A stretch of 64,000 nucleotides of DNA, from NCBI RefSeq assembly GCF_000195085.1, contig NC_015380.1, positions 792,001 to 856,000 on the forward strand, written 5' to 3'. The notes below the pieces were generated by a model. It saw nothing but the letters and a program-made list of their open reading frames with translations, was not told the DNA's origin and searched no databases. Positions 1-64,000 of this stretch are shown here, one piece after another. The DNA comes from Candidatus Pelagibacter sp. IMCC9063. Its GTDB lineage: Bacteria; Pseudomonadota; Alphaproteobacteria; Pelagibacterales; Pelagibacteraceae. A program made the translations under genes and the position numbers. Positions within the stretch are counted from its first letter, which is position 1. Each line of letters begins with the position of its first letter.

Positions 1-1402
1 CCATGTAATTTTCTTTATATCTTTTGTCTGCATTCCATAGAGTTGGAAAAGTACCTGGAGGAAGTGGAAGTTTGACTACAATATCTCCCATTTCACCTGG
101 TTTAGCCTCAGAACCATCACTTTTTAATACTCTAACATCGTATCCAGGAGCTGGTTTTCCTGCAGAACCATACTTAGTTGGAAAAAGACCCAGGCCTTTA
201 AAATTGGACGTAATAGACCAGCTAGTTTCTGTCTGCCACCAATGATCGATCACTGGTTTTTTTAATAAATCTTCTGCCCAATGAATTGTATCAGGGTCTG
301 CTCTTTCTCCTGCTAAAAACAGAGCTTTAAATTTTGACAAATCGTACTTTTTAAAAAACTCTCCTTTCGAGTCTTCTTTTTTAATAGCTCTGAATGCAGT
401 TGGTGCAGTAAACATTGTTTTGATTTTATATTCAGAAATTATTCTCCAAAAAGCACCTGCATCAGGAGTGCCCACAGGCTTTCCTTCAAAAATTACAGTG
501 GTACACCCATGGAATAAAGGAGCGTAGACAATATAAGAGTGACCAACAATCCAACCTATATCACTTGCAGACCACCAAACATCACCAGGATTAATGTCAT
601 AGACATTTTTCATTGTCCACTTTAACGCAACTACATGTCCTCCAATATCTCTTAAAATTCCTTTTGGAACTCCAGTGGTTCCAGAGGTATATAAAATATA
701 AGCAGGATCATTTGCATCACATTCAACACACGGGGCTTTGGTAGCTTCTTTAATAAAATCTTTCCAATCAATATAGTTAGATTCTAATGTGGCTTTATGC
801 TCCTCTCTTTGAAAAATAATTGTTTTTTCAGGCTTGTGCTTTGCAAGTTTTATTGCTTCCACTAGCAAAGGTTTGTATTCTACAGTTCTTCCTGGCTCTA
901 AACCACAAGAAGCAGATAAAATTAATTTTGCACCTGAGTCATCGATCCTGCTTGCCAATTCTTTAGATGCAAATCCACCAAAGACCACAGAATGAACAGC
1001 ACCAATTCTTGCACAAGCTAGCATTGCCATGATTGCCTCGGGTATCATGGGCATATAAATAATAATTCTATCTCCCTTAACGACTCCTTGTCTTTGTAAA
1101 GCTCCAGCTAAAATAGAAACCTCATTAGTTAATTCTTGGTAAGTATATTTTTTTTTAATATTTGACATCGCGCTGTCATAAATAAGAGCTACTCTTTCTC
1201 CATTACCTTCTTCAACATGTCGGTCTAATGCATTAAAACATGTATTTATTTTTCCACCCTTAAACCATTTGTAAAAAGGAGGGTTACTAGAATCTAAAAC
1301 CTGGTCATATTTTTTAATCCACTTAACATCTTCTGCTGCCTTCGCCCAAAACTGCTCTTTGTTTTGAATCGATTCTTTAAAAGCTGATGTGTATTTATCC
1401 AT
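1..1402 (-). CDS. prpE: Propionyl-CoA synthetase, 5' part (partial)
   Basis: This is an acyl-CoA ligase of the AMP-forming family. It converts propionate, ATP and CoA to propionyl-CoA. About 467 residues are visible from an ATG at 1402; the C-terminus lies beyond the left edge. I translated the reverse strand by eye. Near the N-terminus is the NTCFNALDRH block, then the P-loop-like YTSGTTGVPKG, DIGWIVGHSYIVYAPL, and HWWQTETSW. The last motif and the APTAFRAIKKED segment fit propionyl-CoA synthetases better than acetyl-CoA synthetases, which usually carry YWQTETGG. It is transcribed divergently from proteorhodopsin. Substrate choice (propionate versus acetate) is inferred from these motifs only. 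Confidence 0.8.
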   Translation of the reverse strand, partial: MDKYTSAFKESIQNKEQFWAKAAEDVKWIKKYDQVLDSSNPPFYKWFKGGKINTCFNALDRHVEEGNGERVALIYDSAMSNIKKKYTYQELTNEVSILAGALQRQGVVKGDRIIIYMPMIPEAIMAMLACARIGAVHSVVFGGFASKELASRIDDSGAKLILSASCGLEPGRTVEYKPLLVEAIKLAKHKPEKTIIFQREEHKATLESNYIDWKDFIKEATKAPCVECDANDPAYILYTSGTTGVPKGILRDIGGHVVALKWTMKNVYDINPGDVWWSASDIGWIVGHSYIVYAPLFHGCTTVIFEGKPVGTPDAGAFWRIISEYKIKTMFTAPTAFRAIKKEDSKGEFFKKYDLSKFKALFLAGERADPDTIHWAEDLLKKPVIDHWWQTETSWSITSNFKGLGLFPTKYGSAGKPAPGYDVRVLKSDGSEAKPGEMGDIVVKLPLPPGTFPTLWNADKRYKENYM

Positions 1403-1557
1403 AAATTATATGCTTAGTTATATTTTGAAAAAATAGATTAAAGCATGAAAAATGCACAAAAAAAAAGTAAATTTTGACCAATTTTGGGTTATTTTCCTTG
1501 TTTATAAGTCATTTTTTATTTGTATATCGAGCAAATTCTAGTACTGTTTAACAAAAT

Positions 1558-1593
1558 AATGCGGAATCTAAGTAATTAGAAGTCGCATTTTTT
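1558..1593 (+). promoter_or_regulatory. Terminator-like hairpin in the proteorhodopsin leader
   Basis: An outer stem AATGCG (1558-1563) pairs with CGCATT (1584-1589). An inner stem TCTAA (1567-1571) pairs with TTAGA (1576-1580). A T-run follows to 1593. It looks like an intrinsic terminator but lies 27 bp before the proteorhodopsin ATG, and there is no upstream plus-strand gene to terminate. The T-run (1588-1597) can instead pair with the A-rich stretch 1598-1607 just before the ribosome site. A six-codon ORF (1559-1579) spans the left arm. An attenuator role is inferred. Confidence 0.5.
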
Positions 1594-1620
1594 GTTTAAA
1601 CAAAAAAAAGGGAGTAAATT

Positions 1621-2319
1621 ATGAAAACTGCTATGTTAGCATCAAATGATTTCGTTGGAATTTCGTTCTGGCTGATTTCTATGGCTATGTTAGCTTCAAC
1701 TGTTTTTTTCTTCATTGAGAGAAATTCAGTTAAAGCATCTTGGAGAACCTCAATCACTATATCTGGTCTTGTAACTGGTATTGCATTTGTGCACTACATG
1801 TACATGAGAGAAGTGTGGGTTTCTACAGGAACTTCACCAACTGTATATAGATATATCGACTGGTTATTGACAGTTCCGTTATTAATGATTGAATTTTATT
1901 TCATCTTGTCGGCTGTTAAAAAAGTATCATCAGGTATTTTCTGGAGACTACTAGTTGGTTCATTAGTAATGTTAATCGGTGGATACTTAGGTGAAGCTGG
2001 CTACATAAATATCACTGCTGGTTTTGTAATAGGAATGGCAGGATGGATCTACATTCTATATGAAATATTTTCAGGAGAAGCAGCAAAAGAAGCTGCAAAA
2101 TTAAAAGGTCCAGTAAATGGCTGTTTTAATTTTTGTAAATGGGTTGTAACTTTAGGTTGGTCAATTTATCCATTAGGTTACCTATTTGGATATATGATTG
2201 GCGGAACTGATGAAGCGTCTCTTAATATCATCTACAACTTAGCTGACTTACTAAACAAAACTATCTTCGGATTGGTTATTTATCAAACAGCAAAAAATCT
2301 TACGCCAGCTGGTAAATAA
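1621..2319 (+). CDS. Proteorhodopsin, green-tuned light-driven proton pump
   Basis: This 232-residue, seven-helix inner-membrane rhodopsin binds retinal and pumps protons outward in light. The retinal Schiff-base lysine is K213 (in NLADLLNKTIFG). The proton acceptor is D80 and the donor E91, with T84, giving the DTE pattern of proton-pumping proteorhodopsins. The residue matching the spectral-tuning site (L/Q105 of the reference protein) is L88, so green absorption is expected. H58 matches the acceptor-linked histidine. No clear cleavable signal peptide precedes helix A. The ATG has a strong GGGAG ribosome site just upstream. The gene ends at a good terminator, so it is likely monocistronic. 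No carotenoid or retinal synthesis genes are in the window. Confidence 0.97.
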   Translation: MKTAMLASNDFVGISFWLISMAMLASTVFFFIERNSVKASWRTSITISGLVTGIAFVHYMYMREVWVSTGTSPTVYRYIDWLLTVPLLMIEFYFILSAVKKVSSGIFWRLLVGSLVMLIGGYLGEAGYINITAGFVIGMAGWIYILYEIFSGEAAKEAAKLKGPVNGCFNFCKWVVTLGWSIYPLGYLFGYMIGGTDEASLNIIYNLADLLNKTIFGLVIYQTAKNLTPAGK

Positions 2320-2350
2320 TTATATTTTAAATTAATTTTTAAAATAAAAA

Positions 2351-2381
2351 AAAGAGGCCCCTTTATAGGGGCCTTTTTTTT
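2351..2381. terminator. Bidirectional intrinsic terminator between proteorhodopsin and the epimerase
   Basis: The stem AGGCCCC (2355-2361) pairs with GGGGCCT (2368-2374) around a six-base loop. It is flanked by an A-run on the left and a T-run on the right, so it can end both convergent genes. Confidence 0.9.
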
Positions 2382-2384
2382 GTG

Positions 2385-3374
2385 CTAATAAAAATTGTAA
2401 TTTATTTGTGCCAAACCGTTTCGGTAAGTTATTCCGTACAGGCGATCTTTTTTTAAAAAATAAGCTCCATCTAAGTCACAATAGTTACAATCGTTAAAAT
2501 ATCTTAAGGCAGGGTAGATAGAAAGAGAGGAGCTAACCATACAGCCAAGCATAATTTTTTTCTTTAGTTTTTTTGCAATAGAAATGTATTTTAGTATTTC
2601 CTGATGAGTTCCAAACTTATCTAATTTTAAATTTACATAAGCATAGTGCTGTATATCTTTGATTAGGTTTTTGTTTTTTATATGAAAAGATTCATCAGCA
2701 CAAAAATCTATTTTAGATTTGATATTCTTTAAGCAATGATCATTTCCCTGACGGAAGGGTTGTTCAATAAAAAGAATGTTAAATTGCTCTAACTTTTTAA
2801 TATTTGCTTGAAGGAAAGTTTTGCTCCAAGATTCATTCGCATCAATAATAATTTTAGATTTAGGACAAATTTCTTTGATGAGAGAAAGTTTACCTATCAC
2901 CTCTTTTTGATTCAGTTTTATTTTTATAATTTTAGTTTTGGTAAATTTCTTTAAAATTTTTTTAGTTTTCTCTAAATTAAAAATAGGAATAGTTATGGAT
3001 GTAATAAATTTTTTTTTAATTTTGTTAAATTTAAAAAAGTTAACTTTATTTTTCTTATACTCTAATGACAAAATAGAAGTAGAAAGAGCATTTTGAAGAC
3101 AAAGAAAAGGTATTCTTTTAATTTTGTTGTTTATGATTATTTTCTCTAGATTGTCTTTGTTATCCGTTAAATATTTAAGAATATCATCCAATCTCTCATT
3201 ATATCTTTGATATGGAACACATTCTGCGGTGGTCGAATTGACGCTATCTTGGAGCGAAATATCAATAACTTTAATAATTCTCTTAGATACCCTTGATATT
3301 TTAAACTCATCTTTAAGTTTAAATGTCTTTATTTTAAAATTTAGTTTTATGTTATTTAAATTCTTTATTGTCAT
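2385..3374 (-). CDS. Enolase-superfamily dipeptide epimerase (L-Ala-D/L-Glu epimerase-like)
   Basis: The 329-residue protein belongs to the muconate-lactonizing branch of the enolase superfamily. Catalytic features are visible in order: KIK at 151-153, the metal ligands D178 (IIDANES), E204 (IEQP) and D227 (CADES), and the second base K250 (VNLKLDK). The GCMVSSS segment near 278 and the D300-x-D302 motif are typical of Ala-Glu dipeptide epimerases, which recycle murein peptides. Length is slightly below the usual 340-360. It is convergent with proteorhodopsin. Its start lies 28 bp from the ferredoxin start, so the ferredoxin promoter must overlap this gene or its very short leader. The exact dipeptide substrate is inferred. 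Confidence 0.8.
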
Positions 3375-3402
3375 TAGCTATCGGATAAATATAAAGGAGA
3401 TT

Positions 3403-3723
3403 ATGCCAAAAGTAACCTATATTGAATTTAACGGAACAGAGCACGTAGTGAATGTTGAAAAGGGTCTTACTATTATGGAAGGTGCTGTGCAAAATAACAT
3501 TCCTGGAATTGATGCAGATTGTGGAGGATCTTGTGCTTGTGCTACCTGCCATGTTTATGTCGATGATGACTGGGTAGATAAACTACCTGAGCAGTCTGAT
3601 GCAGAAAAAGATATGCTAGACTTTGCATTTGAAACCAAGAGCACCAGCAGATTAAGTTGCCAATTATTTTTAGATGAAGACTTGGATGGTATCGCGGTTT
3701 CGTTACCGGAAAAACAAGGATAA
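3403..3723 (+). CDS. [2Fe-2S] ferredoxin, adrenodoxin type
   Basis: This is a 106-residue electron carrier. The cluster ligands fit the adrenodoxin spacing: C40, C46, C49 ([10 protein letters not shown]) and C86. A further C44 sits within the loop, as often in alphaproteobacterial FdxB proteins. I chose the ATG at 3403 because AAAGGAGA stands just upstream and the family normally starts with M-P-K-V/I-T. Longer in-frame starts upstream run antisense through the epimerase gene. The stop is followed immediately by the ATG of the reductase at 3724, so the two are translationally coupled. A direct electron partnership of the two is inferred from this coupling. Confidence 0.95.
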
Positions 3724-4740
3724 ATGATCAAAACAGATGCAGTTATAATTGGTGCAGGACCGGTTGGCTTGTTTACTGTTTTTGAGCTAGGTATTTTAGG
3801 TTTAAATTCTCATGTGATTGACAACTTAGATAAGGCAGGTGGACAATGTATTGAGCTTTACCCTGATAAGCCTATCTATGACATCCCAGCTCTTCCAGTT
3901 TGCACAGGAGAAAGTTTAACAAATAATCTATTAGAACAAATCAAGCCATTTAAAAATGAATTTCATTTAAATCAAAGAGTAAATACTATTAAAAAAAACA
4001 ACAAGAACTGGATTGTAGAAACTAGCGATGATTTAATCTTTGAAACCCCCAACGTTATTATTGCAGGTGGAGTAGGTTCGTTTGAGCCAAGAAAACCTCC
4101 TATCAAAGGTATTGAAAAATTCGAGGATAAAAATTTGTTTTATTCCGTAAAAAATAAAAATCAATTTTCAGGCCAAGAGGTTTGCATATTTGGAGGGGGG
4201 GATTCTGCTTTAGATTGGGCGGTCGAGCTTTCAAAAATTGCAAAAAAAATAATCCTAGTTCATAGACGAGACGAGTTTAGAGCAGCTCAGCACACAGTTG
4301 ATCAAATGATGAAGTTAAAAGAATCTGGAAAAATTGACCTTTATACAAACTGCCAGCCGAAAGATTTTGTCGGAAGCTCGTCTATAGAAAAAATTATCAT
4401 AGAAGATAATCAAAAAGAAACAAAAGAGATCAAAGTAGATTCTGTCTTAGCTTTCTTTGGTCTCAAAATGGAACTTGGACCTATAGTGAATTGGGGTTTG
4501 AATTTGGATAAGAAAACGATTGTTGTTAATACTCATAATTTTGAAACGAATGAAAAAGGAATTTTTGCAGTGGGAGATATTTGTTCTTACCCAGGAAAGC
4601 TAAAGCTCATCTTGTGTGGTTTTCATGAAGCTGCATTAGCATCTCAAGAGTGCTTTAAAAGAGCCAAACCTGATGAAAAATATGTTTTTAGGTTCACAAC
4701 CTCTTCCAGCGATATTCACAAAAGGCTGGGCCTTAAATAG
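3724..4740 (+). CDS. Ferredoxin--NADP+ reductase, thioredoxin-reductase-like type
   Basis: This 338-residue flavoprotein moves electrons between NADPH and ferredoxin. It has an N-terminal FAD-binding GAGPVG (10-15), an NADP-binding GGGDSALD (157-164) followed by HRRDEFRA (180-187), and a C-terminal GD near GDICSYPGK that contacts FAD. The redox CxxC of thioredoxin reductases is absent, which supports type-2 FNR (YumC-like) rather than TrxB. It starts directly at the ferredoxin stop codon. Together with proteorhodopsin nearby this suggests a light and redox energy locus, but no shared transcript with the rhodopsin is possible because a minus-strand gene lies between. Confidence 0.9.
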   Translation: MIKTDAVIIGAGPVGLFTVFELGILGLNSHVIDNLDKAGGQCIELYPDKPIYDIPALPVCTGESLTNNLLEQIKPFKNEFHLNQRVNTIKKNNKNWIVETSDDLIFETPNVIIAGGVGSFEPRKPPIKGIEKFEDKNLFYSVKNKNQFSGQEVCIFGGGDSALDWAVELSKIAKKIILVHRRDEFRAAQHTVDQMMKLKESGKIDLYTNCQPKDFVGSSSIEKIIIEDNQKETKEIKVDSVLAFFGLKMELGPIVNWGLNLDKKTIVVNTHNFETNEKGIFAVGDICSYPGKLKLILCGFHEAALASQECFKRAKPDEKYVFRFTTSSSDIHKRLGLK

Positions 4741-4872
4741 TTTGATTTCTTATAGACTTAGTTATCCACACAGACACAATATCTAGTTCAAATGTTCACT
4801 CTTTGATTCATAAATGAATCTATTTTGGACTCAAAATACAACCTGAATAGGTGTATAGGTTTCTTAAACAAA

Positions 4873-4887
4873 GAACAAAATAAGAAC
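4873..4887 (+). promoter_or_regulatory. LexA (SOS) operator of umuDC
   Basis: A perfect direct repeat GAAC-N7-GAAC lies four bases before the umuD ATG. This is the LexA box form known from alphaproteobacteria. Its position close to the start codon suggests a very short leader. Confidence 0.85.
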
Positions 4888-4891
4888 AAAA

Positions 4892-5285
4892 ATGAAAGAA
4901 ACTTTACCTATAATTTTACAAAAAGTAAGCGCTGGATTTCCATCCCCAGCAACAGACTATATCGAAGAGCAAATTGATCTAAATAAAGAGCTTATTAAAA
5001 AACCTTCTTCAACATTTTTAATTAGAGTTCAGGGCAACTCTATGATTGATCACAAAATTACAGAGGGGGATGTTTTGATAGTAGACCGTAGTTTGGCATT
5101 AAAAACAAACTCTGTTGCAGTTCTTAACTTTGAAGGAGAGCTAGTAGTAAAAAAAATTATAAAAAAAAAAGAAAAATATTTTCTACTTTCTAAAAAAAAA
5201 TAACTCTACAAAAGAAATAGAAATCAATACTAATTTGAATACTGAGTTATGGGGAGTCGTGACTTATGTTATTCACAAACTATAA
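4892..5285 (+). pseudogene. umuD: UmuD, SOS mutagenesis subunit, reading frame broken near the 3' end
   Basis: UmuD self-cleaves under RecA and then joins UmuC as DNA polymerase V. The intact part (4892-5203) has the cleavage context SAGFPSPA (A14-G15) and the Ser/Lys dyad S50 and K87, spaced 37 residues as in the E. coli protein. Translation stops at 5203 after 103 residues. The typical C-terminus, ending ELWGVVTYVIHKL, continues in another frame to 5285. Removing one A from the A9 run at 5192-5200 joins both parts into about 130 residues. This is either a sequencing error or a real frameshift possibly rescued by slippage. The SOS box precedes it and umuC follows. Confidence 0.85.
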
Positions 5286-6564
5286 TGGTAAGAAAAAAAT
5301 TATAGCATTAGTAGATTGTAATTCTTTCTACGTTTCTTGTGAGAGACTGTTCAATCCTAAAATTTCCCAATCTCCAGTAATTGTTTTATCTAATAATGAT
5401 GGATGTGTCATTGCAAGATCCTCTGAAGCAAAAAAAGTTGGAATCAAAATGGGTGAGCCTTATTTTAAAATAAAAAACATAGTAACAGTTAATAATGTTC
5501 AGGTATTTTCCTCAAATTATGCCCTATATGGAGATATATCTAGAAGAATAATGACAATCTTAAAAAATATTTTTCCAGTTATTGAATATTATTCAATAGA
5601 TGAAGCTTTCCTAGATCTAAGTGATATGCCTATAAAAAATATGAACAATTTTATCACTGATATTAAAAAAACCATTTATCAAAGTACAGGAATACCAGTT
5701 AGTATAGGAGTTGGAAGTAACAAAACACTTTCCAAAATAGCAAATCACTTAGCAAAAAGAAATTTAGAAGGAGTTATCGATCTAACAAAGTTACCCGACG
5801 AAGAAATAAACAATGTCCTTAAAAATATTGATATTAAAGATGTTTGGGGAGTGGGGCGTCAACTTTCTATTTTGTATAAAAAAAATAAAATAAATAATGC
5901 ATACGAGCTTAAATATTCAAGCTCATCTTGGATTAAAAAAAACACGAACGTTTTTGGTTTGAAAACAGTTATGGAACTAAATGGAGCAAGCTGCATTACG
6001 CTTGAAACCTCTAAACAAAAAAAAAGAAAAAGTTGCTGTGTTTCTAAGTCTTTTGGAAAGAAAGTAGAATCTTTTGAAAAACTTAAGGAGGCAGTTGTTA
6101 CTCACTGCTTAAATGCAGCAGAAAAAATTAGAGAAGATAGGCAACTAGTTAAGTCTGTTATTGTTTTTATAAGAACCAGTCCTTTTGATAAGCATCTTTT
6201 TTTATCCAGGTCTGAAAAAATTGATTTAGCTATATTGACAGATGATAGCATGATCTTATCTAGAGCTTGTATAGATGCTTTAAAAAAAATTTTTGCAAAA
6301 GGTTATAGATACCAAAAAGCAGGAGTAGTTTTTTTAGGCTTGGTTAATAATAATGAGTACGGCCAAAATTTATTTGTAGATAAGAGTAGTCAAAAATCAA
6401 ACAGCTTAATGAAAGCTATAGATAGCATGAATGTCAAATTTGGAAGAAATTCCTTAACACTGGCAGATAGTGGGGTCGGACATTGTTGGAAAATGAGAAG
6501 GAATCATTCATCTAAAATAGACACTTCTCATTTTGATTTCTTACCTACTGTAAAAAGTGGTTAG
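5266..6564 (+). CDS. umuC: UmuC, Y-family translesion DNA polymerase
   Basis: This is the catalytic subunit of DNA polymerase V, about 432 residues. It shows the Y-family metal residues D17 (ALVDCNSFY) and D112-E113 (YSIDEAF), and the fingers motif NNDGCVIARS. A helix-hairpin-helix zone (DVWGVGRQ) and a little-finger domain follow. The ATG at 5266 lies inside the end of umuD. A nearer ATG at 5284 is one base out of frame and would come into frame if the A7 run at 5293-5299 were A8, so the exact start is uncertain. It shares the umuD promoter and SOS control. Confidence 0.93.
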   Translation: MLFTNYNGKKKIIALVDCNSFYVSCERLFNPKISQSPVIVLSNNDGCVIARSSEAKKVGIKMGEPYFKIKNIVTVNNVQVFSSNYALYGDISRRIMTILKNIFPVIEYYSIDEAFLDLSDMPIKNMNNFITDIKKTIYQSTGIPVSIGVGSNKTLSKIANHLAKRNLEGVIDLTKLPDEEINNVLKNIDIKDVWGVGRQLSILYKKNKINNAYELKYSSSSWIKKNTNVFGLKTVMELNGASCITLETSKQKKRKSCCVSKSFGKKVESFEKLKEAVVTHCLNAAEKIREDRQLVKSVIVFIRTSPFDKHLFLSRSEKIDLAILTDDSMILSRACIDALKKIFAKGYRYQKAGVVFLGLVNNNEYGQNLFVDKSSQKSNSLMKAIDSMNVKFGRNSLTLADSGVGHCWKMRRNHSSKIDTSHFDFLPTVKSG

Positions 6565-7413
6565 ATCTTTAATATTTAAGTAGCTAGCATCTAGTTTTTT
6601 AAGATCGTCTTTTCGTGAGAGGTAAAACATAAACAGCATAAAAACCCAAGAGAGCATAGCTGGAATCAAAAAATATGAATCGGTAGTTTCATGGGCTGCA
6701 TAGCTAAAAAACATAACTAAAAGAGTAGACCTGATAAAAATAGTCTCTCTAAAAGCAGCTGAGATATTTAAGGAATGGACCACCAGTTTTGTAAAATTCA
6801 TCTTAGAAGTGCCAAAATACCTAGTACCTCTAATAGAACTTGTAGATTCTATTGAAGAAAAGTTTTTAATAATTGAGCCAGAGTAGCTAAGCCAAATAGA
6901 TCCACTTGAAAGTATTTTTACTACAGCTTTTTTAGACAAGCATGAATAGTTTCCAAACTTAACCATTTTTCCTATCATTAGATAGGTAAGAAACTTGTGA
7001 ACTATGTAGCAGGCTTTAAACAAATTCCCTTCACTTCTTTTTATTCTATTTGCTGTGATAATTTCAGGAGATGAAGAATCCGCCAGACTAAAAAAATGAT
7101 TTAATTCTTCAGGTCTGTCCTCTCCGTCACCATCCATAGGTATAATGTAGTCGAATTCTAAATTTGTATCGCAATATTGAAGAGCTGTAGCAATTCCTTG
7201 GCAATGACCAATATTGTTAATTAAATTTAAAATTTTAACAGACTTGATTTTAGAATAGGTTCTTTTAGTGCCATCAATAGCCTCAGTTGAAGCATCGTTG
7301 ATAATAATAATATCAACATTCTGATTATTAATTTGCAAATCAATATTATCTATTAGCTTTAAAACCGACTGCCAGTCATTGTAGACAGGAATGATAATTA
7401 TATATTTTTTCAT
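6541..7413 (-). CDS. GT2-family glycosyltransferase with C-terminal membrane segments
   Basis: The 290-residue protein has the GT-A fold start IIIIPVYNDW, the D40 of IINDAS, and an extended DxD motif MDGDGEDRPEE near 93-103, as in dolichyl-phosphate-mannose-synthase-like enzymes. Hydrophobic segments around 222-270 suggest membrane anchoring. Its ATG overlaps the stop of the upstream GT39-like gene by 4 bp, so the two work as a pair. It probably makes a polyprenyl-phosphate sugar or adds a sugar on the cytoplasmic side. Its 3' end overlaps the end of umuC by 24 bp. The acceptor and sugar are unknown. Confidence 0.75.
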   Translation of the reverse strand: MKKYIIIIPVYNDWQSVLKLIDNIDLQINNQNVDIIIINDASTEAIDGTKRTYSKIKSVKILNLINNIGHCQGIATALQYCDTNLEFDYIIPMDGDGEDRPEELNHFFSLADSSSPEIITANRIKRSEGNLFKACYIVHKFLTYLMIGKMVKFGNYSCLSKKAVVKILSSGSIWLSYSGSIIKNFSSIESTSSIRGTRYFGTSKMNFTKLVVHSLNISAAFRETIFIRSTLLVMFFSYAAHETTDSYFLIPAMLSWVFMLFMFYLSRKDDLKKLDASYLNIKDLTTFYSR

Positions 7414-8729
7414 TTATCTATTATTTGTTTAAGCCACAAAGTTTGACTGTATACAAAAGAAGCTCTCTCTTTTTTATTTTCTGCGATTAATATAAAATCA
7501 TTTTTATCTTGCACAGTACATTTGGGTCTGGGTTTTAAATTGTAGCATAAATTTCCTGCTAACCACTCATTACCCTGGATAGAAGAAATATTCTTATAAC
7601 CCAGGTCAGTTAATTTTTTTTTAACTAATATGGCTTTTTCCTGACCCTTATAATCAGTGCGCTTATTATCTTTAGTTAGAGAAATGTAACTATAGGTGAA
7701 AGGCGATAAGAAAAATAAAAAAACAAACATGTAATAAAATTTTTTTAGATTGTTGATGCTTATCTTGCTCTGAAATATATAAATTACGAAAACTCCAAAG
7801 AATAAATAAAAAGGAGTCATCCACATAGTTCTGATTTTAATACCCATAGCCATGGATGTTAAGAATACTAGGGCCAGTGGGGTAAGGCTGGTGAATAGTA
7901 AAAAAATAAACTTACGATCCGTAAAACGAATATTAGTTTTGAGTTTAGGAATAATAAAAAAAGACATTAAAGCAAAAGGAATTAATATTCCAAGTTGTTT
8001 GCCCAAAAATATAATGGGTTGAGTTAAATGACTTAGTAGATTGGCTTCACCACCAGTTCTATTCAGACCATAGGTAACTGTAATGTAATTACTGTCTACT
8101 AACCACATTAGATGAGGCAACAGCAAGAGTAGAAAAGTGGGTACAATAACAAGAGATTTAGTTCTAATCTTTTTTTCCTTAACAATTAGATAAGCAAACA
8201 GAAGTCCAACACTCAAGACTAAATATGCAAAAAGGTATTTTGACAAAAGACCACAAGCAATGAATAGCCCTAACAACAAATAGTCTTTTATTTTGTCATA
8301 TTTTATACATTTCCATGCATACAAAACAGTTAATGAGTAAAAAGGTAGTTGGCAAACATTTACATTAAATTCAGGTGTAGTGAAGTTATAAAAATAAATA
8401 CCCTCTAAAAGCAAAATAGAAAAAAATGCATGACTTTTGTTTTCTAAAAATTCTTCAGCAAATTTGTAAACAATATAAAAAGATGTAATAACAAAAATTT
8501 GGCTTAGTAAATAGTAAGACCAATCTTGATTTTTAAATATTTGATAAAATAGTTCAACAGCAAAAGCGCTCATGGGAGGGTGCTTGTTAAATCCCCATTC
8601 TAGATTGCCTCCCCAGGCCAAGGCTTCAATGGTATCTAAAGGTAAATTGTTGTTGGCAATAGAAGGGACTAAAGTCCAAATTATCAAGTGTGTTGATAAA
8701 AAAATAAATAATTTTTTATTTATCGTCAT
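7410..8729 (-). CDS. Integral-membrane glycosyltransferase of the ArnT/PMT superfamily
   Basis: The 439-residue protein has around ten hydrophobic helices. An early periplasmic-loop region holds GGNLEWGFNKHPPMSAF near residues 40-56, which fits the PMT_2 (GT39/GT83) family: the usual first-loop acidic residue and an H-P-P motif are present. Such enzymes use lipid-linked sugars to modify lipid A or proteins in the periplasm. A soluble tail follows the last helix. The downstream GT2 gene may make its polyprenyl-sugar donor, an inference from the 4-bp overlap. There is no target gene nearby. Confidence 0.75.
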   Translation of the reverse strand: MTINKKLFIFLSTHLIIWTLVPSIANNNLPLDTIEALAWGGNLEWGFNKHPPMSAFAVELFYQIFKNQDWSYYLLSQIFVITSFYIVYKFAEEFLENKSHAFFSILLLEGIYFYNFTTPEFNVNVCQLPFYSLTVLYAWKCIKYDKIKDYLLLGLFIACGLLSKYLFAYLVLSVGLLFAYLIVKEKKIRTKSLVIVPTFLLLLLPHLMWLVDSNYITVTYGLNRTGGEANLLSHLTQPIIFLGKQLGILIPFALMSFFIIPKLKTNIRFTDRKFIFLLFTSLTPLALVFLTSMAMGIKIRTMWMTPFYLFFGVFVIYIFQSKISINNLKKFYYMFVFLFFLSPFTYSYISLTKDNKRTDYKGQEKAILVKKKLTDLGYKNISSIQGNEWLAGNLCYNLKPRPKCTVQDKNDFILIAENKKERASFVYSQTLWLKQIIDK

Positions 8730-8758
8730 TTATTTGCTTTTATATGCTTTATTATTAA

Positions 8759-8786
8759 TTGACACTTAAAATTAGAACCCTATTAT
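8759..8786 (+). promoter_or_regulatory. Sigma-70-type promoter of dksA
   Basis: TTGACA (8759-8764) is followed by a 16-bp spacer and TATTAT (8781-8786). The start codon ATG is at 8801, giving a leader of only about 8-10 nt with no clear ribosome site. Confidence 0.75.
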
Positions 8787-8800
8787 CCAGCGCTTTACAA

Positions 8801-9217
8801 ATGCCAACAAAATTACCTAAAAATTACAAGCCCACTTCCAAAGAGAAGTATATGTGTGCCAAACACAAAGCTTATTTTAAACAGATGTTATTTAACTGGA
8901 AAAAAGAACTGATAGAGCAAAATAATAGAATTATGTTTAATGACATGGATGACAATTCAGCTTCTGCTGATATTGTTGACCAAGCTACTTCAGTATCTGG
9001 AAAAACAGTAGAGATGAGAACAGTTAATAGAAACAAAAAACTTATTACTAAAATAGATTCGGCTGTAAATAAAATTGAAGAAGGGACTTACGGGTATTGT
9101 GAAGAAACAGGTGAAGAAATAGGTTTAAAGAGACTTGTGGCAAGACCCATAGCTAGTTTAACGGTAGAAGCTCAAGAAAAACACGAGAAGCAAGAAAAGA
9201 TTTTTGCGGATAACTAA
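8801..9217 (+). CDS. dksA: DksA-type RNA polymerase-binding regulator, zinc cysteines mostly lost
   Basis: This 138-residue protein should enter the RNA polymerase secondary channel and tune transcription together with (p)ppGpp. The coiled-coil tip residues are present as D57, D60 and A62 (ADIVDQAT). In the zinc-finger region only C100 (YGYCEETG) remains. The other three cysteine positions are T103, T121 and A124, as in several alphaproteobacterial DksA proteins, so it is probably zinc-free. I chose the ATG at 8801. A TTG in frame at 8759 is the -35 box of the promoter. The 3' end overlaps the GST gene by 4 bp. Confidence 0.88.
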   Translation: MPTKLPKNYKPTSKEKYMCAKHKAYFKQMLFNWKKELIEQNNRIMFNDMDDNSASADIVDQATSVSGKTVEMRTVNRNKKLITKIDSAVNKIEEGTYGYCEETGEEIGLKRLVARPIASLTVEAQEKHEKQEKIFADN

Positions 9218-9834
9218 ATTCCGGGAACTGTCTCGCCTTTTTTTAAAAGATCATATCCTTTAATAACCGCTTCTCTTTTGGAGATATCCAAATACCATCT
9301 ACTTAAGTTTTTAAAATTTTTAAGACCAATGTCATGCCAATCATGTCGCGCGATCCATGGAAAAGTTGCAATATCTGCGATCGTATAATTTTCTCCCGCC
9401 AAGTACTTGGATTGACCAAGACGTACATCTAGATCTTCATAAATTCTTTTAGCAATTTTAAAATATCTTTCTTCCCCAAATTCACTTTTACCGGAGTTGT
9501 AATGATGAAATTGATGGTGCTGACCTAGCATAGGACCAACGTAAGCCATTTGACCCATTAACCATTGATTGATAGTTAGTCTTTCGCTTTTATCATAAAA
9601 CTTTTCACTTTTTTCACCCAGGTATATGAGGATTGCCCCTGACTCAAAAACTGAAATCTCCCCATCTTTAATAACTGGAATTTTACTAAAAGGACTAATT
9701 TTTCTAAATTCTGGATTAAACTGATCGTCTTTGTTGATGTTTATTTTTGTAACCTTATATTCAAGTCCAATTTCCTCAAGCATAATTGAAATTTTTTGAC
9801 CATTGGGTGTATTCGCAGTTAAAAGATCAATCAT
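9214..9834 (-). CDS. Glutathione S-transferase (YfcG/YghU-like)
   Basis: The 206-residue protein has an N-terminal thioredoxin-like domain with TANTPNGQKISIMLEE (residues 5-20), the N-P-N-G tract typical of Nu-class GSTs, and the glutathione-binding VFESGAIL near 62-69. A helical C-terminal domain follows with the conserved DIATFPW. Such enzymes have disulfide reductase or peroxidase activity with glutathione. It is convergent with dksA and divergent from the DsbA-like isomerase gene (49-bp gap). The precise substrate is not deducible. Confidence 0.85.
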   Translation of the reverse strand: MIDLLTANTPNGQKISIMLEEIGLEYKVTKININKDDQFNPEFRKISPFSKIPVIKDGEISVFESGAILIYLGEKSEKFYDKSERLTINQWLMGQMAYVGPMLGQHHQFHHYNSGKSEFGEERYFKIAKRIYEDLDVRLGQSKYLAGENYTIADIATFPWIARHDWHDIGLKNFKNLSRWYLDISKREAVIKGYDLLKKGETVPGI

Positions 9835-9883
9835 TTTCTTAATATATATTTAATTAACTTTAATTAAAGGTATAAATATCAAA

Positions 9884-10486
9884 ATGAAAATAGAATATTA
9901 TTATAGCGTGGCATCTCCTTATGCCTACTTAGGTGTAAATAAATTTCAAGAACTTGTAAAAAAATACTCATTGGAAGTAGATGAAAAACCTTTTGATTTA
10001 GTGGGAATAGTTTTTCCTGCAACAGGAGGAGTGCCAGTTCCTAAAAGAGACCCATCAAGACAGGCCTATAGATTATTAGAGATAGAGAGATACGGAAAAA
10101 AATTAAATGTTAATATTAATAAACAGCCTAAATTTTTCCCTCCCGCAGACCCACATAAAGCTGCCTTGTTTGCTATTGCTACAATCAAAAATGGCTTTAG
10201 TCTGGATTTTGGAAAATCAGTATTAACTAAGCTTTGGTCAGAAGAGCAGGACATATCTTCCGATTCAACGTTAGAAACAACTTGTAAGGAGCTAGGGTTG
10301 TCTTTTGCTGATCTTAAAAAAGATATAGACAATGAGGCCATTAAGAGCGTCTATTTATCAAATTCTAAGGAGGCTATTAGCAAAGGTGTGTTTGGAGCCC
10401 CTTCATTTATCATAGATAATGAGCTTTTTTGGGGACAAGATAGACTTGATTTTTTAGAAGACAAGATTAAATCTCTTCAAAAGTAA
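9884..10486 (+). CDS. DsbA-fold isomerase (2-hydroxychromene-2-carboxylate isomerase family)
   Basis: The 200-residue protein has the thioredoxin-fold opening YYYSVASPYAYLG. The SPY segment takes the place of a CxxC, and the C-terminal GVFGAPSFIIDNELFWGQDRL contains the cis-proline loop. This matches the HCCA isomerase / kappa-GST family, which uses glutathione. In the marine-bacterial context the aromatic substrate of the founding enzyme is unlikely, so the biological reaction is unknown. The tolC-like gene starts one base after its stop, so both are probably cotranscribed. Confidence 0.82.
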   Translation: MKIEYYYSVASPYAYLGVNKFQELVKKYSLEVDEKPFDLVGIVFPATGGVPVPKRDPSRQAYRLLEIERYGKKLNVNINKQPKFFPPADPHKAALFAIATIKNGFSLDFGKSVLTKLWSEEQDISSDSTLETTCKELGLSFADLKKDIDNEAIKSVYLSNSKEAISKGVFGAPSFIIDNELFWGQDRLDFLEDKIKSLQK

Positions 10487-10487
10487 A

Positions 10488-11828
10488 ATGCGATTTGTAA
10501 TAAATTTTTTATGTTTTTGTATTTTTGTAACGCATGCATATGCGGAGGAGAATTTATTTAATTCTCTAGCTTCTTCTTATTTAAGCAATCCTCAGCTGAA
10601 TTCACAAAGAGAAAAAACAAAAGCAGTAGATGAAACTCTCATTCAGGCTTATAGTAATTTCAAACCATCCATAGAGGGGTCTGCAGAGATAGTAGATTCA
10701 ATAAACAAAAATACAACTACATATAACGGTTCTTCCGTTTCAGATTCAAATTCACAAATACAGACCAACTCGATAACTGTAACTCAAAAACTATTTCAAG
10801 GAATACCCAATGCACAGAAATATAAAAAAGCTGTTGATATTTCTAGATATGAACTCAAAAATATAGAACAAGAAGTTCTTTTTAAAACAATAGAATCTTT
10901 TACAGAAGTTTTATTATTTGAAAAACAAGTATTGATTAACAATGACAACCTAAATCTTTCCGATAAACAAGTGGAGTTAGACAAGGCAAGATACAATAAA
11001 GGATTGTTAAAATTATCTGACTTAGCGCAATCAGAAGCTTCGTTAGCATCAGCAAAAGCAAAACTTTTAAGTTCAAAAAATGACTTGGCAATAAGTAAAA
11101 ATAATTTTAAAAATATTATTGGCTATGAACCCAAAGACCTTAAGAATCCAAATTTAAAAAGTATAAAAATTCCACAATCATTAAATGATACTATTTCTGA
11201 ATCTCAAAAACAAAATGTTCAGCTGTTAATCTCAGAGCTAAAAGTAAAGAAAGCAAAGTACGATTATAATAGTAACATTGAAGATGCATTTGCTCCTAAG
11301 GCATCAGTATCTTTTAAAGTTTCAGAATATGATGAGTTTAGCTCTTCTTATGACAAAAGAACCAAAACAGAAGCCTCCGCAAAAATTTCCATTCCAGTTT
11401 ATTCAGGTGGCAAGGGATATTCTTTAGTTAAAGAAAAGCAGGCATTGAAGATTAGCGCGGAACTTGATTATGAAGACGCCAAAAACAATTCAGTAAAAGT
11501 TGCCTCATCATCTTGGTCTAATTTCAAACTTGCTGAAAGTAAATTACAATTAGCTAAGGCGCAATTAAAAGCATCAGAAATAGCTTACGAAGGTATTATC
11601 CAAGAGTATGAATCTGGACAAAGAACTACACTCGATGTTTTAAACTCTAGAGGTTTTTTGTTGGCATCAAGATTAAATTTAATTAATTCAGAAAGAGAAC
11701 AGATTCTTTCAACCTTTAACTTACTTAAAATCACTGGAAATCTAACAGCAAGTTATCTTAATTTAGAAGCCAAGGTCTACGACCCAAAAGAAATTTATAA
11801 AAAAAGCTGGATTAGACACATTTTTTAG
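10488..11828 (+). CDS. tolC: TolC-family outer-membrane channel protein
   Basis: The 446-residue protein begins with a signal peptide ending around HAYA-EE (cleavage after residue 19). Two similar halves of long coiled-coil helices and short beta segments follow, as in TolC/OprM proteins. NSRGFLLASRLNLINSER near the C-terminus matches the helical repeat of the family. It forms the outer-membrane exit duct for type I secretion or RND efflux. No inner-membrane partner is adjacent; the RND protein at 29.6-32.1 kb is of the HpnN/MMPL type and need not be the partner. Confidence 0.85.
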   Translation: MRFVINFLCFCIFVTHAYAEENLFNSLASSYLSNPQLNSQREKTKAVDETLIQAYSNFKPSIEGSAEIVDSINKNTTTYNGSSVSDSNSQIQTNSITVTQKLFQGIPNAQKYKKAVDISRYELKNIEQEVLFKTIESFTEVLLFEKQVLINNDNLNLSDKQVELDKARYNKGLLKLSDLAQSEASLASAKAKLLSSKNDLAISKNNFKNIIGYEPKDLKNPNLKSIKIPQSLNDTISESQKQNVQLLISELKVKKAKYDYNSNIEDAFAPKASVSFKVSEYDEFSSSYDKRTKTEASAKISIPVYSGGKGYSLVKEKQALKISAELDYEDAKNNSVKVASSSWSNFKLAESKLQLAKAQLKASEIAYEGIIQEYESGQRTTLDVLNSRGFLLASRLNLINSEREQILSTFNLLKITGNLTASYLNLEAKVYDPKEIYKKSWIRHIF

Positions 11829-11875
11829 TAAAAAAACTCAATAAATCAGTTGTTTATTTAATAGTTTGAAAATAA

Positions 11876-11890
11876 GAACAAAATGTGTAC
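11876..11890 (+). promoter_or_regulatory. SOS-like operator before recA
   Basis: GAAC-N7-GTAC, one base off the GAAC-N7-GAAC box found before umuD. It sits 48 bp before the recA ATG. The spacer begins AAAAT as in the umuD box. Confidence 0.65.
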
Positions 11891-11938
11891 ATTTGTTTTA
11901 TAGATTCGTTTAATCAAAAAATAAAAAAGGAAAAAAAA

Positions 11939-13069
11939 ATGGCAAAAAAAGAAGGTAACTTAAAGGTAGTAAATGAGGCTCACACTGATGACAAAGAAAG
12001 ACAAAAATCTTTAGATGCAGCAATTAGTCAAATAGATTCAAACTTTGGAAAAGGCTCTGTAATGAAGCTTGGCCAAAGACAAGTAATGGATATTGAGTCA
12101 ATTTCAACAGGTTCGTTGAGTCTAGATATAGCTTTAGGGATAGGTGGATTGCCAAAGAGTAGAATTGTTGAAATTTATGGACCAGAATCCTCAGGAAAAA
12201 CAACTTTAGCTTTACAAGTTATTGCAGAAGCGCAGAAAAGTGGTGGAACATGTGCGTTTATCGATGCTGAACATGCTTTAGACCCAAGTTATGCAAAAAA
12301 ACTAGGTGTAAACACTACAGATTTATTAATCTCTCAACCAGATACTGGAGAGCAGGCTTTAGAAATAACAGACACATTAGTTAGATCTGGTGCAATTTCA
12401 GTATTAGTAGTTGATTCTGTTGCTGCTCTAACTCCTAGAGCTGAGCTTGAAGGAGAAATGGGCGATCATCACATGGGACTACAAGCTCGTTTAATGAGTC
12501 AGGCCTTGAGAAAATTAACGGGAAGTATTTCAAAATCTAATACAATGGTTATCTTTATTAACCAAATAAGAATGAAAATTGGAGTAATGTTTGGAAGTCC
12601 AGAAACAACTGCTGGAGGAAATGCTTTAAAATTTTATTCATCCGTTAGATTGGATATCAGAAGAATTGGTGCAATTAAAGACGGAGATGAAATTGTAGGA
12701 AATCAAACTAGAGTGAAGGTGGTAAAAAATAAAGTTGCACCTCCATTTAAGGTAGTTGAATTTGATATTATGTATGGAAAAGGTATAAGTAAATTGGGAG
12801 AGTTAATTGATCTTGGTGCCAAAGCCGACATTGTTGAAAAAGCAGGAGCTTGGTATTCTTATAAAGGAGAAAAAATAGGTCAGGGTAAAGAAAACTCTAA
12901 AGAGTATCTAATAAACAATCCTAAAATATCAGCAGAAATTGAAATGGCTATTAGAGCTAATGCCGGATTGATATCTGATAAAATGATGGGAAACCCTTCG
13001 CCAAAAGAAAAAATAGAAACTGAAGAGAATTCTAAAAATACAAAAGATACTAAGGAATTAGATAAGTAA
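11939..13069 (+). CDS. recA: RecA recombinase
   Basis: The 376-residue protein catalyses ATP-driven strand exchange and triggers LexA and UmuD self-cleavage. The Walker [10 protein letters not shown], the [15 protein letters not shown] segment, the L1 [20 protein letters not shown] and the L2 [20 protein letters not shown] loops are all present. The C-terminus is charged. I chose the ATG at 11939, preceded by AAAAAGG. An upstream in-frame GTG at 11885 lies inside the SOS operator and adds a non-conserved extension. A terminator follows. Confidence 0.98.
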
Positions 13070-13104
13070 AAAAACTTTATTATTAGCCATCTTAAAGCTA
13101 GATA

Positions 13105-13129
13105 AGAGCACCTTTGTAGGGTGCTTTTG
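13105..13129 (+). terminator. Intrinsic terminator after recA
   Basis: The stem AGCACC (13107-13112) pairs with GGTGCT (13120-13125) across a seven-base loop and is followed by TTT. Confidence 0.8.
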
Positions 13130-13171
13130 TCTTGTATGGACTTCTATTTTAAAAACTGTATTTATTAAAAT

Positions 13172-15874
13172 ATGAGTAACAAAACACTTCAGGATGTAAG
13201 AAAGACTTTTAAAGATTTTTTTAAAGCGAACGATCACCAGATAGTTGATTCCAGCCCGCTAGTACCACAAAACGATCCTACCTTAATGTTTGCAAACTCT
13301 GGAATGGTTCAGTTTAAGAATGTTTTTACGGGTCTGGAGCAAAGAGATTATAAGAGAGCCACAACCGCGCAAAAATGTGTTCGTGCAGGAGGAAAACACA
13401 ATGATTTAGAAAATGTAGGATTTACACCTAGGCACCATACTTTTTTTGAGATGTTGGGAAACTTTTCATTTGGAGATTATTTTAAAGAAGAGGCAATCAA
13501 TTATGCTTGGCAATTAATTACTAAGGAATATTCCTTACCTAAAGATAAATTGTATGTGACTGTTTTTTCAGAAGATCAAGAAGCTTATGATTTATGGCAC
13601 AAAATAACGGGTTTTAATGAAGATAGAATAATAAAAATACCAACGTCAGACAATTTTTGGTCAATGGGTGACACAGGACCATGTGGACCTTGTTCCGAAA
13701 TATTTTATGATCACGGAGATCATTTGTTTGGTGGATTGCCAGGAACCAAAGATGAAGATGGAGATAGATTTATTGAAATTTGGAATTTGGTATTTATGCA
13801 ATATGAGCAGGTATCAAAAGATAAAAGAATTAACTTACCCAAACCTTCAGTTGATACTGGAATGGGATTGGAACGAATGACTGCTGTTTTACAAGGAACA
13901 CATGATAATTACCAAATTGATTTGTTTAAAAAAATTATTTTAGATACGGAAAGTTTGTTTGAACAAAAGTTATCTGAAAAAAATACTGCAAGTTACCGTG
14001 TAATAGCAGATCACCTTAGGGCTTCTGCTTTTCTAATTTCAGATGGTGTACTGCCATCTAATGAAGGGCGTGGTTACGTTTTACGAAGAATAATGCGTAG
14101 AGCGATGAGGCATAGTAATGTTTTGGGTAAAACAGATCCAATTTTATACAAAGTGTTACCAACTATTATTGAATTAATGAAAGAAGAATATCCCCAATTA
14201 GAAAATGCAAAAGATTTGATAAAAGAAACAGTTGTTACAGAAGAGGAGAGATTCTCGTCATTACTAAAAAATGGATTAAAAATTTTAAATGATGAAGTGA
14301 AGAAAATAAAAGATGAAACCTTACCGGGCTCGGTTGCATTTAAGCTTTATGACACATACGGTTTTCCAGTTGATTTAACCCAAGATGTTTTAAAAGAAAA
14401 AAATATCAAGATTGATCATGACGAGTTTAAAAAATTAAGAGAACAAAGCAAAGTAGAGGCTAGAGCTAGCTGGAAAGGTACAGGCTCAGTGGGAATAGAT
14501 AAAATTTGGTTTGAGATTGTATCTGGTCAAAACAAAGAAAAATTAGCTGATACAGAGTTTTTTGGGTATGGATCTGATCAAATTGAATCTAAGTTATTAT
14601 CCATAGTGAAAGAAAAAAAAGCTTCTCTTGAAATTAGGGAAGGAGACTCTGCAAGTTTAATTTTTAACCAAACAGTATTCTATGCAGAATCTGGTGGACA
14701 GATATCAGACACTGGTACAATTGAATCTAATGAAGTTTTATTTGAAGTCAGTGATACTCAAAAGATTTTTGGAACTTTTTATGTGCATTCAGGCGTGGTT
14801 AAAAAAGGAACGCTTAAACTAGGAGATAATTTTATTTTAAAAATCGACAAAAAAAGAAGAGACAAGATTAAATGTAATCACTCAGCAACTCATTTGTTGC
14901 ATGCTGCACTAAGGGAAAAGCTTGGAAAACACGTATCCCAAAAAGGTTCATATGTTGGACCTGATAGATTAAGATTTGACTTTAGTCATTCAAAACCAAT
15001 TAGCAAACAGGAGATTGTGGAATTAAATAAGAATGTAAATGCTGTGGTAATCAATGGTGGTGAGGTCAAAACTACACTAATGACGCCCAAAAAAGCTATT
15101 GAACAAGGAGCTATGGCGCTTTTTGGAGAAAAATATGGAGATGAGGTTCGAGTAGTAACAATGGGTAATTTTAATAACAAGACTTTTTCAATAGAGCTTT
15201 GTGGAGGAACTCATGTCACTGAACTGTCTACTATTGATAATTTTGAGATCATTAACGAGTCTTCCATTGCTTCTGGTGTGAGAAGAATAGAAGCGTTGAG
15301 AGGAGACGAGCTCTCTACCCATAAACAATCTTTAAATAAATTGGCCAAAGAGAAAGAAACTAGTCTGAATTCACAGATTAAGGGTTTGGAAAGTAATATA
15401 AAAAAACTAAATGGTAACCTAGAAGATTTTAAAGATTTTTCGCCAGAAGTAAAATTGGTTAAACTAAAATCTTTGTATGAATCTTTATATAAAAAAAACA
15501 TTCTTCAAGACTCTAAAAAAAATATTATTAAAGATTATCCACTCAAAGACTTAACAGTTCGAATTCAATATATTTATGGTCTTTCTGGAAAAGATTTGAG
15601 AACCATTGTAGATGATAATAAAAAAGAAATTGGTAGTTCTGCTGTTTTTACTTTCAGCGAGCTTGATAATAAACTAAATATAGCAGTTGGTATTACGGAC
15701 GAACTTACAAATAATTTAGATGCTTCTTTTTTTGCTAAAGAAATATCTAAATTCCTTAAAGGTAAGGGGGGAGGTGGAAGGAAAGATTTTGCTCAAGCAG
15801 GAGGAGAGCCCCCATCTAATTTAAAGACTGTTTATGATTTTGTTCTAAAGTTAGTAGAAACAAAAATTAATTAA
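13172..15874 (+). CDS. alaS: Alanyl-tRNA synthetase
   Basis: The 900-residue enzyme charges tRNA-Ala. The class II core is at the N-terminus with FTPRHHTFFEMLGNFSFGDY and the motif 2/3 region (VDTGMGLERM). The editing domain contains HSATHLLHAAL with the HxxxH zinc ligands and CGGTHV. The C-terminal C-Ala domain ends with KGGGGRKDFAQAGG, which is conserved. Length is close to the family norm of about 875. It is convergent with the GT9 gene with a 4-bp overlap. recA-alaS adjacency is common in bacteria. Confidence 0.98.
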   Translation: MSNKTLQDVRKTFKDFFKANDHQIVDSSPLVPQNDPTLMFANSGMVQFKNVFTGLEQRDYKRATTAQKCVRAGGKHNDLENVGFTPRHHTFFEMLGNFSFGDYFKEEAINYAWQLITKEYSLPKDKLYVTVFSEDQEAYDLWHKITGFNEDRIIKIPTSDNFWSMGDTGPCGPCSEIFYDHGDHLFGGLPGTKDEDGDRFIEIWNLVFMQYEQVSKDKRINLPKPSVDTGMGLERMTAVLQGTHDNYQIDLFKKIILDTESLFEQKLSEKNTASYRVIADHLRASAFLISDGVLPSNEGRGYVLRRIMRRAMRHSNVLGKTDPILYKVLPTIIELMKEEYPQLENAKDLIKETVVTEEERFSSLLKNGLKILNDEVKKIKDETLPGSVAFKLYDTYGFPVDLTQDVLKEKNIKIDHDEFKKLREQSKVEARASWKGTGSVGIDKIWFEIVSGQNKEKLADTEFFGYGSDQIESKLLSIVKEKKASLEIREGDSASLIFNQTVFYAESGGQISDTGTIESNEVLFEVSDTQKIFGTFYVHSGVVKKGTLKLGDNFILKIDKKRRDKIKCNHSATHLLHAALREKLGKHVSQKGSYVGPDRLRFDFSHSKPISKQEIVELNKNVNAVVINGGEVKTTLMTPKKAIEQGAMALFGEKYGDEVRVVTMGNFNNKTFSIELCGGTHVTELSTIDNFEIINESSIASGVRRIEALRGDELSTHKQSLNKLAKEKETSLNSQIKGLESNIKKLNGNLEDFKDFSPEVKLVKLKSLYESLYKKNILQDSKKNIIKDYPLKDLTVRIQYIYGLSGKDLRTIVDDNKKEIGSSAVFTFSELDNKLNIAVGITDELTNNLDASFFAKEISKFLKGKGGGGRKDFAQAGGEPPSNLKTVYDFVLKLVETKIN

Positions 15875-16857
15875 ATATTTTTTTCAATAAACTCTATAAT
15901 TTTTTGTGAGTCTAAATTGTCAATAGTTTCTTTATTTTTTTCACAATCATATACAAAAGAGTTGTTTTTTATCGGTTTAAATTTATCTGAATTCTTATTA
16001 AAAAAAACAAACAGCCTTGGATCCGTTAAAGAAAGCATATGCATCACACCATTATCAATGCTAATATTAAAAATCATTTTATTTGCAATTGCCACGACAA
16101 GAGCTGGATTTTGTAATTCAGGACTAGCTAAATGTTCTGGAAAATATGCATTAAAAATGTGTTTTTTTATTAGATTAATTTCTTCTGTATATTTTGGCTC
16201 TATAAAAAAAACAGGTATAAATTTTTTTTCTGCAAAGTGCTGAGCTGTTTTAATAATTTCTATCAATTGAAATTCTTTGATTCTAGTTTTGTGACCTGCT
16301 TTAATGGAAAAACCAACATACCGCTTACTTTCATCAATTAATTTATCAGCTTCTTGTTTGTATTTAGTAGGAATTTTTATTTGAATATTTTTAATATCGA
16401 GTGTTTTATTTAAAAATTTTTCTAAATAGCTAATTACCCTCAATTGAACATGAGGATTTTTTTGAAAAAAACTTATTGGATTACTCAAGACACCTCTGAG
16501 GGCAAAGCTTAAAAAGTACTTGTGTGGTATTTTTTTATATATCAGGGCATTTCTAATTTTTGACTGATTGTCTATAATTAGATCATAAGGTTTTGTATTT
16601 CTAATTTTTTTATCGAATAGATGATTAAACCTAAAGCCGAAATAAAGAGGAAAGTTCTTAATAGTTTGTACATTAGCTGCCTTTAAAGAGCTTAATTTAT
16701 TATCAAACCAAAAATTATTTAAATCATTTCCATAATAGTCGATATTTGGATTTTTAAATTCCTGATTAATTAATTCAAATATTTTGATGAATTGGATTGC
16801 ATCTCCTATTCCACCACCTGCATTAATGATTAGAATATTTTTTATCGGATGTTGCAA
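15871..16857 (-). CDS. GT9-family glycosyltransferase (heptosyltransferase-like)
   Basis: The 328-residue protein opens with ILIINAGGGIGDAIQFI, the GT-B N-terminal motif of the LPS heptosyltransferase family. Around residues 181-190 is VGFSIKAGHKTR, resembling the phosphate-binding start of the second domain. NISIDNGVMHMLSLTDP near 265-281 is the conserved SxDxGxMHxA-type nucleotide-sugar motif. It probably adds a sugar to the LPS core. It lies between alaS and icd without other envelope genes and is somewhat divergent, so donor and acceptor are unknown. Confidence 0.72.
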   Translation of the reverse strand: MQHPIKNILIINAGGGIGDAIQFIKIFELINQEFKNPNIDYYGNDLNNFWFDNKLSSLKAANVQTIKNFPLYFGFRFNHLFDKKIRNTKPYDLIIDNQSKIRNALIYKKIPHKYFLSFALRGVLSNPISFFQKNPHVQLRVISYLEKFLNKTLDIKNIQIKIPTKYKQEADKLIDESKRYVGFSIKAGHKTRIKEFQLIEIIKTAQHFAEKKFIPVFFIEPKYTEEINLIKKHIFNAYFPEHLASPELQNPALVVAIANKMIFNISIDNGVMHMLSLTDPRLFVFFNKNSDKFKPIKNNSFVYDCEKNKETIDNLDSQKIIEFIEKNI

Positions 16858-16859
16858 AT

Positions 16860-18074
16860 TTAATTTAATTTGCTTTGTAGGTTTTTGTTGATTGCTTCTA
16901 AAAATTGGCTGGTTGTTAAGAATTTTTGTTCCCCACCAACTAAAACAGCTAGGTCTTTCGTCATTTCACCTGTTTCAACTGTTTCTACGCAAGTTTGCTC
17001 AAGAGCATGAGCAAAATCTATTAATTCCTGATTACCATCTAATTTACCTCTATGTGCCAAACCTCTCGTCCATGCAAATATTGAAGCAACAGGATTGGTT
17101 GAAGTCTCATTTCCTTTTTGATGCTCTCTATAGTGTCTAGTAACTGTTCCATGTGCTGCCTCTGATTCAACAGTTTTTCCATCTGGAGTCATTAAGACGC
17201 TAGTCATTAATCCCAAGGAGCCATATCCTTGCGCAACAGTATCACACTGAACATCGCCATCATAATTTTTGCAAGCCCAAACATAACCACCACTCCATTT
17301 CATTGCACAAGCTACCATATCATCAATAAGTCTATGCTCGTATGTAAGTTTATGTTTTGCAAATTCATCTTTAAATTCATTGTCAAAAATTTCTTGGAAT
17401 AAGTCTTTAAACCTTCCATCGTAAGTTTTTAAAATTGTATTTTTAGTCGATAAATATACAGGCCATTTTCTTAACAAGCCATAATTCATGCAAGATCTAG
17501 CAAAATCTTTAATCGATTCATCTAAGTTATACATTGTCATGGCTATTCCAGACCCTGGAAAGTCAAAGACATCATGCTCAACTGTGTCGTTACCATCTTC
17601 CGATGTCCATTTAACAGTAAGCTTTCCTTTACCGGGAACTTTAAAATCTGTTGCTCTATATTGATCTCCATAGGCATGCCTTCCAATAACGATTGGATCT
17701 GTCCAGCCTGGTACTAATCTTGGAACATTTTTCATAATGATTGGTTCTCTAAAGATAGTTCCACCTAAAATATTTCTAATAGTCCCGTTGGGAGACTTCC
17801 ACATTTTTTTTAATTTGAATTCTTCAACTCTAGCTTCATCAGGAGTTATGGTCGCACATTTTACACCAACACCATATTTTTTTATTTCATTAGCGCTATC
17901 TATGGTGATTTGGTCATCAGTCTTATCACGACTTTCCATTCCCAAATCAAAGTACTTCAACTCAACATCAAGGTATGGAAGGATTAGTTTATTCTTAATA
18001 AATTCCCAGATAATCCTGGTCATCTCATCACCGTCAAGCTCTACTACTGGATTTTTAACTTTTATTTTTGCCAT
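16860..18074 (-). CDS. icd: Isocitrate dehydrogenase, NADP-dependent (homodimeric type)
   Basis: The 404-residue enzyme converts isocitrate to 2-oxoglutarate, giving NADPH and CO2. It starts [20 protein letters not shown], characteristic of the eukaryote-like NADP-IDH of alphaproteobacteria. Substrate-binding [13 protein letters not shown] and the metal-ligand region [24 protein letters not shown] are intact, as is the NADP-side [11 protein letters not shown] chose the ATG at 18074; an upstream in-frame start adds 18 non-conserved residues. It is divergent from psd (64-bp gap). Confidence 0.96.
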
Positions 18075-18138
18075 GTTATTAGTTAATTTAAGAAAATGTG
18101 TTATATACAAATCAAAAAATTTAATCAATTATAATTTA

Positions 18139-18792
18139 ATGTTAGAAATAATTTTTCCAAAAATACACAAAGAAGGTAAAAAGATATTAACAATAACTCT
18201 TTCAATCAACTTTTTGGTATTTTTTTTATCTGAGACATTAGGATTGTTACTAATTATTATTAATGTTTGGGTTTATTACTTCTTTAGAGATCCTGATAGA
18301 GTTTCCATAGGTGATGATAATTACCTTGTTAGTCCTGCAGACGGAAAGATTAGTATGATTACAGAATGCAATGGTCCCAAAGAAATTGGAATGGAAGAAA
18401 AAACATTTACTAGAGTCAGCGTTTTTATGAATGTGTTTGATTGTCATGTGAATAGAGTTCCTACTAAGTGTGATATAGAAGAGATTTTTTACAAGCCTGG
18501 AAAGTTCATCAATGCTTCACTAGATAAGGCTAGCGAACACAATGAAAGAAACATTTTAAAAGTAAAAGGAAAAAATGGAGACGAGTTTGCAATTGTTCAA
18601 ATTGCAGGATTGGTTGCTAGAAGAATTGTTTGCGAAACGGATGTTGGAAAAGAATTGAATCAGGGAGATAGATTTGGAATTATTCGTTTTGGAAGCAGAG
18701 TTGATTTGTATTTTGACAGTAGTTACCAACTTTTTGCAAAAACTGGCCAAACAGTTGTTGCTGGTGAATCCTTATTGGCTAAAAAAAAATAA
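18139..18792 (+). CDS. psd: Phosphatidylserine decarboxylase proenzyme (short, PSD-A type)
   Basis: The 217-residue membrane protein makes phosphatidylethanolamine. Hydrophobic helices lie around residues 16-48. SPADGK (65-70) and FMNVFDCHVNR (96-106) are conserved. Self-cleavage should occur at G185-S186 in IRFGSRVDL, forming the pyruvoyl group. The length fits the short subfamily, which lacks the large N-terminal region of E. coli Psd. The start is the ATG at 18139; the open frame extends upstream only as antisense of icd. A TATAAT lies at 18130-18135, too near to be a normal promoter for this ATG. pssA follows 20 bp downstream. Confidence 0.93.
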   Translation: MLEIIFPKIHKEGKKILTITLSINFLVFFLSETLGLLLIIINVWVYYFFRDPDRVSIGDDNYLVSPADGKISMITECNGPKEIGMEEKTFTRVSVFMNVFDCHVNRVPTKCDIEEIFYKPGKFINASLDKASEHNERNILKVKGKNGDEFAIVQIAGLVARRIVCETDVGKELNQGDRFGIIRFGSRVDLYFDSSYQLFAKTGQTVVAGESLLAKKK

Positions 18793-18812
18793 GTATATAA
18801 AATACACCTGCT

Positions 18813-19592
18813 ATGAAAAAAGCAATTAGTATAAGATCAGTTATACCAAATATTATTACCGTACTGGGTTTGAGTTTAGGTTTAACCGCAATTAAATTTA
18901 CCTTAGTTCAAAATTTTCACAGCGCTATCATATGCATTGTGATAGCTGCAGTTCTAGATGCTGCTGATGGTAGAATAGCAAGATTAATAAAAGGAACTTC
19001 AAAGTTTGGTGCCGAATTAGATTCTTTAGCTGATTTTGTAAATTTTGGTGTTGCTCCAGCTTTGATGCTTTATATTTGGGATTTAAATGTTTATGGAAAC
19101 TTGGGGTGGGTGGTTACATTAATTTATATTATTTGCTGCTGTTTAAGGTTAGCAAGATTTAATCTCACGTCTAACATTGTCAAAAATCCAATTTTAGATA
19201 ATTTTTTTACAGGAGTCCCATCACCAGCTGGAGCAGGTATTGTGCTACTGCCTATTATTATTAGTTTAGGAAATTTTTCATTTCTTTTAGATGAAGCGCA
19301 GTATTTTCCAGTTATTATTATCATTATTTCCTCATTTTTAATGATCAGCAAAATTCCAACCTATGCTTTTAAAAAAATAAAAATTACCAAAGCTTACGTT
19401 TTATTAATTATGTTGTTTTCAGTTTTGTTATTTGGTTTCTTGATTACCTATACTTTCAATACTCTTTTTGTAATAGGAGTCATGTATTTAATGTCAATAC
19501 CTGCAAGTTTTTTTCACTTAAGATATCTTAAAAATAAACATAATTTAAAAACAGACTCTGATGAAAGTTTAATTTCAGAAGATGTTTTGTAA
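18813..19592 (+). CDS. pssA: CDP-diacylglycerol--serine O-phosphatidyltransferase
   Basis: The 259-residue integral membrane protein makes phosphatidylserine, the substrate of Psd. The CDP-alcohol phosphatidyltransferase signature is complete: D49, D52, G53, A56, R57, G66, D70 and D74. About seven or eight hydrophobic helices follow. psd-pssA pairing is standard in alphaproteobacteria. It is cotranscribed with psd by spacing. Confidence 0.95.
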   Translation: MKKAISIRSVIPNIITVLGLSLGLTAIKFTLVQNFHSAIICIVIAAVLDAADGRIARLIKGTSKFGAELDSLADFVNFGVAPALMLYIWDLNVYGNLGWVVTLIYIICCCLRLARFNLTSNIVKNPILDNFFTGVPSPAGAGIVLLPIIISLGNFSFLLDEAQYFPVIIIIISSFLMISKIPTYAFKKIKITKAYVLLIMLFSVLLFGFLITYTFNTLFVIGVMYLMSIPASFFHLRYLKNKHNLKTDSDESLISEDVL

Positions 19593-19616
19593 TATAATTT
19601 TACTTGCATTATTGTT

Positions 19617-20243
19617 TTGAAAAAATTTCAAAAAAAAAATTTAAGTCATAGCTCTAAGCTTTGGTTAACTAGACAATTAAATGATCCTTTAGTAGCTGAG
19701 GCTAAAAAACAAAACTATCGATCTAGAGCTATATTTAAGTTTTTAGAAATTAATGAGAAGCATCAATTTTTGAAAAATAATTTAAATATAATTGATCTTG
19801 GGGCTGCTCCTGGAAGTTGGTCTCAACACACAAGTAAAATTAATAAAGACGGAGTTAATATTGCGCTAGATCTATTGGATACAAAACCTATTAATAATTG
19901 TAAAATTATCAAAGGAGATTTTACTTCCGATGAGGTACAAAACAAATTAGTCAATTTGTTAGAAGGAAAAAAATTTGATATAGTTTTGTCAGATATTGCA
20001 GAAAACTCTACTGGGAATAGATCCTTAGATTCAATGAGAAGCAACATCATCACAGTTGAAGTGATGAAATTTTCACTAAAGCATTTAAAAAAAAATGGTA
20101 AGATTCTAATTAAGACCTTTTCAGGAGTGGGCAATGAAGAAGTTGTGGATATGGCAAAAAAGAACTTCTCAAAACACATCTTTATTAAGCCAAAATCAAG
20201 CAGGAAAGATTCAAAAGAGCTCTATTTGTACTGTATTTTATAA
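19617..20243 (+). CDS. rlmE: 23S rRNA 2'-O-ribose methyltransferase RlmE (FtsJ/RrmJ)
   Basis: The 208-residue SAM-dependent enzyme methylates U2552 of 23S rRNA in the family. SAM-binding IIDLGAAPGSWSQ begins near residue 60. The N-terminal SKLWLTRQLNDPLV and YRSRAIFKFLEI, and DIVLSDIAENSTGNRSLD, are typical. The start is a TTG at 19617; no ATG or GTG fits before the conserved N-terminal block. Length matches the family. It lies between pssA and guaB with its own 24-bp upstream gap. Confidence 0.92.
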   Translation: MKKFQKKNLSHSSKLWLTRQLNDPLVAEAKKQNYRSRAIFKFLEINEKHQFLKNNLNIIDLGAAPGSWSQHTSKINKDGVNIALDLLDTKPINNCKIIKGDFTSDEVQNKLVNLLEGKKFDIVLSDIAENSTGNRSLDSMRSNIITVEVMKFSLKHLKKNGKILIKTFSGVGNEEVVDMAKKNFSKHIFIKPKSSRKDSKELYLYCIL

Positions 20244-20247
20244 TTTA

Positions 20248-20276
20248 TTGACATTTGTCCGTAGGCAAAATAAATA
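20248..20276 (+). promoter_or_regulatory. Promoter of guaB, likely giving a leaderless mRNA
   Basis: TTGACA (20248-20253), a 17-bp spacer, then TAAATA (20271-20276). The ATG begins at 20282, five bases after the -10 element, so transcription would start at or next to the initiation codon. Confidence 0.7.
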
Positions 20277-20281
20277 GGATT

Positions 20282-21739
20282 ATGGAACCAAATAAAGGCC
20301 TTACTTTTGATGATGTATTGCTAGTACCAAAGAAATCATCTCATTTACCCTCACATTCTATCACTAAAGCATTTCTAACTAACAACATTGAATTAGGTAT
20401 CCCAATTATATCAGCCGCAATGGACACGGTTTCCAATTATCATTTGGCAATCGCGATTGCTCAGCTTGGTGGAATGGCATGTATTCACAAAAACATGCCT
20501 GTGGAAGAGCAATCACTGCAGATTAAAAATGTAAAAAAGTTTGAATCCGGAATGGTGATTAATCCAATCACTATAGGACCAGAAAGCGATATCTCTGATG
20601 CTATTAAATTAATGTCATCTAATAAAATTTCTGGAATACCTGTTGTCGATAATAACAAAACATTAGTAGGCATTATTACGAACCGTGATTTAAGGTTTGC
20701 CAAAGACACAAAAACAAAAGTTAAATCTTTAATGACCAAAAAAGTTGTAACCGTCGATCAAGGTGTGAAGCTAGAAAATGCTAAGAAATTACTACATGAA
20801 CATAGAATAGAAAAATTAGTTGTAGTAAATAAAAAATTTCAATGCGTTGGATTAATTACAGTTAAAGATTTGGAAAAATCACAATTATATCCAGATGCCT
20901 CAAAGGACAGTAAGCAATCACTAAGAGTGGCAGGCGCAATAGGAGTTGGTGAAGAAGGATTGGTTAGAGCGGAACATTTAATTAATAGTGGTGTGGATGC
21001 TTTAATTCTAGATACAGCTCATGGACATTCATCTTCTGTTCTGACTGCATTAAAAAATATTAAAAAGAAATTTAAATTTAAAAATATTATTGTGGGAAAT
21101 GTAGCAACAGCTGATGCTGCAAAAGAACTTGCTGATTTAGGAGCCGATGCAATTAAAGTAGGAATTGGTCCAGGCTCAATATGCACAACTAGAGTTGTTG
21201 CAGGAGTGGGGGTTCCTCAATTTACAGCCATCCAAAATGTTGCTAACGGATTAAAAAATTACAAAACTAAAATTATAGCAGACGGAGGAATAAGATACTC
21301 TGGAGATATCGCAAAAGCTATAGGTGCTGGAGCTGACATAGTGATGGTCGGATCTTTATTTGCTGGAACTGACGAGGCACCTGGTGAAATTTTTTATTAC
21401 CAAGGTAGAAGCTATAAGTCTTACCGAGGCATGGGTTCTCTAGCTGCAATGGCAAAAGGTTCTGCTGATAGATATTTTCAACAAGATGTTTCAGATGCTT
21501 TAAAATTAGTTCCAGAGGGGATTGAAGGAAGAGTTCCTTATAGAGGTCCTGTAAGAAATATTATCAATCAGTTGGTAGGAGGATTAAAATCATCCATGGG
21601 CTATGTTGGAGCCAAAACTATTGCAGAGTTAAAGAAAAAAGCTACTTTTGTTGAAATCACCAATTCTGGAATCAAAGAAGGCCATGTTCATGATGTTCAG
21701 ATAACTAAACAGTCACCTAATTATCCAACCGAAAGTTAA
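20282..21739 (+). CDS. guaB: Inosine-5'-monophosphate dehydrogenase
   Basis: The 485-residue enzyme oxidises IMP to XMP, the first step toward [14 protein letters not shown] opens the barrel. Two CBS domains occupy about residues 90-205. The catalytic cysteine loop [17 protein letters not shown] and the flap [10 protein letters not shown] are present. I chose the ATG at 20282 over an in-frame GTG at 20255, because the GTG lies in the promoter spacer and the family begins near this ATG. A small TPR gene and guaA follow immediately. Confidence 0.97.
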
Positions 21740-22155
21740 ATGAAGTTTTTTATTATAATTATATTTTTTTTATATAGTGTCAGTTCATATTCAGCAGAGA
21801 ATAATTTTTTCACTAAAGGTAAAACTTTATTTGATCAAAAAAAAATTACAGAATCAAAAATAGAGTTTGAAAGAAGTTTAGTTTCTGACCCTAAACACGT
21901 TAATAGTTATATTTTCCTATCTAAAATTTTTTCAGAAACAAAAAAACAAGACGAGGAAAAAAAAATTTAACAACTGCTTTATTACTTGATTCTAAAAATG
22001 AAGAAGCTCTTTACTTGATGTCCTTGCTTAATATTAAAGAGGGGGATTACAAATCCTTAGAAAAAAACTATTCTATTTTAAAGCTTAATTGCTCTAAGTT
22101 TTGTGATCAGCTAGAGGATTTAAACAAATCAATTAAAAAATTTAACAAATCATGA
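21740..22155 (+). pseudogene. Small TPR-like exported protein, frame broken in poly-A
   Basis: The first part (21740-21970) has a signal peptide ending near SYSAENN and the first half of a tetratricopeptide-like helix pair. Translation stops at 21968. One extra A in the A9 run at 21957-21965 restores the frame, which then runs through LLLDSKNEEALYLMSLL (a second TPR-like helix) to a TGA at 22153-22155 overlapping the guaA ATG. The rejoined protein is about 138 residues. Either a homopolymer sequencing error or a real frameshift. Function unknown; the position in guaB-guaA suggests only cotranscription. Confidence 0.6.
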
Positions 22156-23710
22156 GCAAGGCAGTATCTGGCCAAAAAGTCTTGATTGTAGACTTTGGCT
22201 CTCAAGTTACACAACTAATTGCAAGGAGAGTTAGAGAACAATCCGTTTACTGTGAAATCATTAGTTTTGAAAATTTTAATAAACTTAAATCCATTGAAAA
22301 TACCAAGGGCATTATTTTATCAGGTGGCCCATCCTCAACATCTGAAGCGAAATCTCCAAGAATTAAAAACTATGGCTTATTAAAAAACATTCCAATCCTA
22401 GCCATTTGTTATGGCCACCAGCTAATAGCTAAAAAATTTGGAGGTAGGGTTAAATTTACAAATAAAAAAGAATTCGGAAGAGCTGAAATTTATGAAAAAT
22501 CTAATTCATTACTCACTAAGGGTTTCTTTAAGCAAAAAAAAAATACCGTTTGGATGAGTCATTCAGATCAAGTGATTAAAATAGGAGATGGCTTTTCGGT
22601 TGTAGCTGCTACTAAAAATGCAAAGTACGCAATTACCCAAAACATTAAACAAAAAATTTATACCGTTCAGTTTCATCCTGAAGTAGTTCACACCAATCAA
22701 GGAAAGCTTATTTTTAAAAATTTTATTTTTAATATTTGTAAATGTGAAAAAAATTGGACAGATAAATCCAAGCTAGAAAAAATAATTTTTGAAATTAAAA
22801 AAACCGTAGGAAAGAAAAAGGTTTTATGTGCCTTATCAGGAGGTGTGGACAGTAGTGTATTAGCGCACATATTAAAAAAAGCATTAAATAACAGGGTTTA
22901 TTGTGTTTACATAGATACAGGTCTGATGAGAAAAAACGAGAGCAAGGAAATTGTTTCTATCTATAGAAAAAAATTTAAAAAAATTTTATTTATTTAAACG
23001 AAGGACCACTATTTCTAAAAAATTTACACAAAGTGTCTGACCCCGAGAAAAAAAGAAAAATAATAGGAAAAACTTTTATAAAAGTATTTGAAAATTTTTC
23101 CAAACAAAACAAAGGAATTGATTTTTTAGCCCAAGGAACACTTTATCCAGACATAATAGAAAGCCAAAGCTTTTCTGGAAGCCCTAGTTCTAAAATTAAA
23201 TCGCATCATAATGTTGGCGGTCTTCCTAAAAAGATGAATTTTAAATTAATCGAACCATTCCGTGAAATGTTCAAAGATGAAGTTAGAAAGCTTGGAAAAA
23301 AAATGAACATCGAAAGCACTATTCTTGATAGACACCCCTTTCCAGGACCAGGATTGGCTATTCGAATTTTAGGCTCTATTAGCAATAATAAAATTAAAAT
23401 TTTACAAAATGCTGATGATATTTTTATAAGAGAATTGAAAAAAAAGGGTTTATATAAAAATATATGGCAAGCGTTTGCTGCATTGCTTCCAGTAAAATCA
23501 GTTGGTGTGATGGGGGATAGTAGAACGTATGATTTTGTATGTGCCTTAAGAGCGGTCACTTCTACTGATGGCATGACAGCTGATTTTTATAATTTTAATT
23601 ACAAGGATATCTCTGATATTAGTAACAAAATTGTAAATGAGGTTAGCGGTATCAATAGAGTTGTTTATGATATTACCTCTAAGCCACCAGGAACTATAGA
23701 ATGGGAGTAA
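22152..23710 (+). pseudogene. guaA: GMP synthase (glutamine-hydrolysing), frame broken in poly-A
   Basis: GuaA turns XMP into GMP using glutamine and ATP. The first segment (22152-22997) carries the glutaminase domain with the catalytic cysteine in AICYGHQ and the His/Glu pair in VQFHPEV, then the ATP-pyrophosphatase loop ALSGGVDSS. It stops at 22997. The second segment picks up in a +1 frame with [20 protein letters not shown] and includes [12 protein letters not shown] and the C-terminal KPPGTIEWE. One extra A in the A7 run 22977-22983 (or 22967-22973) gives a full 519 residues. As the only route to GMP seen here it is unlikely to be truly dead. Confidence 0.9.
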
Positions 23711-23715
23711 AACAA

Positions 23716-24045
23716 ATGTATATCTCAGTAACAGGTCTAAAACCAAAAGGTTTAATTGGCTGGATACGATTCTGGATATTAACAATTCCAGCAGCTAAGG
23801 ATGCTCAAAAAGCTGATGGAATACTGCATTGCGTGTTTAAATCTCGCAACGGGTTCCAACACACATTAACTGTGTGGAAATCAAAGAAACATATGCTAGG
23901 TTATTTGAGATCTCCAGCCCACGCAAAGGCTATGAAAAACTTTTCAAAGATTGGTGACGGAAAAACATATGGCTATGAAGCAGATGCTATCCCAAGTTGG
24001 GAAGACACATTGCTTGAGTGGGATAAAAATGGACGAATCCACTAA
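23716..24045 (+). CDS. DUF3291 / spheroidene-monooxygenase-like small protein
   Basis: The 109-residue protein has a ferredoxin-like alpha-beta pattern. QHTLTVWKSKKHMLGYLRSPAHAKAMK resembles the core of dimeric DUF3291 and CrtA-like proteins (antibiotic monooxygenase fold). I chose the ATG at 23716. An earlier ATG at 23701 overlaps the end of guaA and adds five residues. Function is unknown. Confidence 0.5.
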   Translation: MYISVTGLKPKGLIGWIRFWILTIPAAKDAQKADGILHCVFKSRNGFQHTLTVWKSKKHMLGYLRSPAHAKAMKNFSKIGDGKTYGYEADAIPSWEDTLLEWDKNGRIH

Positions 24046-24119
24046 GATTTGTTAGAAAATGGTTACCAATTTTTCTTAACTAAGTGTGACTAAAAAATAA
24101 TTTCACCTGAAATAATTGA

Positions 24120-24911
24120 ATGGGAATAAAAAAAAATAATAAAATTAAAATTTATTGTAAGCAAAAGCGACCCTTGGTCTGTCTTACTGCTTACAACAAA
24201 CATATGGCCACTATTCTGGATCCTTTTTGCGATTTATTGTTAGTTGGCGATTCATTGGCGATGGTACTTTATGGAGAAACCAGTACTAATAATGTATCCT
24301 TACAAACTATGATTGAGCATGGAAAATCTGTAGTAAAAGGATGCTCCAAAAGCATTATTATTGTAGATATGCCCAAAGGAACTTATGAAGTTTCAGCAAT
24401 AGTAGCTCTTAAAAATGCAAAAAAAATCTTAAAAGAAACTGGTTGTGACGGAGTAAAATTAGAAGGTGGTGTAAAAATTTCACATACCATCAAGCTTTTA
24501 GTTAAAAATAAAATACCAGTTATGGGGCATATTGGACTTATGCCACAACAAGTAAAGCATCCGAAAAATTACAAGGTAAAGGGAAGGTCGTTAGATGAGC
24601 AGGAGTTAATTATAAATGACTTAAAGGCAGTAGAAAAAGCTGGAGCCTTTTCTGTAGTAATTGAGGCTGTCACTGAGAAATTGGCTAATAAATTAACTAA
24701 ACTTTCTAAAATTAAAACCATAGGAATTGGCGCAAGCAAGAAATGTGATGGACAGATTTTAGTAACGGAAGATCTGTTAGGTTTTTTTAGTAAAAATGCT
24801 AAATTTGTTAAAAAGTATGCTGATATAAGCGGCTTTATCAGCAAAGCTATTAAAAAATTTAAATCTGATGTAATTAAAAGAAAGTTTCCATCAAAAAAAA
24901 ATGTTTATTAA
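24120..24911 (+). CDS. panB: 3-methyl-2-oxobutanoate hydroxymethyltransferase
   Basis: The 263-residue enzyme adds a hydroxymethyl group to 2-oxoisovalerate for pantothenate and CoA synthesis. LLVGDSLAMVLYG holds the metal-binding Asp. VKLEGG and the strand with PVMGHIGLMPQ are conserved (near residues 110-143), and the catalytic Glu lies in VIEAV. The length fits the family. It starts at the ATG at 24120 without a strong ribosome site. yfgM begins directly at its stop codon. panC is not in the window. Confidence 0.95.
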   Translation: MGIKKNNKIKIYCKQKRPLVCLTAYNKHMATILDPFCDLLLVGDSLAMVLYGETSTNNVSLQTMIEHGKSVVKGCSKSIIIVDMPKGTYEVSAIVALKNAKKILKETGCDGVKLEGGVKISHTIKLLVKNKIPVMGHIGLMPQQVKHPKNYKVKGRSLDEQELIINDLKAVEKAGAFSVVIEAVTEKLANKLTKLSKIKTIGIGASKKCDGQILVTEDLLGFFSKNAKFVKKYADISGFISKAIKKFKSDVIKRKFPSKKNVY

Positions 24912-25481
24912 ATGTCAAACGAATTAGACAATCAAGTATCAGAAAGTGTCTTTAATGATAAAATATCAAATTTTTATCAAAAGAGAAAATATTATATAAT
25001 AGGATTAGCTATCCTGATTGTTTTAGTGCCTATTAGTTTTCAGATATTTTTAACTCTAGATGAAAAAAATAATTCAAAAGAGTTAGAAAAATACAGTGAG
25101 ATAATTATTGGCAAGGATAAGAAAATACAAGAAGTTGAGCTAGAAAAATTATTACAATCCAACAATGAAAGTGTTTCATTGCTTGTCTTAAACCAATTAC
25201 TTGAAATTAACAAAGATTCAAAAAAAAAATCAATTTCATTTATTGACCAGTTATTAAATGCCAATAAATTTTCTGAGAAAAATATAAAATTTTTAAAAAT
25301 TAAAAAATCTTTATTGGTATTTGATACCGCCACTGAAGTAGAAATGTTAAATTTAATAGACTTAAAGAGCAAGGATTCTGCTTTTAGAAAAATGTCTTTC
25401 GAAATTATGTATGATTTTTATATTAGCAAAAAACAAAATTTAAAAGCCAATGACCTCAAGAGGTTAATTGATGAGAACTAG
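24912..25481 (+). CDS. YfgM-like membrane-anchored periplasmic protein
   Basis: The 189-residue protein has a cytoplasmic N-terminus, one transmembrane helix at about 29-47, and a helical periplasmic part of TPR type. It sits directly before bamB and der, the same order as E. coli yfgM-bamB-der. In E. coli YfgM associates with the Sec translocon and periplasmic chaperones. The sequence similarity is weak, so the assignment rests mainly on topology and position. Confidence 0.6.
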   Translation: MSNELDNQVSESVFNDKISNFYQKRKYYIIGLAILIVLVPISFQIFLTLDEKNNSKELEKYSEIIIGKDKKIQEVELEKLLQSNNESVSLLVLNQLLEINKDSKKKSISFIDQLLNANKFSEKNIKFLKIKKSLLVFDTATEVEMLNLIDLKSKDSAFRKMSFEIMYDFYISKKQNLKANDLKRLIDEN

Positions 25482-26778
25482 TCTCATCCTATTTCTTTCT
25501 TTCCTTTTATTAAATTGTTCTAAAGAAGTTGAGCTAGGAATAGATATAGAGAAGCTTAAAAACGACGGAATAACTGTTTTAAAAAAAATAAATAATTCAG
25601 AAAAATTGAATGAAAAAAAGTCTTTAATATCTAAAATTAATTTAGAAAATCCTGGTAATTTTAAGAATTGGAAACATCCTAATTTTAATTTTCAAAACTT
25701 AGTTCCACATCCAAAATATGAAGGAAATTTTTCTAGCATTAAAAAAACTTATAAATTCAAAAAAACAAAACAAAATACTTACATAAAAAATATTATTAAG
25801 GTTAACAACAAGATTGTTTATGTTGATGATTTTAGTAATTTGCATATTCTAGATGAGAATTTAAATTTGATGAATAAATTTCAAATTTATAAAAAAAAAC
25901 TATTTAAAAAATATTCTTTAAAGTTCTCTATAGCATCGAATGATAATTTTGTTTATGTTGCAGATAATTTAGGAGGAGTGTTAGCATACGATATTGTTAA
26001 TTTTAAATTAGCCTGGAGAATAGAGCTGGGAGTTCCTTTGTTGTCCAACATGGTTCTTTATAAAGAAAATCTTTTTGTTACCAACTCAAATGGAAAAATT
26101 TTCTCTCTAAATTCTATAGATGGAAAAGTTAACTGGAGCTACGAAACAGGCTCCTCTGGAGCAAGCTCTCATAAAGCATACCAATTAGTTGTAGCTAACG
26201 GTAAACTTTTGTTTTCTAACGATTTTGCCAATATTTATTGCATAGATCTTAAAAAACAAAATTTATCCTGGAGAATTACCCTGGAACGTGGAAGTGATTA
26301 TAGTGATGTCTCTTTTTTAAAGCTATCTAATCTGGTTGTAGAAAAAAATAATCTTTTCTTATCATCTAGCTTTGGTTTAGTTCTTAAGATTGATATTGAG
26401 ACAGGAAAAATTATCTGGTCTAACAATAACAACTCTGACATTCGACCATTAATAACAAAAAACCATATTGTATTTGTTAACCACAGAGGTATTTTTAAAA
26501 TTTTCAATAAAGAAAGTGGAAAAATTGTTTTTCAAAAAAATTTATTTGAAATTTTAAAATCTAAAAATATTAAACTAAAAAAAACAAGAGTTAGTAATTT
26601 ATTTTCTGCTTCTAATATCATTTATGTTTCCATAAACAGTAGATTTGTCTTTCAAATTAATAGTCTAAATTTAGAATCGATTGATTATTTAAAAATTTCT
26701 AAAAGTCCTCAGTCTAACCTCGTCTTTTCTGATGGATCTGTTTATTTTATATCCAACAATAAAATTTATAAAATTTAA
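25471..26778 (+). CDS. bamB: BamB-like outer-membrane assembly lipoprotein (beta-propeller)
   Basis: The 435-residue protein starts with a lipoprotein signal whose lipobox LLLNC puts the lipidated cysteine at residue 16. The rest shows PQQ-type beta-propeller repeats, for example GGVLAYDIVNFKLAWRIE, GKIFSLNSIDGKVNWSYE and GLVLKIDIETGKIIWS. BamB supports BamA in inserting outer-membrane proteins. The ATG at 25471 overlaps the end of yfgM, and its stop overlaps the der ATG (TAATG). Slightly longer than E. coli BamB (392). Confidence 0.88.
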   Translation: MRTSLILFLSFLLLNCSKEVELGIDIEKLKNDGITVLKKINNSEKLNEKKSLISKINLENPGNFKNWKHPNFNFQNLVPHPKYEGNFSSIKKTYKFKKTKQNTYIKNIIKVNNKIVYVDDFSNLHILDENLNLMNKFQIYKKKLFKKYSLKFSIASNDNFVYVADNLGGVLAYDIVNFKLAWRIELGVPLLSNMVLYKENLFVTNSNGKIFSLNSIDGKVNWSYETGSSGASSHKAYQLVVANGKLLFSNDFANIYCIDLKKQNLSWRITLERGSDYSDVSFLKLSNLVVEKNNLFLSSSFGLVLKIDIETGKIIWSNNNNSDIRPLITKNHIVFVNHRGIFKIFNKESGKIVFQKNLFEILKSKNIKLKKTRVSNLFSASNIIYVSINSRFVFQINSLNLESIDYLKISKSPQSNLVFSDGSVYFISNNKIYKI

Positions 26779-27581
26779 TGACTATTAATATTTCAATTGT
26801 AGGAAAGCCCAATGTAGGAAAGTCTACTTTTTTTAACAAAATTTTTTCTAAAAATATATCAAAAGTTGCTGATGAGCCTGGAACAACTAAGGATGTGATC
26901 TCCGAGTCTTTTTTGTTTGGTAATGAAGAGTTGGTATTTCACGATACCGGAGGACTTAAAAAAAAAGCCAAGTCTAAAGATGAAAATCAATCCTATATTA
27001 CTAAAGAATGTTTAACTGCCATTAATAACTCTTCCATTGTTATTTTTATGATGGATGCAAATGACAAGTTTACCAAAAACGATAAACAAATTTGCAGAAT
27101 GATTTTAAATAAATTTAAAACATTAATAGTTATTATTAACAAAGCTGATTTAATTAAGGATGAAATCAAAACTAGAACAAAATACTTTAACTATTATTTT
27201 GAAAATTTATTTTCAGATATTTTGATTAAGCCTCATTTCTTCTCTTCTATCATGGAAAAAAGCCCGGATGTTTTTCTTAGAAAAATTTGTAGCTTAGACC
27301 AATCTACTAAAATTATGATTAGTAACAATAAATTAAACACTTTTTTAGAAAAAACGAATAATTCCCATAGAGCTCCACAAAAGGGAAATTTTAGACCAAA
27401 AATTAAATTTTTAAAACAAGTCAACGCTAGACCTATTATTTTAAAAGCTTTTGGAACTAGATTAAAAGGAGTCAATAAAGATTATAAAAATTATTTTTTA
27501 AAACAACTGCTAAGTCATTTTGGCATTTACAATAAAGTAGTAATTATTAAGTTTGTAAATAACGAAAATCCTTTTAGCTAG
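26778..27581 (+). CDS. der: Der/EngA-type GTPase with a single G domain plus KH-like domain
   Basis: The 267-residue protein has P-loop GKPNVGKS (9-16), switch PGTT (35-38), D56-T-G-G and N121-K-A-D, then a C-terminal region (about 176-263) with HRAPQKGNFRPKIKFLKQV, the Der KH-like domain. Normal Der proteins are about 440-500 residues with two tandem G domains. The PGTTKD and DTGGLKKKAKS segments look like the second G domain, so the first is missing. No remnant fits upstream, because bamB abuts with a one-base overlap. Der is a 50S ribosome assembly factor. It is convergent with purF, 2 bp apart. Confidence 0.85.
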   Translation: MTINISIVGKPNVGKSTFFNKIFSKNISKVADEPGTTKDVISESFLFGNEELVFHDTGGLKKKAKSKDENQSYITKECLTAINNSSIVIFMMDANDKFTKNDKQICRMILNKFKTLIVIINKADLIKDEIKTRTKYFNYYFENLFSDILIKPHFFSSIMEKSPDVFLRKICSLDQSTKIMISNNKLNTFLEKTNNSHRAPQKGNFRPKIKFLKQVNARPIILKAFGTRLKGVNKDYKNYFLKQLLSHFGIYNKVVIIKFVNNENPFS

Positions 27582-27583
27582 AG

Positions 27584-29032
27584 TTATCCTGTAAAGTTAC
27601 TGAGCAAAGATAATTGATTGTTTTTTTCAGTTTGGTTCTTAAAATCCTGGGGAATTACTGGATAGTCTCCAGTAAAACAATGATCTGTAAATTGTGGATT
27701 TTTATTATCTCTTTTTTTATGTCCTAGGGCCTTATAAACTCCATCTATACTTAAAAAAGATAATGTCTTAACACCAATAATTTTTCTCATTTCTTCTATG
27801 GTGTTATTCGCAGCTAATAATTCGGACACATTTGGCGTATCAATTCCATAATAATCAGGAAATTTAATTGGAGGACTTGAGATTTTCATATGTACCTCTT
27901 TTGCTCCTACCTCATATAACATCGAGACAATTTTTTTAGAAGTAGTTCCTCTGACAATAGAATCATCAACTAAAATAATTCTTTTATTTTTTATTAATGC
28001 TCTATTTGGATTGTGTTTAAGCTTAACACCTAATTGTCTAATCTGTTGAGTTGGTTCAATAAACGTTCTTCCCACATAATGATTTCTTATTATTCCCATA
28101 TCAAATTGTATTTTTGACTCTTCGGAATATCCAATGGCTGCAGGATTACCAGAGTCTGGAACTGCAGATACTAAGTCAGCTTCTGTAGAAAATTCTTTAG
28201 CTAGTTGTTTGCCCAGATCTTTTCTATATTCATAAACACCTTTACCTCCCACAATGCTGTCTGGTCTTGAAAAATAAATATATTCAAAAATACATGGTCT
28301 GGAATTTTGTTTAGGAAATGGCTTGATACTTTCAATACCGTTTTTGTTAATAATTACTATTTCACCATTCTCAACTTCTCTTATAAATTCTGCCCCAATT
28401 ATATCTAAGGCACAAGTTTCAGACGCAAAAATATAAGAATCTCCAAGTTTACCTAATACCAAAGGTCTGATTCCGAAAGGATCTCTAATACCAACAAGCT
28501 TTTTATTAGTTAGCATGACCATTGCGTAGCCACCCTGAATTTGAAAAATAGAATCGATGATTTTATCGATAATTTTAGTCCTTCTTGATTTTGCTATTAG
28601 CTGAACAACTGTTTCAGTATCAGATGTTGTTTGAAATATTGCTCCTTCTTTGACCATTTTCTCTCTAATGTGAATGGCATTGGTAAGGTTTCCATTATGC
28701 GCAATGCTAATACCACCCAAATATAAATCAGCAAAGAAAGGCTGAATGTTTCTAACAATAGGAAGTCCACTCGTTGAATAGCGATTATGTCCAATAGCTG
28801 TATTTCCAGGTAGTTGATCGATTATTTTTTTACTTGTAAAGTTGTCACCTACAAGACCTCTTCTTTTAACCGAATGAAAGTTCTTACCATCAAATGTATT
28901 GATACCACACGCCTCTTGCCCCCTGTGTTGTAGTGCATGCAAACCTAACGCCGTAAGAGATGCTGCATCCTTATGGTTGTAAACACCAAAGACACCACAC
29001 TCTTCTCTTAATCTATCGTCTAGCACAGGCAA
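27584..29032 (-). CDS. purF: Amidophosphoribosyltransferase
   Basis: The 482-residue enzyme commits PRPP to purine synthesis. The N-terminal nucleophile is C12 after an 11-residue propeptide (MPVLDDRLREEC). The glutaminase motifs HNRYSTSG and HNGNL follow. The C-terminal phosphoribosyltransferase motif is ILVDDSIVRGTTS. Conserved cysteines near GCFTGDYP-like positions (HCFTGDYP) are present, so an Fe-S or metal site is possible. It follows cvpA, as in E. coli. Confidence 0.97.
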   Translation of the reverse strand: MPVLDDRLREECGVFGVYNHKDAASLTALGLHALQHRGQEACGINTFDGKNFHSVKRRGLVGDNFTSKKIIDQLPGNTAIGHNRYSTSGLPIVRNIQPFFADLYLGGISIAHNGNLTNAIHIREKMVKEGAIFQTTSDTETVVQLIAKSRRTKIIDKIIDSIFQIQGGYAMVMLTNKKLVGIRDPFGIRPLVLGKLGDSYIFASETCALDIIGAEFIREVENGEIVIINKNGIESIKPFPKQNSRPCIFEYIYFSRPDSIVGGKGVYEYRKDLGKQLAKEFSTEADLVSAVPDSGNPAAIGYSEESKIQFDMGIIRNHYVGRTFIEPTQQIRQLGVKLKHNPNRALIKNKRIILVDDSIVRGTTSKKIVSMLYEVGAKEVHMKISSPPIKFPDYYGIDTPNVSELLAANNTIEEMRKIIGVKTLSFLSIDGVYKALGHKKRDNKNPQFTDHCFTGDYPVIPQDFKNQTEKNNQLSLLSNFTG

Positions 29033-29058
29033 TCCATTACATTAAATGACACAAAGAG

Positions 29059-29610
29059 TCATTTAGTAATTTTATCTACGTTTTCTTTACTTCTTTCTAT
29101 GTATTCATACCGTTTGGGAAGATTTTCAGTTAAGAATTCTTGACCCCATACAATGGATGTAAAAAATTTTCCTTCATTTAGATTCGAACTCCATTTAGGA
29201 AAGGGGTGAACAAAATGCAAAAAAGTAAAGATAGATACGAAATATACATACCCTTTTAAAAATCCAAAAACAAAACCAAAAAATTTATCTACTCCTCCAA
29301 GACCTGTCCAGGACATGGTCTTCTTCATTCCCTTAGAAACCAGAATTGTCAGAAATAGAAAAATAATAAAAATTATACCACCAAATACTATGTCATGAGT
29401 GAATTCTGATTCAATGACATTTTCAGTATACGGAGTTGCAAGGGGTAAAAATATTTTAACTGCAATGATAGATAGTATCCACTTTAAAAAAGACAAAAGG
29501 CTAAGAACAAATCCATTCCTTAATGACAAAAAAGAATTTAAAATTAAGAAAAAAATAAAAATAAAATCAATTGTTGAAAAGATTTCAATAGAATCTAAAA
29601 AATTATCCAT
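29059..29610 (-). CDS. cvpA: CvpA-family inner-membrane protein
   Basis: The protein is about 183 residues from an ATG at 29610, with four hydrophobic helices. The LRNGFVLSLLSFLKWILSIIAV segment and the GGVDKFFGFVFGFLKG loop, with its conserved D-R/K-x-x-G pattern, are typical. Its partner gene purF lies 26 bp downstream, matching the widespread cvpA-purF order. Function in most bacteria remains undefined. The start overlaps the stop of the RND gene by 8 bp. Confidence 0.82.
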   Translation of the reverse strand: MDNFLDSIEIFSTIDFIFIFFLILNSFLSLRNGFVLSLLSFLKWILSIIAVKIFLPLATPYTENVIESEFTHDIVFGGIIFIIFLFLTILVSKGMKKTMSWTGLGGVDKFFGFVFGFLKGYVYFVSIFTFLHFVHPFPKWSSNLNEGKFFTSIVWGQEFLTENLPKRYEYIERSKENVDKITK

Positions 29611-32062
29611 TAGTTTCCGGAGCAAATTGAATAAGAAGTCTTGGCAATAGAGTTAGAACCAAAATTAAAGCAGTGATCATTGCCAAACCAGTAAAAAGAC
29701 CAAAATAAATAGTTGGTATGAAGTTTGAAAAACCCAATATAGAAAAACCAAAAACAATTGTTACTGAAGTGCTTATAATTGCTTTTCCTACGGTGTGATG
29801 GCAAATGTAAACAGCATCATTTTTATTTTTACGTTCTTTGATTTCCTGTCTAAATCTATAAATGTAGTGAATGCTATTATCGACTGCTATTCCTATGGTG
29901 ATCGCAGCGATAGTGATGGTCATCATATCTAGCGGTATATTTAGAGCTCCGATAAAACCTAACACAAAAAAAGCAGCAATAAAATTTGGAACAGTTCCTA
30001 TGAGAGAGTAGGTTAAAGACCTGAATAAGATTAAAAACATTAGAAAAATTCCTAGCATGACAATTCCTAAAGTTTTAATTTGAGAATCAAATAGACTCTG
30101 AAGTAAATTGTTAAATATTATTAACACGCCCGTAATCTTGAATTCGTCTTGCTTGAACAAAAACTTTGTTTGCAAATCAGATTGAATTTTTTCTATTAAC
30201 TCTTTTCTTCTAAGATCTGGTTTGGAATCCAAAATTCTCATGCTAATTCTAGCCTCATCGTTTTGTACGGAGATATAAGGATTTATGATATTTCTTTTAA
30301 TATCTTCAGGTAGCTTATTATACAAAACACCCATTTCAAGGGATCCAAGTTTTTTTCCATTATTTAAACTTTCAGCAATATCTAAAATGGAAGAAAAAGA
30401 TAAAACTTTTCCAATATTCTGATTTTGTTCTAGATATTTATGAACCGATATAATTTTATCTATTTTATCTCTGGTAAACCAATATTTGTATTTTTCATCA
30501 AAAGCTTGTTGTTTATCCTCACCTAAGTAGTCATCTTTTTTTACAGTAGATCCTAAAAAATCGTCCTCTTTATTTACAACGGTCGTTTTTTTAAACTTTA
30601 AAATTATTTCTAGCGGAGTTGTTCCTCCTAACTTTTCATCTATATTTTTCATGCCTTTGTAAATTTCAGTCTTACTACTAAAATAATTAATAAAACTATT
30701 CTCTACTTTTAGTTTGCTAATTCCATAGATCGAAAAAATAATTAAGAATACAGACAAGGAATAAATTAGTTTTGGAAATTGAGTAGAAATATGAGCAAGC
30801 AATTCAGCAAATTTAGATTTTTTTTCTTTTATCTGAACAGATGCTTTTGGATTAAAAACAAGAATTAACGAAGGTAATAATAGAAAAGACAATGCAAATG
30901 ATACTAACAGGCCATAAGTCATCATCCATCCAAAGTCCATCACAGGTTTAATGTCGCTAAATACTAAAGACATAAATGCACAGATCGTAGTCAGAACTGC
31001 ATAAAAAATTGGATAAAAAATACTGGAAGAGGTTTTGGTAACAAGATCAATAGGTGTAGCGTTTTCATTTTCATTTTTTATCTGAATGTATCGAACTAGG
31101 TAATGAATGTTCATAGAAATGGTTAAGATCAGCATCAGCGCGATGAAATTTGAAGAGATAACCGTAACTTTCCATTGTAGAGCTCCTAAAAAACCCACCA
31201 TTATCAATATAGAGGAAAAACAATTGATTAATGGAAAGGCTACCCATTTCAAATTTCTAAACACCATCCATAAAATAAATATAATAAATGCAAAAACTCC
31301 GAATCCAAAAATAACAATATCATTTTTGATAAAAGTAATCATGTCGTCGGCAATCATGGGAATTCCACTAAGCCTAATTGTTGCAAATTGATTTTGTTTA
31401 GCAATCAAATTCTTAATTTCTTGGTTGTAGCTTGATATTAAATCGCCCTGTTTCTTTTTCTCTATATCTAACTTTGCATTAGTTTTTTTTAAATCAGCCA
31501 GCAGACTTTCGTCAGGATTATTATTCTCCAGTAATCTCGACTTCTTAGAAATAAGATCTAAATATTGTTTGTTTTCTTTTAGATAGACGACAATACCAAA
31601 TGTCTTTGAATCTTTGCTTATAATAAGATTTTTGTAGATAGGACTACTGGTAAGTTCTTTAATAGCAGTTTCAAATTCTATATTTGGACTTGTAATATAT
31701 TTAAGATTTTGAATCCTCTCCATTAAAGGCTCATTAGTACTCTGCAGTAATGGAGCATTGATAACACTAATAGTTTTACTTACCCAGTTCAAGTTATTGA
31801 TCTTAGTAACAAATTTCTCCAACTCTAAAACAGAATCTTTGTTTATAACGGCTTTAGGCTCGTAGGTTAAGATGAAGAATTCTTCTGAGCCGTATCTTTC
31901 GTTAACTTCTCTAAGGTATTTTAGATCTGGGTCATTTTCTAACAGCAGAGTATCGGCGGAGGCATCTAATTTAAAATTTTTAGAAAAGTATAGCGAACCT
32001 AGGAGTATGATAATTAGGCTTAATAGAATTAGTTTAGGAAAATTAAGTAATTTTTTATACAT
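29603..32062 (-). CDS. RND-superfamily (MMPL/HpnN-like) membrane exporter
   Basis: The 819-residue protein has the two-fold RND layout. There is an N-terminal helix, a large periplasmic loop (about 30-240), five or six helices, a second loop (about 440-650), and a final helix bundle. The second bundle contains TITIAAITIGIAVDNSIHYIYRFR with the conserved D-N-S-I-H tract, and the first bundle has SMNIHYLVRY in the matching place. This is the HpnN/MMPL branch, which moves lipids or hydrophobic compounds. The substrate is unknown. It forms a run with cvpA and purF. Confidence 0.85.
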   Translation of the reverse strand: MYKKLLNFPKLILLSLIIILLGSLYFSKNFKLDASADTLLLENDPDLKYLREVNERYGSEEFFILTYEPKAVINKDSVLELEKFVTKINNLNWVSKTISVINAPLLQSTNEPLMERIQNLKYITSPNIEFETAIKELTSSPIYKNLIISKDSKTFGIVVYLKENKQYLDLISKKSRLLENNNPDESLLADLKKTNAKLDIEKKKQGDLISSYNQEIKNLIAKQNQFATIRLSGIPMIADDMITFIKNDIVIFGFGVFAFIIFILWMVFRNLKWVAFPLINCFSSILIMVGFLGALQWKVTVISSNFIALMLILTISMNIHYLVRYIQIKNENENATPIDLVTKTSSSIFYPIFYAVLTTICAFMSLVFSDIKPVMDFGWMMTYGLLVSFALSFLLLPSLILVFNPKASVQIKEKKSKFAELLAHISTQFPKLIYSLSVFLIIFSIYGISKLKVENSFINYFSSKTEIYKGMKNIDEKLGGTTPLEIILKFKKTTVVNKEDDFLGSTVKKDDYLGEDKQQAFDEKYKYWFTRDKIDKIISVHKYLEQNQNIGKVLSFSSILDIAESLNNGKKLGSLEMGVLYNKLPEDIKRNIINPYISVQNDEARISMRILDSKPDLRRKELIEKIQSDLQTKFLFKQDEFKITGVLIIFNNLLQSLFDSQIKTLGIVMLGIFLMFLILFRSLTYSLIGTVPNFIAAFFVLGFIGALNIPLDMMTITIAAITIGIAVDNSIHYIYRFRQEIKERKNKNDAVYICHHTVGKAIISTSVTIVFGFSILGFSNFIPTIYFGLFTGLAMITALILVLTLLPRLLIQFAPETNG

Positions 32063-32076
32063 ACAGAAATAACTTT

Positions 32077-33151
32077 CTAGATGTACTTTTTATCATATCT
32101 TTGAGACATACAAGTAATAATTCTGTAAGGAATAGTACCTGTTTGTTTTGCAAAATCATCAATTGTGTAATCAGAGTTGTATATGTCAATCATGTCCCCA
32201 ACTTTGACTTTATTTTTGAATTTAGTTACATCTAAAATAATCAAATCCATAGATACTCTTCCTATAATAGGAATTTTTTTTCCCTTAAATAGAAAAAAAC
32301 CTTTATTGCTTAAACGAATATTTAGTCCATCCGCATACCCAATAGGAATAGTGGCAGTTGTAGTATTTTTCTTGGTATAAAAAGTTCTAGAGTAGCCAAT
32401 AGACTCTCCTTTTTTAATTTGATTAATTTGAGTAACAGGAACCTTGAGAGAAACTGCATGTTTGATACCTTTGTGAAACGTTCTTTTACCGCCGTAAAGA
32501 CTAATACCAGGTCTAACCATGTCATAATGATATTGTTTGCCTAAAAATATCCCACCCGATGCCGCTAAGCTATATTTGCAATTAGAAAATTCTTTTTTGA
32601 TCTTCTCGAATCTAGCCTTTTGAATATTGTTATAGTTATTATTTTTTTCATCCGCACAAGCTAAATGACTCATAAAAGTTATATCTTTAAATGAATATAG
32701 TTTTTTTTATTTTTTTTAATTTATCAATATCCTTTTCTTGAAAACCAAGTCGGTTCATTCCCGTGTCTACATGTATCATGATATTACGTTGGTAATTTTT
32801 TTTAAGATATCTAGTCCACTTTTCAAATTGCGAATAGGTATTTAATACAGGAGTTAATTTATTTTTAAAAAAAACAGATTCCTCCTTTATACCAAGTCCA
32901 TTTAATACAAAAATATTAATTGATTTAAATTTTTTTCTAATCTTTAAAGCTTCCTTCACATTAGCTACGAAAAAATTTTTGCACTTAAGCTTAACTAAAG
33001 ATGCTACAATTTTATTAGCCTCGCCCAATCCATAACTAGAGGCCTTAACAGTAGCGGAAACCACGGATGGCTTACAAAACCTTTTTAAAAATAGGTAGTT
33101 ATTTTTAATAGATGTTAAGTTGATCGATACTTGTCCTGAAGAATGTTTCAT
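32077..33151 (-). pseudogene. alr: Alanine racemase, frame broken in poly-A/T
   Basis: This PLP enzyme makes D-alanine for peptidoglycan. The first segment (33151 down to 32687) has the PLP lysine K37 in TVKASSYGLG and HVDTGMNRLG. It ends early at 32687. The second frame continues through FMSHLACADE, IGYSRTF, IPIGYADGLN and GRVSMDL to 32077. Removing one A (reverse strand) from either eight-base run, 32701-32708 or 32710-32717, joins both into about 357 residues, the normal size. A sequencing error is likely; otherwise slippage would be required because the enzyme is usually essential. Confidence 0.88.
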
Positions 33152-33203
33152 AGCTTTAAAGGCTATTTATATAAAGGATTTCTTTATTTCTGTAACCAAG
33201 AAT

Positions 33204-34625
33204 TTAAGATTGTGTGTCTTTAAATTTAGTATATGCACTTTCAAACTCAAGTCTTATGATACCAGTTGGGCCGTGTCTTTGTTTTCCAATTATTAGCTCT
33301 GCTTGACCATGAATTAAGCTCATTTTCTCTTGCCATTCTACGTGCTCAGCCGTACCAACTCTTGGCTCTTTTTTTTCTTCATAGTATTCTTCTCTATAAA
33401 CAAACATCACTACATCTGCATCTTGCTCAATAGATCCAGATTCTCGCAAATCAGACAGTTGTGGTTTTTTATCATCACGCTGCTCTACAGCCCTAGATAG
33501 CTGAGATAATGCTAAAACGGGCACATCTAATTCTTTTGCTAATGCTTTTAAGCCTTGCGTAATTTCTGCTACTTCTTGAACACGACCTTCATTTCTGTAG
33601 TTTCCAGATTTCATTAGCTGAATGTAATCAACTATAATCAAATCAAGTCCATGAAGTCTTTTGATTCTTCTCGCTCTATTGCTTAAAGTAGAAATAGTAA
33701 TAGCTGGAGTGTCATCTATAAAGAGTGGTAAGTTTTCCAAATTCTTTGAGCTTTCAATAAACTTTTCAAACTCATCTTGATTTATATTTCCTTTTCGTAT
33801 GTCATTTGATTTTACTCTAGATTGCTCAGATAGAATTCTTGTTGATAGCTGTTCAGATGACATCTCTAAGGAAAAGAAGGTGACAGTAGATTTTTTATTA
33901 TTCTCCTGTATTTGTCTTGCCGCATGAAAAGCTATATTCGTAGCTAGGGCTGTTTTCCCCATGGATGGTCTTCCAGCAATAATTAACAAATCTGATTTAT
34001 GCAAACCTCCTAATCTATCGTCCAAATCCCTTAATCCTGTAGGGACACCAACAATTCCACCTTCATTTTTATAAGCAGAGGATGCAACAGCAATAGTTTC
34101 AAGTAGAGCTTCTTTAAATTCAACGTAAGACTTATTGAATTTACCACGCTCAGCTATATCAAATAATTTTTTTTCTGCAGATTCTATGATTTGTTCAGCA
34201 CTAATTTCAGAATTTTTATTTTGAGACTCTTCAAGCGTTTCTTTAGATATGTCAATTAAATTTCTTCTTATCTTTAAATCGTGAAGTAAATTAGCGTAGT
34301 ATTTTATTTGAAGTTTGGAAGTCGAAAATTTAGTAAGCTTAACAAGATACTCACTACCACCTATTTCATTTAATTCATCCTCATTAGAAAAAAAGTTTTT
34401 CAAAGTAATCGGGTTGGCTAGCAAGCCTTTAGCCATTAAGTCACTAATGATTTTGTATATTTTTTTATTGATAGGATTGAAAAAAAAATCTTCATTAATA
34501 TCTGCAATTTCATCAAATATTTCATTGGAGAGCAATATGGTTCCTAACACCGTCTGCTCAGCTTCAAGATTTTGTGGGGATGTGTCTAATCCAGATAATA
34601 TTTCCACATTTTTAAGAGAGCTCAT
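33204..34625 (-). CDS. dnaB: Replicative DNA helicase DnaB
   Basis: The 473-residue hexameric helicase unwinds DNA at the fork. The N-terminal domain opens with SPQNLEAEQTVLGTILL. The RecA-like domain shows the Walker A GRPSMGKTALA, LEMSSEQLSTRIL, the DYIQLM Walker B, and ALSQLSRAVEQR. Length is standard. It lies downstream of rpsF-rpsR-rplI, a very common bacterial order. No intein is present. Confidence 0.97.
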   Translation of the reverse strand: MSSLKNVEILSGLDTSPQNLEAEQTVLGTILLSNEIFDEIADINEDFFFNPINKKIYKIISDLMAKGLLANPITLKNFFSNEDELNEIGGSEYLVKLTKFSTSKLQIKYYANLLHDLKIRRNLIDISKETLEESQNKNSEISAEQIIESAEKKLFDIAERGKFNKSYVEFKEALLETIAVASSAYKNEGGIVGVPTGLRDLDDRLGGLHKSDLLIIAGRPSMGKTALATNIAFHAARQIQENNKKSTVTFFSLEMSSEQLSTRILSEQSRVKSNDIRKGNINQDEFEKFIESSKNLENLPLFIDDTPAITISTLSNRARRIKRLHGLDLIIVDYIQLMKSGNYRNEGRVQEVAEITQGLKALAKELDVPVLALSQLSRAVEQRDDKKPQLSDLRESGSIEQDADVVMFVYREEYYEEKKEPRVGTAEHVEWQEKMSLIHGQAELIIGKQRHGPTGIIRLEFESAYTKFKDTQS

Positions 34626-34708
34626 GAACTATAATAGTATTATCTAACACCAAAGGTTCAACAATAATGTTTTGACGGATGTGTGGAGAAGTTAGTTAAA
34701 TATTTGGA

Positions 34709-35161
34709 TTATTCAACTTTTGGTTTTACATTTAAATTGATAGCAGCAATTACTTCAGCGTGTAAATTAATGTAGACTTTTGAAATACCTGTATTTTTTA
34801 ATTGACCTTTTATTTCAATTTTTTCTGCAGATATATCTAAATTTTTTTGCTCTTTGATCAAAGTCACAATTTCTTTAATGTTAATAGATCCATAAAGCAG
34901 ACCATTTTCCATAGCTTCTTTGTAAATTTCCAATTCCACATTGTTTAGTATTTGGAATGTTGCGTTAGCTTTGTTTTTTTCAATTTCATTTTTCTTATTG
35001 ATTTCGCTCTTTTGCTGGTCAAAATATTCAGTATTTTTTTTATTGGCCACTAGAGCTTTTTTATTTTTTAATAAAAAATTTCTTGCATAACCATCTTTGA
35101 CAGTTACCTTTTCACCGATTGCTCCAAGTTTTTTTATATTTTCTAGTAGAATTACTTGCAT
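34709..35161 (-). CDS. rplI: 50S ribosomal protein L9
   Basis: The 150-residue protein begins MQVILLENIKKLGAIGEKVTVKDGYARNFLL, matching the L9 N-terminal domain. A helical linker and the C-terminal domain follow. I chose the ATG at 35161, the conserved start, over an upstream in-frame start. It follows rpsR by one base. Confidence 0.96.
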   Translation of the reverse strand: MQVILLENIKKLGAIGEKVTVKDGYARNFLLKNKKALVANKKNTEYFDQQKSEINKKNEIEKNKANATFQILNNVELEIYKEAMENGLLYGSINIKEIVTLIKEQKNLDISAEKIEIKGQLKNTGISKVYINLHAEVIAAINLNVKPKVE

Positions 35162-35162
35162 G

Positions 35163-35444
35163 TTAATTACCAACGTATGGCATTAAAGCCAAAACTCTTG
35201 CTTTTTTAATTTCTTTAGAAAGCGCCCTTTGTTTTCCAAAAGATACATTGGTTATTCTGCTAGGCAAAATTTTCGCAGTATCTGATACGTATTTTTTTAA
35301 TAGTTTGATGTTTTTGTAATTGATTTCAGGGGCACCCTTACCACTTAACGGACAAGACTTATTTGGTTTAGCCGTAGATTTGTTAAAAAGTGCATTACCA
35401 CCTTTATTGAATTTTTTTTTACCTTTTTCTTTTCTTTTAACCAT
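35163..35444 (-). CDS. rpsR: 30S ribosomal protein S18
   Basis: The 93-residue protein has [24 protein letters not shown], the S18 core, near residues 42-66, and the [18 protein letters not shown] tail. The N-terminal extension is rich in lysine. It overlaps the rpsF stop by one base. Confidence 0.96.
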
Positions 35445-35767
35445 TATGAAGTTACCGTTAGACCAGATTCTTCTTCTGGTATTTTTTTAATTTTCATAGA
35501 AAGAAATTTTATTATTCTTTCATCATATCTTTCAAATTTTTCCAATTCCTTGATAACCTTACTATTTCCTTCGATATAAAGGTTGCTGTATTTTCCTCTG
35601 TAATTCTTTTTAATAGAATAAGCTAAAGATCTTACTCCCCAATTTTCTTCTTTGACAATTTTGCTGTCATTTTTCTTTAAAATTTCTTCAATCTTTTCTT
35701 TTATAGAGTTAGAACTCTCTTCATTTAGTTCTGGGACAGTAATATATGTATGTTCGTAGTAGTTCAT
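35444..35767 (-). CDS. rpsF: 30S ribosomal protein S6
   Basis: The 107-residue protein has [15 protein letters not shown] at the start and the conserved [22 protein letters not shown] loop. First gene of the S6-S18-L9-DnaB run. It is divergent from fabD, with an 81-bp AT-rich gap that must hold both promoters. Confidence 0.95.
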
Positions 35768-35848
35768 TTAATAATTATAAGTGTTTAAAAAAACAGTTGA
35801 ATATAATATTATCTTCGTCATATCAAGCTATATAAAGAACTTATTACA

Positions 35849-36769
35849 TTGAAAAAATCAATATTATTTCCAGGCCAAGGGTCCCAATATGTCGGTATGG
35901 GTCTTGATGTTTATGAAGCTTTTGACGAAGCCAAAGAGGTATACCAGGAAGTAGATGACGTTTTGCAAAGCAATTTGAGCGACATTATCTTTAGAGGCGA
36001 GGCTTCGGATCTGAACCTAACAGCTAATACCCAGCCTGCAATTATGGCAACAGGTGTTGCTATATTTAGGGTATTGCAAAAAAAGAATAACCTTAAAATT
36101 ACAGATTTTTCTTTTTGCGCAGGTCATTCTTTGGGAGAATACACAGCGCTTGTTTGTGCAGAATCTTTAAGTTTAGCCGATGCTGCAAAAATATTAAGAG
36201 CTAGAGGTCAAGCAATGCAAAGCGCAGTCAAACCGGGGGAGGGCAGTATGGCGGCTATTCTTGGTTCAGAGATTAATGACATAGAACAGTTGATTAAAGA
36301 ATCTAATTGTTCAACGGTTGAAATTTCTAATGACAATTGCCCAGGCCAAATAGTAGTAAGTGGAAAAAAATCAGAAGTTGATGAATGTTTAATTGCTATT
36401 AAGCAAAAGCTTTCAAAAAAAAGCATCTCACTTCCTGTATCTGCTCCTTTTCATTGCCAGCTAATGAAACCTGCAGCAGAAGAAATTAAAGAATTAATTA
36501 TGAGTCTAAGTATGAAGAATCCTCTCATCCCCATAGTTTCTAATGTAACTGCCGAAGCCGTTACCCAGGCTGATGAAGTTAAACAACTACTGATACAACA
36601 AATTTATAAAAGAGTACGATGGAGAGAGATCATTGAATACATGTTTAAAAATTCTAATGATAGTTTTCTAGAAATAGGACCTGGCAAAGCACTTAGTGGC
36701 ATGCTTAAAAGATTTAAAAAAGAAATTGAAATTAAAAACTACAACAATAGAGAGGACCTTGAACTATGA
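35849..36769 (+). CDS. fabD: Malonyl-CoA--ACP transacylase
   Basis: The 306-residue enzyme loads malonyl groups on ACP. It has the opening LFPGQGSQYVGMG, the active-site GHSLGEYTAL near residue 90, and the catalytic His in APFHCQLM. The start is a TTG at 35849 directly before the conserved N-terminal sequence; no ATG fits. It overlaps fabG (ATGA). Confidence 0.95.
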   Translation: MKKSILFPGQGSQYVGMGLDVYEAFDEAKEVYQEVDDVLQSNLSDIIFRGEASDLNLTANTQPAIMATGVAIFRVLQKKNNLKITDFSFCAGHSLGEYTALVCAESLSLADAAKILRARGQAMQSAVKPGEGSMAAILGSEINDIEQLIKESNCSTVEISNDNCPGQIVVSGKKSEVDECLIAIKQKLSKKSISLPVSAPFHCQLMKPAAEEIKELIMSLSMKNPLIPIVSNVTAEAVTQADEVKQLLIQQIYKRVRWREIIEYMFKNSNDSFLEIGPGKALSGMLKRFKKEIEIKNYNNREDLEL

Positions 36770-37506
36770 CATTTTCAGACTTAAAAGATAAAAAAATAAT
36801 TTTAACAGGAGGATCTAGAGGCATCGGTCTTTCAATGTTAGATAAGTTTTATGCGATAGGATCTAAGGTTTTAATTATTGGATCTAATAAAGAAAACTTA
36901 GAAAAAACGAAAGCAAAATACCCGAACATTCTCACAGAGGCGTTTGATTTGGGAAATCATGATGAAATACCTGATTTATTCAAAAAGTGTGTTGAGCAGT
37001 TAGGTGGCCTAGATGTATTAATAAATAATGCTGGAATCACAAAAGATAATTTGGCTATAAGAATGAAAAAAGAGGAGTGGACAAAAGTTATTGATGTAAA
37101 CCTTACTTCTAGTTTTTTAATGGCTCAAGAAGCCATCAAAGTTCTTATCAAAAACAAATCCGGATCAATAGTTAATATTAGTTCGGTTGTTGCTCACTTG
37201 GGAAACGCAGGACAGGTTAACTACGCGAGTTCCAAAGCTGCTCTTATTGCCATGTCCAAGTCATTGGCTAGAGAGTATGCTAAAAAAAATGTTAGAGTAA
37301 ACTGTATATCTCCAGGGTTTATCGAATCAGATATGACCTCAATTTTAAAAGATGATCAAAAAGAAATGCTATTAAAGAACATTCCTATGGCAAAAATGGG
37401 TACAGGTGAAGATATTGCAAATATAGCAATGTTTTTAGCGTCGAACCTATCTGGTTACATTACAGGGGAGACAATACATGTGAATGGAGGCATGTATATG
37501 GCTTGA
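36766..37506 (+). CDS. fabG: 3-oxoacyl-ACP reductase
   Basis: The 246-residue short-chain dehydrogenase reduces 3-oxoacyl-ACP with NADPH. TGGSRGIGLS (15-24) binds the cofactor, NNAG is present, and the catalytic S-Y-K set is seen in NISSVV and NYASSKAAL. The C-terminal GYITGETIHVNGGMYM is typical. It overlaps fabD by 4 bp. Confidence 0.96.
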   Translation: MTFSDLKDKKIILTGGSRGIGLSMLDKFYAIGSKVLIIGSNKENLEKTKAKYPNILTEAFDLGNHDEIPDLFKKCVEQLGGLDVLINNAGITKDNLAIRMKKEEWTKVIDVNLTSSFLMAQEAIKVLIKNKSGSIVNISSVVAHLGNAGQVNYASSKAALIAMSKSLAREYAKKNVRVNCISPGFIESDMTSILKDDQKEMLLKNIPMAKMGTGEDIANIAMFLASNLSGYITGETIHVNGGMYMA

Positions 37507-37511
37507 TTAAT

Positions 37512-37541
37512 TTCATTTATTGATCTAAAGAAAAATATAAT
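37512..37541 (+). promoter_or_regulatory. Possible promoter of acpP
   Basis: A perfect TATAAT at 37536-37541 with a weak -35 TTCATT (37512-37517) at 18-bp spacing, 26 bp before the acpP ATG. A separate acpP promoter would fit its high expression; the -35 match is poor. Confidence 0.35.
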
Positions 37542-37567
37542 CATATAACAAAAATAGAAAGATAATA

Positions 37568-37807
37568 ATGAGCGAAGTTGGAGATAAAATTAAAAAGATA
37601 ATTGTTGATCATTTAGGTGTTGATGCCGAAAAAGTTACTGATGAGGCTAGCTTTATCGATGATCTTGGTGCTGATAGTTTAGATACAGTAGAATTAGTTA
37701 TGGCATTTGAAGAAGAATTTGGAGCTGAAATTTCAGACAGCGAAGCAGAAAAAATTCTAACAGTTGGTGATGCTATAAAATTTGTTGAGAATAGCACATC
37801 TAAATAA
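37568..37807 (+). CDS. acpP: Acyl carrier protein
   Basis: The 79-residue acidic protein carries acyl chains on the phosphopantetheine attached to S37 in [10 protein letters not shown]. Helix II ([14 protein letters not shown]) and the rest of the four-helix fold are intact. It normally precedes fabF; here the next gene is gmk. Confidence 0.98.
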
Positions 37808-38414
37808 GTTTTTTGTTAAAAGAAAAAAAAGGGGAGTTCTGATTGTTATTTCCTCCCCTTCGGGTGCGGGTAAAACTACTATAGCCAAAAAATTAGTTTC
37901 TAAAAAACTCAACATCGAACTTTCGGTATCCCTAACCACTAGAAAACCAAGATCTAATGAAATCAATAAAGTAGATTATCATTTTGTATCCAAGAAATTT
38001 TTTCAAACAAAGATTAAGCAAAAACACTTTCTAGAACATGCAAAAGTATTTGATAATTTTTATGGAACGTCCCAAAAAGAAATTACGAACAAGCTAAGCA
38101 AAGGCAAAAATATCCTATTGGATATTGATTGGCAAGGTGCAAGGCAGGTCAGAAAAAAAAAGGCAACTGATACCGTTAGTATATTTATTCTACCCCCATC
38201 CTTAAAGGTTTTGAAACAAAGATTAATGAAAAGAGAATCTAGCTTGGCATTTGTTAATAATAGAATGAGTAAAGCTAAAAAAGAAATAGCGCATTGGAAT
38301 GAGTATGACTATGCAGTTGTTAATAAAGACTTAAAACAATGTTTAAAAGAAATTAAAAAAATTTTAGAAATACAAAAGCACAAATCATCTGGAAAAACTA
38401 TTTTAAAATTTTAA
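37782..38414 (+). CDS. gmk: Guanylate kinase (start uncertain)
   Basis: Gmk phosphorylates GMP to GDP. The P-loop [10 protein letters not shown] is at about 24-33 counted from the TTG at 37782. [22 protein letters not shown] holds the GMP-binding tyrosine and arginines, and [13 protein letters not shown] is conserved. No ATG or GTG start is available. The TTG at 37782 lies inside acpP. A TTG at 37813 after acpP would come into frame if the A8 run 37823-37830 had one more A, giving an N-terminus ([12 protein letters not shown]) closer to the family. The core identity is secure. Confidence 0.9.
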
Positions 38415-39187
38415 TCCTTTAACAGTTTTGTCAACTGATAAAAATTTTCTTTACTTATATTTTCCGCTCTCAAGTCAAAATACTGATCTAGCTTATTTTC
38501 TTCAATAACTCTTTCATCAAATAATTGCTTGATTTTATTTTTCAGTTTTTTCCTTCTATTAGCAAACAAAGTTTTAGATAAAAGCTCAAGTTTATGAATA
38601 TTTTTATTATTTATAATAGTTTTTTTCAAAGGAACAAATTTAATCATAACCGAATCGACTTTTGGAACAGGAAAGAAGTCATTTTTATTTATGTCTAAAA
38701 TTTTTGAACACTGAAAGAAGGCAGATACTATCAGAGATATTCGTCCATATTTTTTTGAATTTTCTTCTGAAAGAATTCTTTCCCCAACTTCCTTTTGAAA
38801 CATTAAGATCATTTGATCAAACCATGGGTTAGTTATGTATTGATTAATCCATTTAAGAAGTAGTTTCAGAGAAATGTTATAGGGAAGGTTGGAAATTATA
38901 GTTACATTTTTTGAAAACACGGATGTTTCATCGAATTGTAATGCATCTTCATTAATTATCCAATGCTCCTTTTTAGCAAAAACATCATCCAATTTTTGAA
39001 TTAAGCCCTTATCTATTTCAACAGCTAGATACTTTTTTGGATTAATTTTAACAATTTCTCTACTTAAAGCTCCATCGCCAGGACCAACCTCATAAACTAT
39101 AGAATCTTTAGTGATGTTTGCAGATGTTATGATTTGATCAATAATAGTTTGGTTATTTAAAAAATTTTGACCAAATTTTTTTTTCAT
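38411..39187 (-). CDS. rsmA: 16S rRNA dimethyladenosine transferase
   Basis: The 258-residue KsgA enzyme dimethylates two adjacent adenines in the 3' end of 16S rRNA. It begins KKFGQNFLNNQTIID. The SAM motif is VYEVGPGDGALSREI, and NLPYNIS is the catalytic N-L-P-Y motif. It overlaps pdxA by 4 bp and is convergent with gmk with a 4-bp overlap. Confidence 0.96.
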   Translation of the reverse strand: MKKKFGQNFLNNQTIIDQIITSANITKDSIVYEVGPGDGALSREIVKINPKKYLAVEIDKGLIQKLDDVFAKKEHWIINEDALQFDETSVFSKNVTIISNLPYNISLKLLLKWINQYITNPWFDQMILMFQKEVGERILSEENSKKYGRISLIVSAFFQCSKILDINKNDFFPVPKVDSVMIKFVPLKKTIINNKNIHKLELLSKTLFANRRKKLKNKIKQLFDERVIEENKLDQYFDLRAENISKENFYQLTKLLKD

Positions 39188-40083
39188 ATTTTTTTATAGT
39201 GCTTTTCAAAAAACTTTAAAGCAGCAATAAAACTTTCAGGATTGGCTAGGTTTTTATTCCTTAAATTGCTAGCAGTACCATGATCAGGTGAAATTCTTAA
39301 AAAGGGAAGACCTAAAGTTATATTTATAGCATCAAATTTATGGATATATTTAAAGGTTGGAAGCACTTGGTCGTGGTAATGACCCACCAAACAATTGATT
39401 TTTTTTTTATTAACTTCATTAAATGCTACGTCCGGAACTAAAGGGCCAATTACCCTTATCTTGTTTTTAATTAGTTTTTTAATAGCAGGATTAATAACAC
39501 TATTCTCTTCTGTGTTTTTTTCAAAATCCATACCGCTATGAGGGTTCAGACCCATTACTCCAATCATTGGTCTCTTGACACCAGGAATATTTTTGTAAAA
39601 ATTATCTATATTAGTAATGTTGGTAATAATTTTTTTTTGGTTTAAATTTCTAGATACATCTTTAATCTTAATATGCGTTGTGTTTGGGCATACGGAAAAA
39701 TTTTGATTATACAAAAGCATTGTTTCTTTACCTTTTTTATTAAATGCATCTGCAATATATTCTGTAAATCCAGCGTAATTCCCTGGCAAAAAACGCTTAT
39801 TAAGCGGTAAGTTAATTAATCCATCTGCTTCTTTATTTTTTAGAAGTTTAAAGGCAAGCTCAAAGCATTTTTTTAAATAAACTTTTGTATTCGTACCTCT
39901 TTTAACATTCAAGAAATCTATTAATTTGTTATCTTTTTTAATATTATTACAGAGATCTTTTTGATCACCAACAAATAGATACTTGTTGTGTAGCTTTTTT
40001 TTAAAAAAGTTTTGAGATTTTTTTATAATTTCATAATTAATGCTAAGTGGATCAGAAGTTAAAATAAGAATGGTTTTTTTCAT
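39184..40083 (-). CDS. pdxA: 4-hydroxythreonine-4-phosphate dehydrogenase-like
   Basis: The 299-residue enzyme belongs to the PdxA family of vitamin B6 synthesis. LTSDPLSINYEI at the N-terminus, GLNPHSGMDFEKNTEE and CLVGHYHDQVLPTFK hold the metal-binding histidines. SPDHGTASNL is conserved. The length is slightly under the usual 320-330. The order lptD-surA-pdxA-ksgA matches many proteobacteria. Confidence 0.93.
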   Translation of the reverse strand: MKKTILILTSDPLSINYEIIKKSQNFFKKKLHNKYLFVGDQKDLCNNIKKDNKLIDFLNVKRGTNTKVYLKKCFELAFKLLKNKEADGLINLPLNKRFLPGNYAGFTEYIADAFNKKGKETMLLYNQNFSVCPNTTHIKIKDVSRNLNQKKIITNITNIDNFYKNIPGVKRPMIGVMGLNPHSGMDFEKNTEENSVINPAIKKLIKNKIRVIGPLVPDVAFNEVNKKKINCLVGHYHDQVLPTFKYIHKFDAINITLGLPFLRISPDHGTASNLRNKNLANPESFIAALKFFEKHYKKI

Positions 40084-40673
40084 TTTATTATTTTAATTAA
40101 CAGTTCTCTTTTTGCCTGCTCAAGGTGAGCTCTTGAATAGAAATCAAATTTTTTATTTTTTGCTCCTGCAGTCAATTTCTCTTTTTCTTTAATAGTGTCA
40201 GGATTGTTTGAATCCACATATCCTAATGCAGTTAATTTTTGTTCAATTTCATTAATATTAACATTTAGTTTCCAGCTATATTTTCTCGAAATTAATACAT
40301 TCCAAGCATAGTCTATCTCACTTTTTTTTTTAATCTTATTAAAAATTCTTTTAGATTTAATTCCGTTATCGTTAAGTTTTTTTTTAAGATTAGTCAGTGC
40401 TTGGTTTGTTATTGCTTCTTTAATTTCAATTTTATTATTTATTATTTCAATTTCCTTAGAAGCCTGATCCACTAAACCTTGAAAAGCTGATTGTTGTAGT
40501 GTGTTTTTTTCTATTTCTTTAAAGTTATTTAAAGCCCTGATAATTAACATCTCATCTTTTAAATCAATGTTAGTAATAGAGATGTTGTTTACAGTTGCTA
40601 GTGTTATTATTTTTTCATTTGAATTGGCAGTCGTAGAGAAAAAAATAATAAAAATAAATAATATTTTTTTCAT
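40080..40673 (-). CDS. surA: SurA-like periplasmic chaperone without PPIase domains
   Basis: The 197-residue protein has a signal peptide ending near TTANS-NE and the SurA N-terminal chaperone pattern (ATVNNISITNIDLKDEMLII). It then goes to a short C-terminal helix (HLEQAKRELLIKIIK). The parvulin domains of classic SurA (about 430 residues) are absent. The gene overlaps pdxA by 4 bp and follows lptD by 11 bp, exactly the classic surA position. It probably helps LptD and other outer-membrane proteins fold. Confidence 0.75.
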   Translation of the reverse strand: MKKILFIFIIFFSTTANSNEKIITLATVNNISITNIDLKDEMLIIRALNNFKEIEKNTLQQSAFQGLVDQASKEIEIINNKIEIKEAITNQALTNLKKKLNDNGIKSKRIFNKIKKKSEIDYAWNVLISRKYSWKLNVNINEIEQKLTALGYVDSNNPDTIKEKEKLTAGAKNKKFDFYSRAHLEQAKRELLIKIIK

Positions 40674-40684
40674 TTGCTTTGGTA

Positions 40685-43015
40685 TTAATTTAAGAAACCA
40701 GATAAGTCAGGTGCAACAGGCGATCCAAATGGTTTTAACACAATAGAAAATGTCAAATTGTTGCTAGGCTTAAGTTCTTCATCCTGATAAAATATTTTTG
40801 ATAAAGTCAGACCAATTTTCAGACAATCACTTTCATAATTTGTTTCAATAAAATTTCTTTCCGTAAAGTCTTCTTGTAAGTTTTTTCTTAACCCCATTGA
40901 AAAGCTTAGATTATCTTTAAATTCTCTTTGGTATTTCGTTTCGACATAATGTTTTGAGCCTATCTTGCTTTCCTCATAATAGCTTAATGATAAATTGTTA
41001 TTATTGTTACTAAGTGTGGTGATAATTTCATTTTTTAAAAAAGTGTTAAAATTTTTGTTCAGTATGTAATTGTAATCAATATCAAATTGACCGCCGCTAA
41101 ACTTCTCACTGCTTACTTTAAATGAAGCATTGCCAACATAGTCTGACTTTTTTTCTTGAAGGGAAGAGCTCTTTGGCATTTCTTTTAATCTACTTTTCTT
41201 TAAAATTTGACCCATTGAAAATCCCGCATCTAGATATACTTCATTTTTTAAATTTTTTTTATTTATGTTGTATTCAGCCCCGTATCCAACACTTGCTCCG
41301 GTTTCAATGTTTGTTGAACTGTTGGTTCTGTCCATTGAAAGAATATCCTGGTAATTTAATATTTTGTTTTGATCAGCAGCATTTTCCATTGAACCTGTGG
41401 TATATTTTGAAAATATAATGGGACTAATAGATTGTTCAGTTTTGTCGTTATATTTTACCAACGGGTAATTATTCTCCATAGCTAGTGTTAAATAGACATC
41501 ATTATTCAAGTTTTCTTTAGCATTCTCAACATTGTCGTTATAAATATTAATATTTTTTATAGATGTCTTAAAAATACTGCCCATTCCTTGAATCGATTTT
41601 GTCTTTTTTAAATCGCTACTAGTAGAAATTTTATTAATTTGATGTGTTTGGTTGATATTTTCACCTAAATTCTTCGCTGAAAAATCATTGCTAAGGTTGA
41701 TTGATTGATCAAATCTTCTAAAAAAATTATTGAAAGTTACGGATGGCAGGGTGTACTGATATTTTTTATTATGCTTTTCTTCGTTTAGATTTTCATAAAC
41801 GTAAGCTTCTAGAGTTAGTTGCTTGCTATCCTCGTAGGAACGTAAAATTATATCATTTTGCAAAGCCGATATATCTTGCTTAATATTAGGAGTGTTTATT
41901 TGATGAACTTTTAAATAATTTTTTTGAGAAATTTTCTGAATATTCATTTCCAGATCGTTGGAAGCAAAAATCAGATCATCATAGCTACCCAAGAAATTAA
42001 AGAAAAAGTGGTTTCTTGACCCTGGTGTTCTTGCGATTGAAGACCCATCATCACTTTTTTTATTTAATTTTTTATAACCCTGAGAATAACTCGTATCTAC
42101 ATAAAGCTCACTATATTTATTTTTTTGTCTATACTCTCCTAAGAAAATAGAGTTTTCTTCTGTGTAATAAACTGGAGTAAAAGTAAAATCTTTGCTATTA
42201 CCAATTTCTAAAAAATAAGGAGTCTTGAATGATCTTCCCAAATCTGTAAAATTTTTAATTGAAGGTGGCAAAAAACCACTCTTTCTTTTAACACTTGGAT
42301 CTGGGTGTGAAAAATAGGGAGTGTAAAATACAGGAACGTTTCTAATATTGACGAGAACATTTTTGTGGTAAAGCATTTTTTTATTCTTATCGTGAGTTGT
42401 TTTAGATGAAGTAACGCTCCAGTCAGGACATTTTTCCAATATACTAGCACTCAAACCTTTATCAATTGCGCATGACGTGTAGGTATTTCTTTTTTTACCT
42501 GATTTGTCTTGGTTAATAATTAAAGTTCCCTTCTTTCCATCAATTTCAGCAGAAGCCCCTTCAAGTGAACTTTTATCGGCCATTTGACCTAAAAAATTTT
42601 CCCCAGAACCTTTTTGCAAGTCTTCATAGTATTCAAAAAGAGAAAATTTAAAATGGTCACCTGCATTATTAAAATAATTAACATTACCACTAGCTTTTAT
42701 TTTTTTTAATTTTAAATCATAAAAAAACTCATTAGCTTCCAATCTGCTTCCTTTACCATCAAGATAAATAGACTTTTCAGAAGTTAATATTGTGAAATCT
42801 TTTTTATTATATATGATTTTATCAGAGTAGATTTCTTTACCAAGCTGATCCTTTGCATAAGCGTTCCCAGATGCAATTATTAAATTTTTATCATCTTCGT
42901 AAGTAATTTTTTTTCCTTGAATTTCATAAAGTGAATCTTCTCCATAAACAGGAAAAAAATTCATTAAAAATGAAAAAAAAAATACGAAAAATAATGAAAT
43001 TGTTTTAGCGTTCAT
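40685..43015 (-). CDS. lptD: LPS assembly outer-membrane protein LptD
   Basis: The 776-residue protein has a signal peptide (cleavage near VYG-ED). The OstA/LptA-like jellyroll domain is at about 30-170 (GKKITYEDDKNLIIASGNAYA), followed by a long beta-barrel. CPDWSV and the VFYTPYFSHPDPSVKRKSGFL segment are hallmark LptD sequence. It places LPS in the outer leaflet with LptE (not seen here). It overlaps lptG by 11 bp. Confidence 0.93.
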   Translation of the reverse strand: MNAKTISLFFVFFFSFLMNFFPVYGEDSLYEIQGKKITYEDDKNLIIASGNAYAKDQLGKEIYSDKIIYNKKDFTILTSEKSIYLDGKGSRLEANEFFYDLKLKKIKASGNVNYFNNAGDHFKFSLFEYYEDLQKGSGENFLGQMADKSSLEGASAEIDGKKGTLIINQDKSGKKRNTYTSCAIDKGLSASILEKCPDWSVTSSKTTHDKNKKMLYHKNVLVNIRNVPVFYTPYFSHPDPSVKRKSGFLPPSIKNFTDLGRSFKTPYFLEIGNSKDFTFTPVYYTEENSIFLGEYRQKNKYSELYVDTSYSQGYKKLNKKSDDGSSIARTPGSRNHFFFNFLGSYDDLIFASNDLEMNIQKISQKNYLKVHQINTPNIKQDISALQNDIILRSYEDSKQLTLEAYVYENLNEEKHNKKYQYTLPSVTFNNFFRRFDQSINLSNDFSAKNLGENINQTHQINKISTSSDLKKTKSIQGMGSIFKTSIKNINIYNDNVENAKENLNNDVYLTLAMENNYPLVKYNDKTEQSISPIIFSKYTTGSMENAADQNKILNYQDILSMDRTNSSTNIETGASVGYGAEYNINKKNLKNEVYLDAGFSMGQILKKSRLKEMPKSSSLQEKKSDYVGNASFKVSSEKFSGGQFDIDYNYILNKNFNTFLKNEIITTLSNNNNNLSLSYYEESKIGSKHYVETKYQREFKDNLSFSMGLRKNLQEDFTERNFIETNYESDCLKIGLTLSKIFYQDEELKPSNNLTFSIVLKPFGSPVAPDLSGFLN

Positions 43016-44132
43016 TGATCCTAATTAGATTTATTGTGCTAAGAATAATAATTAATCCCACGGGGGACCACACTGAAATTGCCAAGGGTAATTTGTTGCT
43101 TAAACCGAAGGATATAGACAGGTCATTTAAAAAATATATACAAACGCCTAAAATAGTACCAAAAAATAAATACATAAAAGTGTTATACTGTTTATTGGCA
43201 CCCATTGTAAATGTGGTAGATACAAGAATCATTGCAAATAAATAAAAAGGAAGTGATAGGTATTTATGAAACTTTACCCTCAATTCTTCAGCAGAATAGC
43301 CCCTGGAATTTAGTGTTTTGATGGTTTTAAACATTTCCCAAAAAGAAACTGTATTAACATCAGTAAAATAGTTTTTTAAATCGTTAATATTAATTGACGA
43401 ATCAAAACTCATTTCTACTAGAGAGGCATCATTATCTTTTTTGCTATCTGATAAAGATTTTTTTTCTTGTGTAACTTGAGTTTTGTTTAGTGACCACCTT
43501 TTTTGATTAATTGTAATTTTTTCACTGTCATATCTTTTAACAAAGTTGAATCCCTGATCTAAGTTGTAGATTGTAACATTGTTTAATATATTAAAATTAT
43601 TCTTTTCAATCTTGTCAGCACGAATAATATTATATCCACTGGTTGTATTTTCCATGAACCAAAGACCCATCTTATTCATAACAATCAAATTATCATTAGA
43701 AGAATATATACGCTTTTCCTGTTCATAAAAATTTAAACTAGCAGATGAAATAGAAGTAAGAAAAAAAATTATAAATAGCCCACATATAAATGAAATTATA
43801 GACGGTATGAGAATAGGTAGAGTTTTGGAAATTCCTGCTAACAGCATGGTGTTTACTTCGTTATTTTTTTGAATCTTTACAAAAAACAATATTCCAGAAA
43901 ATAAAAAAATAAATATAGAAAGTTCAATAATAGTAGTTGGTGTTTTTGCAAGCGTGAGTATTGTTGCCATCCAAATAACATTTTCTAATTTTTTATCTTT
44001 TAAATAAATAAGTTCACCAACAGAGTTAATCAAAAGAGATAAGGAAAAAAAAACTAAAAAAACTAACAGCAAGGAGAATATAAATTCTTTAGAAAAATAA
44101 TAAATGAGTTTTGATGGGTATAAAGTATTCAT
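43005..44132 (-). CDS. lptG: LPS export permease LptG
   Basis: The 375-residue YjgP/YjgQ-family inner-membrane permease has six hydrophobic helices: three before and three after a periplasmic jellyroll domain (about 130-270). It works with LptF and the LptB ATPase to pull LPS out of the inner membrane. SRGYSAEELRVKFHKYLSLPFY is the coupling-helix segment. It overlaps lptF by 4 bp. The second position in the pair and similarity to LptG guide the name. Confidence 0.85.
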   Translation of the reverse strand: MNTLYPSKLIYYFSKEFIFSLLLVFLVFFSLSLLINSVGELIYLKDKKLENVIWMATILTLAKTPTTIIELSIFIFLFSGILFFVKIQKNNEVNTMLLAGISKTLPILIPSIISFICGLFIIFFLTSISSASLNFYEQEKRIYSSNDNLIVMNKMGLWFMENTTSGYNIIRADKIEKNNFNILNNVTIYNLDQGFNFVKRYDSEKITINQKRWSLNKTQVTQEKKSLSDSKKDNDASLVEMSFDSSININDLKNYFTDVNTVSFWEMFKTIKTLNSRGYSAEELRVKFHKYLSLPFYLFAMILVSTTFTMGANKQYNTFMYLFFGTILGVCIYFLNDLSISFGLSNKLPLAISVWSPVGLIIILSTINLIRINER

Positions 44133-45205
44133 TTAGCCAAAGGTTCGTTTTGAATAAATTTATGTAAGAAAAAATATATTATAATTCCCACACACATTGG
44201 AAATGAATATAAGAAATATTGAAAGAAAATATTAGAAGAGCTTAAGCTGATCAGTATTTCAAAAAAAATAATGAACAAAACACTTAGGGAAAATATTGAA
44301 AATCTTAATTTAACTAAATTAAATTTCTCATTATTTCCATATAAAATAAAGCAGCATAACAATGCAATAATTGGAATAAACAATGGTTTGAATATTCTTT
44401 TGTGAATTTCAAAGATAGTATTATTTTTTTCTTTTCTATTGTTTTTAAGCTCATTAAATAACCACAAAAGACTTCTTTCTTGAAGTTTGGGATAGGTGGT
44501 GAGATTGCTTTTGTATTTCGTAAAATCGTATAAAGTTTCTTCAAATTTAATTATTTGAATTTTTCCATTTTTATTTTTCTGATGAATAAAACCATCAATT
44601 AATTGTAGGTAATTTTTATTATCTACATTTAAAACTTTTCCTTGCTTGGCTATGATTGTCTTGTTGTTTTCAAATAAATACACCTTTTCCAAATTGCCTC
44701 GATTATCATTTTCACCGACATATACAGTTAAATTCCTGAAAGGGGAGTTGAAGTTATTTTTTTTTACCAAAGCATTAACAAATGTAAACTCTGAATTTGC
44801 CAATATATTTCTTGAAATTAACCCAGTCATTGGCGCTAAATAAATGTATAGAAAAAATGCCACAAATGTAGGCACTAATGATATTTTAAGAATTGTCCAA
44901 ACTATTGTTTTTTTACTTACTCCCGATAGCCAGTAAATTTCCATTTCTTTATTATTTTGAAATTTAATGATGGATATAAAAAGACTAATTAAAAAGCTTA
45001 TTAACATCATTTGAGAAACAATCTTAGGAAGCTGGTAAAGTATGTATGGAACATACACACTCATAGATAGCCCCATGTCTGTAATAAGATATAAAAATCT
45101 AGCCGATTGGGCGATCCAAATTAAGAAAGACAAAGTCGCCAAAACAAAAGCATACGATCTTAAAATTTCAGCAATAAAATAGTTGTTCAGCTTGTTTTTA
45201 AACAT
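44129..45205 (-). CDS. lptF: LPS export permease LptF
   Basis: The 358-residue YjgP/YjgQ-family permease has the same six-helix plus periplasmic-domain layout as the next gene. EMEIYWLSGVSKKTIVW near 91-107 is the conserved cytoplasmic loop. FEIHKRIFKPLFIPIIALL is the coupling helix contacting LptB. First gene of the lptF-lptG-lptD-surA-pdxA-ksgA run. It is divergent from pepA, as in E. coli and many proteobacteria. Confidence 0.88.
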   Translation of the reverse strand: MFKNKLNNYFIAEILRSYAFVLATLSFLIWIAQSARFLYLITDMGLSMSVYVPYILYQLPKIVSQMMLISFLISLFISIIKFQNNKEMEIYWLSGVSKKTIVWTILKISLVPTFVAFFLYIYLAPMTGLISRNILANSEFTFVNALVKKNNFNSPFRNLTVYVGENDNRGNLEKVYLFENNKTIIAKQGKVLNVDNKNYLQLIDGFIHQKNKNGKIQIIKFEETLYDFTKYKSNLTTYPKLQERSLLWLFNELKNNRKEKNNTIFEIHKRIFKPLFIPIIALLCCFILYGNNEKFNLVKLRFSIFSLSVLFIIFFEILISLSSSNIFFQYFLYSFPMCVGIIIYFFLHKFIQNEPLAK

Positions 45206-45243
45206 AAAATATGTAAATAGTAATTCTTTTTTAACTATTATAT

Positions 45244-46713
45244 ATGTTTAATATCTCATACAATTTAAATAAAAAGTCTCCAGCATGTGTAATTTTTGCT
45301 GATAAAAATCTTAAATTTTCTAATTATTTAAACTATTTTAGCAAGAATCAGTTAGATCAAATTTTTCAATTAAAAGAAACTTTCGTAAAAGATGGTCATG
45401 CCACAGGCGACCTTTGGGAAAAGGGTAAAAAACATAAAATTATCATATTTAAAATTAAGGATAAAACCAATGACTATGACGCCCAAAAAATTGGTGGCCT
45501 AGCATATTCAGCTTTAGCAAGTTTTAAAGAAGCGAATGTATTTTTTGAAGGATGTTCACTTGTAGAAAAAGCATCAAGTTCTTTTTCTTCTAATTTCTTT
45601 CTAGGTTTTTATTCTAAAAGCTACTCATTTAAAAATTACAAACTAAAAAAAGACATTGAAAAAAAAATACTAAAGTCGCTTTCAGTAGTTACTAAGAAAA
45701 AAGATCAAATCACAAAATCGATTAAGTACGCAAAAAATGTGTACGACGGTATTGAAGAAACTAGAAATTTAGTAACCTTGCCAGCAAACATTTTAAATCC
45801 TAAAAAATTTGTAGATGAAATCAATAAACTAAAAAAAACAGGGTTATCCATTGAGATTTTAGATGAAAAAAAAATGAAGTCCTTAGGTATGAATGCTCTT
45901 TTGGGAGTTGGCCAAGGTAGTACTAATAGTTCTTACTTGGCAATCATGAGATGGAATGGTGATAAATCATCGAAAGAAAAGCCAGTTGCGTTTGTTGGAA
46001 AAGGTGTTTGTTTTGACACTGGAGGAATTTCTTTAAAGCCTGCAAGATTCATGGAAGACATGAAATACGACATGGGTGGAGCTGGAACAGTCACAGGTTT
46101 AATGAAAACCTTAGCACTTAGAAAAGCCAAAGTTAACGTTGTGGGTGTAGTAGGCTTAGTTGAAAATATGGTCGATGGAAACGCACAAAGACCAGGCGAT
46201 GTGGTGATCAGTTATGCAGGACAATCTATAGAAGTTTTAAACACAGATGCGGAAGGACGGCTAGTTTTGGCAGATGCTATCGCTTACACAGAAGATAGAT
46301 TTAAACCAAAATTTATTATCAATCTTGCAACTTTGACAGGAGCTATAGTAGTAGCATTAGGAAATGAGTATGCTGGACTATTCTCAAATAACGACAAGCT
46401 AGCTCAACAAATTCACGACACAGGAATGAAAGACAACGAAAAAGCATGGAGATTTCCACTACATGAGAATTTTGATCGTTTGATGGATTCTAAAATCGCA
46501 GATCTACAAAATATTAATTATTCGGGAGGTGCTGGATCTATAACAGCAGCTCAATTCTTGCAAAGGTTTATCAGACACAAAACACCATGGGCTCACTTAG
46601 ATATAGCGGGTATGGCATGGATTAAAAAAGATACAGAAATTACCCCAGAAGGCGCTACAGGTTATGGAGTAAAATTACTAAACAGACTAATCAAGGAGCA
46701 TTACGAAAAATAA
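45244..46713 (+). CDS. pepA: Leucyl aminopeptidase (M17)
   Basis: The 489-residue cytosolic metallopeptidase removes N-terminal residues from peptides. The catalytic domain carries [16 protein letters not shown] with metal ligands and the catalytic lysine, [13 protein letters not shown], and ATLTGAI. The N-terminal domain is less conserved. It starts with the ATG at 45244. ndk follows after one base. Confidence 0.96.
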
Positions 46714-46714
46714 T

Positions 46715-47116
46715 ATGGAACAAACGTTATCATTAATTAAGCCGGACGCAGTAGAAAGAAATTTGATCGGAAAAATTGTAACTGTTTTTGAAGAAAACAA
46801 TTTAACCATTAAAGAAATAAAAAAAATTCATGTAACTCTAGAATTTGCTCAAAAATTCTATGAGATGCATTCGGAAAGACCTTTCTTTAAAGACTTATGT
46901 AGTTACATTAGTTCAGGACCTTTAGTGGCTATCGTTTTAGAGGGAGATAATGCCATTCAAAAGAACAGAGACTTAATGGGAGCTACGAACCCAAGCGAAG
47001 CTCAAGAGGGAACTATCAGAAAAATGTTTGCAATATCAATTGATAAAAATTCTGTACACGGATCTGATTCTTCTGAAAGTTCTAAAAGAGAAATAGATCT
47101 TTTTTTCAAACAATAA
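46715..47116 (+). CDS. ndk: Nucleoside diphosphate kinase
   Basis: The 133-residue enzyme balances NTP pools. It begins [16 protein letters not shown]. The phospho-accepting histidine lies in [16 protein letters not shown], and [13 protein letters not shown] is typical. It is convergent with purN with no gap. Confidence 0.97.
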
Positions 47117-47683
47117 TTAGCAAATTTTATTAAGAGCGATGGGGTAAATTTGGTGTTCCACTTTTAATACTTTTTTAGAAAGAGTGGTTGCTGTATCTTT
47201 CTTAAGAATTTTAACTTTCTTTTGTAAAATTATTGTTCCAGAATCTAATTTAGAAGTCACATGGTGAACCGTGCATCCTGAGTATACATCTTTATTCTCG
47301 ATAGCTCTAGCATGAGTTTTTAGGCCCTTGTATTTGGGTAGGAGCGAAGGATGTATATTGATAATTGGTATTTTGCATTTCTGTACAAATGTTTTAGATA
47401 AAATTCTCATAAAACCAGCCAAGCATATAACGTCAATATTTTCTCTACTGATTAAGAATAAGCTCTTCCGTTCAAATTCACTCATTTTTTTATCAATAGA
47501 ATAAGACTTAATTTTTTTGGACTTAGAAAACAAAATGCCCTTGGTATCTTTTTTATTTGAAATAACTAGATGGATAGTAAATTTGGATGATTTAGTTTTT
47601 GAAAATTTATAAAGATTTTTTAAATTAGAACCTCTGCCTGATAAAAAAACAGCAATTTTTTTTTTAAAATTTGAGATTGCCAT
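47117..47683 (-). CDS. purN: Phosphoribosylglycinamide formyltransferase
   Basis: The 188-residue enzyme adds the formyl group in the third step of purine synthesis. IAVFLSGRGSNLKNLYKF opens the substrate domain. The catalytic N-H-D set appears as INIHPSLLPKYKGL and TVHHVTSKLDSG. I chose the ATG at 47683 (MAISNF). It overlaps the end of purM by 20 bp. An upstream in-frame start would run further into purM. Confidence 0.95.
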   Translation of the reverse strand: MAISNFKKKIAVFLSGRGSNLKNLYKFSKTKSSKFTIHLVISNKKDTKGILFSKSKKIKSYSIDKKMSEFERKSLFLISRENIDVICLAGFMRILSKTFVQKCKIPIINIHPSLLPKYKGLKTHARAIENKDVYSGCTVHHVTSKLDSGTIILQKKVKILKKDTATTLSKKVLKVEHQIYPIALNKIC

Positions 47684-48709
47684 CAAAGGTAATGTTGGAG
47701 GAAGAGGAACCAGTGACAGTTCCAATTACATAAGGCTTGTAAGGAGATTTAAATACTTTGGTAATTTTTGCTATATTGTTAGTTTTGGCAAATACGACAA
47801 ATCCAACACCACAATTAAAAGTCTTCAACATCTCATTTTGATCAACCCCTTGTTTACCAATCCAAGAAAAGATTTTTTTCACCTTAACTTTAGTAAGATC
47901 TATTTTGGCCGAAACATTTTTTGGCAACACTCTAGGAATATTTTCTGCTAGTCCACCGCCGGTAATATTGCAAGCTCCATTTATTAAATTTTGTTCAAAT
48001 AGTTTTTGAATTTCTTTAGTATAAATTTTAGTAGGGGCTAGAAGGTCTTGGTATAGCTTTTTGTTTTTTGCGGTATAGGTTATTTTTTTTCTTTTAAAAT
48101 TTTTCTAACCAATGAAAATCCATTCGAGTGGACACCAGAAGAGGGGATGGCAAGAATAGTATCCCCCTTTTTAATTTGCTGGCTTTTTAAAATTCTTTTT
48201 TTATCTGTAACACCCACAGAAAATCCAGCTAAATCAAAACCATCTTTGGAATAGATCCCAGGCATTTCTGCAGTCTCACCACCTGCTAAGTAGCATTTAG
48301 AAATTTCACATCCCTTGGCAATACCTTTTAAAATCGATTTGTATTTAGAGGGAACAACCTTACCAATAGCTATATAATCTAGAAAAAATAAAGGTTTGGC
48401 TCCTTGAACAATCAAGTCATTGACACACATAGCCACTAGGTCAATTCCAATCGTGTCATATTTTTTAGTGATATTAGCTAATTCCAATTTTGTCCCAACA
48501 CCATCGGTAGCTGACACCAATACGGGGTTTTTTATTTTGTACTGAGAAAGATCAAATAAAGAGCCAAAACCACCTATATTTTTAAATGATTTAATAGTGC
48601 TACCTTTGATCTTTGTTTTGTTTGATAAATTTGAAATATATTTTACAAGTCTACTAGTAGTGTTGATATCAACACCACTTGTTTTGTAAGTAAATTTTTT
48701 TTTTGACAT
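47664..48709 (-). pseudogene. purM: Phosphoribosylformylglycinamidine cyclo-ligase, frame broken in poly-A/T
   Basis: PurM closes the imidazole ring in purine synthesis. From the ATG at 48709 the protein shows YKTSGVDINT, VSATDGVGTKLELA, MCVNDLIVQGAKPLFFLDY and YLAGGETAEMPGIY, then stops at 48080. In the next frame the rest follows: YQDLLAPTKIY, NITGGGLAENIPRVLP and the C-terminal FDGNLKF ending at 47664. One more A (reverse strand) in the eight-base run 48083-48090 restores about 348 residues. The gene would be required for purine synthesis along with purF and purN here, so an error or slippage is likelier than loss. Confidence 0.9.
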
Positions 48710-48716
48710 AATAAAT

Positions 48717-49799
48717 ATGACTAAATTTTATTTTATTAAAAGCTTCGCTAAAAGCATCAAAATTATTTTGTTGTTGTTATCTTTTCTATTCACTGCAACT
48801 TACAGTTATAGCGATGCTTATAGAGTTGAAAATGTAATTATTCAAGAAAGCTTTCAAAATACAAAAAATTTTAGACAAAATTTAATAAATAAGGGAATTA
48901 TTAGTTCCTTCCAAACCCTCTCTAAAAGAATTTTATTAGAATCTCAATTTTGGAAAATCAAGAATATCGACTCAAAATTAGCCAAAGAGATGACCAAGAC
49001 GGTTAGCCTGCAAGGAGAACGAAAAATAGATAACAATTACGAAATTAATTTGTCGGTTGTTTATGACAAAAACAAAGTTAAGAATTTTTTTAATTCAAGA
49101 AATATTGCTTATACAGAAACGATCAGTCAGCCCATTATGTTATTTCCCATTATTAAAGAGAATGACACGATCACTATTTGGGAGAATAATTTTTTTTCAG
49201 CAAATTGGGATAAATCTAAGTACTCCAGTTACTTTGTTTCCTTCTTAGTTCCAGAAGGCGATATTTTTGATCAAAAAAATTTAATACTAAATATGGATAA
49301 CATTAGAGACATTGATGAAAGACAGATACTTCAAAAATATAACTTAAACAATTCACTTATAGTTCTAATAGACTTGGATACCCAAAAAAGTAACGTACAA
49401 TATGAGCTTAATTTGTCTGGCGTTTCTTATTATAAAAAGATTAAAAAAGAGTTTAAAAATGATGGAAATAAAGAATCTCAGTTTTTAGAATTGATAGACG
49501 AAATTAAATATTCGGTAGAGAATTTATGGAAAAGTAAAAATACCGCTTTTTCAGATAGTGAGCTGTCACTAGAGTTTACTGCTCCACTCAAAAGCTTGAA
49601 ACAATTGAACAAGTTAAGAAATGAATTGTTAGCCAATGCCTCTATTAAAAAAATTAATACCTTAGAAATTTCATCCAAAGTACTGAAAGGAAGAATATAT
49701 TACACAGGCAGCCTTAAGAATCTCCAAGAAGGACTGGAAGACCAAAGTATTTTTTTAAAAGAAAATTTTAGCTCATGGGTCATTAGTTTCAATGGGTGA
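48717..49799 (+). CDS. DUF2066 exported protein
   Basis: The 360-residue protein has an N-terminal hydrophobic signal (about 14-32, ending near SYSDA) and then an alpha-beta domain without recognised catalytic motifs. The position between purM and an Hda-like gene, and the start YRVENVIIQ, fit the DUF2066 family found at this place in many alphaproteobacteria. Only 7 bp separate its ATG from that of purM. A TTGACA overlaps the purM start. Function unknown. It overlaps the hda-like gene by 8 bp. Confidence 0.65.
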   Translation: MTKFYFIKSFAKSIKIILLLLSFLFTATYSYSDAYRVENVIIQESFQNTKNFRQNLINKGIISSFQTLSKRILLESQFWKIKNIDSKLAKEMTKTVSLQGERKIDNNYEINLSVVYDKNKVKNFFNSRNIAYTETISQPIMLFPIIKENDTITIWENNFFSANWDKSKYSSYFVSFLVPEGDIFDQKNLILNMDNIRDIDERQILQKYNLNNSLIVLIDLDTQKSNVQYELNLSGVSYYKKIKKEFKNDGNKESQFLELIDEIKYSVENLWKSKNTAFSDSELSLEFTAPLKSLKQLNKLRNELLANASIKKINTLEISSKVLKGRIYYTGSLKNLQEGLEDQSIFLKENFSSWVISFNG

Positions 49800-50418
49800 G
49801 CAGCAAATTTTTAATCTAAGCACGGAGGAATATTTCTTCGAAGAAGATTTTTGTATTTCACAGAGCAACCAAGATGTTTGTAATTATCTCAGAAAATGGC
49901 CCAATTGGGATGATAACATTATCAATATTTTTGGACCTAAAAAATCTGGAAAAACTTTTTTATTAACCGTGTTTGAGAGAAAAAATTCTTTTTTTAGAAT
50001 TTCTGCAAACACATTAAATAAAGAAACTGTCTCTTCTGCTTTATCTCAAGACCGTCTAATTATTGAGGATGTCGAAGAGAACACGGATGAAGAACTCCTT
50101 TTTTTGTTGTTTAATGAATTTAAAAATAACAATAAATATTTAATATTTTCCTCCACACAAGACTCCTCTCGCATTTCTTTTCAATTACAGGATCTTTCCT
50201 CTCGTTTTAAATCAATGTTAAATTTAGAAATTTCCAATCCTTCAGACACGCTTCTTTGCTCTGTGTTAATGAAACAACTTTCAGAAAAACAAATTACCAT
50301 CAAGAAAGAACTGATTACACACACTATCAAAAGAATAGAACGATCGTACGATTCTGTAAATAAATTTTCTGTTATGATTGATGAAGAAAGTCTAAAGAAT
50401 AAAAAAAAATTGACCTAA
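49792..50418 (+). CDS. Hda/DnaA-like replication initiation regulator
   Basis: The 208-residue AAA+ protein resembles DnaA domain III without the DNA-binding domain. The P-loop is GPKKSGKTFLL near 47-57. The Walker B region is RLIIEDVE, with sensor I in YLIFSSTQ. In the family Hda binds the beta clamp and stimulates DnaA-ATP hydrolysis; the N-terminal QIFNLS could be the clamp-binding peptide. Gene order DUF2066-hda is usual in alphaproteobacteria. Confidence 0.82.
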   Translation: MGEQQIFNLSTEEYFFEEDFCISQSNQDVCNYLRKWPNWDDNIINIFGPKKSGKTFLLTVFERKNSFFRISANTLNKETVSSALSQDRLIIEDVEENTDEELLFLLFNEFKNNNKYLIFSSTQDSSRISFQLQDLSSRFKSMLNLEISNPSDTLLCSVLMKQLSEKQITIKKELITHTIKRIERSYDSVNKFSVMIDEESLKNKKKLT

Positions 50419-50446
50419 AGTTAATTAATTTAGTTTTGTCTAAAAT

Positions 50447-51505
50447 TTAAAAAGCTAGCGTATTTTTCTTAATTTTAATTTTTAGATTTTTTTTGACTAG
50501 CTGGTCAGTAATTTTATAAAATATTTTTTCTCTCCATTTGCTATTTTTTTTAAGGCCATCTTCCAGATAAGCAATAGTATCATTTTTATTAGATATTAAT
50601 TGTTCTGAAATATTTTTATTCTTAGAGACTTCAGATCGAATGATATTAATCAGCTTAATAATATTGTCATTAGTAATTTTGTTATTATTTTTCTGTACCT
50701 TAATTTTTTTAAATTTGTTTATGAACATTTTCTTTTCTTGAAAAGTTAAATTCTTATTCTCTTTAATATCTTTGTGCTCTTTGTTTTTTATGATCGTTAA
50801 AATACCTGAGTCTGGGAAAATCCAATTTTTGGGTAGATTTTTTTTTTGTGCTAATTGCTCTCTTGTGTGCAGCAAGCTTTGAAAGCTTTTGTTGTTGATT
50901 GTCTTACTGTTCATTTTTTTTCTTATTAGGCTGCTAGTGATAGTTTCGCTTGCTTGGTCGATGATAGACATTTCTTCCTTAAAATAGGAAAAGTTTTTAT
51001 TTTTTTTTAATTCTTTTGAAAAGAAAGCGTACAGGGGCTTTAAATATTTCACATCATTTTTTAAATATTCGATAGTTTTTTTATTTACAGGTCTTTTTAA
51101 CCAATCACTATTTTGTAGTTGCTTATCCAAGCTTACTTTACAAATTTTTAATACAGCATTAGCGTAAGAAATAGGCTGTTCAAACCCGCAAAATTGGGCT
51201 GCTGTTTGTGTGTCAAATAAAGAGTTGAGGGGTAGTTGGAGGTGTTTAAAAATTTCTAAATCTTGCTGAGACCCATGCAATACCTTGGTAATTTTTTTAT
51301 TATTTAACACTTTCGATAAAGCTTCTACCTTGATGTCGGTAAGGCAGTCGATTAGCCAAAACTTAGTTCCATCATAGACACTTATAAATGACAATTCTGA
51401 ATAGTAGGTATTACGTCTGTCAAACTCAGTATCTATAAACAAAACTTTCTTCCTAGATGCTAGTTTGCAAAATTTTTCAAGATCTTGGTTGGATTGAATG
51501 ATCAT
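50447..51505 (-). CDS. rnd: Ribonuclease D-like 3'-5' exoribonuclease
   Basis: The 352-residue protein has the DEDDy exonuclease domain: D and E in FIDTEFDRRNTY, D in LHGSQQDLEIF, and the Y-x-x-x-D motif in EYLKNDVKYLKPLY. A C-terminal HRDC-like helical region (about 210-290) follows with the conserved KNLPKNWIFPD. It trims tRNA 3' ends in the family. It is divergent from aspS (60-bp gap). Confidence 0.92.
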   Translation of the reverse strand: MIIQSNQDLEKFCKLASRKKVLFIDTEFDRRNTYYSELSFISVYDGTKFWLIDCLTDIKVEALSKVLNNKKITKVLHGSQQDLEIFKHLQLPLNSLFDTQTAAQFCGFEQPISYANAVLKICKVSLDKQLQNSDWLKRPVNKKTIEYLKNDVKYLKPLYAFFSKELKKNKNFSYFKEEMSIIDQASETITSSLIRKKMNSKTINNKSFQSLLHTREQLAQKKNLPKNWIFPDSGILTIIKNKEHKDIKENKNLTFQEKKMFINKFKKIKVQKNNNKITNDNIIKLINIIRSEVSKNKNISEQLISNKNDTIAYLEDGLKKNSKWREKIFYKITDQLVKKNLKIKIKKNTLAF

Positions 51506-51565
51506 TAACTTTTAATTGATTGTTTTTTTTAATTATTAAATGTATTTATTTTTTGGAGATACATA

Positions 51566-53347
51566 GTGAATATTTATAGAACACACAATTGTAATGAAGT
51601 AAGAGCGTCGAATAGTGACGAAAAGGTTACTTTATCAGGCTGGATTCATAAAAAACGAGATCATGGAAATCTAGTATTTATAGACCTAAGAGATAATTAC
51701 GGCATGACTCAATGTGTAGTTCAAAAGGACAGCTCTCATTTTGAAGAAATAGAAAAATTAAAATTAGAAACCGTTATTAAGATCACTGGCTCTTGTATTA
51801 AACGAGCAGCAGATGCGATCAATGCAGAGCTGGATACTGGAGAGATGGAAGTGGTAGTTGATTCTATGGAAGTACTAGGATCTTGTGGTGAACTTCCAAT
51901 GCCCGTGTTTAGTGATCAAGAATATTCAGAAGATATAAGATTAAAATATCGTTTCTTGGATCTTAGAAGAAAAAAAATACATCAAAATATTATCCTTAGA
52001 TCTAAAGTGATCTCTTTCATTAGAGATAAAATGAGTCAGCTTGGATTTTTAGAATTCCAAACACCTATTTTAACAGCTTCCAGTCCAGAAGGAGCGAGAG
52101 ATTTTTTAGTTCCTAGCAGATTAAACCCAGGAAAATTTTACGCCTTACCGCAAGCACCACAACAATTTAAGCAATTAATCATGGTAGCGGGATTTGATAA
52201 ATATTTTCAAATAGCTCCCTGTTTTAGAGATGAGGATGCTAGAGCGGATAGGAGTCCAGGCGAATTTTACCAATTAGATATTGAAATGTCTTTTGTGGAG
52301 CAGGAAGATATCTTTACTATTTTAGAAAAACTCATGAACGACGTGTTTTCGCAATTTTCTAAGAAAAAAGTTATTTCCAAAGTGTTTCCTAGAATTAGCT
52401 ATGACGATGCATTGTTAAAGTACGGGACCGATAAGCCAGATCTTAGAAATCCATTAATGATTTATGACACTACCGATCTATTTCTTAGTGAGGAAGTTAA
52501 ATTTGAAATCTTTAAAAAGTTAATCAAACAAGGCTCTTTAGTCAGAGCTATCAAAACGACTAAAACATCCGAACAACCAAGAAGTTTTTTTGATGGAATT
52601 GATAAGTGGGCTAAAGAACAGGGCGCATCAGGTTTGGCTTATCTTACTATTGAAAATAATAACAATGTTCTTTCTGGTAAAGGACCTATCGGAAAATTGT
52701 TTTCTGAAACAGCTATTAAAGAATTGATGAAACTTTGTGAAGCAGAAGTGGGAGACAGTATCTTTTTTGCCTGTGGAAAAAAATCAGAGGTAGAAAAATT
52801 ATCAGCAATCGCAAGAGATAAAATTGCCAATGAGTTAAAACTAATAGATGAAAATACTTTTGCCTTTTGTTGGATTGTGGATTATCCGATGTTTGAACAA
52901 GATCCTGCTACTAATAAAATTGATTTCAGTCACAATCCTTTTTCCATGCCACAAGGAAAGATGGAAAATATTGATTTTAATAATCCTTTAAATATTAAAG
53001 CGTATCAATATGACATTGTTTGTAATGGTATCGAGCTATCCTCAGGCGCAATTCGAAATCACAAACCAGAACTGATGTACAAACTGTTTGGTATTGCTGG
53101 ATATTCAAAAGACCAAGTAGATGATAAATTTAGCGGTATGATTAACGCTTTATCGTATGGTGCTCCACCCCATGGAGGGATTGCACCGGGATTAGATAGA
53201 ATTGTTATGCTACTTGCAGATGAGAAAAATATTAGAGAAGTAACCATGTTCCCTATGAACCAAGGAGCTCAAGACTTAATGATGAATGCTCCTAGTGACG
53301 TAACTGATCAGCAATTGAAAGAGTTGAATCTAAAAAAGATTAAATAG
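51566..53347 (+). CDS. aspS: Aspartyl-tRNA synthetase
   Basis: The 593-residue class II enzyme starts with a GTG preceded by TTGGAG. The OB-fold anticodon domain has [20 protein letters not shown]. Then come [58 protein letters not shown] and the motif 3 [21 protein letters not shown] insertion domain is present, as in bacterial AspRS. As in many bacteria without AsnRS it may also charge tRNA-Asn, which cannot be decided here. Confidence 0.97.
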
Positions 53348-54185
53348 CGTTTTTACTTTTAATATTAAGTCTAACGTTACTAAGATCTACTAGTTTTTCT
53401 TTATATTGATTTCTTACAAAGCCTTTACTAGTAATATTTTTTAAGACATCTAAAAACTTATCCTGTTCTGCATTTTCTTCTTCCGTGCCCATATCTGTTT
53501 TTTTGATAGAGGGTGTATGTGCTAAATCTTCTCTGTTTAGATAAGATATTGCTAACTCTCTAAAGATATAATCTAAAATAGAAGTCGCACTTAATATTCT
53601 ATCGTTTCCAGCAATTTTTCCAGAAGGTTCAAATTTAGTATCGATGAATGCATCTACGTATTCTTCTAGAGGAACTCCGTATTGCAAGCCCAAAGATATA
53701 GCTATCGCGAAGTTGTTCATTAGTGATTTCACCAATTCACCCTCTTTATTAGTATCAATAAAAATCTCTCCGACTTTACCGTCGTCATACTCTCCAATGT
53801 GTAAATAAACTTTATGACCACCGATTTCAGATTTTTGAATATAGCCTTTTCTTCGGTCAGGCATTTTCTTTCTACCATTGAAAAACTTACTATCTTTTAC
53901 AGCTGCAACCCCTTTAACTGGTGCAGGTTCTGATTGAGCTGCTGAATGTATTAAATCTTTGATGATCTCTTGTTTTTCAGCAGGGGTAGAAGTGTCTGAA
54001 GATAGTCCCTTTTTAATATCGCTTAAAGCTTTGGTTTTTCTCTTATTAAATTTGATGTCAATTAAGTCAAACTTCCCATCTTTTCTGTTCTCTAGATCTT
54101 TTAAGCTTTGGTTGGTTACTTCCTCTAGCTGGTGGGTAATTTTAAATAAACAAGTGTAGAAACTTTCTGCTAAGTATTTGCTCAT
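53340..54185 (-). CDS. Stand-alone TSCPD-domain protein, like the C-terminus of class II ribonucleotide reductase
   Basis: The 281-residue protein has an N-terminal helical part without known motifs. From about residue 110 on it has [58 protein letters not shown] and [14 protein letters not shown]. These match the C-terminal TSCPD region of B12-dependent NrdJ, but no catalytic barrel precedes it. Such free-standing copies are known in alphaproteobacteria; their function is unclear. Only one cysteine remains (residue 12). It overlaps the end of aspS by 8 bp. Confidence 0.72.
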
Positions 54186-54277
54186 ATTTTATAAATTAGA
54201 ATCAATTTGAATTTACAATGTTTGTATTTTAGATTGTGTGGTAAGTCTATTTAAATTAAAACAACTTAAGCTTGTAT

Positions 54278-54649
54278 ATGTTAATAAATTTTTTAAAATC
54301 AATTTTCACTTGGTGGAATACCCAAACAGTCGGAACATTTTTGTTTACACTTTTTTCTGGAAAGTTAGTCGGAGTAGATCAGTTTGGAAATAGATATCAC
54401 AGAAACAAAGATGATTCTAAACGATGGGTTATTTATAATGGCGATATTGATTCGTCTAGAATACCTCCCGAGTGGCATTTGTGGATTCACAAAACTTCAC
54501 TATCCACTCCTGATAAAATTAAATTCGAGAATCATGATTGGATGAAAGAACATCACCGTAATTACACTGGCTCAAAATTAGCCTATAGCCCATCTAAATC
54601 CAAAAAAGAAAAAAAAGATTCTTATAAAAAATGGCAACCAGAATCTTAG
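54278..54649 (+). CDS. NDUFA12-like accessory subunit of NADH dehydrogenase
   Basis: The 123-residue protein has GVDQFGNRYHRNK, RWVIYNGDIDSSRIPPEWHLWIH and HRNYTGSKLAY. These match the mitochondrial NDUFA12 / B17.2 subunit and its alphaproteobacterial homologues. It stabilises complex I assembly on the matrix or cytoplasmic side. I chose the ATG at 54278 over a TTG two codons upstream. It overlaps the DUF2155 gene. Confidence 0.87.
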   Translation: MLINFLKSIFTWWNTQTVGTFLFTLFSGKLVGVDQFGNRYHRNKDDSKRWVIYNGDIDSSRIPPEWHLWIHKTSLSTPDKIKFENHDWMKEHHRNYTGSKLAYSPSKSKKEKKDSYKKWQPES

Positions 54650-55026
54650 CCTATTTCTTTCTTTTTATTTTTCTATCTCCTATCTATGCGCTTGGTCAGG
54701 GTCTAAAAGATGTAAAAATATTAGATAGTAATGCCAATACAGCGAACATTGTTATTCTGGATAAAATTACTTCCAAAAAAAATACCCATACCATTCAAAT
54801 CAATAAAAAATATAAGTTTTATTCTTTAGAGGTGTTAGTTAAAAGATGCGTCTTGGATAATAGTGATGGTTCTTTAAAAACTTCTGCTTTTGTGCAAATC
54901 CAAGATCCTAATAAAAAAAATAAAGACCAAGTATATATTTATAATGGATGGATGTTTTCTGGATTTCCATCGATCAATCCCATGGAACATGTTAATTATG
55001 ATATTTGGATTGAGAGTTGTGTTTAA
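54631..55026 (+). CDS. DUF2155 exported protein
   Basis: The 131-residue protein has a signal peptide ending near YALG-QG. It contains SLEVLVKRCVLD and YNGWMFSGFPSINPMEHVNYDIWIESC, the DUF2155 core with two conserved cysteines. The NDUFA12-DUF2155 neighbourhood is typical of alphaproteobacteria. Function unknown. Its 3' end overlaps accC by 4 bp. Confidence 0.8.
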   Translation: MATRILAYFFLFIFLSPIYALGQGLKDVKILDSNANTANIVILDKITSKKNTHTIQINKKYKFYSLEVLVKRCVLDNSDGSLKTSAFVQIQDPNKKNKDQVYIYNGWMFSGFPSINPMEHVNYDIWIESCV

Positions 55027-56366
55027 TTAAGAATATCTGATTTCGCTAACCAGTTCGTATCAAATTTAGAGTTCACAAAATCATCATGCTGTAAGATTTT
55101 TTTATGAAGGCCAATGGTACTTTCTATTCCAGCTATCACAAATTCATCTAAAGCTCTTTTAGAAATAGCTATCGATTCTTCTCGGTTATTTCCGTGGCAA
55201 ATTAATTTTGCAATTAAGCTATCGTAATAGGGTTGAACTTTTCCACCTTGGAAAATGCATCCATCTACTCTTGTTCCCAGACCAGAAGGTTGATGGTAGG
55301 TGGTAACCGTACCCGCACTAGGTTGAAAGTTTTTTTGATAATCCTCTGCATTAATCCTGCATTCGATGGCATGACCTGAAAATATAATATCTTCTTGTCT
55401 TAAACTTAGTTTTCCGGTGGAGGCAATTTCTATCTGTCTTTTAACAATATCTATGCCAGTTACCGCTTCGGTAACAGGATGCTCTACTTGTAATCTAGTA
55501 TTCATTTCTAAGAAAAAGAACTCTCCATCTTCATAAATAAACTCCAAAGTACCTGCACCTTCATATCCAAGTTGGGAAATACTTTGGACACAGGTATTTA
55601 ACAAATCTTCCCTCTGTTTGGCTGTAATGACAGGACTAGGGGACTCTTCGATTACTTTTTGGTGTCTTCTTTGAATAGTACAGTCCCTTTCTCCAAGATG
55701 TACCGTATTATCTTTTCCATCTGAAAGTATTTGAACTTCAATGTGTCTTGGGTTTTTGAAATATTTTTCAATAAACACCTCATCATTATTAAAAAACTTT
55801 TTGGCTTCATTTTTAGCAATTTGTAAATTTTCCAATAATTCAGAATCTTTTTCTACAATTTTCATTCCTTTTCCACCACCACCACCAGCAGCTTTGATCA
55901 GAACCGGGTATCCAATCTTATTAGCAATTTCTTTAGCCTCATTAATTTCGGAAACTCCTTTTTCAGAACCTTTAATGACTGGTAATCCTAATTCTTTAGC
56001 GATTTTTTTAGCTTGGATTTTATCACCCATCTTATTAATTAATGCAGAGCTGGGTCCAATAAATTTAATCTTATGATCTTCTAAAATTTTAACAAAATTA
56101 TAATTTTCTGATAAAAATCCATAACCAGGGTGAATGGCATCAGCACCAGACAATTCAAAAGCAGAGATAAGAGCTTGTACGTTTAGATAGCTGTCTTGTG
56201 CTTTATGAGGCCCTACGCAAATACTTTCATCCGCCATTTGGACATGCATGGATTCACTATCGACATTGGAATGGACGGCAACGGACTTAATTCCTAATTC
56301 TTTACATGCACGAATAATTCTAACTGCTATCTCACCACGATTGGCGATTAAAATTTTTTTAATCAT
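55023..56366 (-). CDS. accC: Acetyl-CoA carboxylase, biotin carboxylase subunit
   Basis: The 447-residue ATP-grasp enzyme carboxylates biotin on AccB. The N-terminal ILIANRGEIAVRIIRACKELG, the glycine-rich loop AAGGGGGKGM, IQRRHQKVIEESPSP and FLEMNTRLQVEHPVTE are all present. Expected length. It follows accB by 3 bp. Confidence 0.97.
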   Translation of the reverse strand: MIKKILIANRGEIAVRIIRACKELGIKSVAVHSNVDSESMHVQMADESICVGPHKAQDSYLNVQALISAFELSGADAIHPGYGFLSENYNFVKILEDHKIKFIGPSSALINKMGDKIQAKKIAKELGLPVIKGSEKGVSEINEAKEIANKIGYPVLIKAAGGGGGKGMKIVEKDSELLENLQIAKNEAKKFFNNDEVFIEKYFKNPRHIEVQILSDGKDNTVHLGERDCTIQRRHQKVIEESPSPVITAKQREDLLNTCVQSISQLGYEGAGTLEFIYEDGEFFFLEMNTRLQVEHPVTEAVTGIDIVKRQIEIASTGKLSLRQEDIIFSGHAIECRINAEDYQKNFQPSAGTVTTYHQPSGLGTRVDGCIFQGGKVQPYYDSLIAKLICHGNNREESIAISKRALDEFVIAGIESTIGLHKKILQHDDFVNSKFDTNWLAKSDILN

Positions 56367-56369
56367 GAG

Positions 56370-56801
56370 TTATTTTATTTTTGCTAGAATTTGGTCGAAT
56401 TCTATTGCTTCACCATCTTTGACACATACTTCTTTTAACTCACCATCTGAGGTTGCTTGAATGTGGTTCATGGTTTTCATGGCTTCAATAATTAAAATAG
56501 TAGTTCCTTTTTTAACTTTAGTTCCTACTGTAACAAATGGTTTTGCACCAGGTTCTGCTGCAAGGTAAGCAGTTCCGACCATAGGACTTTTGATTAAGTG
56601 AAGAGATGGATCTTCTACCGGTTCGTTGGCTGCAACGGTAGCTGTAGGAGCAGCCGCTAATGGTGCAGAGGCTGCGGCAGTTGCTTTTGTTTCTTTTCCA
56701 ACTTTAATAGAAATGTCTCCATCTTTATAACTAAGACTCGTTAGTTTAAATTCTTCCAAGTACCCAGATAGGGTTTTAATTAAATCTTTATTTATTTTCA
56801 T
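56370..56801 (-). CDS. accB: Biotin carboxyl carrier protein
   Basis: The 143-residue protein has an N-terminal domain, an Ala/Pro-rich linker (about 40-62), and the biotinyl domain with K109 in the EAMKTMN motif (106-112) as the biotin site. It overlaps the aroQ stop by 14 bp, so it is translationally coupled. Confidence 0.96.
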   Translation of the reverse strand: MKINKDLIKTLSGYLEEFKLTSLSYKDGDISIKVGKETKATAAASAPLAAAPTATVAANEPVEDPSLHLIKSPMVGTAYLAAEPGAKPFVTVGTKVKKGTTILIIEAMKTMNHIQATSDGELKEVCVKDGEAIEFDQILAKIK

Positions 56802-57237
56802 CTTTAATAATTCTTTCTATCGCATCAACGGCTAAAATATAACTATTCAATCCAAATCCGCAAATAATTCCATTCACCGATTTACTAATCATTGATTTGT
56901 GGCGAAATTCTTCTCTAGCAAACACATTGGAAATATGAACCTCAATTTTAGGAATGTTCAGCGTATTTAAGGCATCCAATATAGCAACCGAAGTATGAGT
57001 AAACGCAGCGGCGTTAATAATTAAACCATCCGCGCTTTCTGATATTTCTTGAATTTTTCCAACTAATTCTCCCTCAATATTAGATTGATAAAAATCTGCA
57101 GTTATTTTTTTTGGCTGACAGTGGCTATCCACTTCTTTTTTAATTTCGTCTAAAGTCAAATGTCCATAAATATCAGGCTCTCTTTTGCCTAATAAATTTA
57201 GATTTGGACCGTTGATAATTTGTATTTTTAAGGTCAT
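56788..57237 (-). CDS. aroQ: 3-dehydroquinate dehydratase, type II
   Basis: The 149-residue enzyme acts in the shikimate pathway. INGPNLNLLGKREPDIYG contains the catalytic region, including the conserved Tyr. IINAAAFTHTSVAILDAL and VHISNVFAREEFRHKS hold the His and Arg residues of the active site. The aroQ-accB-accC order is common in proteobacteria. It is divergent from thiS with a 30-bp gap. Confidence 0.96.
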   Translation of the reverse strand: MTLKIQIINGPNLNLLGKREPDIYGHLTLDEIKKEVDSHCQPKKITADFYQSNIEGELVGKIQEISESADGLIINAAAFTHTSVAILDALNTLNIPKIEVHISNVFAREEFRHKSMISKSVNGIICGFGLNSYILAVDAIERIIKDENK

Positions 57238-57267
57238 ATAGCTTGAAGATTAATTATAATAAAAACT

Positions 57268-57468
57268 ATGGAAATACAATTAAATGGAAATGCATATCCA
57301 TTAGACAAAGAATGCAATATTGATGATTTCTTGAGCAAGCTTTCTATTGATAAGACCAAAGTTGCAGTTGAACTGAACAAAAGCGTCGTTCCCAAAGACA
57401 AATACTCTGTTACCAAATTAGCTCATAAAGATGTTGTTGAAATAGTAACCTTTATAGGAGGAGGGTAA
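57268..57468 (+). CDS. thiS: Sulfur carrier protein ThiS
   Basis: The 66-residue ubiquitin-fold protein ends in FIGGG, the glycine tail that becomes a thiocarboxylate for thiazole synthesis. It begins MEIQLNGNAY. The next gene, thiG, starts right at its stop. No TPP riboswitch fits in the 30-bp gap before it. Confidence 0.93.
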   Translation: MEIQLNGNAYPLDKECNIDDFLSKLSIDKTKVAVELNKSVVPKDKYSVTKLAHKDVVEIVTFIGGG

Positions 57469-58242
57469 ATGTCAGATATTTTTAAAATTGGTGAACGAAC
57501 TTTTAATTCTCGCTTAATTGTAGGAACGGGAAAATATAAAGATTTACAAGAAACTGCAGATGCAGTGAAAGCGTCGGGTGCTGATATTGTGACAGTTGCG
57601 GTAAGAAGAGTTAATATCACCGACACGAAAGAACCTTTGTTAATGGATTTTATTGATCCTAAAAAAATTACATACCTTCCTAATACTGCAGGATGTTTTA
57701 ATTCTGAAGATGCTTTGAGAACTTTAAGATTAGCCAAAGAAAGTGGAGGCTGGAATTTGGTAAAACTAGAGGTTTTAGGAGATGAAAAAACATTATACCC
57801 CAACATGAGAGAAACTTTAGTGGCAGCTGAAATATTAGTGAAAGAAGGTTTTGAAGTTATGGTCTATTGCTCGGATGATCCTATTGCATGCAAACAGTTA
57901 GAAGAAATTGGTGTGGCAGCCATTATGCCTTTAGGTTCTTTAATTGGATCCGGACAAGGAATTCCTAATAAATTAAATATAGAAATTATTAAAAAACAAT
58001 CCAAGGTCCCAGTTATTGTCGATGCAGGAATTGGTACTGCATCTGATGCTGCAATTGCTATGGAACTAGGTTGTGATGGAGTGTTAGTAAACTCTGCAAT
58101 AGCCAAAGCTCAAAATCCTATCCTGATGGCAACCTCCATGAAGAATGCTGTAATTGCTGGAAGACAATCCTATTTATCAGGCAGAATGGACAAAATTAAT
58201 ATTGCCTCACCATCTTCTCCAGTAAAAGGGAAAATTAACTAA
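57469..58242 (+). CDS. thiG: Thiazole synthase ThiG
   Basis: The 257-residue TIM-barrel enzyme forms the thiazole of thiamine from DXP, dehydroglycine and ThiS-COSH. The Schiff-base lysine is K99 in [19 protein letters not shown], the PNTAGC loop, [12 protein letters not shown] and [17 protein letters not shown] are conserved. The other thi genes are elsewhere. Confidence 0.96.
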
Positions 58243-58328
58243 AACTATCTTTTTCTCTTCTTAGTTTTTTTTTATATTAGTTTATTAATTTGAGCCAATA
58301 TATATTTATTTTTATTTGGCTAATTTTT

Positions 58329-58784
58329 TTATTTGATTTTTGCTTTTATTTTTAGCCTTGGTTTTTTTTTTACACGTTTCTTTTTAAAAACAATCACAGG
58401 CCCATACTTATTTTTTTTAAGATCGCTGGGTAATGAAAATAATAAAATACTAATCACTAAAGATATAATTCCAAACCACTCGAAACCCTCTATTCGAGAC
58501 ACGATACTAGGAACAATAGGTAGTAAGACATACCAGGCACTTTTGTTAGAATCGTGAAGTCTTCTGATAGCTACTCCAAGATAGGGAAGTAAACTTCCTA
58601 AGGAAAAGGCATACATGATCCACATCAACACGTTGCTCATTTGGAAATAGAACATAGAAAAAGTTAAGAGAAAAATAATTGTGTAATAAAATAGTACAAA
58701 GAACCAGAATTCAGATCTAGTTGCTCTGCCTGAAAAGGTTGCATATTTCACGTAGGTATTTTTTATCGAATTAAAAAATTTCAT
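58329..58784 (-). CDS. DUF805 membrane protein
   Basis: The 151-residue protein has about four hydrophobic helices and the family-typical YATFSGRATRSEFWFF at 15-30 and VAIRRLHDSNKSAWY near 91-105. A basic C-terminal tail ends in many lysines. Function unknown. Confidence 0.82.
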   Translation of the reverse strand: MKFFNSIKNTYVKYATFSGRATRSEFWFFVLFYYTIIFLLTFSMFYFQMSNVLMWIMYAFSLGSLLPYLGVAIRRLHDSNKSAWYVLLPIVPSIVSRIEGFEWFGIISLVISILLFSLPSDLKKNKYGPVIVFKKKRVKKKPRLKIKAKIK

Positions 58785-58802
58785 ATTTAAGGACTTGTTC
58801 TA

Positions 58803-59417
58803 TTAAAGTTTAGAGTCGTAATTTTCAGGATTGTAATTTTTGTTATTACGTATCGTCATGACAGCGGAAATACCTATAACTAAAAAAACTGATGAAAAAA
58901 TTATAACTAAGTTTTTCTTATCAAAGAAATCAAAAAAAGCACCCAATACCGTTAGTGTTATTAACAATGCAGACACAGTAATTTGATAACGCACAATATT
59001 TTTGTGTTTTTGTTTGATGTCAGTGCTCATTTCTATTTCTGCTCTTAAAAAATCTCGTATGGAAAAGAAATCGGTCAAAATATTATCTTCATTTACCACA
59101 GGCATATGACGAATATTTTTATTTTTCATTATTGCAATAATTGAATCAATGCTGTCATTTAATTTAGCGGCAATGATTTCACTTGTCATGATTTCCTTAG
59201 CGGTAGTTAAATCAGCATCCTTTGCCTCTACCACCAGTTTAGTTACTATATCTCTCTCCGAGACAATTCCCACTAGCTTGTTTGCATTATCAACAATAGG
59301 TACTGCACCAATACTTCGCTCTTTTAATGCTGTAGCAATTTCGCTAATAGGTGTGTCCGGCTGGAAATAAAAATTTTCTTTATTATCTTTTAATTTCCTA
59401 AGATCTAATATTTTCAT
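58803..59417 (-). CDS. CBS-domain protein with two C-terminal membrane helices
   Basis: The 204-residue protein has two CBS repeats (about 15-70 and 78-130): SIGAVPIVDNANKLVGIVSERDIV and NIRHMPVVNEDNILTDFFSIRDFL. Two hydrophobic helices follow (about 146-164 and 169-187). CBS pairs often sense adenine nucleotides. The combination with two helices suggests a membrane-associated sensor; the partner is unknown. Confidence 0.78.
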   Translation of the reverse strand: MKILDLRKLKDNKENFYFQPDTPISEIATALKERSIGAVPIVDNANKLVGIVSERDIVTKLVVEAKDADLTTAKEIMTSEIIAAKLNDSIDSIIAIMKNKNIRHMPVVNEDNILTDFFSIRDFLRAEIEMSTDIKQKHKNIVRYQITVSALLITLTVLGAFFDFFDKKNLVIIFSSVFLVIGISAVMTIRNNKNYNPENYDSKL

Positions 59418-59476
59418 AAAATATTTTAATTTATATTTGTATAATTCTAAGACAAATGTAATGTTTATTTTAGACC

Positions 59477-59674
59477 ATGAAAAGTAAATTTGTCATTGAA
59501 ACCGGAAATACTTCTTGGTGGAAAAATGTCAAATATCGGAGAAAAGCTGCTGAAACTATCCGTAACTACCGAAAATTAGGTTATAAGTTAAAAAAAATGA
59601 AGACTTACCGGCTTAGTGGCCCCAATACCCTCATTTATTCAGATTATGAAGTTAGATTAAGTTGTCTTGATTAA
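59477..59674 (+). CDS. Small basic hypothetical protein
   Basis: The 65-residue protein is rich in Lys, Arg and Tyr, with no recognised domain. An ATG and a full open frame exist, and no other feature occupies the gap between the CBS gene and the helicase. I do not recognise the family. Confidence 0.5.
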   Translation: MKSKFVIETGNTSWWKNVKYRRKAAETIRNYRKLGYKLKKMKTYRLSGPNTLIYSDYEVRLSCLD

Positions 59675-59820
59675 GAAAGATCTAGACCAAAATGAACAAT
59701 GCTAAAAATCTTAAGATGTTTAAAAGCTTTCCACATTCTACCTTACTAGTTTTGTTATCTTTACTATTCTTCAGACAATTCTGATAGTTGTGTTTTTCAT
59801 ATTTAAGAAAAAAAATAAAA

Positions 59821-61227
59821 ATGGCTGATAAAATAGAACTAGATACCGGAACAGAATTGCCCAGCTCCTTTGTATTAACCGAAGAGTTCAAAAGCATCTT
59901 TAATACGATTGAAAACACCAAATCTAATTTATTTATTACCGGAAAAGCAGGATGTGGAAAATCTACTTTGCTTGAATATTTTAGACAGAACACGAAAAGA
60001 CCTCATGCCATTGTAGCTCCTACGGGTTTGACTGCAATTAAAGCAAAAGGCATGACGATCCATAAGCTTTTTAAATTACCACCTACTTTTATTAGAAAAG
60101 AAGATGTCAGATTCTTAAAAGATAAAGCTTTGTTGAAAAAAATGGAAGTGTTGCTGATTGATGAGTGCTCTATGATGCGAGCGGATATTCTAGATGCGAT
60201 TGATGAATCATTGCGAAAGAATAGAGGAAACCAAAAAGTGTTTGGTGGCGTTCAAGTAGTGATGTTTGGAGATTTGTTACAGCTTTCACCCATCGTTAAT
60301 CAAAATTTAGAAGGGGATGTGATGAGAAGCATTTACCCTGATGGAAGTTATTTTTTCAACTCACAGGTTTTTTATCAATCTAATTTTCAAATTAATGAAT
60401 TAACTAAAATATTTAGACAATCCGATAAATCATTTATTGATTTATTAAATAAATTCAGAATAGCCAAAGTCAACGATCAAGATTTAGCAGACATTAATCA
60501 AAGATATCAAGGACCTGGTTTTAAAGTACCGAATGGCGTTATTCTACTTTCCACCACGAATGCCAAAGTAGATAAAATTAATAATTCGAAATTAGCAGAA
60601 TTAGATTCTAAGCATTTTGAATATGCAGGATCTATCAAGGGAGATTTTAAAGAAAAAGACTGTCCATCACCAGAAACATTAAAGTTAAAAGTAGGAGCAC
60701 AGGTTATGTTAACTCAAAACGATGTTGGCAATGAGCCTAGACGATGGTCGAATGGAACCCTTGCAATCATTCATGAATTAAAGCCCAATTCCATTAGTAT
60801 TAAAATTAAGGATGAAATTTTTGTATTAGGAAAAAGTAGATGGGATAAAATTCAATTCACTGTTGCTGAGGATACGATTAACCGCAAAGTAGTAGCAACC
60901 TTTTCCCAGTATCCTTTAAAATTAGCTTGGGCTTCTACTATCCATAAGTCCCAAGGGCAGACTTTTGAAAAAGTAGCCATCGATTTAGATAGAGGTGCTT
61001 TTGCTCATGGACAAACCTATGTTGCATTATCTAGAGCCAAATCCATGGAAGGTATTTATCTGATAAGAAAAATTGCTTATAAAGATCTTATCTTTGATGA
61101 AAAGGTTTTTGATTTTTTAGGTCAAGACTTTGAAGCTAAAAATAAAGAACAAGTTACTAAAAAAAATGAACCATCAGAATACGCATCAAGTCTACCTTAT
61201 GATGAAGACTACAACCAAGATTCTTAA
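59821..61227 (+). CDS. PIF1/RecD-like superfamily 1 helicase
   Basis: The 468-residue protein has the SF1B helicase motifs in order: Walker A GKAGCGKST (41-49), PTGLTAIKAKGMTIHKLF (Ia), LIDECSMM (II), FGDLLQLSPI (III), LTKIFRQSD (IV), WASTIHKSQGQTF (V) and YVALSRAKS (VI). PIF1-like helicases unwind DNA 5'-3', resolving G-quadruplexes and forks. I chose the ATG at 59821; an upstream in-frame start at 59788 adds a short basic stretch. The acidic tail lacks motifs. It may be cotranscribed with the two small genes after it. Confidence 0.88.
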   Translation: MADKIELDTGTELPSSFVLTEEFKSIFNTIENTKSNLFITGKAGCGKSTLLEYFRQNTKRPHAIVAPTGLTAIKAKGMTIHKLFKLPPTFIRKEDVRFLKDKALLKKMEVLLIDECSMMRADILDAIDESLRKNRGNQKVFGGVQVVMFGDLLQLSPIVNQNLEGDVMRSIYPDGSYFFNSQVFYQSNFQINELTKIFRQSDKSFIDLLNKFRIAKVNDQDLADINQRYQGPGFKVPNGVILLSTTNAKVDKINNSKLAELDSKHFEYAGSIKGDFKEKDCPSPETLKLKVGAQVMLTQNDVGNEPRRWSNGTLAIIHELKPNSISIKIKDEIFVLGKSRWDKIQFTVAEDTINRKVVATFSQYPLKLAWASTIHKSQGQTFEKVAIDLDRGAFAHGQTYVALSRAKSMEGIYLIRKIAYKDLIFDEKVFDFLGQDFEAKNKEQVTKKNEPSEYASSLPYDEDYNQDS

Positions 61228-61233
61228 AGTAAA

Positions 61234-61368
61234 ATGAAAGACAAAATATTCATAAAGATAGTCATTGGAGTGGTGATGTTTGTGATAGGTTTTGGAGGAA
61301 GCTATTTATACAAAACTAAATTCAGCGACACTTCTCTAAAAAACTTAAAGCAAAGCATTAGCAAATAA
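61234..61368 (+). CDS. Tiny single-helix membrane protein
   Basis: A 44-residue ORF starts 6 bp after the helicase stop and ends 2 bp before the next ORF. It has one hydrophobic helix (about 8-24, VIGVVMFVIGFGGSYLY) and a charged tail. The tight fit between its neighbours is the main evidence that it is real. Function unknown. Confidence 0.5.
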   Translation: MKDKIFIKIVIGVVMFVIGFGGSYLYKTKFSDTSLKNLKQSISK

Positions 61369-61370
61369 GC

Positions 61371-61805
61371 ATGACTAATTTAGACATTTCTCACACGGAT
61401 TATGCTAAGCAGCTCATCCAAAGCTTAGAGCAGGACCGAACCTTTAATATTGAGCTGAAAGAAGCATCTAATGTGTTTTTAGAAAAGTCGGTAGAAACGT
61501 ATTACGATTTTTATGAAAAAGGTAAACGAGGTAGTTTCTTTAATTGTTTGATCTTTTATTTTCCAGAACCTAGACAATCAGATGTGGGTTTATTTATTGA
61601 AGATACACGAGGCTTATATATCAAAGCAGATCATAAGGTGATTGCCACGGAAGATAATAAGTCTTGTGCTATGATGCGTTCTTTCATTCCGCATAATTCT
61701 AAGTCTTTTTCCACAAAGGAAATACAAAATATCAAAGATATTTATTTAAAAGCTATTTATAAAACTGCTGAACAAGTATTTCATTTAGAAAATAAAAAAA
61801 ACTAA
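61371..61805 (+). CDS. Hypothetical protein
   Basis: The 144-residue cytosolic protein has no signal peptide and a mixed alpha-beta composition: FNCLIFYFPEPRQSDVGLFIED, then DHKVIATEDNKSCAMMRSFIP. I do not recognise a family. It follows the tiny membrane ORF by 2 bp and ends before a GC-rich hairpin. Confidence 0.6.
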   Translation: MTNLDISHTDYAKQLIQSLEQDRTFNIELKEASNVFLEKSVETYYDFYEKGKRGSFFNCLIFYFPEPRQSDVGLFIEDTRGLYIKADHKVIATEDNKSCAMMRSFIPHNSKSFSTKEIQNIKDIYLKAIYKTAEQVFHLENKKN

Positions 61806-61812
61806 CAAGTAG

Positions 61813-61839
61813 AGGGGCACTTTGTTGTTAAGCGCCCCT
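61813..61839. terminator. GC-rich hairpin between convergent genes
   Basis: AGGGGC (61813-61818) pairs with GCCCCT (61834-61839) across a 15-base loop. There is no direct T-run on the plus side; on the minus side a T-run appears about 13 bases after the stem. It could end either convergent gene weakly. Confidence 0.4.
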
Positions 61840-61852
61840 ATAATATTATTTA

Positions 61853-62059
61853 CTAGCTTTTAAACATCTCCAAAGCCTTATTTAACAATTCTTCAGATTT
61901 TGCATGCTCTCCAGCATCGTGAGCTTTCATACCTGCGTCACGCATTTTTTGCGCTTCTTCAATTTTAGTATCCAAGTTTTTAGCCATCATTGGACACGAA
62001 CCAGCGTATGCTGAGCCTGTAAAAAGAACTAAGATTGATACAATTAAAAATTTTTTCAT
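61853..62059 (-). CDS. Small exported protein
   Basis: The 68-residue protein has a clear signal peptide (MKKFLIVSILVLFTGSAYA, cleavage after residue 19). The mature part has one cysteine (SCPMM) and amphipathic helices with an AHDAGEHAKSEELLNKALEMF repeat-like end, similar to a half TPR. A ribosome site AAAGGAAAAC precedes the ATG. Function unknown. It has an unusually long upstream intergenic region. Confidence 0.65.
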   Translation of the reverse strand: MKKFLIVSILVLFTGSAYAGSCPMMAKNLDTKIEEAQKMRDAGMKAHDAGEHAKSEELLNKALEMFKS

Positions 62060-62134
62060 GTTTTCCTTTCAGTTAATTTTTTTTAAATACCATAGATGAT
62101 AAGATTAAAGTCGCTCACAATTGTCACGGAGCTT

Positions 62135-62227
62135 AATCGGGAACGACTCTTCGGTAATAATTACCAGAAGAGCCCCCTTTAAAATGACCTTTCGGTCGAA
62201 TTCATTTAGAAAAATGAATTCTTTTTT
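62135..62227 (+). ncRNA. Candidate structured RNA with intrinsic terminator
   Basis: A long hairpin pairs CTCTTCGGTAA (62147-62157) with TTACC plus GAAGAG (62161-62172, one bulged A). It is closed by GGG (62139-62141) and CCC. A small GACC/GGTC hairpin follows at 62186-62197. Then the perfect ten-base stem GAATTCATTT (62198-62207) / AAATGAATTC (62212-62221) is followed by TTTTTT. No plus-strand gene exists to be terminated here, so a plus-strand small RNA is inferred. Its 5' end is not determined. Confidence 0.4.
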
Positions 62228-62262
62228 AGTCTACTTAATAAAAGTTTAATTTACTTAAACCT

Positions 62263-62283
62263 TCAAGTTTCAGGCGGTGACAT
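62263..62283 (-). other. Mini-ORF with strong ribosome site in a leader
   Basis: On the minus strand, AGGAGG (62291-62296) is 7 nt before an ATG (62281-62283) opening a six-codon frame (MSPPET, then stop). It lies about 200 nt upstream of the small exported protein gene. It may be a leader peptide. Confidence 0.35.
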
Positions 62284-62504
62284 ATATAGTCCTCCTCCAA
62301 CAATTACCCTCTGCGCATTTAAAGAATAAGTCAAATTGACGAATTAAAAACCAAAACAAATTATATCGTAGCAAAACCAAGTAGTTATTTGCTTAGTTGG
62401 TTAAAATAAAATTAATAGGATTTCTTAAGCATTACATACCAAGGGTTTTTTTTTAATTGTAAAAATTTAATATTTTTGTCTTTGTTTTCAATGCTTTAGA
62501 TTTC

Positions 62505-62533
62505 TTTAATGTAGTGATTGAAAGGCGTATAAT
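62505..62533 (+). promoter_or_regulatory. Possible promoter of the HD-domain gene
   Basis: TATAAT (62528-62533) with a weak -35 TTTAAT (62505-62510) at 17-bp spacing, 78 bp before the ATG at 62611. Confidence 0.4.
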
Positions 62534-62610
62534 TTTAGAAATTTTTTTTACAAAACTCATTTTCTTAAAATACTAACTTTTTTTATTTAAGTAGTAGTCT
62601 GGTTGTTACA

Positions 62611-63033
62611 ATGAACTTAGAAAGAGCTATCGAAATTGCCCAAGAAGCTCATAAGGGAGTAAAGGACAGAGGGGGCCATGATTACATTAACCATCCCATA
62701 AGAGTCATGCATGCCATGAGTAATGATCAGGAAAAAATAGTAGCGATCCTTCATGATGTAGTAGAAGATTCAGATTGGACCTTTGAACGGTTAAAGGAAG
62801 AAGGTTTTGAAGATTCTGTGATTGAAAGCTTACGTTGTGTAACCAAATATTCAGAAGAAGAAGACTATCAAGAATTCATCAAGAGAGCTGCTACCAATAA
62901 GATTGCTACCAAAGTAAAAATGGCAGATATCGAAGACAACCTAGATTTAAGTAGACTAGGTACCTTAACCGAAAAGGATCTCACCCGAATAGAAAAGTAC
63001 AAAAAAGCTTTAAAGTATTTAAAAGCCTTATAA
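62611..63033 (+). CDS. HD-domain hydrolase, small alarmone-hydrolase-like
   Basis: The 140-residue protein has only an HD domain. Conserved residues are H28 (YINHPIRV), H48-D49 and E52-D53 (AILHDVVEDS), and D106 with D109-N110 (KMADIEDNLD). This pattern matches the hydrolase half of RelA/SpoT and the stand-alone MESH1 type. It may therefore remove pyrophosphate from (p)ppGpp, or act on another nucleotide. There is no synthetase domain. A link with DksA in the same window is only suggestive. Confidence 0.75.
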   Translation: MNLERAIEIAQEAHKGVKDRGGHDYINHPIRVMHAMSNDQEKIVAILHDVVEDSDWTFERLKEEGFEDSVIESLRCVTKYSEEEDYQEFIKRAATNKIATKVKMADIEDNLDLSRLGTLTEKDLTRIEKYKKALKYLKAL

Positions 63034-63069
63034 TTCCATCTATCCACAACTTTTCCTTTTAAATCAAAC

Positions 63070-63098
63070 TTGAAACGTGGTTCTTGAGACCGTACAAT
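63070..63098 (+). promoter_or_regulatory. Promoter of the 79-residue membrane protein gene
   Basis: TTGAAA (63070-63075), a 17-bp spacer and TACAAT (63093-63098), 14 bp before the ATG at 63113. Confidence 0.6.
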
Positions 63099-63112
63099 AT
63101 TAGGGATAAATT

Positions 63113-63352
63113 ATGAGAGGTAGTTGGTTAGCATATTGTATGAGTAGTAACGATTGTTCTTCGTTAGAATGGATTGCACCTATAACTTATTTTCTACTAA
63201 CCCTTGCTTCAATTTATTTTGCAAGAAAAGAGTACTTAACAAAAATCAAACCTGTAGGATTTATTCCTCGTAATATAGTCATGATGGTATTTTATATTTC
63301 AGTTCCGATTGGTTTTTTCACTATAGGAGTTGTAAGTTTAGTAGTTTTTTAG
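63113..63352 (+). CDS. Small two-helix membrane protein
   Basis: The 79-residue protein has hydrophobic segments at about 22-36 and 55-78 with a basic loop between them, and two cysteines near the N-terminus (C9, C15). It has its own promoter. No family recognised. Confidence 0.6.
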   Translation: MRGSWLAYCMSSNDCSSLEWIAPITYFLLTLASIYFARKEYLTKIKPVGFIPRNIVMMVFYISVPIGFFTIGVVSLVVF

Positions 63353-63553
63353 CGTGAAAAATAATCCAGATATAAATCGTAATCATGAGAAGTATAAGAG
63401 CGTGAGCCCAGACGATTTATCCTTAGCATATAAGTCGTTTTGCACGGACTCACAGAAGTAATGGTACTTATGGAAGGAACTTTAGTCTACAGAAAAAATA
63501 ATCTTTGCATTCACAGTATTCCAATACTCATAATTCTGGGATAGAATTTAGGG
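63353..63553. other. 201-bp intergenic region with a long imperfect hairpin
   Basis: GTGAG (63402-63406) pairs with CTCAC (63449-63453). Inside, ACGATTTAT (63412-63420) pairs with ATAAGTCGT (63430-63438) with one G-T pair. No T-run follows. It may be a small RNA or a structured leader of the next gene. Confidence 0.4.
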
Positions 63554-64000
63554 ATGAGAAGTATTTTATTGGCGTTAGTTTTGAGTTTGTTGTTGAATGG
63601 AAATGTAACTGCAGAACAATTAAGCAAATCTCCTTTTATACCAGATGATGTTTATGATCAATTCAGTCAATTGTCTAAAGAGCATAAAATTAAATTTTGT
63701 GGCTTTAAAAATTACAAACCAAAAAATAACATAATTAACAAAGATCTCCCTCCAAGAATTTATGGTTACAATTCAAGAATGGATAATGATAAAAATGTAG
63801 AAGGTATTTATGCTAGAGATGTTTTTAGAGCATACTCGCATGCTATTAATTTTGTGATGGTAAATGAAAATGATGAAATAAAAGAAATTCTTTTTAATAA
63901 ACTTTATATATGGGCAAAAAATAAGGCTCTTACTAAAACAAAACAATGTTACAGGAATTCAGCTAAAAATTCTATATTGGAAGAATGCGAAGGAGAATGG
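63554..64000 (+). CDS. Secreted protein, possibly alginate-lyase-like (partial)
   Basis: The visible 149 residues start with an ATG and a signal peptide (about 1-20, ending near NVTA-EQ). A helical pattern follows, GIYARDVFRAYSHAINFVMVN and ILFNKLYIWAKNKAL. This weakly recalls the helical barrel of PL5-type alginate lyases. Cysteines at about 53 and 136 might pair. The gene runs off the right edge, so no catalytic region can be judged; the family call is tentative. Confidence 0.5.
   Translation, partial: MRSILLALVLSLLLNGNVTAEQLSKSPFIPDDVYDQFSQLSKEHKIKFCGFKNYKPKNNIINKDLPPRIYGYNSRMDNDKNVEGIYARDVFRAYSHAINFVMVNENDEIKEILFNKLYIWAKNKALTKTKQCYRNSAKNSILEECEGEW

Follow-up and report, generated by a model that had tools for sequence, protein, structure and literature searches.

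In the window (31.05% GC), a 64,000-nucleotide stretch of the Candidatus Pelagibacter sp. IMCC9063 genome, we identified a short der gene between bamB and a convergent purF (Table 1). The strain is described as a member of SAR11 subclade IIIa with a genome of 1284 kb and 31.7% GC (PMC3815206). The last base of bamB is the A of the der ATG, in agreement with the one-base overlap read by the initial annotation, and purF served as the marker of the empty der site in relatives without the gene.

Table 1. Features of the der locus, in positions of the window.
Feature	Position	Strand	Remarks
bamB (PF13360), upstream neighbour of der	25468..26778	+	One-base overlap with der
One-domain der (GD2-KH), 267 aa	26778..27581	+	ATG start; TIGR03594 and Pfam matches
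Single G domain, PF01926, residues 5–122	26790..27143	+	82.6 bits; G2-like by HMM
P-loop (G1) GKPNVGKST	26802–26828	+	Motif intact
G3 DTGG	26943–26954	+	Motif intact
G4 NKAD	27138–27149	+	Motif intact
KH-like C-terminal domain of Der, PF14714, residues 181–258	27318..27551	+	48.0 bits, cut-off 27.3
purF (amidophosphoribosyltransferase), convergent to der	27584..29032	-	Named from sequence, without family search

The encoded protein shares with Der/EngA (TIGR03594; E. coli 3j8g, B. subtilis YphC 9bsl) the order and arrangement of its G and KH-like domains and the bamB–der gene order, and Der/EngA is its best match in both sequence and structure. However, Der/EngA has two tandem G domains, and the SAR11 protein lacks the first (GD1). 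Its match to TIGR03594 (NCBIfam) spans profile positions 176–431 of 432 only and scores 187.3 bits, under the curated cut-off of 306.7. The KH-like domain scores above its own cut-off, and the GTPase motifs are intact, including the P-loop Asn, which confirms the one complete G domain plus KH-like domain of the initial annotation. Residues 9–12, 14–17, D56, G59, N121, K122 and D124 are invariant in all 21 one-domain Ders compared, as is a C-terminal NP. Conserved Asn residues have been implicated in the K+ activation of EngA (PMC3466195).

The initial annotation had called for a search for a full-length der elsewhere and for a look at the closest relatives. No second Der, full-length der or free-standing first G domain was found in this genome (G000; a single 1,284,727-base contig with an estimated completeness of 100%); by size, its other G-domain matches correspond to Era, MnmE, Obg, YchF and translation factors. 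One-domain Ders are also encoded by the closest relatives in which the gene is intact (G001, G003 and G005).

Elsewhere in the window, a run of A divides guaA (22152–23710) into two frames; the related locus L034 has a single open frame of 521 aa, and the break is either a sequencing error or a true one. Indels in this assembly are thus possible, as would be needed if a frameshift or deletion in assembly or annotation had taken GD1 from a normal der. However, HMMs of the first and second G domains matched only the der ORF in the six frames of the whole window (next best match E = 0.091), no GD1 sequence occurred in any frame of six loci of family f2, bamB directly adjoins the one-domain frame, and further genomes in two families have the same architecture. 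An assembly artefact is refuted by relatives that share the junction, and we consider its probability negligible.

Identity of the retained G domain and predicted fold

To assign the single G domain, we used separate HMMs for first and second G domains, each built from 30 domains of alphaproteobacterial Ders that have both, leaving out seven long-branch loci (L083, L085, L090–L092, L098 and L099). The 267-residue protein scored 105.2 bits with the G2 HMM and 85.5 bits with the G1 HMM, bearing out the initial proposal that its G domain is most like the second. The G2 HMM led in 20 of 20 one-domain proteins (17 from SAR11 and three from family f25), with margins of 6.2–61.5 bits. Across the order, the one-domain matches formed one continuous stretch over TIGR03594 positions ~173–431, and alignments with PDB structures needed a gap after G3 against G1 and none against G2. 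In a first G-domain tree the SAR11 domains formed a branch of their own (support 86). In a second tree, from which the same seven loci, Era and MnmE had been dropped, the one-domain rows were placed along the branch that joins the G1 clade (100) to the G2 clade (96.8). These trees are ambiguous, and G3 reads DTGG like the first domains compared, as might be expected if the domain were G1, or a G1/G2 hybrid, joined to KH. Such an origin is nevertheless highly improbable given the consistent lead of the G2 HMM, the single continuous profile match and the position of the alignment gaps. KH continuity and the gap-free alignment favour a G2 identity of the retained domain, as far as sequence comparison can assign it.

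The AlphaFold2 model of the protein (pLDDT 87.4, pTM 0.86) was most similar to ribosome-bound B. subtilis Der (9bsl_W and 9bs0_W; TM 0.87 and 0.86, rmsd 2.3). Crystal forms of Der agreed with the model less well (rmsd 3.3–6.2), and the E. coli Der-50S structure 3j8g (TM 0.72, rmsd 5.9) was no better than these. The fold as modelled fits Der.

Distribution of one-domain Der

SAR11 (Pelagibacterales) are free-living Pseudomonadota. We searched a sample of 397 genomes of this order and 385 genomes of the class, with the TIGR03594 cut-off as the threshold for a two-domain Der. This cut-off was passed in none of the 397 genomes of the order versus 350 of the 385 in the class. An intact one-domain match (E <= 2.4e-51) was present, among the matches listed, in 53 SAR11 genomes. 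They belong to two families, f1 with 13 (genera g1, g6, g8 and g10) and f2 with 40 of its 52 listed genomes (g15–g18). One-domain frames in these relatives measured 269–287 aa, with the exception of G081 (printed as 397, fetched frame 289 aa). Partial or broken matches were seen in the f2 genomes G045, G047 and G112 and in G002 of g1; in G045 (L224) and G112 (L225), both fragmented assemblies, the one-domain der is interrupted by frame breaks. Der was not found in nine of the 52 listed f2 genomes, eight of them at 55–88% completeness and the ninth being G044 (91%), nor in the f1 genomes G004 (g1, 79% complete), G025 (g8, 79%) and G033 (g8, 68%). In a sample of the whole phylum, the Der KH domain was present in 154 of 155 genomes; all 150 matches listed lay in frames of 380–723 aa, with five more, including that of G000, outside the list.

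In the class, 26 low-scoring or missing cases of our choosing were re-examined together with the control G477. Three genomes of family f25, which belongs to another order and has genomes of 0.8–1.1 Mb, encode a one-domain Der adjoining bamB and purF (loci L094–L096 in G432, G563 and G738). The one-domain Ders of SAR11 and f25 may share an origin or have arisen separately; a test of the shared one did not reject it (p-AU 0.23). Of the 20 class genomes without a match, eight were among those re-examined and again showed nothing Der-like, several of them at 95–100% completeness, and Der absence in single assemblies is therefore not confined to SAR11; these cases are either gaps or real losses. 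They include G587 (f144, 100% complete) and G596 (f70, 99%), and G477, a genus mate of G596, has a two-domain Der. Family f32 has a short (417–425 aa) and very divergent two-domain Der (L098–L100 in G666, G439 and G743), whose first P-loop is unusual in L098 and L099 (GKVNEGKS). In G775 (L093/L110), Der occurs in two frames on one contig with the first and second G domains apart; its family mate G606 scores as a two-domain Der (E 4.1e-119).

Adjacency of bamB and der is kept in both SAR11 families and in f25. With orthology of der judged from synteny, the first G domain would have been lost in the common ancestor of SAR11.

Absence of Der and Era in sister genera

In the genera g2, g3, g4, g5 and g7, the order search returned only weaker matches among those listed (best 3.7e-30), in frames of MnmE length where these were given. 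Seven genomes of the order search, not named, had no match. A profile of the 21 one-domain Ders gave no Der-like match in any of the 31 genomes of g2–g5, g7, g9 and g11–g14, of which 18 are at least 90% complete. The best score in the 31 was 63 bits, in an MnmE-length frame, versus 334–365 bits for intact Ders. We read 30 purF loci. The order bamB–der–purF–cvpA was present at eight SAR11 and two f25 loci, whereas bamB and purF abut at the old der site at 11 loci of g2, g3, g5, g9 and g11. At three of these the stop codons of the two genes overlap, and at the other eight they are separated by 0–9 nt, leaving no der remnant. Different genes flank purF at five loci of g4 and one of g7, and at three further loci (one each in g8, g12 and f2) the contig ends there. 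In a tree of purF and its RND neighbour, the 18 Der-less rows grouped in a single clade (89/100) that also took in a stray f32 row, which makes a single loss of Der the simplest reading. The purF of L098 (G666) groups with Pelagibacter-like purF, although the adjoining der is of the f32 type; either gene transfer or a mixed bin would account for this. We infer that the Der-less genera represent the Pelagibacter-like clade.

Era scored over the TIGR00436 cut-off in all 26 tested genomes of Der-bearing genera, including G025 and G044, and in none of the 27 tested genomes of Der-less genera. G439, the one f32 genome tested, likewise gave no Era above the cut-off. The Der-less genera are a single clade, and the co-absence of Der and Era therefore counts as one coincidence on the tree rather than many independent ones. 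So ordered, Der would have shrunk to GD2-KH, and Der and Era would then have disappeared. EngB is about 200 aa in size. A PF01926 census of 22 genomes (19 from SAR11), judged by frame size, found no EngB-sized frame in SAR11, and EngB may be missing from the order.

The lack of a detectable Der in sister genera, together with the broken frames in G045 and G112, would also be expected if the one-domain gene were a decaying, functionless remnant on its way to absence. We consider this very unlikely. The dN/dS ratio was 0.012–0.133 in nine of nine pairs, with dS > 1 in five pairs and the same five lacking a YN00 value; the G1, G3 and G4 residues and the terminal NP do not vary, the gene is kept across two families, and both broken copies come from fragmented assemblies. 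Judged by these ratios, the one-domain der is under purifying selection. The reduction to GD2-KH read by the initial annotation stands, with the qualification that the one-domain form belongs to the order and not to this genome alone. Since it is order-wide and no Der was found in sister genera, the 267-residue protein may be a step on the way to losing Der altogether, and not an irreducible core or, as the initial annotation suggested, the minimal Der for 50S assembly.

The Candidate Phyla Radiation resembles SAR11 in that its reduced genomes are described as having lost der and era; there, der, uL1 and helix H78 are said to co-evolve, with losses of uL1 or H78 (PMC12641178). Unlike that group, SAR11 kept uL1 in 27 of 27 genomes. 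A 23S rRNA was found in 12 of 26 genomes (that of G000 was missed), and in the ten with a full-length match the length of the H76–H78 region is unchanged relative to E. coli. Der was thus reduced and lost without loss of uL1 or H78. The uL1 model (TIGR01169) scored 224–255 bits in ten Der-less genomes versus 284–296 in nine of Der-bearing genera. The ratios of distances to alphaproteobacterial outgroups were 1.16 for uL1, 1.13 for uL10, 1.13 for NusG, 0.96 for uL11 and 1.01 for bL12. As uL10 and NusG distances rise about as much, we rejected a uL1-specific change in the Der-less genera. Of 31 positions in 23S rRNA that were specific to the Der-less clade, two fall in the L1 stalk. The stalk changes G2112U and C2145U occur in all four Der-less genomes (L176, L179, L180 and L181), which form one clade, and in none of seven other sequences. 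With no length change, one clade and few sites, this is not evidence for a stalk change tied to Der loss.

Proposed role of the one-domain protein

In ribosome-bound Der, GD2 occupies the P site, GD1 sits close to the L1 stalk and KH points towards the peptidyl transferase centre (PMC13278734). M. smegmatis EngA with GD1 deleted is reported to bind 50S with no need for GTP, and of the two G4 motifs that of GD2 is required and that of GD1 is not (PMC3323550); with a GTP analogue, GD2-KH prefers 50S (cited in PMC3466195). Both G domains of E. coli Der are reported to be needed in vivo, binding to the ribosome in vitro is likewise reported to depend on both (cited in PMC3466195), and B. subtilis GD2-KH alone hydrolyses GTP 150-fold more slowly than GD1 (PMC3466195). 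Given these requirements elsewhere, the SAR11 protein must be adapted or act as a slow switch. The engineered EngA proteins without GD1 (M. smegmatis C-Ter EngA and B. subtilis GD2-KH; PMC3323550, PMC3466195) have the same domain content, but they are laboratory-made, whereas the SAR11 form is a natural, conserved gene.

Based on these comparisons, we propose that loss of the first G domain of der in the SAR11 ancestor would have left a single-switch GTPase with one G domain, a K+-linked P-loop Asn and a fused Der KH domain. It most likely still binds 50S precursors, its G domain occupying the P-site space and its KH domain facing the peptidyl transferase centre, and GTP hydrolysis would release it. 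What GD1 provides elsewhere, a contact close to the L1 stalk and a GTP gate, would be absent, so that the action of GD2-KH on the 50S subunit would be ungated, with constitutive binding, and GD1 would have become dispensable. The Pelagibacter-like clade, whose genera also lack Era, would then have lost der altogether. We are fairly confident of the outline, namely a der orthologue that lost GD1 in the SAR11 ancestor, acts as a single-switch 50S GTPase and was later removed in the Pelagibacter-like clade.

We give even chances to a broader reading, in which SAR11 offers a natural series from two-domain Der through GD2-KH to no Der at all, GD2-KH suffices for 50S assembly as an ungated GTPase, GD1 serves as a regulatory gate with which a streamlined cell can dispense, and Der and Era are dispensable in the Pelagibacter-like clade. 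If the last point is true, ribosome assembly in some of the most abundant free-living bacteria proceeds without two "essential" GTPases. We found no literature report of a natural one-domain Der or of Der or Era loss in SAR11, judged by titles and abstracts, and neither "Pelagibacter" nor "SAR11" occurs in the main text of a 2025 survey (PMC12641178). A one-domain or absent Der in very abundant ocean bacteria questions how much of an "essential" factor a bacterium needs, and a conserved natural GD2-KH form makes the reason for Der's two GTP switches testable by complementation: if this form works, GD1 would be regulatory, not mechanical. SAR11 also offers a free-living group for studying ribosome assembly with few GTPases.

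Era (TIGR00436) likewise has one G and one KH domain, the isolated Der KH domain is able to bind 30S (cited in PMC3466195), and the presence of Der and that of Era coincide across the genera. These points would suit a protein that kept the G2-KH core and gained another task, such as an Era-like 30S or RNA-quality role, which we regard as unlikely. A separate era gene persists in this genome and, as described above, in the other tested genomes of Der-bearing genera; the 267-residue protein scores 72.5 bits with the Era model, under the cut-off of 116.25; and the structural ranking places Der on 50S precursors ahead of Era.
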